Shown here: positions 1-29,995 of the stretch, piece after piece
Layout of the letters: every line of letters begins with the position of its first letter
Position numbering within the stretch: the stretch's first letter is position 1
Source of the DNA: a virus
Reading direction: 5' to 3' (one strand)
Length of the DNA: 29,995 nucleotides
Virus record (IMG/VR): IMGVR_UViG_3300027810_000042
Location: 1 to 29,995 of that record
The notes under the pieces: generated by a model
Seen by the model: only the letters and a program-made list of their open reading frames with translations
Told to the model about the DNA's origin: nothing
Database searches by the model: none
Translations under genes and position numbers: made by a program

Positions 1-88
1 GTGGAGTAACCTCCATTAGTATACTACTAATATACCACAAATAATTGACATAAAAAAACTTTTGTGTGTTTATTTTCAATTAAAGCCC

Positions 89-117
89 AAAAAAAGCCTC
101 ATCTTTCGATGAAGCTT
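89..117 (-). terminator. Rho-independent terminator after tRNA-Ser
   Basis: Read on the minus strand, AAGCTTCATC, a GAAA loop and GATGAGGCTT form a 10-bp stem with one U-G pair, followed directly by a run of T (seven A on the plus strand at 89-95). It lies just past the 3' end of the tRNA gene and should end the leftward transcript of this module. Confidence 0.85.
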
Positions 118-120
118 CAG

Positions 121-205
121 TGGCGGAGGACACAGGATTCGAACCTGCAAAGCTTTAACACCCGACGCTTTTCAAGAGCGCTTGACAACCACTGTCCAAT
201 CCTCC
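121..205 (-). tRNA. tRNA-Ser (anticodon UGA), CCA encoded
   Basis: The minus strand folds as a class II tRNA. The acceptor stem GGAGGAT pairs with GTCCTCC, with G as discriminator and an encoded CCA at 121-123. The T arm carries TTCGAAT inside GCAGG/CCTGT. The anticodon loop is CTTGAAA, so the anticodon is TGA (bases 172-174), reading the serine codon UCA. A long variable region fits serine, although its internal stem is weak. It sits 25 bases after the 125-aa gene and before a terminator. UCA is a likely common codon in this AT-rich genome, so the tRNA may supplement the host supply during late protein synthesis (inference). Confidence 0.93.
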
Positions 206-230
206 TAAGTTATTATTTATCCTTTATTAT

Positions 231-608
231 TTATCCTTTTTTCTTTTTATATAATGTTTCACATTTGGATTTTAAACCGTCAATAAGTTTATCCAAGTGA
301 TTGCTAGTACTATCTACATTTTGTTCACATGTATTAAATTCTCTAGTAGCCCATTTTTCTAACTCGTCATACATGCGGTCTACTCTATCAATTTCACCAT
401 CAATTCTTACATCTAATGCTTCTGTTAATCTTTGTGTCTCCTCTTCTATATCGTCTACCCAATCATGTATGTTTTCTAAATCATCTTCTAATGATTCTAC
501 TTTGTCTTCTAGATGACGAAGACGATTACCTGATAATATAAGTTTAACTATACCAAATATCATTAGTGTTCCTATTACTCCTGTAAAAAATGCTAATGCT
601 TGTTCCAT
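231..608 (-). CDS. Small membrane-anchored coiled-coil protein, function unknown
   Basis: This 125-aa protein was not recognised as a named family. Residues about 5-26 (ALAFFTGVIGTLMIFGIVKL) form one hydrophobic segment that looks like an N-terminal membrane anchor or signal-anchor. Residues about 30-115 are highly charged with heptad-like spacing of Leu, Ile and Val, typical of a long coiled coil. The tail is basic (YKKKKG). It is the last protein gene of the leftward tail block, before the tRNA. A spanin- or holin-like membrane role is possible, but there is no lipobox and no neighbouring endolysin to support it. The ATG at 608 follows an A/T-rich leader without a Shine-Dalgarno sequence. 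Confidence 0.6.
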   Translation of the reverse strand: MEQALAFFTGVIGTLMIFGIVKLILSGNRLRHLEDKVESLEDDLENIHDWVDDIEEETQRLTEALDVRIDGEIDRVDRMYDELEKWATREFNTCEQNVDSTSNHLDKLIDGLKSKCETLYKKKKG

Positions 609-629
609 ATATGTGTTTATTTATTTGTT

Positions 630-914
630 TTAATTTCCTAGTTGATAATCTGCAGGTGGTAGTTCGTCTAACAAACTTCCTATTCCTTCTGCTTTTGCTT
701 CTACTTTCTCAAACTCATACTTGTTTTTAATATAAGTGTTAAGTGCAATACCTTGTGATTTTGCTGTGTTAAATAAATTCCAATCTAGTTCTGCGACATC
801 TTTATATAGATATGTTGCAAAATTGAAATTAACTAAAAGAACTTTAGTTTCAAAATTATAAGATGCTGATTTTAATGTAGAACTATTGTACTGAGACGAT
901 GTTGTAGTTATCAT
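630..914 (-). CDS. KTSC-domain protein
   Basis: This 94-aa protein matches the pattern of the KTSC domain, a roughly 60-residue unit named after the C-terminus of some lysyl-tRNA synthetases and also found alone in small bacterial and phage proteins. Residues about 10-72 show the expected order: SSTLKSASYNFETKVLLVNF, then an aromatic pair (ATYLYKDV), then a helix ending in NTYIKNKYEFEKV. The biochemical role of stand-alone KTSC proteins is not established as far as I know. The gene follows the tape-measure candidate by about 50 bases and is probably cotranscribed with it. Family confidence is moderate; function is unknown. Confidence 0.6.
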   Translation of the reverse strand: MITTTSSQYNSSTLKSASYNFETKVLLVNFNFATYLYKDVAELDWNLFNTAKSQGIALNTYIKNKYEFEKVEAKAEGIGSLLDELPPADYQLGN

Positions 915-964
915 ATTATTTGTATTTAAATGTTATACAAACATAACACAATAAGTTTCAATAA

Positions 965-3900
965 TTATCTACCGCCGCCGAAACCACCTTTTTTAAGTTG
1001 TGATATAGATGCTGCATCTAATGTAACTGTCATTTTAGAAGGCGTTGATCGTGGACTAGGACTGCTTGAGTTACTAGAACCACCGATACCAGTGACTTTA
1101 GAAATAGTATCTCCAATTTTGGAAATTATTCCACCTTGTTCTTCGTTACCTGCTTGTACAGTATCTTTAAATTCATTTAGCATAGATGCTAGATTATTTA
1201 AGGCATCTTCTAATGATTCTCCCATTTGAGCTAATACATCACCAGGTGAACCACCATGTGAAAGTACTCCTAATGCTTCAAACATCTTTCTAGATTCAAC
1301 AAGTTTGGTTAAATCAATTGCATTTATTGCGTTTGCTACTTTAGGCATACTATTACCTGACATACTAACGCTTGAACCTATTTGTTCCCAAAGTTCTGTT
1401 TGAGCTTCGTATCCTGCAATTGGCCTTAACATACTAACTCTACCAACAAATAGATTACTAAATTCCTCTGCTTTGTCTATGTCTAAAGAATTAATTGCAT
1501 TTGTTAATTTTGGAGCTGTATTTCCAATTCTTTCATATGATTTACCTACTTCAGTAAATAATGTTGTTTTTGAACTAAGATCTCCTGATTCCATTGAACC
1601 ACCATATATTACAGTAAATGCATCTAATTGAGCTGCGTCTACTGTTCCTACTGATCCTACGATTAGTGGAATGGCAATTGCCATTTGTAAATATGCATGT
1701 TTTAAAGTATTCAAAAACTTACTTTTAGCACCGAATGATTCAGGATCAGATTCTCCTCCAAATATACTTGCAAATGCTTTAGCCTTGTCTACTGTAAATT
1801 GAGCAATAGAATCTATTATTAATGGAATTGCTACACCTAATTTCTTATATGTGCCTCCTATAGTAGCTACTAATGTAGCTTTAGCTTTTATAACTGAAGC
1901 ATCTTCACCTGTACCTGTGATAGCATCTATTATTGCTGTAACTTTTTCTCTAACATCTACAGCGTCTGTTATTTTAGATGTAATTTTTACTACATTATCA
2001 ACAGTTCCTGCTAAACTTGTATATGGTGCAGCTAAATCTAAAACGATCTGTGCTCCTTTTTCAAAATTAGATGAAGAGAACCATCCACCACCATCACCAG
2101 CACCAGAAGCACCAACTTCTTCAAAGACTCCAGAAAGGCCGAGGATCAATGCTTTTGTATTTTTAGATAATTCGTCAACTATTTTGTCAACACTAGATAT
2201 AGACTCATATCCTGTTGCTTTACCATCTTTATCAAATCCTGTAGGAAATTTAAGATTGGCCATGTTCTGTACTCCATTTGCTAAATTATAAAGAGGCTCA
2301 CCCATCTTTTTAACAACGTTAATACCCTTTTCATATGTACTACTAGTAAACCAAGTACTACCTTGAGCTGCTTTGCCTCCACCAACTTCTGCAAATACAG
2401 CGGTTAAACCATTTACTATTAATCTAGTATTGGCTATTAATGCTGGAACCGCTGTTGATAAATCTATTGTTTGATATCCTGTTGGTTTACCATCTTTATC
2501 AAATCCTGTAGGGAATTTAAGCATTGCCATAGCTTGTACGCCCATTGCAATACCTGTAAGTGCACTACCCATTCCACCTACGGCAGAAATACCCATTGCA
2601 ACTACTGATTGACCAGAAGTATCTCCTGTTAATGCGGATAACAAAGATTTACCTCCACCTGGATATTTATTACCTACCTCTGCAAATGTGTCCGCTAGAC
2701 CACTCACAATAAGTTGCATATTTGTTTTCAATGATGAAAGATCTGCAGTTTTGGCTATTTCTGCAAATTTTTGAAGCCCGAGGGAAATTGCTATCAAAGC
2801 AGTACCCGCTAATAATATCATCGGTGCGCCTGTTGCAATACCTATAATTGAAAGTGGATTTAGTGACATACCATCTGCGATGGCATCCATTGCAGTTTCA
2901 AAGTTTGTCTTTTTACCTCCAAAGAATCCTCTTTCTCCTGACCAATCAAATGCTTTAGTACCCTTTTGCGAAAGTGTTCCTAATTTACTAAAGTTTATTG
3001 TACTAAGTATAGCTAATGCACCTCCTAATAAAACAGTAGCTGCACCTGCAATTATCATTGCGGCAGAACCTAGTATAATAAGTGGAGATGCTAAACCTGC
3101 TGCAGCCATTGCAACTGCAATACCTGCAATAATTGCACCCATTGTGAGAACTTCTTCCGATGTAATACCTTTAACCGCAGCTGCCATTGAAGCTGTACCT
3201 ATTGCTATTACTATTAAAGCTGCGCCTGCAAGTATCATCGCGGCAGAACCTAATGCTATTGCTAACGGTATTGGACCTGCTCCCGCTATTCCAAATGCTA
3301 ATCCAACCCCAACTATAACTGCGGCTATCATTCCAAGATCTTCCCATTTAACTCCTTCTAATGCCTTGGTCATTGCCCATACACCAATAGCTATTACTAT
3401 CATTGCACCACCCGCAAACATCATTGCGATGGATCCAGATTTAATTTGTTTCTCGGCTAATCCTGCAAGTGCGAAGACAATACCTATACCTCCAATGACT
3501 GCAAGAACTCTAAATGAATTCATTACGTCATCTGTATCAAAATCTCCTAAGATCATGTTCATGAACCAAATTGCGATTGAAACCGCTAATATAGCTCCAG
3601 CAACATATAACATTGCTTTTCCACCACCTTCTATTTTATCACTAAATGTTCCTATTAAAGCAAATGCTGCCGCAACACCTGCAACTACTAAAAGAACTTT
3701 AGCAACCTCGGTGAATCCAATTGCACCTAATATCATATGTGATAATACTATTGCTATTGATGTTGATAAAATTGCTCCGGCTGCATATATAAGTGCTTTA
3801 CCAGTTTCTTCTATAGCCCCAGTAACACCTATTTCATTCATCGCCCAAAATATTCCGGCAATAGAAGCAATAACTAAAATTGCAGTACCTAAACCTGCTA

Positions 3901-4690
3901 AAATATATTCACTTAAGAATCCTATTATTACCAAAGATACAGTCAGTCCTAAAAGTCCTAGCGATAAATCCTTTAATCCTTTAGCAAATTCTTTCATGCC
4001 TTTCGGATCAAATCCCATTATATCTAGAACCATCATAATACCTGCGAGACCTAACATGATACCAGCAGCTACTAACACACCTTTGAGTGCATATGTTGCT
4101 AACAATCCAACTAATACTAAACTCACTGCTAGTATTAATATGTTAACTCCAATTTCACCAAGCATGGCTATTTTTTTGAGTTGTTTCTTATCAAGTTTTT
4201 TGGTAGCCCACATCAGTCCATCGACCATTAATTTCAATAGAGGTACTATTACTAACATAGCCACTCCGGCTACTATTAATAAAGGTAACGCTAAAATCAT
4301 CATTGCTGCGAATTTTAATATAGAGTAACCTATATCTCCCAATGCTAAAAGACCACTAGTAAGAGCTTCCATTTTTAATTTAAGTTCTTTACCTTCAGGT
4401 GCTCTTTCTAAAGCATCTATAATTACACCTAAACCAAGTCCTATTGGTTCTAATGCACCTGCAGTAATTCTAAGAACTAATGCTTCTTTAATGGAAACTT
4501 TGCCGCCACCTTTACCAGTGTCGCCTTTAAGTGCCTTAACAAGCTCTTCCATTTTTTCATACAAGTCGCCACCTACCGAAACTGCGGCTGCAGTTTGGCC
4601 TGTGTTTATTGCTACTTGTTCTAGTGATTTGTCACTTTTGCCCATTCTTTCGAATGCGCTGCTTAAAAATTTTGGAATTAATTGAGCCAA
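965..4690 (-). CDS. Tail tape-measure protein candidate (1241 aa)
   Basis: This is the longest gene in the window. Residues about 115-640 are a series of hydrophobic Ala/Ile/Gly/Leu-rich segments separated by short charged turns, as in many phage tape measures. Residues about 630-900 hold three imperfect repeats of roughly 85-90 residues with a core like LIVxGLxxxFxEVG; the first two end with a nearly identical LKFPTGFDKDGK block. The C-terminus is a Ser/Pro-rich then Gly-rich tail. It lies directly after the gp26/gp51 pair, the place where contractile- and long-tailed phages put the tape measure after the tail assembly chaperones. T4 itself uses gp29 (about 590 aa) encoded elsewhere, so the assignment rests on context and composition. 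The start is TTG at 4690 (MAQLIPKF); no ATG lies in frame upstream, and the first in-frame ATG is codon 16. A hairpin and a late-promoter-like box precede it. Confidence 0.6.
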   Translation of the reverse strand: MAQLIPKFLSSAFERMGKSDKSLEQVAINTGQTAAAVSVGGDLYEKMEELVKALKGDTGKGGGKVSIKEALVLRITAGALEPIGLGLGVIIDALERAPEGKELKLKMEALTSGLLALGDIGYSILKFAAMMILALPLLIVAGVAMLVIVPLLKLMVDGLMWATKKLDKKQLKKIAMLGEIGVNILILAVSLVLVGLLATYALKGVLVAAGIMLGLAGIMMVLDIMGFDPKGMKEFAKGLKDLSLGLLGLTVSLVIIGFLSEYILAGLGTAILVIASIAGIFWAMNEIGVTGAIEETGKALIYAAGAILSTSIAIVLSHMILGAIGFTEVAKVLLVVAGVAAAFALIGTFSDKIEGGGKAMLYVAGAILAVSIAIWFMNMILGDFDTDDVMNSFRVLAVIGGIGIVFALAGLAEKQIKSGSIAMMFAGGAMIVIAIGVWAMTKALEGVKWEDLGMIAAVIVGVGLAFGIAGAGPIPLAIALGSAAMILAGAALIVIAIGTASMAAAVKGITSEEVLTMGAIIAGIAVAMAAAGLASPLIILGSAAMIIAGAATVLLGGALAILSTINFSKLGTLSQKGTKAFDWSGERGFFGGKKTNFETAMDAIADGMSLNPLSIIGIATGAPMILLAGTALIAISLGLQKFAEIAKTADLSSLKTNMQLIVSGLADTFAEVGNKYPGGGKSLLSALTGDTSGQSVVAMGISAVGGMGSALTGIAMGVQAMAMLKFPTGFDKDGKPTGYQTIDLSTAVPALIANTRLIVNGLTAVFAEVGGGKAAQGSTWFTSSTYEKGINVVKKMGEPLYNLANGVQNMANLKFPTGFDKDGKATGYESISSVDKIVDELSKNTKALILGLSGVFEEVGASGAGDGGGWFSSSNFEKGAQIVLDLAAPYTSLAGTVDNVVKITSKITDAVDVREKVTAIIDAITGTGEDASVIKAKATLVATIGGTYKKLGVAIPLIIDSIAQFTVDKAKAFASIFGGESDPESFGAKSKFLNTLKHAYLQMAIAIPLIVGSVGTVDAAQLDAFTVIYGGSMESGDLSSKTTLFTEVGKSYERIGNTAPKLTNAINSLDIDKAEEFSNLFVGRVSMLRPIAGYEAQTELWEQIGSSVSMSGNSMPKVANAINAIDLTKLVESRKMFEALGVLSHGGSPGDVLAQMGESLEDALNNLASMLNEFKDTVQAGNEEQGGIISKIGDTISKVTGIGGSSNSSSPSPRSTPSKMTVTLDAASISQLKKGGFGGGR

Positions 4691-4719
4691 GTTATATGAA
4701 TCTTTTTTTAGTATAAGAC

Positions 4720-4743
4720 AAACGCTACTTTTGTGTAGCGTTT
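4720..4743 (-). terminator. Hairpin between the gp51-like gene and the tape-measure candidate
   Basis: On the minus strand AAACGCTAC, six bases and GTAGCGTTT form a perfect 9-bp stem. Only TTT, then G, then TCTTA follow, so as a terminator it is weak. It lies just after a GATATATAAA box (4763-4754), so it could instead be a 5'-terminal stabilising hairpin of the tape-measure transcript. I cannot tell these apart from sequence. Confidence 0.5.
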
Positions 4744-4753
4744 ATCTATACTC

Positions 4754-4763
4754 TTTATATATC
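4754..4763 (-). promoter_or_regulatory. Late-promoter-like box GATATATAAA before the tape-measure gene
   Basis: The motif sits immediately after the stop codon of the gp51-like frame and 63 bases before the TTG start at 4690. It matches the boxes found before the other virion genes in this window. Confidence 0.55.
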
Positions 4764-4764
4764 T

Positions 4765-5013
4765 TTAGAATTTAGGCATCTTCATTGAAGGTGCTTTCAT
4801 ATTCTGGATCTTAGGCATCGCAGGCGTTTTATATTTAGAACTCATATTGTTCTGTTGTTGCGCCTGTTGTTCTTCTTGATCCTTATTCTGATTATTCTTC
4901 TCTTTAATGTATTCCGTCAGATTTTTTAAATAATAGTGAAATTCATAATAATATAAATTTTCTATTTCTGAAGGTTGCATTCTGAGATGTATGCCCAGAT
5001 AGAACTTAGTCTT
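4765..5013 (-). CDS. gp51-like downstream part of the tail assembly chaperone pair (probable +1 frameshift product)
   Basis: This frame is open from 5136 to its stop at 4765 and overlaps the 3' end of the gp26-like gene in the +1 frame. The plausible protein starts near KTKFYLGIHLRMQPSEIENL, followed by YYYEFHYYLKNL. A helix with a PSEIE.., Y/F-rich motif is typical of gp51/gpT-type partners of tail assembly chaperones. The C-terminus is Gln-rich, then a Met/Pro/Lys tail (AMPKIQNMKAPSMKMPKF). Coordinates begin at the first codon after the proposed shift at CTTTAAG (5017-5011), giving a 416-aa gp26-51 fusion with 82 residues from this frame. The alternative is separate initiation at ATG 4980, giving 71 aa. 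The open frame extends upstream to a TTG at 5133, but those residues look like a shadow of the gp26 gene. Confidence 0.6.
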   Translation of the reverse strand, partial: KTKFYLGIHLRMQPSEIENLYYYEFHYYLKNLTEYIKEKNNQNKDQEEQQAQQQNNMSSKYKTPAMPKIQNMKAPSMKMPKF

Positions 5014-5026
5014 AAAGTAATTCTCC
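5011..5026 (-). promoter_or_regulatory. Probable programmed +1 ribosomal frameshift site
   Basis: Minus-strand bases 5026-5011 read GGAGAATTACTTTAAG. CTT is the last sense codon of gp26 and TAA its stop. A tRNA-Leu slipping from CUU to UUU would resume at AAG in the gp51-like frame. This is the arrangement of prfB (CUU UGA C with an internal Shine-Dalgarno-like element upstream). The frames require +1 or -2, not the -1 shift typical of lambda-type chaperones. Confidence 0.55.
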
Positions 5027-6016
5027 AGCGAGATCTGAAATAATGAAAAGACTTTTGATGCCACCTGGGAAGTCAAGAGGGGCTTTTGCGATCTCCCCTT
5101 CGAATTCCATTTCAAGTGTTGTTTCAACTCCAATTTTCATTTTTTCAGCTAGTCTATAGATAACCATAAACTTATTCTGATCCCATGATTTGTAATCAAC
5201 TTCTAAATTAAAGATTTTAGGTAAGTTTAATTGTCTCCAATCTGGCGTGATATAAGGTAATACCTGTATAAATGCTTTATCAAATTCAACTTCTTTTTCC
5301 TGACGATCTTTTAAATATTTAGTAATTTCTTGCATTACACCAATTGATGGTGGACGCATTCTAACTTCACCAGCAGATCTAGTTTTTATAACGTATGTTC
5401 TTTCTTTAGAACTATAATACGCTTCTATTTCAGTCGGGACTTCAGTGGCAACTAAATATCTACTAGCTAATTCAATATCTACTGCTTGTTTAGAGTGTTC
5501 TGTTTTTCCTTTAAGAATTAACTTATTTTCTGGTTCTGGGAAAGTAAGATCTCTGATTGCTAGTAAAAGTACAATTCTGTCTTCTTCTAACACGTCTTTG
5601 TATGACATTCTCTTATCACCGATCATTATTTGTGTACACATTTCTACAATATGGTTTAATTTCTCTTCCATATCAATGTAGTTGTTTTCGTCCATTGTAG
5701 AAAAGTGTCTAATTTCAGCAGCTCTCGCTGATCTGATCTTAATCACACATCCACTTGGATAGAATTTACCCTTTGATGGTAATTCTTCTTGATCAAGAAC
5801 CATCCAACCTAAGAACTGATCCGCAGTTCTTTCTGGCCTTGATTGACCAAAATTGTCCATGCTAACTTTACCCAATCCGGTAGAATCGACGGCGGTTAAC
5901 ATTTCTGCAGATACATCTTCTACTGTATCATCGTTTGTTTTAGTACTGTTGATATTATCTCTAGCCTCTAACATTGCTTTTGCAGCTTCTTCTTTTTTGT
6001 TTAAATCTTCGCTCAT
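5012..6016 (-). CDS. 26: gp26-like baseplate hub/tail assembly protein
   Basis: This 334-aa protein carries the pattern of the T4 gp26 baseplate family. Near residue 73 it has an ELPSKGKFYPSGCVIKIRSARAAEIRHFS block, then an acidic stretch with EEDRIVLLLAIRDLTF. The C-terminal half has the RMRPPSIGVMQEI helix and the ITPDWRQLNLPKIFNLEVDYKSWD region. T4 gp26 (208 aa) is shorter and is needed for baseplate hub assembly with gp51. The gene lies between the tail tube gene and the tape-measure candidate, the place of tail assembly chaperones in other tailed phages. The last codons are CTT TAA followed by G, identical in layout to the bacterial prfB +1 shift site, and a GGAG lies 5 bases upstream of the CTT. 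The start is ATG 6016, one base after the stop of the upstream gene, which indicates translational coupling. Confidence 0.7.
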   Translation of the reverse strand: MSEDLNKKEEAAKAMLEARDNINSTKTNDDTVEDVSAEMLTAVDSTGLGKVSMDNFGQSRPERTADQFLGWMVLDQEELPSKGKFYPSGCVIKIRSARAAEIRHFSTMDENNYIDMEEKLNHIVEMCTQIMIGDKRMSYKDVLEEDRIVLLLAIRDLTFPEPENKLILKGKTEHSKQAVDIELASRYLVATEVPTEIEAYYSSKERTYVIKTRSAGEVRMRPPSIGVMQEITKYLKDRQEKEVEFDKAFIQVLPYITPDWRQLNLPKIFNLEVDYKSWDQNKFMVIYRLAEKMKIGVETTLEMEFEGEIAKAPLDFPGGIKSLFIISDLAGELL

Positions 6017-6017
6017 G

Positions 6018-6239
6018 TTATTTGTTATTAAGGTTTTTTACTTTGTTTTTAATATAAGACTGTTGTTCCTTGAATTTAATACTTAGTTCTTTTTTTATTA
6101 AGTCTCTAATCCATGCACTCACTGAAACTGGTCTAGTCTCAGTATCTACAGCATCATTTAAGATGCAGCGATTAACACCAGCCACTTCGTCCTCAGTAAG
6201 AAGGACTTGAAGTTTTTTTGTTAATTTGTGGTTATTCAT
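6018..6239 (-). CDS. Small ribbon-helix-helix-like protein
   Basis: Starting at the ATG at 6239 gives 73 residues. The core KKLQVLLTEDEVAGVNRCIL resembles a beta strand plus first helix, and RPVSVSAWIRDLIKKELS resembles the second helix of CopG/Arc-type DNA-binding proteins, with the common SxSxWIRdLI pattern. The C-terminus is Lys-rich. A longer version from TTG 6281 (87 aa) is less likely: those codons lie in the terminator of the tail tube gene and the family motif begins later. The gene sits between tail tube and gp26-like genes and its stop is one base from the gp26 start. A DNA-binding regulator of the tail operon is a reasonable guess; the family call is from pattern only. Confidence 0.5.
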   Translation of the reverse strand: MNNHKLTKKLQVLLTEDEVAGVNRCILNDAVDTETRPVSVSAWIRDLIKKELSIKFKEQQSYIKNKVKNLNNK

Positions 6240-6265
6240 AATATTTTGGTATGTTAATAATATAT

Positions 6266-6275
6266 TATATTTATC
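6266..6275 (-). promoter_or_regulatory. Variant late-promoter-like box GATAAATATA
   Basis: The motif lies 26 bases before the ATG at 6239. The same ten bases occur on the plus strand at 17945-17954, just before the only plus-strand gene. It differs from the common GATATATAA form but is closer to the T4 late box TATAAATA. Confidence 0.35.
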
Positions 6276-6279
6276 TTGC

Positions 6280-6315
6280 AAAAAATAAGAAGATATCGTT
6301 TGATACCTTCTTATT
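6280..6315 (-). terminator. Rho-independent terminator after tail tube gene
   Basis: On the minus strand AATAAGAAGGTATC, a four-base loop and GATATCTTCTTATT form a 14-bp stem with one G-U pair, followed by TTTTT. It begins 16 bases after the gp19 stop and should end the late tube transcript. Confidence 0.85.
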
Positions 6316-6330
6316 AGTAGTTAATTTAGT

Positions 6331-6888
6331 TTAGTTTACTTCTTCAGCGTACACATCAGATTTCCAAGTGATCTCTAATGTTTGTACATCTCCTGATGAA
6401 TAATCTAATGCATCTGTAAATCCAAGTCCTGAAATGATAAAGCAATCATCTAATGTGATTTTTCTCCAAATGTCACCTTCTCTGTTGAATTGTACAATTA
6501 CAATAGTTCCTACGTAATTCTTTTTCAAGCCCATTTCACCAGTTTCTGGATTATATTGTGCTCTGTACCATTGACGTAATGTTTTGTATAAATACGCTTG
6601 GTTAGAATCATTTAAGTTCAATGAAAAGTTAACAACTATTTCTAGTGAAGTATCATCTACCATACCAGCGTATGATCTAGTAGCGAATTTATACTTCTGT
6701 GAGATAGCAGCAACATCTTTATGTAAACCTGCAAGACCTCCAATAGTATTTACATGTTGTAATAATAACTCTTGTCCAGCAACTCCGTCTGGAGGTAAAA
6801 TTGTTACCTCAAAAAGGTTAGCCTGTACTGGTTCGAAGTTCTTACCTTTCTTGCTTGTTTGATCTTCTGAATAATGTGGTAATGCCAT
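6331..6888 (-). CDS. 19: Tail tube protein
   Basis: This 185-aa protein fits the T4 gp19 tail tube family (T4: 163 aa). It forms the stacked hexameric rings inside the sheath through which DNA passes. Visible signs are an N-terminal NLFEVTILPP strand, a central QKYKFATRSYAGMVDDTSLEI region, YKTLRQWYRAQYNPETGEMG, and a C-terminal ISGLGFTDALDYSSGDVQTLEITWKSD block, all in the family's order. It lies 36 bases downstream of the sheath gene with its own GATATATAAA box 17 bases before the ATG, and is followed by a strong terminator. An independent transcript fits the high copy number of the tube. Confidence 0.9.
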   Translation of the reverse strand: MALPHYSEDQTSKKGKNFEPVQANLFEVTILPPDGVAGQELLLQHVNTIGGLAGLHKDVAAISQKYKFATRSYAGMVDDTSLEIVVNFSLNLNDSNQAYLYKTLRQWYRAQYNPETGEMGLKKNYVGTIVIVQFNREGDIWRKITLDDCFIISGLGFTDALDYSSGDVQTLEITWKSDVYAEEVN

Positions 6889-6905
6889 AATTTGTATGTG
6901 TTTAT

Positions 6906-6915
6906 TTTATATATC
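6906..6915 (-). promoter_or_regulatory. Late-promoter-like box before tail tube gene
   Basis: GATATATAAA lies in the short gap between gp18 and gp19, 17 bases before the gp19 ATG; the leader after it is A-rich and has no Shine-Dalgarno sequence. Confidence 0.6.
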
Positions 6916-6923
6916 TTATTTTG

Positions 6924-9770
6924 TTATGCAAAGTTTCCGGTTGCAATTTCTCCCGTATTTAGAATTGTTACTCTCGATACTAAGATTTCAAGACCTTTAA
7001 CTGGCTCAACAAATGTATCTAAAATACCCATATTGTTGTCAATTACTTCATTAGTGTTGTTTGTACCATCCATAGTGTTTCTATAGTCATACACACCTCC
7101 GTCTTTCTTAACTGATTCCATAAATGAATCTGCTAAAGTTTTAATCTCTAATCTAGTTTGAGCATTGTTAAACTCAAATAAGTAGTTCTTCAATATTTCT
7201 GCTAAACCATCTTCAATGTAGATCATCGCTTCTCTTACGTGAGCAGAAGATAATGCTGATTGAACTGATTGTTGTGCAGTTTTATTACCTTTGATAGTTA
7301 AACCAACTCCTCTTTCGAATACGATTGGGTTAATTCCAAATGGCTCTAAATAATCTCTATCGTTTTTATCAAATGCAAATTCTAAACCTTGTACACCTGT
7401 ACCACCTACAACACCTCTTCTTGGTCCTGCAATGATAGACCATGGTAATGCGTCTAAATATTTGTCGATATAGTTGTTAGAGATATATGCTGCTGGTGGA
7501 ATAACTTTAGATCTACCATTTTCTAATACATTAAGTCCTGGTGAATAGTAGAAACCGAAGTTTGCACCTTCATTAATACTTGGTAATGAATAGATAGCTG
7601 TAGGGTTAAGTTCTAAATTACCACCTGTTGCTACTAATCTTGTTTCAAATGCTCCAGTGTTTGCATCTTTAAAAGAAGGATTAGTTGCTGCTTTAAATTC
7701 TTTCACCATTGGTGCGTTAAGAATTGCAGAAGCATTTTGTCTCTCTTTACAAAGTTGAGTAATTTCTTCTTTGTTAATGATACCTCCATTTTCTAATGAT
7801 CCAAATGTATCAACGACATATCTGTATGTTATTGCATCTTTGTCAATTAAAGTGTTAGATAAACCGTTACCTGGTTTTAATTGAGTTAATAATTCAGCGA
7901 TTGATTTTGCTGATTGTGTTGCAGCCGCTAATGGGAACATAGTATAAGTAGTTGTACTTTCTTCATATCTTTTAAGTGCATATGCTGGTCTACTAGAAAC
8001 CGGTCTGTGACATTCAAATTTATAGACGTTTGATCCTCCAACAACTGTTTTAATTATTCTCTTAATTCTAGCTAATTTACCTTCATCAGCTGGTATGTAC
8101 ATTCCTACTGATATTGTTTTCCAGTCATATGTGTCGTTTTCTAATGTTGCAGATAATGAAAATACACCCGCTCCTAATGCAGAGAACGAATAATTACCTG
8201 ATAATGTAGGTAACATAACCGCTCTAGAGTTAGGATCAATTGTAGTAAATTCAAAAGTTGCAGATGCTGCTCTTATATAAGCTGTAAGAGAAGTTTCTGA
8301 TGCATTTGCATATGTTGAGCTAAATGCTTCACCACCTTCTGCTGAAATCTTTACAACATTAATTCCACCTAAATTGTGCAATTCTGTTACTTGAGATATT
8401 GATACGTAATCAACTCCATTTGCAGCTAATAAGAAATTACCAAGTGTAAGATTTCCTGATGTAAGTAATTTACCCGCTGGATCTGATCCAACTGATGGAC
8501 ATGCGATAAAGATATCTCCGTCAACAACTGTTATTGCTCCTGCATGAAATGATGCTGCTGTTCCTGCTGCAAACGTTTCATATGTTGATTTTTTAATTGC
8601 CGAATCGGCTTTAATATCAACATCTCCTCCGTTAGCAGAAATACTATAAATTGGTGTATATTCTCCGTCTATAGATGCTCTTAAGAAACCGCTATCAAGT
8701 ATACCTAATGTTGAAACGTCTCCAACAGTTATGTCTTTGATAGTTAATGTATCACCGTCAACGTGTAATTCTTTTGCTATTGCAATTGCTTCTGGTGTTG
8801 CATCTTGTTCAACTCTATGTGACAATACTTTATAATCTTGGTAGATATTAAAGTTATTACCAACAAAATCAATTTGCTCCAATGCATCTTCGTTGATTGC
8901 ACAAAATAAACCTGTTCTTCTTGCTTCTAAGTTAATTAAAGTTTCAATGTATAATTGTCTACCTTCTTGATCTTGAAATTCAGGAATAACTGATCCAGTA
9001 TATTGCGCTAGTAAACTAACTTCTCTTAATGCTGTAAATTTAGCAAGCTCTGATCTATAAAGACCTTTGTTGTTAAAGAATGCACCGTAAGTAGGGTCAT
9101 TTTGCAATATTGTAGCATCGAATGATCCTTTAAATACAAATACATCAACCATATAGTCTGATACGTATTCTAAATCTTCGATACCTTCAGGAACATTTCC
9201 TTCTCCATACCATTCTCTTGCTGTCATTTCAAAACCTGCAGTACTAGCAGCTTGTCTTACGATAACTGTAACAGGTTCTTGTTTGATATTAGCAAATGTA
9301 ATAGCGTTGTTTGATTCATCATCAGTATTAGATGCCGCTTCTAATGTTTTAAGATCAGATGGTACCCAAAATTTATCTGTATCAAAAATACTGCTATATT
9401 GTACTGAAGCAGTTTTAGCTGCTAAACCTTCTTGTGAAGAGTTAGTTGCTGGAGATACTAATGCCACTCTATCAGCTGCATCTGCTGCTGTCAAGTTAAG
9501 CGCTAAAATTGGCCCTCTTGAAAGAGTTTCGATACATGATCTGTGGAAGTACATTCCTTTTTTTTCTAAAGATTTATCAATACCTCCGAATACTTGAGTA
9601 AATTGCTCAATGTTTTCAATAAATACTGGTGTGTTGTATGGACCTTTTTTAGATCTACCTACAACTAATCTAATAGTTTCAGCCGGGATGTTTACCGTTT
9701 GTGATTTGTCAAACTCTAAGCGATATACGCCTGAGCTTTTGAACTGTAATAATTGAGGACTTAATGCCAT
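6924..9770 (-). CDS. 18: Tail sheath protein (enlarged)
   Basis: This 948-aa protein is a contractile tail sheath subunit. The N-terminal block (SSGVYRLEFDKSQTVNIPAE, then LVVGRSKKGPYNTPVFI and FGGIDKSLEKKGMYFH) and the C-terminal block from about residue 750 (DALPWSIIAGPRRGVVGG, AFDKNDRDYLEPFGINPIV, GNKTAQQSVQSALSSAHVRE, then a C-terminal VSRVTIL strand) are the conserved sheath core. T4 gp18 is 659 aa, so about 290 extra residues are present, mostly in the middle (about 330-640). That stretch is rich in Gly, Ser, Thr and Ala with short beta-like segments and probably forms surface domains. The gene lies between gp17 and gp19, as in T4, with a GATATATAAT box 30 bases before the ATG. Confidence 0.93.
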   Translation of the reverse strand: MALSPQLLQFKSSGVYRLEFDKSQTVNIPAETIRLVVGRSKKGPYNTPVFIENIEQFTQVFGGIDKSLEKKGMYFHRSCIETLSRGPILALNLTAADAADRVALVSPATNSSQEGLAAKTASVQYSSIFDTDKFWVPSDLKTLEAASNTDDESNNAITFANIKQEPVTVIVRQAASTAGFEMTAREWYGEGNVPEGIEDLEYVSDYMVDVFVFKGSFDATILQNDPTYGAFFNNKGLYRSELAKFTALREVSLLAQYTGSVIPEFQDQEGRQLYIETLINLEARRTGLFCAINEDALEQIDFVGNNFNIYQDYKVLSHRVEQDATPEAIAIAKELHVDGDTLTIKDITVGDVSTLGILDSGFLRASIDGEYTPIYSISANGGDVDIKADSAIKKSTYETFAAGTAASFHAGAITVVDGDIFIACPSVGSDPAGKLLTSGNLTLGNFLLAANGVDYVSISQVTELHNLGGINVVKISAEGGEAFSSTYANASETSLTAYIRAASATFEFTTIDPNSRAVMLPTLSGNYSFSALGAGVFSLSATLENDTYDWKTISVGMYIPADEGKLARIKRIIKTVVGGSNVYKFECHRPVSSRPAYALKRYEESTTTYTMFPLAAATQSAKSIAELLTQLKPGNGLSNTLIDKDAITYRYVVDTFGSLENGGIINKEEITQLCKERQNASAILNAPMVKEFKAATNPSFKDANTGAFETRLVATGGNLELNPTAIYSLPSINEGANFGFYYSPGLNVLENGRSKVIPPAAYISNNYIDKYLDALPWSIIAGPRRGVVGGTGVQGLEFAFDKNDRDYLEPFGINPIVFERGVGLTIKGNKTAQQSVQSALSSAHVREAMIYIEDGLAEILKNYLFEFNNAQTRLEIKTLADSFMESVKKDGGVYDYRNTMDGTNNTNEVIDNNMGILDTFVEPVKGLEILVSRVTILNTGEIATGNFA

Positions 9771-9800
9771 AGTTGTTCTTATTTATTTTTTTTTACTTTT

Positions 9801-9810
9801 ATTATATATC
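9801..9810 (-). promoter_or_regulatory. Late-promoter-like box before tail sheath gene
   Basis: GATATATAAT lies 30 bases before the gp18 ATG, in the gap after gp17. The leader is almost all A with a few T and G. Confidence 0.6.
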
Positions 9811-9831
9811 TATTCTTCTTTCGTAATTTAT

Positions 9832-11661
9832 TTAGATAAGGTCATAAATATCATATTGTAGATCTCCATCTGAAATACTGTCTTTATATAATACTCTTTC
9901 CATCTCTGTGTGTAAATCTGGATCTATAAAATCTAGAAGTTCTTCAATGTAATCCGCATAATCTGTTGTGTTAAAGAATTCAGTAGAACTAATGACGGTC
10001 ATTATAGTATCATCATTCCCCATTTGAGCTCCGTAACCACCTCTTGGTAAACCACCAAATAGACTAGCTTCGTTTATTGTAGTTTCATCTGTTATATTTA
10101 TCCTATTTATTTTGTACAGTTTGGCGAAATTCTGACAAAATATTGCTTTATTATCAGATTTAATTTTTATTCCAGCCTTTAATGTTTTAGAATCATGTCT
10201 ATGTCTAAATTTAACCACCATCTCATCATCAAAATCGTTTCTTTGTGGGAACACAGATCTTAAGTATTGAAATAATACAGAACCATATGTATTGTATTCT
10301 ACTATTAATTTTACATTTTCATTATAGAATATCTCAGTCGATAGTGTATATAGAACTTTGGCAAAATCTTCAATAACATGTTCGTTTGATCTAAATATAC
10401 CGACTTGGTTTATTTTAAAAAAATCATACATTGCACCTGGATTCTGTGAAAGCCCAATTTCTTTTTTATTCATCGGTATCACTTGAAATAAATTAATTAC
10501 AGAATAATCACCTCCGTTACCTTCTGCAATATCTACAGAAAGTAACCAGAAGTTTTCTGGTGCTTTTGTAGATTCTAAATCAAATGTAGGATCCCACATC
10601 AAATGACCTTTAACATCTATGTTAATATCATCAAATTCTTCAAGATCATGATAAACATATGTCTGCATGCGCTTGCGCATTTTCTTCAAATCTATAGGAT
10701 CTAATAATAAATTAGAAGATGAAACGAATTCATTTCCATATTGCCTATTAAATGCTTCTATACTTCCTAAGTTACCGAGTTCTCTTTGATACCATGCGTC
10801 ATCTCTATCTGGGTGCTCCCACCAATCAATACGCATTGCTTTGTACTCATTGTCGCCACGATCTGCTGCGGCATATATTTGATAGAACTTATTAAATCCA
10901 TTCGGAGTTGATGTAATCGTGATACGTGATACCTTAGATGCCGATAACGTAGGGTATACGTTTTCATAGAACGCATCTACAATTGTTGGATGTATATGTG
11001 CAAACTCATCTAGATATAGATTATGAATCGTAAATCCAATACCTGCTTTAGATGTTGTTGCTTGTCCAACTAATCTGCAACCATTATCACACTTAACATT
11101 CATGACATCGTACTTAATGATTCCAGGTTTCATAAAGAATGGTACATTTTCTACAACAACCTTAGCTTTATCAATAATTTCTTTTGTTGAATCTGATTTA
11201 TTGGCAAGTAGTAGAGTATTCTTATCTGTGTTAAAAATAAGGTACCATGCATTAAAAATACTGGCAGTAACTGTTTTACCCATTTGACGAGAAGCTAAAA
11301 CTATATTAAATCTTTCTTCTTGAAAGTTTCTTAACATTCGTTTTTGATATTCTCTAAGTTTTACCTGTTGAATACCATCATCTGTCATTACTACTGCGTA
11401 TCTCTCTGCGAAATAAACAATATCAGTTGCACATCGTGCTAGTTCAGTTACTTCATCATCAGTATATTCAAATACAATATTACCTTTACGTAGAAAGTTT
11501 TTACCTTCATAAAATGGCATAGCAACCTTAGGTCTAAAACCTTGATCCATAGCTACCATCAGATCATCAACCTGTTTAGTAGACCAAACAATCTTCTCTG
11601 CCATTATATCCCCTTCTTCTTTGGGGATCCACTTATTATCTCCTACGTAATTGTCACTCAT
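9832..11661 (-). CDS. 17: Terminase large subunit, DNA-packaging ATPase/nuclease
   Basis: At 609 aa this is the same size as T4 gp17 (610 aa). It pumps DNA into the prohead through the portal and cuts the concatemer. The N-terminal ATPase shows a Walker A-type motif SRQMGKT (124-130), a Walker B LYLDEF (215-220, with D218 and E219) and a coupling motif TSTPNG (250-255). The C-terminal RNase H-fold nuclease begins with LLSVDIAEGNGGDYSV (D377 the likely metal ligand), followed by the LIVEYNTYG strand and a late GNDDTIM acidic motif. The ATG overlaps the gp16 stop by one base (TAATG), so the two subunits are translationally coupled. No promoter-like box lies directly before it. Confidence 0.95.
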   Translation of the reverse strand: MSDNYVGDNKWIPKEEGDIMAEKIVWSTKQVDDLMVAMDQGFRPKVAMPFYEGKNFLRKGNIVFEYTDDEVTELARCATDIVYFAERYAVVMTDDGIQQVKLREYQKRMLRNFQEERFNIVLASRQMGKTVTASIFNAWYLIFNTDKNTLLLANKSDSTKEIIDKAKVVVENVPFFMKPGIIKYDVMNVKCDNGCRLVGQATTSKAGIGFTIHNLYLDEFAHIHPTIVDAFYENVYPTLSASKVSRITITSTPNGFNKFYQIYAAADRGDNEYKAMRIDWWEHPDRDDAWYQRELGNLGSIEAFNRQYGNEFVSSSNLLLDPIDLKKMRKRMQTYVYHDLEEFDDINIDVKGHLMWDPTFDLESTKAPENFWLLSVDIAEGNGGDYSVINLFQVIPMNKKEIGLSQNPGAMYDFFKINQVGIFRSNEHVIEDFAKVLYTLSTEIFYNENVKLIVEYNTYGSVLFQYLRSVFPQRNDFDDEMVVKFRHRHDSKTLKAGIKIKSDNKAIFCQNFAKLYKINRINITDETTINEASLFGGLPRGGYGAQMGNDDTIMTVISSTEFFNTTDYADYIEELLDFIDPDLHTEMERVLYKDSISDGDLQYDIYDLI

Positions 11662-12323
11662 TATTCTTCTGTTGCTTCAATATCCTCTATATCTTCTAGC
11701 GCATCCTTTTTAATACCCGCTTGAATTGCAGCCATTAAATCTTTTGTACCTCTTTGAAGATTTTTATTTTCTGTGCTTCCGCCAGATTCTTCTATTTCTC
11801 TAACATCATCTCTTTTCTTGTATATCTCAATATCTCTTGCAATTCTCTTTGTGGATTCTTCAGAAGCCATAAGATACATTGTTTGTGATTTGATTATATC
11901 TAACATTGATTTTTGTAAAGTCGCAAGAACTTCAAACATTCTTGGTGCTAATTCACCATCATCAATTGTTTGTAAAAGTGTTGTTAATGCTCTTTCTCCA
12001 GCCTGTAGTTGATAGATCAATGATGACATTGTCATCTCATCCATTTGTTTCTTGGCCTGAATATATTCGTCTTTCTCTATTATATCTGCATCTAGATAAA
12101 ACTTCATAAGTGCTGTTATAGTCTTAGCTGCCTTTTTTGTGGCACCTGATTTTAACTCTTCATAACTAACTCTTGGTACTATATCGACACGTGGCTGTTT
12201 CATCGGAAGATCCGCTGGATCAGTCTCGACATCTAATACATTAGTGTCTCCTATTAAGTCATCTAATTCTCTACGGATTTGATCCGCTTGTTCAGATATA
12301 TTCTTTTTCTTGTCTTCGCTCAT
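11661..12323 (-). CDS. 16: Terminase small subunit
   Basis: This 220-aa, largely helical, acidic protein precedes and overlaps the large terminase, as gp16 does in T4 (164 aa). It likely recognises or primes the DNA end and stimulates the gp17 ATPase. Residues about 60-170 hold the helical core (KKAAKTITALMKFYLDADII through EYIQAKKQMDEMTMSSLIYQLQ and FEVLATLQKSMLDIIKSQ), matching the T4-like small terminase pattern of a conserved coiled-coil centre with variable ends. N- and C-terminal tails are charged and probably disordered. The assignment rests on position plus this general pattern. Confidence 0.78.
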   Translation of the reverse strand: MSEDKKKNISEQADQIRRELDDLIGDTNVLDVETDPADLPMKQPRVDIVPRVSYEELKSGATKKAAKTITALMKFYLDADIIEKDEYIQAKKQMDEMTMSSLIYQLQAGERALTTLLQTIDDGELAPRMFEVLATLQKSMLDIIKSQTMYLMASEESTKRIARDIEIYKKRDDVREIEESGGSTENKNLQRGTKDLMAAIQAGIKKDALEDIEDIEATEE

Positions 12324-12334
12324 AAATTATTATT

Positions 12335-12357
12335 TATAGGTTATATATCAACCTATA
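12335..12357. repeat. 8-bp inverted repeat enclosing a late-promoter-like box
   Basis: TATAGGTT (12335-12342) and AACCTATA (12350-12357) are perfect inverted repeats. The seven bases between them plus the start of the arm make up the GATATATAA box (minus 12349-12341), which lies 17 bases before the gp16 ATG. It could be an operator-like palindrome or simply a hairpin at the transcript 5' end. Confidence 0.55.
12341..12349 (-). promoter_or_regulatory. Late-promoter-like box before terminase operon
   Basis: GATATATAA, 17 bases before the gp16 start codon and inside an inverted repeat. Confidence 0.55.
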
Positions 12358-12368
12358 TTAGATGTGTA

Positions 12369-14318
12369 TTATCTCGCTTGATTGTAACGTCTCAGTTGTA
12401 TAGAAGGAATTGCGTTGTCGATAATGGTTGCAAATTGGTTATCTCTCACTATATACTGCTGTAGTATGTTAATTCTTTGTTCAGCTTCTATAGGCTTTTT
12501 AAACATTCTAACATTAGTCAATTTTAATTGACCTGGCATAAGACACCATTGTTTAGAAGTTGACCATCCATAAGATGAGATGGATTTAGATTCATCTAGT
12601 ATTTTAGTAATACTTTCTTGTGTAGTATTTGCTGGTAATAAATTATTACCAGGTTCTAGTTTAAATACGGATGCCGTTAATTTATTATATTTGTTATTTA
12701 AATTAACAACTAAACCATACCATGCGTCTGAAGACAATGCACTGTTATATACAAACTCATGTGTATCTTCATTTATTTGTAAAGATAATTTATCTGATGC
12801 TGTCGATAATTTTAAACCTTTATTATTAAGTCTCCCATCAATAAGTGTTGCATTAGGATTTGTAACAGTTAAACTAGGCTTAAACCATAACGTGATTGCT
12901 AAGTTATCATCTGTTGCTAGTACTGATTTTCTTTTATATACAAGTGCTTCTATTCCAATATCTTTAATACTACTAAGATCATATGTATTTTTACTAACAA
13001 TCGTCCATTTATTTCTGATTTCAGTATCTAATATAGAAAGACTATTATGTATTCTATCTCTAATACCATCACTAACTGAAGTAAAGACAGTTTGATATTG
13101 TTCTGGTTTACTAACTTGAACATACTCATCTTGAATTTCTTCACCAAATACCTCATCTAATCCTGTGATTAAATCACTGACCTCTTGCTCAACTACAGTA
13201 TCTGTATGAATAGAACTGGTTCTATCTTCGTATTTTTTAAGCAATACTTTCCAATATGTAAGTTCCATATTAAATTCATCTGCAAAAGACACTGAACTAA
13301 CTTCATACATTCTATTCATTATCGGGAAATACAAATAATCTCTACTTTTTGGAGATTTATTTGCACCAAAAATAGATTCAAATTGAGTTTTAGTTACGTG
13401 AATTTCAAAATCCTCAAATCCCATTCCATAAATATCAAATCTGAAATCATTGGTTGGCATTTCATTATCAGGAACCATTACTTTAAATTCTCCACTCTCT
13501 TTTACATTATATAAAGAGTATTCCATTAATATAACATCACGTGATCTTTGATCTGCTTCTACTCTGAAATATTTAACTTTATGGCCGAACATGTTTGTAG
13601 ATAAATCAGTTATCTGTTTATACATGTTTATTGGTTTTTGCAATGCATAAGGATCAAAGAGATTTTCATCACATGATACTATTATATTTGCACATCCATC
13701 CATTGTAAGAGGATCAGTGCACTCTGTGCAATACTGAGGACATGATACAATTGTGCCGACCTGTGTTTCTATATTGAATGTAAGACTAAGTAGTGATACT
13801 GAATGTGCAGTAGAAAGTCTGTCAACCGTAGACCTAACAGTAATCCATAATGGTTTAAGAGGATCAAAAACTAAACCTAATAAATCATTTGGACCTGTTG
13901 CTGTATTTAATGTAGAATATTCTGACATTTGACCACCATCACTGTCTAATGATTCTTGTGACCATTTAAATTCGTAATTAAAATTATTATTAGCATCCAA
14001 TGGATAATAAAACTTAAGGCCTGTCCCAGAAAATATAGGTGGTGTGGTTACAGTAAATGTATTTGGATTTTGTATTGATGCAATTTCAAATTCGGTGTTA
14101 CCTACTATTATTTTGTTACCAATTAATATATCTAAATTAGTGCGTGTGGTTGTAACTACTGGGTTACCCGCAGACATTGATAAAGTACCAACTGTATTGG
14201 GTGTACTTATGCCAGCAACTATAGTATACATGTTAATACCAACTACTTCCTCATATGGAGTAATTAGTTTGGCAATAAATGAATCACCTATTTGATTTGC
14301 TGTAAAGTTGTTTACCAT
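12369..14318 (-). CDS. Virion structural protein with Cys cluster and LamG-like domain
   Basis: About 649 aa, not matched to a named T4 gene. The ORF can be read from a GTG at 14324, but the ATG two codons later (MVNNFTANQIGDSF) is the likelier start. The N-terminal third is beta-rich. A cysteine cluster (C195, C199, C202, C211, C218 counted from the GTG), SCPQYCTECTDPLTMDGCAN, could bind a metal or form disulfides. Residues about 455-600 have the order of a concanavalin A/LamG-like beta sandwich: LAITLWFKPSL, then LIDGRLNNKGLKLSTASDKL, then DAWYGLVVNLNNKYNKLTASVF. It lies just before gp16/gp17, where T4 has neck genes 13-15, and has a late-type box. A neck, whisker or fibre role is possible. 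Confidence 0.6.
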   Translation of the reverse strand: MVNNFTANQIGDSFIAKLITPYEEVVGINMYTIVAGISTPNTVGTLSMSAGNPVVTTTRTNLDILIGNKIIVGNTEFEIASIQNPNTFTVTTPPIFSGTGLKFYYPLDANNNFNYEFKWSQESLDSDGGQMSEYSTLNTATGPNDLLGLVFDPLKPLWITVRSTVDRLSTAHSVSLLSLTFNIETQVGTIVSCPQYCTECTDPLTMDGCANIIVSCDENLFDPYALQKPINMYKQITDLSTNMFGHKVKYFRVEADQRSRDVILMEYSLYNVKESGEFKVMVPDNEMPTNDFRFDIYGMGFEDFEIHVTKTQFESIFGANKSPKSRDYLYFPIMNRMYEVSSVSFADEFNMELTYWKVLLKKYEDRTSSIHTDTVVEQEVSDLITGLDEVFGEEIQDEYVQVSKPEQYQTVFTSVSDGIRDRIHNSLSILDTEIRNKWTIVSKNTYDLSSIKDIGIEALVYKRKSVLATDDNLAITLWFKPSLTVTNPNATLIDGRLNNKGLKLSTASDKLSLQINEDTHEFVYNSALSSDAWYGLVVNLNNKYNKLTASVFKLEPGNNLLPANTTQESITKILDESKSISSYGWSTSKQWCLMPGQLKLTNVRMFKKPIEAEQRINILQQYIVRDNQFATIIDNAIPSIQLRRYNQAR

Positions 14319-14347
14319 TGACACAGTTGACTACAAGTCTTATTTTT

Positions 14348-14357
14348 ATTATATATC
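14348..14357 (-). promoter_or_regulatory. Late-promoter-like box before LamG-like structural gene
   Basis: GATATATAAT overlaps the last codons of the upstream 216-aa gene and lies 29 bases before the ATG at 14318. It is the first such box after the replication island, separating it from late genes. Confidence 0.55.
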
Positions 14358-14999
14358 TGAATTTCTATCAGTTATTAAAAGTATTTCTGGATCATCTCCC
14401 TCGTATTGTTCCAAACTCTGAATTATGGTGTTTATTAAACCAAATGTTTCGTTAGCAGAATCTTCACTCAAATACATATCGAGTATTGCCATTAGTTTTT
14501 TTAATTTAAAAACCTTATACATCTGATTATTATTTAATAGTTTACAACGATCTAGTATATCATTAACTATATTTAACTCTCTAGGACCAAATACATCAAA
14601 AAGTCTAAAACTACCTCTGACTGTTTTTATGTTATATCTAATTGTTTTGATTTTATCAATATTGACAATTCTATTATAACTTAAGTTTTTATTTAAATTA
14701 ACTTTAATCCATGTTAAATTAGGAGTATTGTTGAGTAGTTGCCAAATAAAATAAACAGAAGTTGCTTCTTTATGTATTGATACATCACCAACTGATTGAA
14801 ATCTATTAATCTCAGCAGAAAACCACTTGTTCATATATTGTTGCATCCTATTTACTGGGACAAGATGCGAATCTGTTGTTAATTTTTTAGACTCAGCGTC
14901 TCTTTTAATTAAACCCCATAATTTGATATCAATCGAGTTGTATTTATATAGAGTAATATCAATTACCTCTGAAAAATCGTCTTTATTTTCTGTATACAT
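14349..14999 (-). CDS. Unknown protein (216 aa) in replication island
   Basis: Not recognised. The protein is mixed alpha/beta, with a basic middle (KVNLNKNLSYNRIVNIDKIKTIRYNIKTVRGSFRLFDVFG) and a helical C-terminal part ending in an acidic EQYEGDDPEI stretch. Its start overlaps the end of the 142-aa gene by 17 bases, so the two are likely made together. No late-type box precedes it. Position after a clamp loader subunit and a FEN-type nuclease suggests a DNA or RNA transaction role, but the sequence shows no catalytic motif I can name. Confidence 0.55.
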   Translation of the reverse strand: MYTENKDDFSEVIDITLYKYNSIDIKLWGLIKRDAESKKLTTDSHLVPVNRMQQYMNKWFSAEINRFQSVGDVSIHKEATSVYFIWQLLNNTPNLTWIKVNLNKNLSYNRIVNIDKIKTIRYNIKTVRGSFRLFDVFGPRELNIVNDILDRCKLLNNNQMYKVFKLKKLMAILDMYLSEDSANETFGLINTIIQSLEQYEGDDPEILLITDRNSDI

Positions 15000-15411
15000 C
15001 TATTTGCTCTTCAATTTTTTTTAAATCATTGAATAAATCTACTTTCGCGAATTGCTTTAATTCGTTGAATTCTCTCATACCTATCTCATTCTTTGATAGA
15101 TATAATTCAATTGCAGTTTCGCTAGGTGTATATTTATCAACCTGTTTTTTGGGCGCTTTTTTAGTTTTTGTATAAAACCATCCGGGTACACTTTTAAATC
15201 TTCGTGCAACCATTGACCATGATTCTACAACATTACCGCCGTTTATTCCATTCAAATTGAAAGCATTAGCATTAGTTGGATATTTAATAGCAAAGAAACG
15301 ATTGATCATGAAATGATGGCGTTTCTTTGTATGTGTTTTTATGTTATTGTATAATTGTGGCTTTGTGAACATAATCTTCACAAAATCAAATAATTTAGTA
15401 TCGTCTAGCAT
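14983..15411 (-). CDS. Possible divergent clamp-loader small subunit (gp62-like), tentative
   Basis: This 142-aa basic protein has residues KRHHFMINRFFAIKYPTNANAFN (about 30-52), a VARRFKSVPGWFYTKTKK motif, then Y..SETAIELYLSKNEI and REFNELKQF. In T4-like marine phages gp62 shows a comparable order: FMVNRxLSxxPDT..ANxMN, a K/R-rich turn followed by W, then a Tyr-Ser-Ala helix and a Leu-rich end. The likeness is in spacing and a few residues only, so I give it as inference. gp62 works with gp44 to load the sliding clamp, and gp44 lies two genes upstream. If wrong, this is a small basic protein of unknown function. Confidence 0.35.
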   Translation of the reverse strand: MLDDTKLFDFVKIMFTKPQLYNNIKTHTKKRHHFMINRFFAIKYPTNANAFNLNGINGGNVVESWSMVARRFKSVPGWFYTKTKKAPKKQVDKYTPSETAIELYLSKNEIGMREFNELKQFAKVDLFNDLKKIEEQIDVYRK

Positions 15412-15440
15412 ATTAGTTATATGTTCTTAAATGGTAAAGT

Positions 15441-15602
15441 TTACCCTATAATTGTGTTATATGCATGTTGATGTGCATCTACCTTTGACATGTCATGTAG
15501 TAATTCTATTTTAATAGCAAGATCTATAACCTCAACCTTAACACCATGTGCGTTAGCCTCTGCTAATATTTCTTCTATGTGTATGTAATCACTCAGTGTC
15601 AT
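15441..15602 (-). CDS. Small ORF, 53 aa, unknown
   Basis: Too short for most gene finders, this frame begins with ATG at 15602, one base after the nuclease stop, and ends with TAA at 15441. The protein starts MTLSDYIHIEEILAEANAHG and continues with KVEVIDLAIKIELL, looking like one or two helices. It fills an otherwise unexplained gap, and the close coupling to the nuclease supports translation. Function is unknown. Confidence 0.5.
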   Translation of the reverse strand: MTLSDYIHIEEILAEANAHGVKVEVIDLAIKIELLHDMSKVDAHQHAYNTIIG

Positions 15603-15603
15603 A

Positions 15604-16866
15604 TTAAAATAACTTTTTAGTTGCTTCTTTTTTAGGAGCAGTTGGTTTTGTTTTTGTGCCTACTAGTTTCATAGGTGGAGTTTTAGTTTCTTTAGGAATA
15701 TCCATTCCAGCGAAAGCATCAACACCAAATCCTACTTTGTCTTTTAACCAATCGGTTCCTTCTAATATCTTTTCCATATCCATAAATTGCTCTGTATTTT
15801 CTAGAGCACCTTCCCAATCCTTATCTATTGCATCGTATATTGCACGTTGGATTGAATCTGGTATAGTTTTAATATGTAACAACATTAATGCAATATTGTT
15901 TGCTAATGATGCTTTAATTAGTGTCTGGTTAGTGTGTCCAACGACTCTGTATATGATATCTGTCAATGCTGATCTATGATCGGTATTAAATAAATATTCT
16001 ATAGTAAAACCATCTAGTTCTTTAATGAATTGATCATAAATAGTATCGGCTAATTTATCAGTGATAGAATACGTTCTAAGTTTGCCACCTTTCATTTCCT
16101 TTTGCCAAGTAACTACAGAAGGTATATTATCTGATTTATCACCAGTTAATATTTTATTAAAAATAAATCTATCGCAATCAACTTCTGTTATATTTATTTT
16201 AAGATCTTTAATCCAATTCATTATATTGGATTGATAGGTATCTCTTGTCATGTGTTCACCTCCCATGTTAAATAGAAGATCGTCGTTAGTCATAGACTTT
16301 GCATCTGATTCTAACATATCTCTTTCAAAACCTTCATATGCATACAAAGATTTCTTAGTGTTATAATACCACATTGTATGTGCATCGTTTGTTTTAGAAT
16401 AATTAACTAATTGTATAAGATCTCTATCACCTGACCATACGATACATGATTTACCTCTATTATTGAGCGCAGTAGACCAACCAAATATAACGTCATCTGC
16501 TTCAGCTCCTTGTATTTGATGCACTGTAACGCCTTTATCGGCTAATATCTTTTGGAATTCTTCATAGACGCTGTATACGTTTGTCCAATTTACACTGCTA
16601 CTCTGCTTTCTAGTGCCCTTGTAGCCTGCTTCAGGATAAAGATCCTTTCTCCATGATTTTGAATCTACTGTTAATACTACGTCATCTACGAACATTTTCA
16701 ACTTACGCATCTCTGATGCAAAGTCAATGGCTAATTTTCTCATAAACTGTGACCGTTGTTTATCATCGCCTAACAGTTGACCTGTTTTAGGTTTTGGTAG
16801 AACAAATAGTCTACTGAATACAAAATAATTACCGTCTATCAATAATGTGTGTTTTCCCACTTTCAT
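15604..16866 (-). CDS. rnh: RNase H / FEN-type 5'-3' nuclease (T4 rnh-like)
   Basis: This 420-aa protein matches T4 RNase H (305 aa), a flap/5'-nuclease that removes RNA primers during lagging-strand synthesis. Acidic metal ligands are in the expected order: LLIDGNYF (D11), LTVDSKSWRK (D68), the GAEADDVIFGW signature (E122, D124, D125), WSGDRDLIQLV (D147, D149) and ILTGDKSDNIPSV (D243, D246), where the helix-hairpin-helix-type domain begins. The extra length is at the C-terminus, a Lys/Pro/Thr-rich tail (about 385-420) ending KKLF, which could be a short clamp- or SSB-contact peptide. The gene follows gp44 and lacks a late-type box, consistent with earlier expression. Confidence 0.88.
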   Translation of the reverse strand: MKVGKHTLLIDGNYFVFSRLFVLPKPKTGQLLGDDKQRSQFMRKLAIDFASEMRKLKMFVDDVVLTVDSKSWRKDLYPEAGYKGTRKQSSSVNWTNVYSVYEEFQKILADKGVTVHQIQGAEADDVIFGWSTALNNRGKSCIVWSGDRDLIQLVNYSKTNDAHTMWYYNTKKSLYAYEGFERDMLESDAKSMTNDDLLFNMGGEHMTRDTYQSNIMNWIKDLKINITEVDCDRFIFNKILTGDKSDNIPSVVTWQKEMKGGKLRTYSITDKLADTIYDQFIKELDGFTIEYLFNTDHRSALTDIIYRVVGHTNQTLIKASLANNIALMLLHIKTIPDSIQRAIYDAIDKDWEGALENTEQFMDMEKILEGTDWLKDKVGFGVDAFAGMDIPKETKTPPMKLVGTKTKPTAPKKEATKKLF

Positions 16867-16936
16867 ATGTATGTTTCTTTATATTAGTCTAATATACTAA
16901 AAAATATTGAGACTAAAAAATTATTTGTTAATTATT

Positions 16937-17893
16937 TTACGAATTAATTATACTTTGTATCTCATATACGCAACTTAACATTGTAATTACTGGATCAATA
17001 ACATGAACTCTTTGAGCTTGGTGTTTAGCTACAGTTATAATAATCTGTGGTATATGTTTTATATATTGAGATTTCTCCTGTTGAATATATTCAATAAACT
17101 CTGCACCTAGTGTTTGTAATACATCATCTACTCTATTAGCATAATTACCTACTAATGATTGGTAATTTTTTGCTGAATCAGTTTCATTAAAAATCAACTC
17201 AAATACATCTTTATATACTGAATTAAATTTCTTTACATCAGTTGCTGTGATATTAGAAGTTCCTTGTGTTTTATATCCTTGTAATTTATTAAGCGTAGTC
17301 CTAAGATCTGGAAAGTTTCTCTTAACAAATTCAACCAATGCTGGTTTTTCAATTGTCATTTCTTCTTTACCACAAATCTCATAAACTCTTTTAATATATT
17401 TTTTTGTTAATTCCATTTCCTCTGTCTTGTCAAAGTCAAAATCAATAACTTCAAATCTTGAAAGAATTGGATCTGGTAATTTATTAATATAATTACATGT
17501 TGCAATAAATCTTGAATTACTAGAGAATGTTTCCATCGTAGCACGCAATGCTTTAAAGAATTGATCTGATACACCATCAACCTCATCAAGTATAACTACT
17601 TTAAACATTCCGGGTGCGTCCATAATAGAAACAGTAGAACAAAAATCTGTAATCCTAGTTCTAATCACATCAACCGAAGTATCTGTAGATGCATTGATGT
17701 ACAAATAAGGTAGTTTAAATTGATTGACAATTGCCTTTGCACATGATGTTTTACCAGTTCCAGGCGATCCTGCAAACAACATGTTTTGGACTAAGCCGTC
17801 TTTGAATTTACTCATTACTCTTTCTGGTAATATAAGTTCGTCTAAGTTTGACGGTCTGTACTTTTCTGTAAAAAGTTGATTTATTGATTTCAT
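16937..17893 (-). CDS. 44: Sliding-clamp loader large subunit (AAA+ ATPase)
   Basis: Starting at ATG 17893 gives 318 aa, matching T4 gp44 (319 aa). It uses ATP to open and load the gp45 clamp at primer-template junctions. MKSINQLFTEKYRPSNLDEL is the typical clamp-loader N-terminus; Walker A is GSPGTGKT (42-49), Walker B VVILDEVDG (with D103, E104), sensor/arginine-finger region SSNSRFIATCN (R128) and PDPILSRFEVIDF (141-153). The frame is open a further 28 codons upstream (to 17977), but that extension overlaps the divergent plus-strand gene and does not look like a clamp loader. It is the first gene of the leftward replication island. No late-type box lies upstream. Confidence 0.95.
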   Translation of the reverse strand: MKSINQLFTEKYRPSNLDELILPERVMSKFKDGLVQNMLFAGSPGTGKTSCAKAIVNQFKLPYLYINASTDTSVDVIRTRITDFCSTVSIMDAPGMFKVVILDEVDGVSDQFFKALRATMETFSSNSRFIATCNYINKLPDPILSRFEVIDFDFDKTEEMELTKKYIKRVYEICGKEEMTIEKPALVEFVKRNFPDLRTTLNKLQGYKTQGTSNITATDVKKFNSVYKDVFELIFNETDSAKNYQSLVGNYANRVDDVLQTLGAEFIEYIQQEKSQYIKHIPQIIITVAKHQAQRVHVIDPVITMLSCVYEIQSIINS

Positions 17894-17944
17894 GTATATA
17901 ATATGTTTACCTGTTATATGACAAAAGTACTGAAAGGTTTCAAC

Positions 17945-17954
17945 GATAAATATA
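17945..17954 (+). promoter_or_regulatory. Variant late-promoter-like box before the plus-strand gene
   Basis: GATAAATATA lies only four bases before the ATG at 17959. The identical decamer lies upstream of the ribbon-helix-helix-like gene on the minus strand. Confidence 0.35.
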
Positions 17955-17958
17955 TTAA

Positions 17959-18468
17959 ATGGCACAATCATATTCACATATTAAGATCACCCGTACATCT
18001 GGGCCTAATCCACGAAATAGGTACGGTATTATACTAGCGCCATTGATGAAGTTCTTCAGGAAGTTCCTTATAGAACACCGACACATAAGAAGATGGTCCG
18101 ATGACGATAGATTTGTTCAATGTGTTCTTAGAATGCAAAAACCACCAGTTAAAAGTGTTATATTAACAAAAAAGTATTGGGATCACAGTAATCAAAAACT
18201 AGTTGACCTAGTAACATTATATGATAACTGTAATACATTGGATTGGGTATGTGCAGTAAGTCTTAAACCAATTACTGCTAAATTTATGAATTTTGATTTA
18301 GAAAACTTTGTACATCCAGAATATCGTGATGTATTAAAAGCACCTATGATTGATAGTCGTATTCTAAAGAGTTCAATTGAGTTTCGAAAGGAATGTAAAA
18401 AACTCCTGCTCAATGAGAGACAGGAGTTTCTTAAACTTGCAAAGAAGAACGCTAAGCGCTCTCTTTAA
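17959..18468 (+). CDS. Lone plus-strand gene, basic protein of unknown function
   Basis: This 169-aa protein is not recognised. It is basic, with an Arg/Lys-rich N-terminal third (MKFFRKFLIEHRHIRRWSDDDRF) and a basic C-terminal helix (ECKKLLLNERQEFLKLAKKNAKRSL). The middle holds a possible core (LVTLYDNCNTLDWVCAVSLKP). It is the only convincing gene on the plus strand here. It is divergent from gp44 (65-base gap between starts) and convergent with the 584-aa gene, with a single base between the two stop codons. The minus-strand terminator of that gene is embedded in its last 25 codons. Binding to nucleic acid is a guess from composition only. Confidence 0.65.
   Translation: MAQSYSHIKITRTSGPNPRNRYGIILAPLMKFFRKFLIEHRHIRRWSDDDRFVQCVLRMQKPPVKSVILTKKYWDHSNQKLVDLVTLYDNCNTLDWVCAVSLKPITAKFMNFDLENFVHPEYRDVLKAPMIDSRILKSSIEFRKECKKLLLNERQEFLKLAKKNAKRSL
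18397..18429 (-). terminator. Terminator of the 584-aa gene embedded in the convergent plus-strand gene
   Basis: On the minus strand AAACTCCTG, 12 bases and CAGGAGTTT make a perfect 9-bp stem followed by TTTT (six T including the end of the stem). It lies 41 bases past the stop of the 584-aa gene and within the coding end of the plus-strand gene. On the plus strand the hairpin is followed by CTTAAAC, a poorer T tract. Confidence 0.75.
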
Positions 18469-18469
18469 A

Positions 18470-20224
18470 TTATTTATTCATTAAGATTGCAAATTTCTCT
18501 GCAACTGATAAACCTTCGTCTAATTTAATAGTTTTAGGTAATTCTATTTTTGCTTCTTCTACAAATTCTTCAGCATTTTCTTCATCTTCTTTAGAAACAT
18601 CTTCTACTGGATATTCTTCGTCGCCTACTTTAAATGTCTTTTCACCTTTTGCAATCGCTTCTGCTCTTGCAGCTCCGAATTCATTTCCTTCTTCAACTTC
18701 TTCAGTTGCTTTTGTAGATTCTGTAATCTCATAACCACCACAATCTGGTTCTGAACAAATATCTGCATCATGGCCTGAAATTTTAGCTAGTTTTAAAATA
18801 GCAGCTTTATCACCACTGAATGCTAATGTATCATATCCCATATCATCGTACATTGAATCTTTTCCAGTTGAAACTGATATTTTAACTCCTAGTTTCTTAG
18901 CTTCTCCTTTTAGATATGCATAATCGTCATCGGTCATTGACATTAATTCGCCTAAACTAGCTTCATTAATAGTCGTACCATCTTCTATAGAAATGGAGTT
19001 ATTATCCGGAACACCTCCACCTGAGCCTGAACCTGAGCCTGAACCTGAGCCTGAACCAGAGCCTGAACCAGAGCCTGAACCAGAGCCTGAACCTGAGCCT
19101 GAACCAGAGCCTGAGCCTGAGCCTGAACCAGAGCCTGAACCAGTATTACCAGTTGCTGCTGGTGGTGCTGAACGGTTTGCTGTTACTTTAGCTGCTTCGA
19201 GTTCGTCTTCAAAACCTTTTATTACTTCTGCATCATCTTCTTTAAGTTTAGCTAATTCTAATTGTACTTTTACAAATTCAATTTTTGCTTTAGCTTTCTC
19301 AATCTTATTACCTGCATCTACGGCATCGTATTTTTCTTTAGCTTTAGTTTTGCTTCCTTCTAATTTTTCAATTTTAGGAGCATTCTTATCTGTCTTTTCT
19401 TTCTTTATTCTAGCTTCTTTCTCTTCTGGAGTTTCATCGCCTATACCATCCAGTTGATCTTGACTAGTCGCATTATCATTATCACCTGATTGATCATCAG
19501 AATCTGTATGATCAGCTGGACCAGCTTTTTTAGCGTAATCTTTAAGAGATTGTTCATCATCTGAAATTCTATCTACTAAAGTACTAATTTCTAATTTAAG
19601 TTGTTTTGCTTCTTCACCTGAAGTTGCTTTCATTACTATTTTAGCCGCGGCTAATTTAGATTTAGTTTTTCCAATAGAAACAACTTTACCTAAACCTTCG
19701 TCTCCGCCTGATAATTCAGTCATTCTTTCTGTGATAGCAGATAATTGATCATCTAACGCTTTGTTTTTAGCTTCGTTAGCTTGTTTTAATGTTTCCATTC
19801 TCTTTTTATCTTTCTCATCAGCATCACCCGCTTGTTTCTTCTTAGCGAAATCAACATCGTTAATTGCTTTTTGTACTAGCGCCTTTTGATATGATTTAAG
19901 ATTTTTCTTAATCTTCATGAATTTAATAGGAGATTTGATAAAATCTAAAATACCTTCATTAAGTTCAGTAACGTTTGTTAACTCAAATAACTCTTCATAT
20001 AATTTTTCTATTTCTAAGTTGGTTGAATCTGATTCTCCGATTCTGTCAGATAATTCAATTAGATTATTAAGAATAGTATCTACATCTCTAATAACTTCTG
20101 TTCTTATAACTTCACCTGTTGTATCAGTTGATGTTGTTTGATCAATAGCTACATCTGTTGTAGCTTTGGTGTTGTTTTCGTTTACGAATTGTTCGTAAAG
20201 CTTTAATTTAGACTTAAGTTTCAT
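18470..20224 (-). CDS. Charged head/core-associated protein with long Gly-Ser linker
   Basis: This 584-aa protein sits right after the major capsid gene. Residues 1-20 ([18 protein letters not shown]) resemble the N-terminus of the small core protein upstream (MKIIKTFEDFITED). Residues about 50-350 are highly charged, Lys/Glu/Ala-rich and helical. Residues about 361-402 are an almost pure Gly-Ser repeat. After it comes a compact domain (about 410-490: [21 protein letters not shown] to ILKLAKISG) with two Cys, then an acidic tail. Composition and place suggest a prohead core or capsid-internal protein, possibly processed by gp21; several L-x-E sequences could serve as protease sites. No enzyme motif is visible. 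A GATATATAAT box and a terminator flank it, so it is its own transcription unit. Confidence 0.6.
19021..19143 (-). repeat. Hexanucleotide tandem repeat encoding a Gly-Ser linker
   Basis: About 20 copies of a 6-base unit (minus strand GGCTCA, GGTTCA or GGTTCT/GGCTCT variants) are arrayed head to tail and keep the reading frame, encoding roughly 20 Gly-Ser pairs. Variation is almost only at third codon positions. Such arrays expand or contract by slippage. Confidence 0.95.
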
Positions 20225-20260
20225 ATTTGTTGTTTTTATTTTATATTATAAAGTTAATAG

Positions 20261-20270
20261 ATTATATATC
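20261..20270 (-). promoter_or_regulatory. Late-promoter-like box before the Gly-Ser protein gene
   Basis: GATATATAAT, 36 bases before the ATG at 20224 and just after the terminator of the capsid gene. Confidence 0.55.
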
Positions 20271-20296
20271 CTCCTAATTTTACGAAAGTTTAAAAC

Positions 20297-20326
20297 AAAA
20301 AAAAGGTCATCCGAAGATGACCTTTT
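20297..20326 (-). terminator. Strong terminator after major capsid gene
   Basis: On the minus strand GGTCATC, a TTCG loop and GATGACC form a perfect stem, extended by A-T pairs, then eight T. The C(UUCG)G tetraloop is exceptionally stable. It is 24 bases past the gp23 stop. Confidence 0.93.
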
Positions 20327-20350
20327 CATATTAATTATTCTAGTTTAAGA

Positions 20351-21733
20351 TTACAATTGTAAACCTGTAACTGAGAATTTTTGGTATTGAGTACCAGGAT
20401 GGAATCCAGCTTCAACTAGAGCGTATCTAGATTTAACTGCTACTTTAGGAGCCATAGTTCCTTCAGCAATCATTTGAACTGATTCAGCCATTAAGTAAGG
20501 CATGAAAACTAATCCAGCACCGTTACCATCACCTTTTCTACCAACTAATACTTGTTGAGTAGTTCCTTCCCATTCTAGGTTAGGATCAGTATAGATATTA
20601 ACTCCTGCAACAGAACCTAATGGGTAAATAGCACCTGCAACTTGGTTGAAAGTGTTAGCCATTGGGTTTGGTACGAAACCAGCAACTGATTGCAATGCAG
20701 AAGCAACTTTTGCTCCAACAACTGCGAAGTTACCAGCACCTCTTCTACCTCTGTTTGCGATTAAGTTCGCAGCAGCAAGAATGTTAGTTAAAACTCTTCT
20801 GTTAACATCACCGTAAGTGTTACCACCGTTATCGTAAGTTAAAGCTAATGTACCGATACCTTCTTCAGCTATTGCTCTCATTTTAGTTAAAATGTGAGTG
20901 TTAATAGACTGAGTTAGTTCGTTAGTTAATACTGCTTCTACTTGAGCAACAGCATCTACACCGAATTGTTTTAAATCTTGTACTTGTTCTCTTGTAACTG
21001 CAGCAGCAACTTGGAAAGTTTCAGCAGCAACACTTTTAGAGAATAAAGAAAGACCCATTACTTTATCAGCAGTTCTTTCACCAACTTCTCTTGACATTGG
21101 CTTACCAGCAGCGTCAGCTCCAGAGAATCCTGGGATATGATCTTCTAATGCAGCAACCAATACAGCGTCAGCGTATCTTGCAGCGATGTTTGCTTCTTCT
21201 TCACCAACAACTATAGATAATGCGTCAACAATTTTGATGATGTTTTTACCATCGATTCTTGAAGTTCCAACTAATTCGTCAGTACCTTTTTTAGCGATAT
21301 CAGTTTTGATGTAAGTTGGAGCAGTACCACCTAAGGCAACAGTTCCACCTTCATAAGTAAAGTCTAAGTAAGACAATAATCCCATTGGTCCAGCCATTGG
21401 TACTACTGGTACTAAGTCTAAACCGATAGTTTGTGCAGCAACTTGCATTGCTAATGGTAATAAAGTTGGAGACTTGTCACCTGAACCAGGTGCTGCGTCT
21501 GCCGCTCCGTTACCTCCTACATTTCCAGGAAATGATACTGCACCCATACCTGTAAGGTTCATTGGGCCAGGATTGTTAGATAAAGACATGATGTTTGCGT
21601 CTTCATATAGTTTATGGTTGTGACAGTAAGTCGACATCCATGCTAATTTGCTAGATTCGTTGATACCTGTAGCTTCCGAAATAATCGGTGCCCATGTATT
21701 CTTGATCTCAGCTTCGTTTAATAAATTTGCCAT
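20351..21733 (-). CDS. 23: Major capsid protein
   Basis: This 460-aa protein is the gp23-type HK97-fold capsid subunit (T4: 521 aa). Features are the N-terminal helical leader (LLNEAEIKNTWAPIISEATG), LAMQVAAQTIGLDLVPVVPMAGPMGLLSYLDFTY, the DLKQFGVDAVAQVEAVLTNELTQSINTHIL helix region, RRGAGNFAVVGAKVASALQS and the conserved C-terminal KSRYALVEAGFHP. T4-type prohead protease cuts at (L/I)-x-E; candidates are ISE at 18-20 and LYE at 42-44, so the leader is probably removed on maturation (inference). The gene has a 100-base structured leader after its GATATATAAT box and a UUCG-loop terminator, a stand-alone unit for very high expression. Confidence 0.95.
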   Translation of the reverse strand: MANLLNEAEIKNTWAPIISEATGINESSKLAWMSTYCHNHKLYEDANIMSLSNNPGPMNLTGMGAVSFPGNVGGNGAADAAPGSGDKSPTLLPLAMQVAAQTIGLDLVPVVPMAGPMGLLSYLDFTYEGGTVALGGTAPTYIKTDIAKKGTDELVGTSRIDGKNIIKIVDALSIVVGEEEANIAARYADAVLVAALEDHIPGFSGADAAGKPMSREVGERTADKVMGLSLFSKSVAAETFQVAAAVTREQVQDLKQFGVDAVAQVEAVLTNELTQSINTHILTKMRAIAEEGIGTLALTYDNGGNTYGDVNRRVLTNILAAANLIANRGRRGAGNFAVVGAKVASALQSVAGFVPNPMANTFNQVAGAIYPLGSVAGVNIYTDPNLEWEGTTQQVLVGRKGDGNGAGLVFMPYLMAESVQMIAEGTMAPKVAVKSRYALVEAGFHPGTQYQKFSVTGLQL

Positions 21734-21781
21734 TTTTTAATGATCGTTTTTTTTGTTTGTTATTATTGTTTAGTTAAAAAC

Positions 21782-21827
21782 TCGACATTTAATGGGTTTT
21801 CTGCTTCTGTCACCCTTTTATCGTCGA
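21782..21827 (-). other. Structured leader upstream of the major capsid gene
   Basis: In the capsid leader, TCGAC (minus 21827-21823) can pair with GTCGA (21786-21782), and inside it GGGT (21815-21812) can pair with ACCC (21797-21794). The two short helices would form one nested hairpin about 50 bases before the start codon. No other gap in this window has a leader this long. A role in mRNA stability or translation control is inferred. Confidence 0.4.
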
Positions 21828-21833
21828 TATGTA

Positions 21834-21843
21834 ATTATATATC
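21834..21843 (-). promoter_or_regulatory. Late-promoter-like box before major capsid gene
   Basis: GATATATAAT, 100 bases before the gp23 ATG and five bases after the stop of the upstream protease-scaffold gene. Confidence 0.6.
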
Positions 21844-21847
21844 CTTC

Positions 21848-23935
21848 TTATTTGTTAAATCTTTTCTTGAATGCATCTGCCATTTCTGGAGTAACATCAT
21901 ATCCTAATGTTGATTTAGGCTCTTCAGTTTTTGATTCTGTAACCATTGCAACTTTTTCCATTTCAACTTTAGTATCTCTTAAGTCTCTAGTTTGCCAGAA
22001 ATTAGCAACTTGATACTCAGTATTTAGTGTATGATATTTAGCTTGTGCAATAATTTGATTTTGTTTAGCTTCAGATAAGTTAGTCCATGCTGCTGAATAT
22101 TCTGTAGGCATAAGAGCAATGAATGCTGGTTGTACACCTGCGCTTTCAACAATAAGTTGAGAGTTGTTCATTAATTTTACGATTTCAGATTCTGTCATAA
22201 ATCCTCTTTTAGAAACAGTGTTTCTAACTTCTGATTTTACAGATTCAGATAATGTATTATACTTTTCTCTTGTAGTTGAAGATACAACTCTAAAGAAAGA
22301 TGGTGATTCATTTTCTTTTTTAGTTGCGTTTTCAACCAATGTGTTTAATTTAGAAGAAATTTCATTCTTATAAGCTTCTAATGGATCTAATGCTCCATCT
22401 TCGCCTTCAGCTTCTTCTTCACCTTCACCAGCTTCAGCTGCGTCAGTTTCTGATTCAATATCTGAATCCGATTTAACTGCGTCAGATTCTAAATCTTCTG
22501 CATCTTCTCCAGCGTTTTCACCATCTTTAGCTACTGCGCCTTCTTCTGAATTATCTCCAGCTTCAACTTCTTCACCTTCGATTTCTTCAACTTCTTTACC
22601 AGCGTTTTCACCATCTTTGGCTACTGCACCTTCTTCTGAATTATCACCGATGTTTTCAATTTCTTCAGTTTCGTCAGCTTCGTCAGCATCTTTCGCAGGA
22701 TCTTCAGCTTCTTCAACTTCTTCGTTGTCTTCTCCAGCTTCTTTTGCTACTTCTTCACCTTCAACGTTATCAGCTGCTTCGATTTCTTCTTCTTCAGCTT
22801 CTTCAGATTCAACATTAACTGCAACCTCTTCAACTGTTTCGTTTAAAGATTCAGCAATGTATTCTGCGTATTCAGAAACTGATTGTAAGTTTTCTTTTAA
22901 GTATTCAACATATTCTAATAAAGTAGTATGTGATGTAGTACCTTCATTATGTGATTCTGCTAAATAGTTAGCGAAATCTTTAACTTTAGTAACTGCTTCA
23001 GCAACATGCTCTGTATAAGAAATGTTTTGATCTAATTTTTCAGCAACCGATTCTGAGTAAGAAATACCCTGATCAGCTTTTTCAGCAACATGTTCTGTAT
23101 ACTGTATAGACTCATCTAATTTTTCAGCAACATAACCAACATACTCTGTTAAGTTATTAACTGTTTCAACAACAGTGTTATTGTGTGCTTTTAGGTTTTC
23201 TAAAGTTGTGTCTTCTGTAAGCTCTGTGTTTTTGGCTTCAACCGACTCTTTTAACGTCTTGATCTCATTGGCTAAATACTCAGAGTATTTATTGAAATCC
23301 TCAGACTTTACAAATTCTGCCATGTTTTTATTTTCTTTTATTTGTGTGTTTGGATTAATATTTTCTTTTGAAACTTCTTCTTTTGAATTAAGCTCATATA
23401 TAGATAAAAGACCGTCGTTATCAAAACCATAAGATTCGTTAACTCTCTTTAACTCAGCATTCTCAAATCCTGGATCAGCTACTAGATCATATGTAAATAA
23501 TTGTTTGATCTTTACTTGTCCATTAGATTCAACTGCACCTGCAGCTCTAGAAGAAATTTGTAAAGGAACACCTGCGTCTACTAAAGCCTTAGCTTGTCTA
23601 CCTGCGTCTGTATCTAATAATTTAATACGTCCTCTTACTTGTTTACTTTCTTTATCATACGTTAACTCTTCAATAACATGTGATACATTTTTCAAAGAAA
23701 TATCGAACTGAGCGGGGTGATCTAATTCACCTAATAATTTGCTAGCACTAATTTTAGCTTGTAATGCTTCAATTTGTGGAACATATTCTGACTCCGTATA
23801 GATACGGTTGTTTTTGTTTTTTTGATCTATTTGACCAAAAATACCTTCAAGAATATAGTCCTTGTTCTCTGAAGTAGTAACACTTAGAGCAGATGACGAC
23901 ATCTCGACGATTAATAAATCGTTAATGTTATTCAT
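21848..23935 (-). CDS. 21: Prohead protease fused to scaffold-like domain
   Basis: This 695-aa ORF combines two functions. Residues 1-about 190 are a T4 gp21-type prohead serine protease: ILEGIFGQIDQKNKNNRIY, GELDHP (catalytic H73), LQISSRAAGAV (catalytic Ser at 128 or 129) and LFTYDLVADPGFENAEL. The His-Ser spacing of about 55 equals that of T4 gp21, and T4 gp21 is 212 aa. From M205 the rest is scaffold-like: coiled-coil heptads, three 14-15-residue repeats near 270-320 (..SYTEHVAEKLDQ), an extremely acidic stretch (about 385-555) with a duplicated GDNSEEGAVAKDGENAG, then a helical C-terminal domain. T4 encodes these as separate genes 21 and 22. An internal ATG at 23323 lies behind a typical A-rich leader and could yield a separate 491-aa scaffold. 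Confidence 0.88.
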   Translation of the reverse strand: MNNINDLLIVEMSSSALSVTTSENKDYILEGIFGQIDQKNKNNRIYTESEYVPQIEALQAKISASKLLGELDHPAQFDISLKNVSHVIEELTYDKESKQVRGRIKLLDTDAGRQAKALVDAGVPLQISSRAAGAVESNGQVKIKQLFTYDLVADPGFENAELKRVNESYGFDNDGLLSIYELNSKEEVSKENINPNTQIKENKNMAEFVKSEDFNKYSEYLANEIKTLKESVEAKNTELTEDTTLENLKAHNNTVVETVNNLTEYVGYVAEKLDESIQYTEHVAEKADQGISYSESVAEKLDQNISYTEHVAEAVTKVKDFANYLAESHNEGTTSHTTLLEYVEYLKENLQSVSEYAEYIAESLNETVEEVAVNVESEEAEEEEIEAADNVEGEEVAKEAGEDNEEVEEAEDPAKDADEADETEEIENIGDNSEEGAVAKDGENAGKEVEEIEGEEVEAGDNSEEGAVAKDGENAGEDAEDLESDAVKSDSDIESETDAAEAGEGEEEAEGEDGALDPLEAYKNEISSKLNTLVENATKKENESPSFFRVVSSTTREKYNTLSESVKSEVRNTVSKRGFMTESEIVKLMNNSQLIVESAGVQPAFIALMPTEYSAAWTNLSEAKQNQIIAQAKYHTLNTEYQVANFWQTRDLRDTKVEMEKVAMVTESKTEEPKSTLGYDVTPEMADAFKKRFNK
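23321..23323 (-). promoter_or_regulatory. 22: Probable internal translation start for a separate scaffold protein
   Basis: ATG at 23323 (M205 of the fusion) begins MAEFVKSEDFNKYSEYLANE. The preceding bases, ending in AAAAGAAAATAAAAAC, match the A-rich leaders that precede real starts in this window and encode the odd stretch NPNTQIKENKN. The 491-aa product would be the gp22-type scaffold, as Nu3 is made from inside lambda C. Confidence 0.55.
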
Positions 23936-23956
23936 AATTTTTTATTTTTCTATTTT

Positions 23957-23967
23957 TAATATATATC
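23957..23967 (-). promoter_or_regulatory. Late-promoter-like box before the protease-scaffold gene
   Basis: GATATATATTA, a slightly divergent copy, 21 bases before the ATG at 23935. Confidence 0.45.
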
Positions 23968-23991
23968 ATACTTTATTATTGAAATATCTTA

Positions 23992-24330
23992 TTACATTCC
24001 AGCAAGTGGATCATCACTGTCTTCTTCACCTTCACCCTCTTCTTCTTCAGCTTCCTTTTCAGCTTCTAAATCTTCAGTTTTCTTATCATTGTAGATTTTC
24101 ACTAATTGGTCTATTTCACCTTCTCCGAATGCAGATTCACCATAAGTCTCATAGAAATATTGACTAAATTCGTCATCTGTCATAGATGCTGTAATAGCTC
24201 CTAATATTTCAGCTGCTCTAATAGTAGGACCTGAATCTAGTGTGATATCATCGATGATTACTTTAGAATCTTCTCCGGCTCTTAGTGCGTCTTCTGTGAT
24301 GAAGTCTTCAAATGTTTTAATAATTTTCAT
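23992..24330 (-). CDS. Small acidic prohead core protein (gp67/gp68 position)
   Basis: This 112-aa protein lies between portal gp20 and protease gp21, where T4 has core genes 67 and 68. The N-terminus MKIIKTFEDFITEDAL is amphipathic and resembles that of the Gly-Ser protein after gp23. The centre has AAEILGAITASMTDDEFSQYFYETYGE. The last 30 residues are almost all Glu/Asp/Gly and end DDPLAGM, echoing the portal C-terminus (AEDPFAM). A role in the prohead core is inferred from place and charge, not from clear sequence identity. A GATATATAAA box ends two bases before the ATG, which is odd for a promoter serving this start. Confidence 0.6.
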   Translation of the reverse strand: MKIIKTFEDFITEDALRAGEDSKVIIDDITLDSGPTIRAAEILGAITASMTDDEFSQYFYETYGESAFGEGEIDQLVKIYNDKKTEDLEAEKEAEEEEGEGEEDSDDPLAGM

Positions 24331-24332
24331 AA

Positions 24333-24342
24333 TTTATATATC
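24333..24342 (-). promoter_or_regulatory. Late-promoter-like box abutting the core protein start
   Basis: GATATATAAA is followed by TT and the ATG at 24330. If it worked like the T4 late box, transcription would begin at or past the start codon, so it either gives a leaderless mRNA, serves genes further down, or is not a promoter. Confidence 0.4.
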
Positions 24343-24358
24343 TTTTTTAATCAATACT

Positions 24359-25951
24359 TTACATTGCGAATGGATCTTCAGCTTCTGGTTCTTCTGCTGT
24401 TGCTTTCTTCAATTTAGATTTAGCAGCTTCGTTACCTCTGATTTCATCATCACTTAATTTAAGATATTTCTTAACTAAGTATTCTTGATCGAAGTAATAT
24501 TCTTCTTCCATTGTTTCTTGGTTGGTTGTCATCAAACTGTCTCTCATTGTACCAATGAAGTCTAATCTTTTCTCCATTAATTCCATATCTTTTAATTCTG
24601 AGAATACATTCTCTTCGTTAAATCTTAATGCAACTTGAGATTTAAATTGTGGATCGTTTGTAAATTCAGGATATTTAAGACACATTTGAATAAACAAAGG
24701 CTTAGATAATATTTCCATGAATATTGATCTTAGACGTTTGATAAATTTACCAAATTTGATCTCGTCTCTAATCATACCATCTGCTGCCATGTTAAAATCT
24801 CCACCACCATCTTCATATAAGAATCTAGAGTAAGGAATTTTAGAAACGTGTTTTAATTTATCTGAGAAGTATTTAAGTGCTTCAGTATCTGAAAGATCTG
24901 GTCCCTCACTATTAAGTGTTTCAATTTCTGGTGATTCACCATCTTTAGAAGGTAGCCAATACTCTTTACTAAATTGTAACATTGGTTTACCATCTGTTGC
25001 TAGTGTACCTGATTCCCAATCAAAATCAACTGATTCTTTATAAGAATTCATTAACTGAGAAAGAGATTGTTTTGCTCTAGTCTTAGATTTACCACCGACA
25101 GGTATTACAAACTTCATTCTAAAAGAAGCATTAGTAACTGCCCAAATAACTCTCGTATGTTCCATAATTCTTAACAAGTTAAATGCTCTTGTTAATCTCT
25201 CAATATATGAAACTCTAGATGCTGTAGTTATAGATGAATATGAAATATACACAATTTGTGAATCATATAACTTTCTCTCTTTAACTGGATCATCTTTATA
25301 TTGTACCCATACTTTCTTACCATCATCGTGGTTGTAACCTGGTATAAGTGTGATAGGATCTAATTCTTTAAAACCTATAATTTCTTTTTGGTCGGGGGAA
25401 TAAATAATTTCAAATGCAAGATAACCATCAATTAAGAATTTTCTAAAGAAGTACCATGCTGATTGATCAGAGTTAAAACCAAAGTAGTGATATATTTGTC
25501 TAAAATATTTGTTAAGGTCCTTATCAACATCATCTGATATATCAATACCTAAAATCTCTGGATAACAAAAGAAGTTTTTCTCATCATATACAATAGTTTC
25601 ATCACAAAGAATATCTAAAATATCTTCTACTTCATCATTTAATGAGAACTTTCTAAGTTCATCTCGTTTACCTTCATATGATTGATCGAAAAACGGAATG
25701 TTTGATCTCATATTGGTATCTGTCATTGACATCGCAGCAAATGCTCCGTATATGTCATCACTGTCAACACCAAATGGATTCATCTGACCAAAGCCAATTT
25801 CTGCTTCCATTGGGCCAATTGCTTGAGACTGTCTTAAGACTAAATCATCATAGCGCATACCGAACGAGGATAAAGACTTTAATGCATTTGAAATGCTAAA
25901 AGGCTTTGATCCATTACTCAATGGTCCGTTTCTATCGTTAAATCCTGCCAT
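24359..25951 (-). CDS. 20: Portal vertex protein
   Basis: At 530 aa (T4 gp20: 524 aa) this forms the dodecameric portal through which gp17 pumps DNA and to which the neck binds. Family features include SLNDEVEDILDILCDETIVYD near residue 105, FFRKFLIDGYLAFEIIY, IGFKELDPITLIPGY, SYIERLTRAFNLLRIMEHTRVIW, the SQLMNSYKESVDFDWESGTL segment, and KIPYSRFLYEDGG followed by EIKFGKFIKRLRSIFMEILSKPLF. The C-terminus is acidic (AEEPEAEDPFAM). It leads the head module with its own GATATATAAA box 22 bases before the ATG, and the box overlaps the stop of the upstream gene. Confidence 0.94.
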   Translation of the reverse strand: MAGFNDRNGPLSNGSKPFSISNALKSLSSFGMRYDDLVLRQSQAIGPMEAEIGFGQMNPFGVDSDDIYGAFAAMSMTDTNMRSNIPFFDQSYEGKRDELRKFSLNDEVEDILDILCDETIVYDEKNFFCYPEILGIDISDDVDKDLNKYFRQIYHYFGFNSDQSAWYFFRKFLIDGYLAFEIIYSPDQKEIIGFKELDPITLIPGYNHDDGKKVWVQYKDDPVKERKLYDSQIVYISYSSITTASRVSYIERLTRAFNLLRIMEHTRVIWAVTNASFRMKFVIPVGGKSKTRAKQSLSQLMNSYKESVDFDWESGTLATDGKPMLQFSKEYWLPSKDGESPEIETLNSEGPDLSDTEALKYFSDKLKHVSKIPYSRFLYEDGGGDFNMAADGMIRDEIKFGKFIKRLRSIFMEILSKPLFIQMCLKYPEFTNDPQFKSQVALRFNEENVFSELKDMELMEKRLDFIGTMRDSLMTTNQETMEEEYYFDQEYLVKKYLKLSDDEIRGNEAAKSKLKKATAEEPEAEDPFAM

Positions 25952-25973
25952 ATTACTATATTATTATGTTCTG

Positions 25974-25983
25974 TTTATATATC
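25974..25983 (-). promoter_or_regulatory. Late-promoter-like box before portal gene
   Basis: GATATATAAA overlaps the last codons of the gp2-like gene and lies 22 bases before the portal ATG. Confidence 0.6.
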
Positions 25984-26601
25984 TTTTCTTTTTGAACGCG
26001 TTTTTAGATGCTCTCTAAATTGCTTCTTTACCTCGTTTATGCCAACACCGTTTAAGTCCTGGAAATCACAAAGTGCTATTTTTGCCCAACTTTCATAAGA
26101 AACCACTTTTTGATTTTTTTTTAGTTGAGGTATGTATTGTCTAATTGCATAGTCAAATCCATATTGTCTTAAAAATTTTACAGCGTCTTTGTATATCAAA
26201 TTAATTTGACCTTGTGTAATTGCATTATTCTCTTTAGCTCTACCAGCGTTTGATTTGATTTGTCCTTTCATACGATCATAAATCATATCTAGTAAGTCCT
26301 CTTTAACTTGTACTGGTAATAGATTAAGATTAATACCAACATCTGTCCCGCTGTCATGTGGATCTAGTGCTAATACCACTGGATTCATATCCCACCATTC
26401 TAATGTTTTTATATGTTTAGGTTTTTCATATCTGAAAACATGTATCATACCCACTTTGAATGGTTTACTATGATTAGCAACTGAGTTATCTTTAATAGAT
26501 TTAGACGCTTTGTCAAACCACTCTTCAGCAGTTTTTCTGGCTTTTATTTTACCACCAGCTTCTTTACTCAAATTATCTATATCTTTCTTTATTTGACCCA
26601 T
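25975..26601 (-). CDS. gp2-like (DNA end protector-type) head protein, tentative
   Basis: This 208-aa basic protein begins with a charged helix and AEEWFDKASKSI, followed by a core FKVGMIHVFRYEKPKHIKTL, EWWDMNPVVLALDPHDSGTDVGINLNLLP. Proteins of marine T4-like phages with the order W-F helix, F-Y-P-K, L..YD..P, then GxNxxYLP are often labelled DNA end protector (T4 gp2); the order here is the same. In T4, genes 2 and 4 are neighbours, and here the gp4-like gene overlaps it by one base (TAATG). gp2 protects packaged DNA ends and is injected with DNA. The match is by pattern only; an unknown virion protein is the alternative. Confidence 0.45.
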   Translation of the reverse strand: MGQIKKDIDNLSKEAGGKIKARKTAEEWFDKASKSIKDNSVANHSKPFKVGMIHVFRYEKPKHIKTLEWWDMNPVVLALDPHDSGTDVGINLNLLPVQVKEDLLDMIYDRMKGQIKSNAGRAKENNAITQGQINLIYKDAVKFLRQYGFDYAIRQYIPQLKKNQKVVSYESWAKIALCDFQDLNGVGINEVKKQFREHLKTRSKRKDI

Positions 26602-27074
26602 TACTTAAGAGATTTTTCTGTTAAAACAATAAACCTCCAACCTCTGTTTTCCGCCCATGCCTTAGCATATTTATATTTATCTCTATTTTTTATATACTGC
26701 TCTGCAAGAAATTTATATGATTTAAGTGCCTTTTGACTATTCTTAGTTGGTGGTTTTGGTTTTGTTATTTGTGCTTCTGGTTTAATCTCAACCAAAAACT
26801 CTTCTTCACCTTCTAATCCTCTAGTTTTCATATAAAAATCAGGATAGTATTTGTGTTCTCTTTTATCAAATGACCACATATACTTTATTTCAACAGGTTC
26901 GCTAGACCATTTAATCACGTCATCTCTGTTATCACACATGATGCAGAACTTTCTCTCCCACGAGGAACGATAAATGATCGGTGTTGGACCGATATACTTA
27001 TCTGGATTTATTGGGTTATAATAGCCTTGTATGAATCCTGAGTTGCCACTTGGTTTTAAGTTCTTTATTGACAT
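26601..27074 (-). CDS. 4: Head completion protein, gp4-like nuclease fold
   Basis: This 157-aa protein matches the T4 gp4 (gp50/4) head completion family (T4: about 150 aa). Characteristic are the N-terminal GFIQGYYNPINPDKYIGPTP, IIYRSSWERKFCIMCDNRDDVIKWSSEPVEIKY, then a PDF...EIKPE motif of the PD-(D/E)xK/TnsA-type nuclease fold (Asp of PDF and Glu, Lys of EIKP as likely active-site residues), and the C-terminal WAENRGWRFIVLTEKSL. The protein is needed to finish filled heads so tails can join. It lies one base after the gp55-like gene and overlaps the next gene, forming a compact three-gene operon. Confidence 0.88.
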   Translation of the reverse strand: MSIKNLKPSGNSGFIQGYYNPINPDKYIGPTPIIYRSSWERKFCIMCDNRDDVIKWSSEPVEIKYMWSFDKREHKYYPDFYMKTRGLEGEEEFLVEIKPEAQITKPKPPTKNSQKALKSYKFLAEQYIKNRDKYKYAKAWAENRGWRFIVLTEKSLK

Positions 27075-27452
27075 CTATATGTTAAACATTCCACCGTTTT
27101 CACCATCACTTCCAGTTGAAATGCGATCAATTGATAGAGTTCCTTTGTATTTTTGTGGGTGAATTTTATTCCATCCCTTGGCGTAACCTCTCTTTGCAAT
27201 CTCTGTAAAATATGCAAATGCGTTTGGGTATTTAGGATTAAAGTTTCTCCAATATTTTAAAAGATCTAATAATGCAAACTGTAAACAATCGTCTCGATCA
27301 TCACTATTAACGTAGTTCAATTTATTGATAGTTCTTTCTGCTAAAAGCACCAACATCTTCTCAGCAGTAGGTGTTAATTTATCTAGTTCCTTTGATTTTA
27401 CAAGTTCGTTGTAAAGGTCTTTGTTATTTAAGTAGTTCTTCTTTTTTGCCAT
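27075..27452 (-). CDS. 55: Late-transcription sigma factor, gp55-like
   Basis: This 125-aa protein resembles T4 gp55 (185 aa), the small sigma-family factor that directs host RNA polymerase to late promoters. The region-2-like core runs AERTINKLNYVNSDDRDDCLQFALLDLLKYWRNFNPKYPNAFAYFTEIAKRGYAKGWNK, matching the gp55 pattern of NY..RDDm..DGi..CL..i.NFdp....pFAYFT.I...A. In T4, the gp55 C-terminus touches the sliding clamp through a short hydrophobic tail; here the end is GGMFNI, a plausible minimal version (inference). It leads the gp55-gp4-gp2-like operon after a terminator, with no GATATATAA box of its own, as expected for a factor made before the late genes. Confidence 0.75.
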   Translation of the reverse strand: MAKKKNYLNNKDLYNELVKSKELDKLTPTAEKMLVLLAERTINKLNYVNSDDRDDCLQFALLDLLKYWRNFNPKYPNAFAYFTEIAKRGYAKGWNKIHPQKYKGTLSIDRISTGSDGENGGMFNI

Positions 27453-27478
27453 TGTTATAATGTATTTAACCTTATACT

Positions 27479-27509
27479 AAAAAAAGCCCAACTGTTTCCA
27501 ATTGGGCTT
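27479..27509 (-). terminator. Rho-independent terminator between the 394-aa gene and gp55
   Basis: On the minus strand AAGCCCAATTG, a GAAA loop and CAGTTGGGCTT form an 11-bp stem with one U-G pair, then a run of T. It lies 24 bases past the stop of the 394-aa gene and isolates the gp55 operon. Confidence 0.9.
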
Positions 27510-27532
27510 CAATTTAAATTTTAAATAGAATG

Positions 27533-28717
27533 TTAAATAGAATCTACAGAAGAAATCTGTAGTTTATTCTTTTCTACTCTCATTGGATTGTCATCAATAA
27601 ATACCGTTAGTATATCTGATTTTCCCTGACCTGTCCATTCTAATGCATCAACCTTAACTTTGGTGCCTTTAGGTAAATCTTCTGCATCGACTATAGTTTC
27701 TGCATCAACATAACCATCTTCTTTAGTTAATAAATCTTCATTTTGGATACCTGTTAATTCTTCAGATATTCTAGCTATTTCAGAAGTCAATAATTGATCT
27801 GCTGCTTTGATATCTGGTAAGTTTCTATTAGCTTCTGATAATCTACCCTTTTGATCTTTTAAGAATGCAATCATTTCATGCATTAATTGGATTTTAGAGT
27901 TTTTAGCAGCTCTTCTTTCTTTATAAGATTCTAAAATATCTTCAACCATTGGTGTGATATCTGTTCCTGTATTTTCAGCAACATACTCAATTGCGGCGTC
28001 TGCTAATAATTTAGTGAATTTTTCAATTTTAGTAGCTTCGTTAATTCTATAAACAAACATATTGTTATCAGCTCTCATTGCCAATACAGTAACATCTCCG
28101 TCTTTAGATTCTGAAATAAATTCTAAAGCATTGTAGTGTTTAAAGTTTTTAGAAGCAAATTCAAATAAATTAATCATTCCTTTATCTTCATATCTAATAT
28201 AAGCTGCAGCTAACATAGATTCTGATAATGCTATTGATGGTGAAAATGCTAATTCAATATTACCCGCATAGTATTTGTTCTCAGATACATTATATGATAG
28301 TGCAACAACTATTGATTTTGTAAGTAAATTTAATTTGGTAGATTCTAAAACTGCTAGTTCTTTTTCTACTTCATTCACTGCGCTAGTTTTACCTGCAACC
28401 GTATATGATTTAATATTTTCGTTTAAGAATTCAATCTTTTTGTTTAAATCAACTAATGTTTCAAAGTTCGTTATTGCAGATTCATTAACCTTAGAAATAG
28501 ATTTCTTATTGTTATAATCATAATAAAATGAAACACCTTCGTTAGTGATATTAAACGTTTCGTTTGCATTAACCAATGATTTAAAATCTTCTGAAATATC
28601 AGAGATTATTTCTATATGACTTCCTGTCATTCTGAAATTTTGTCCACTTGCATGAAATACAAATCCATTACCAGACTCGATAACGGGTGAAATAATTCCT
28701 TTGTTTAATTTTGCCAT
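27533..28717 (-). CDS. Unknown protein (394 aa), probably virion-associated
   Basis: Not recognised. The N-terminal part (MAKLNKGIISPVIESGNGFVFHASGQNFRMTGSHIEIISDI) looks beta-rich. Residues about 85-135 and 255-325 are charged helices likely to form coiled coils, with an alpha/beta stretch between. The C-terminus (DAEDLPKGTKVKVDALEWTGQGKSDILTVFIDDNPMRVEKNKLQIS) looks like a small SH3-like beta barrel. It stands between the gp15-like gene and gp55 with a GATATATATAA box 17 bases before the ATG and a strong terminator behind, so it is a late, separately controlled unit. Late control and place argue for a virion or assembly protein; no enzymatic motif is evident. Confidence 0.6.
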   Translation of the reverse strand: MAKLNKGIISPVIESGNGFVFHASGQNFRMTGSHIEIISDISEDFKSLVNANETFNITNEGVSFYYDYNNKKSISKVNESAITNFETLVDLNKKIEFLNENIKSYTVAGKTSAVNEVEKELAVLESTKLNLLTKSIVVALSYNVSENKYYAGNIELAFSPSIALSESMLAAAYIRYEDKGMINLFEFASKNFKHYNALEFISESKDGDVTVLAMRADNNMFVYRINEATKIEKFTKLLADAAIEYVAENTGTDITPMVEDILESYKERRAAKNSKIQLMHEMIAFLKDQKGRLSEANRNLPDIKAADQLLTSEIARISEELTGIQNEDLLTKEDGYVDAETIVDAEDLPKGTKVKVDALEWTGQGKSDILTVFIDDNPMRVEKNKLQISSVDSI

Positions 28718-28734
28718 TTGTGTTTTTTAATTTT

Positions 28735-28745
28735 TTATATATATC
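28735..28745 (-). promoter_or_regulatory. Late-promoter-like box before the 394-aa gene
   Basis: GATATATATAA, 17 bases before the ATG at 28717 and six bases after the stop of the gp15-like gene. Confidence 0.5.
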
Positions 28746-28751
28746 TTTCGT

Positions 28752-29831
28752 TTATTCATTGAATGGGAGATCAGTAGATGATATGTCATTTACATCACCG
28801 AATAGCGGTTTATCCTTATCTGGTGTTCCTGTAGGCTGATCACTTGTTTGAGTAAATTTAAATATTCTATTAGAGTTCTTTCTTCTCTTAGAAGTTCTCA
28901 ATAATTGAGAATTGGTATTTAAAAGTTTTCCTAATCCATTTATATCACATGCTGCGTCAAACCCTGTTTTTATCCACGATTGTGAAGCTGCGTTCCATGT
29001 CCAAATATTACCGTCACGATCACAATATGTTAGTGGGCTAGGTATATCCCCATCATATATTTCAGATGGATTTAAAGTAACCAAATTAGGATCTCCATAA
29101 TTACCGGATATTCCACCAGAATAAACCGATCTAGTATATTTAGTGTAAATATCATCTTCGAAATCAAATGAAGGTATAAATGTATTAATCTCTAAGCTAA
29201 ATGTAATTTTATGATTTTCTTTATCATCAAATCCATATTCTATTGGACGTTCTTGTGAATAATCATCTGGCATCATATACTCAGAACTTATTCTGTACAT
29301 TCCATCTTCCATATGACCTGCATCGACATGAAAGAAGTTTGCCTTGTACATGTTCTTGATAATAGATTCTGTAACTTTAAACATGTCTAATTGACTAGAT
29401 AATAAAACTTCTATATCTACACCGATGACACATGGTATCATTTCAAATTCTGCAACATAACCTTCCATTAAACCTTCATTGTTCATCATGGTATAATTAC
29501 CTAGATTTCTCTTATTGACTAGTTTTCCAGGATCAACTGAAAATGAAGTTAAGTTGACAATACCCCTTGGTACTTTATCATAATTACCATTAGCGAATGC
29601 TCCGTCAGGATCACATCCTTCTCCGTTTACATTTGAAAATAAAAAGTTATCTTTGACAAAGTTTTCATCTCCTGCAACTGCATAGAAAAATGGCACGTCT
29701 ATAATAGCACGTTCGTCATTAGAGACTTGTCTCCAAAAACTAAGCTTACTATTTAAATCAGCTAGCAGGCCAATTATAATGTGCCTGATAACTGAATCGT
29801 CTTTATTGTACTTTAAATTATATGTTGCCAT
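28752..29831 (-). CDS. gp15-like tail completion/sheath stabilising protein, tentative
   Basis: The 359-aa protein starts MATYNLKYNKDDSVIRHIIIGLLADLNS, followed by WRQVSNDERAIIDVPFFYAVAGDENFVKDNFL. T4-like gp15 proteins begin the same way: a helix with I..LFN, a strand pair, a VP.xYA element and a helix with KF. gp15 (T4: 272 aa) caps the tail tube and sheath and joins the head. The middle (MIPCVIGVDIEVLLSSQLDMFKVTESIIKNMYK, then ITFSLEINTFIPSFDF) also fits tail-terminator-type folds. The C-terminal third is a longer polar extension with YCDRDGNIWTWNAASQSWIK, a small surface-type motif. The gene lies 12 bases after the preceding partial gene. Confidence 0.5.
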   Translation of the reverse strand: MATYNLKYNKDDSVIRHIIIGLLADLNSKLSFWRQVSNDERAIIDVPFFYAVAGDENFVKDNFLFSNVNGEGCDPDGAFANGNYDKVPRGIVNLTSFSVDPGKLVNKRNLGNYTMMNNEGLMEGYVAEFEMIPCVIGVDIEVLLSSQLDMFKVTESIIKNMYKANFFHVDAGHMEDGMYRISSEYMMPDDYSQERPIEYGFDDKENHKITFSLEINTFIPSFDFEDDIYTKYTRSVYSGGISGNYGDPNLVTLNPSEIYDGDIPSPLTYCDRDGNIWTWNAASQSWIKTGFDAACDINGLGKLLNTNSQLLRTSKRRKNSNRIFKFTQTSDQPTGTPDKDKPLFGDVNDISSTDLPFNE

Positions 29832-29843
29832 TTTTAGTTTTTA

Positions 29844-29995
29844 TTAGTCACATAGTGCAAAAGAATATACTATATCTTGTAGATCAAATTTAAGCGGTGC
29901 AGAGTCATATGCAAACAGTGTAGAAGTGTCTAAGAATGATAATGTATTTCCGCTAGTCCACTTGGCAGGTTTAAAGACATTTTCGATATTGATTT
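29844..29995 (-). CDS. Partial CDS, C-terminal end of an unknown protein
   Basis: A minus-strand frame open from the window edge to a TAA at 29844-29846 encodes the last 49 residues of a protein: INIENVFKPAKWTSGNTLSF continuing to a C-terminus of IVYSFALCD. It ends 12 bases before the gp15-like start, so it is probably an upstream gene of the same operon (T4 has neck genes 13 and 14 here). The fragment is too short to identify. Confidence 0.6.
   Translation of the reverse strand, partial: INIENVFKPAKWTSGNTLSFLDTSTLFAYDSAPLKFDLQDIVYSFALCD

Follow-up and report, generated by a model that had tools for sequence, protein, structure and literature searches.

The question raised by this locus is where, and in which direction, ribosomes might pass from a gp26-like tail chaperone gene into the overlapping gp51-like frame of a T4-like phage of marine bacteria. 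The window, by which we mean the whole stretch of DNA analysed, is a 29,995-base virus record standing on its own, and the genes concerned lie on its minus strand:

6331..6888, minus strand: tail-tube-like protein (phrog_32623, 1.2e-41; phrog_45, 4.4e-7), upstream of the gp26-like gene
5012..6016, minus strand: ORF for a gp26-like short tail assembly chaperone (G-type, TAC-N) of 334 aa (phrog_36717, 4.2e-23)
4765..5076, minus strand: gp51-like T domain of 103 aa (phrog_634, 1.8e-6, from residue 10)
join 6016..5075 + 5076..4765, minus strand: predicted gp26-gp51 fusion of 417 aa, by a -2 slip
965..4690, minus strand: ORF of 1241 aa directly downstream of the gp51-like frame, assigned by position and size

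The overlapping gp26-like and gp51-like frames sit between the tail tube gene, from which the gp26-like gene is separated by a small ORF on the same strand, and the 1241-aa ORF (4690-965), which, judged by its position and size, is probably the tape measure protein; no PHROG match was found for it. A KTSC-domain protein of 94 aa (PF13619, 1.2e-11) is encoded downstream of this probable tape measure gene, at 630-914 on the minus strand. Both frames are homologous to T4-like chaperones: hhalign gave 94.8% and E 5e-8 for the gp26-like protein against T4-like gp26, and 96% and E 3e-9 for the gp51-like domain against T4-like gp51 tails. Nineteen of 40 members of the gp26-like family match PF12322 (T4_baseplate), and no Pfam match was found for the window's gp26-like protein itself. 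Its AlphaFold model has a pLDDT of 82, and comparison of this model with PDB folds gave nothing better than E 0.55. An earlier note on this DNA had called the downstream ORF gp51-like, which its phrog_634 match (E=6.6e-6) bears out, and had proposed a switch of the tail-assembly-chaperone type ahead of the probable tape measure gene, which homology and gene order both support. The host is likely to belong to the Bacteroidota, because the named relatives of the virus infect Bacteroidota, apart from phage PAU, which is recorded under 'Sphingomonas'.

The downstream ORF, which ends at 4765, lies in the +1/-2 frame relative to the gp26-like gene, so that only a +1 or a -2 shift can join the two, as had been recognised earlier. 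The junction was compared in 80 related contigs, with gp26 identities of 66-91%, and in a wider set that adds 13 divergent phage records and some 150 further contigs, for 143 distinct junctions in all. What is counted as distinct was set by the stretch compared, the window clade contributing 41, 44 or 48 sequences, and all counts take related sequences as if separate; they are not independent events. Scans with the PAU and MaF61 proteins found one locus each. Positions given with a sign are counted from the T of the gp26 stop (0 = 5014), the window position being 5014 minus that number.

In every one of the 80 related contigs that covers the end of gp26, the gp51 frame is open across it, and in 142 of the 143 distinct loci, all except L096, it lies in the +1/-2 frame and overlaps gp26. 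The overlap is dual coding:

5012..5083, minus strand: dual-coding block, read in the gp26 (0) and gp51 (-2/+1) frames, delimited by synonymous-difference rates

Synonymous differences among 27 representatives occur at a rate of 0.410 outside this block and 0.038 inside it (p<1e-5 by column permutation, a test that ignores phylogeny). With its presence in 142 of 143 loci, this puts the overlap far beyond chance and upholds the joining of the two frames proposed in the earlier note. The block opens at -69, with GCCCCTCTTG (5083-5074 of the window, minus strand). Between this point and the stop, 69 nt further on, the DNA is nearly frozen codon by codon; upstream codons vary freely. Among 23 clade representatives, mean identity across the overlap is 0.691 for the gp51-frame peptide and 0.699 for the gp26 frame, with no stops, against 0.501 for the third frame, which has stops in 11 of them; an upstream control stretch gives 0.319, 0.227 and 0.190 in the three frames. 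A stop in the gp51 frame is present at -74 in 12 of 48 distinct window-clade sequences, and reading in that frame therefore begins after this position.

The residues encoded by the overlap are judged, from sequence comparison, to belong to gp51. They carry the motif FSLFQISLxNYFK, and the phrog_634 match (1.8e-6) begins at residue 10 of the overlap-encoded peptide. AlphaFold predicts a single helix at residues 3-30 of the gp51-like part, spanning the overlap, with block-mean pLDDT values of 65, 80 and 93 for residues 1-10, 11-20 and 21-30. In L096 and L097, gp51 stands as a gene of its own that starts at an ATG; the N-terminus of its product, ILSMFKINLENFFKAKLALYYHLRMQPSEIE, is the same helix as that encoded by the overlap elsewhere. 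At these two loci (around 4965-5320) the gp51-like ATG gene follows directly after the gp26 stop, and both the overlap and the reading of the gp26 end in the gp51 frame are lost. Taken with the start of the dual-coding block, the comparison suggests that the frame change very probably occurs at or near 5083-5074.

The earlier note had placed it further downstream, at the end of the gp26-like gene:

5011..5017, minus strand: CTTTAAG, containing the gp26 stop and part of an inner RNA stem; not considered the shift site

There, a prfB-like +1 slip at CUU UAA G, with tRNA-Leu moving from CUU to UUU, would give a 416-aa fusion. We consider this reading very improbable, although the features from which it was built can all be seen in the sequence. 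The gp26-like gene (6016-5012, minus strand, 334 aa) does end in CTT TAA G, with GGAG 5 nt before the CTT; a +1 slip would lead into the right frame, CTTT ahead of a stop is known as a string for +1 shifts, the length is correct (334+82 = 416) and the first ATG of the downstream frame is indeed at 4980. CTTTAAG is also invariant in the 44 close distinct relatives, which its place in both reading frames and in the predicted inner RNA stem accounts for. That conservation does not extend to more distant phages: the string is kept in 35 of 84 wider relatives and 1 of 15 divergent ones, being absent from 49 and 14 respectively, and yet the two frames still overlap in every one of these relatives except one. 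Outside the close clade, the same protein ends thus occur with no conserved shift site at CTTTAAG, an outcome that the earlier note had itself named as refuting its proposal. The block start GCCCCTCTTG lies 57-66 nt upstream of CTTTAAG, which places the string about 60 nt too far downstream, and a slip there leaves the suppressed synonymous change back to -69 unexplained. It would also split the conserved helix in two, CTTTAAG falling mid-helix at residues 21-22 of the gp51-like part, and would lose FSLFQISLENYF, a stretch that belongs to gp51 in L096 and falls within the phrog_634 match. The gp51 frame had been said to be entered exactly where its helix begins, whereas both helix and family match start 12-20 residues upstream of CTTTAAG; the alternative, that gp51 is made only from the ATG at 4980, is contradicted by the conserved gp51 sequence upstream of that ATG. 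With the site placed too far downstream, the stop-codon-dependent mechanism falls as well. Of the proposed GGAG stimulator, the presence holds, but it is lost in 4 of the 44 close relatives and its spacing is 5 nt, as against 3 nt in prfB (PMC12421855). What the window shares with prfB is CTTT running into an in-frame stop (5017-5012); it differs in lacking the hyperconserved AGGGGG at 3 nt, in having G rather than C as the base after the stop, and in changing frame upstream of the stop, the T domain starting 12-20 residues earlier. A prfB mechanism driven by Shine-Dalgarno (SD) pairing would in any case be odd in the likely hosts, because in Flavobacterium the prfB frameshift reportedly works with low efficiency (PMC12421855) and Bacteroidia ribosomes sequester the anti-SD, so that SD pairing is blocked (PMC9976891).

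At the start of the dual-coding block, two elements suggest a different mechanism:

5075..5082, minus strand: candidate slip site C_CCC_UCU_U (0-frame CCT CTT, -2 frame CCC CTC), invariant in all distinct close relatives
5093..5098, minus strand: SD-like GGGGAG, 12 nt before the P-site CCT, with a possible function suggested by GAG codon bias

On CCCCTCTT, the P- and A-site tRNAs can re-pair two bases back, from CCT CTT to CCC CTC, with changes in third-base pairing only. Perfect re-pairing is possible in 44 of 44 distinct close relatives, and a near-perfect TCCCTCTY, with one first-base U-G pair, is present in four further distinct loci (L197, L203, L216 and L242). The stretch GCC CCT CTT is invariant. 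Its Ala codon, GCC, which precedes and overlaps the slip site, is a rare one (about 10% of Ala codons), and the C at -67 is invariant; since only a -2 slip needs that C, the invariant GCC supports such a slip. We put at roughly three in four the probability that a -2 slip at CCCCTCTT joins the gp26 and gp51 frames.

The -2 site is accompanied by a predicted RNA structure:

4994..5069, minus strand: predicted RNA stem-loop, beginning 5 nt after the slip site (RNAalifold; folding z-scores)
5069-5061 with 5002-4994, minus strand: outer stem of 9 bp, predicted by RNAalifold
5052-5048 with 5013-5009, minus strand: inner stem of 5 bp, predicted by RNAalifold
5040-5035 with 5028-5023, minus strand: apical stem of 6 bp, predicted by RNAalifold

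RNAalifold gave -21.4 kcal/mol for 23 sequences of the -2 group. Folding z-scores range from -2.4 to -3.6 in 12 sequences of this group, from -1.2 to +0.4 in eight near relatives with UUU_C (described below) and from -1.0 to +1.7 in nine other relatives, and a dedicated tool gave z = -1.9 for a longer stretch of the window. Many of the stem pairs are broken in such relatives; the predicted stem goes with the -2 site and is missing where UUU_C is found (z about -3 versus about 0). Covariation support for the stem is weak, the changes among the 23 sequences being one-sided (G-C/G-U) with no two-sided compensatory pair changes found, and on its 5' side conservation is confounded by dual coding. 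Part of the predicted stem, however, lies past the gp26 stop, where gp51 alone is coded: here the pairing codons AAG (at +1) and CTG (at +16) show no variation among the 48 sequences, and a further AAG, at +7, also lies in this single-coding stretch. CTG accounts for about 1% of Leu codons in gp26 (13/1228) and is a minority codon further downstream (11/78).

Comparison with sister clades suggests that the same frame is reached there by a slip in the other direction. The -2 string occurs in 48 of the 143 distinct loci and UUU_C, an in-frame TTT followed by C, in 91; none has both. Nearly all of the UUU_C sites are at the gp26 motif F-P/Q/R-x-G ('FPGG'), the codon after TTT being CCC, CCA, CCT, CAA, CGC, CGT, CGG or CGA, and by its sequence UUU_C should let tRNA-Phe shift +1 to UUC. 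Isolates with this sister site include Flavobacterium phage MaF61 and the Tenacibaculum phages pT24 and PTm1. In the best-sampled sister group TTT is found in 57 of 57 sequences and is followed in 51 of them by CCC, a codon that makes up 2.6% of Pro codons elsewhere; in 19 of the 57 a gp51-frame stop lies directly upstream of UUU_C. When the codon before the prfB stop was varied, UUU and CCC were reported to be the next most slippery (PMC10885494). In LR756504, CCC_A is the sole candidate slip site. The Chryseobacterium phages MA9V-1 and MA9V-2 (L083 and L084; gp26 ends at 3841 and 3913) have the same overlap and gp51 motif, and no recognisable shift site (UUU_C, CCC_N or the -2 string) was found in them.

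Of the 84 distinct loci in the UUU_C group, 60 carry a perfect GGAGGT 16 nt upstream of the TTT. At sister loci such as L126, L143 and L175 its distance from the gp26 stop is about 79 to 74 nt. The Glu at this SD-like element is encoded by GAG in 73 of 74 cases, compared with 20% GAG in the rest of the gene, and at the SD-like element of the window clade it is GAG in 41 of 44 close relatives, compared with 23% elsewhere. The GAG bias in both groups is a constraint at the nucleotide level. To our knowledge, a spacing of 16 nt exceeds that of known SD stimulators, and the phages with GGAGGT have likely hosts that do not use SD.

The -2 site lies three codons upstream of the FPGG Phe codon, about 20 codons before the gp26 stop. 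In the window clade this Phe codon is TTC, not TTT, in 48 of 48 sequences; the +1 slip is lost there, and the window does not itself belong to the UUU_C type. Where UUU_C has disappeared, CCCUCUY and the stem have been gained, and the -2 site seems, from this distribution, to have replaced an older +1 slip in the window's branch.

Three other explanations of the overlap have to be set against a -2 slip, which is itself rare in nature. If there were no frameshift, gp51 could be made separately by internal initiation at TTG (5076) or GTG (5064) within the gp26 gene. Neither codon (gp51 frame, -62 and -50) varies within the window clade, and L096 and L097, where gp51 starts at its own ATG, indicate that a fusion is not essential in every relative. 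We nevertheless think this unlikely. In 17 of 52 distinct sister sequences there is no ATG, GTG or TTG from the last gp51-frame stop to the helix, which therefore excludes internal initiation at the usual starts in those phages, and LR756500, LR756501 and MaF61 likewise have none before the conserved helix. Moreover, L197, L203 and L216 have the slip sequence and the stem but not the TTG. Internal initiation would also leave the invariant C at -67 unexplained, and the predicted stem would cover the GTG. The gp51-like T domain is expected to be made only as the C-terminal part of the 417-aa gp26-gp51 fusion.

A +1 slip elsewhere in the window-clade overlap, for example on AAA_A at -42 or CTT_G at -63, appears quite improbable, even though close relatives would slip +1 at UUU_C in the same gene and AAA_A is conserved in 47 of 48 sequences. 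AAA_A lies inside the dual-coding block rather than at its start, and it is AAG in L056; CTT_G is CTC_G in L197, L203 and L216, which gives a second-base mismatch on a +1 slip. UUU is replaced by UUC in all members of the window clade, and a downstream stem is a hallmark of backward, not forward, slips. The chance that the arrangement is a sequencing error or a broken gene is negligible: the split frame alone speaks for it, and against it stand strong purifying selection in both frames and the recurrence of the arrangement in 142 of the 143 distinct loci, which come from independent assemblies and from isolate genomes. Transcriptional slippage was also considered and ruled out, as homopolymer runs are no longer than four bases at either site.

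If a -2 slip does join the frames, normal translation of the gp26-like gene by most ribosomes would yield the 334-aa short chaperone. A fraction of ribosomes, stalled by the stem while CCU and CUU occupy the P and A sites, would slip back two bases at CCCCUCUU (5082-5075), the Pro tRNA exchanging CCU for CCC and the Leu tRNA CUU for CUC. The RNA stem-loop 5 nt downstream would stimulate this slip, perhaps helped by the SD-like GGGGAG 12 nt upstream, and ribosomes that have slipped would continue in the gp51 frame and produce a long form of 417 aa with G and T domains. By analogy with lambda gpG and gpGT, the short form would coat the tape measure protein, to which the long form would bring tail-tube subunits. 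The sequences show the dual coding and where it starts, the conservation of the slip string and of the predicted stem, and the homology to T4-like gp26 and gp51; from these we infer the slippage event, its direction and efficiency, and these roles of the products.

The likeness to lambda G/GT lies in a short and a frameshifted long tail chaperone ahead of the tape measure gene, but lambda slips -1; family searches of the window proteins, in which alone it was sought, found no sequence relation to lambda G or T. Shifts of -1, -2 and +1 all occur in the G-T frameshifting of different phages, and a 2016 review still listed T4 as the exception to it (PMC5009743). Few programmed -2 frameshifts are known, those of phage Mu, arteriviruses and Trichomonas vaginalis virus 1 (PMC5009743). 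Phage Mu shares with the window the -2 direction and a phage tail gene of similar kind (PMC5009743); it belongs to a different phage group.

That T4-like phages have G/GT-type tail chaperones, gp26 and gp51, is already known: as far as the work is cited in two later papers, some use a poly-T -1 signal and others have separate short and long chaperone genes (Vladimirov, Gautam and Davidson 2022, as cited in PMC10885494 and PMC12846349). In T4, gp26 and gp51 both match PF12322, and the phrog_634 tail is found in gp51 alone (residues 147-246, 1.2e-23). T4 alone has two PF12322 genes among the eight T4-like records searched, and no U_UUU_UUY-type heptamer was found at the end of its gene 26. In seven T4-like phages of other hosts, a single PF12322 gene precedes the phrog_634 part, which lies in the -1 frame, and a classical -1 heptamer is present at the same junction in homologous T4-like phages. 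The gp26 genes of S-PM2, Syn9, P-SSM2, HTVC008M, KVP40, phiW-14 and phiM12 (L277-L283) end in ...FF, encoded by TTT TTC or TTT TTT. A -1 slip at U_UUU_UUY is thus a feature of the frameshifting T4-like members inspected, not of the whole family. The G and T parts of the window are homologous to these, with the T part in another frame at the gp26 end. S-PM2-type phages, however, slip -1 at U_UUU_UUY, whereas in the window use of this heptamer was not found, the frame is +1/-2 and the shift would lie about 20 codons before the stop; T4 differs in having two separate genes, a short gp26 and a long gp51.

There is perhaps an even chance that recoding has been swapped repeatedly in one T4-like chaperone gene while its two products were kept. 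The slip would be -1 at U_UUU_UUY in cyanophages and others and +1 at UUU_C in most Bacteroidota phages; the window's branch would slip -2 at C_CCU_CUY, having newly acquired a stem-loop, and T4 and L096, each in its own way, have separate genes. In this scheme the switch might respond to ribosomes free of bS21, a possibility raised because the sister clades keep GGAGGT in hosts that hide the anti-SD. The influenza A PA-X +1 frameshift site is UUU_CGU. The UUU_C of the window's relatives would involve the same P-site Phe re-pairing, from UUU to UUC, but the codon in the window is TTC; the PA-X case is mentioned in PMC5009743.

Within the open-licence papers covered, the Bacteroidota branch with its +1 and -2 sites seems to be new, and in annotated records of Bacteroidota phages the two parts appear as distinct hypothetical proteins. 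The tail-chaperone rule would thereby extend to the Bacteroidota branch of T4-like phages. With relatives reaching the same frame by +1 in the same gene, an exchange of a forward for a backward slip becomes open to direct study, and the gp26/gp51 junction offers a test of SD-like elements in ribosomes that do not initiate by SD. Seen in none of the T4-like gp51 tails inspected, a conserved basic Met/Pro-rich tail, PKMPKVPSMKxPSxKMPKF, forms the C-terminus of the gp51-like protein in the window (4765-4870, minus strand) and in its homologues.
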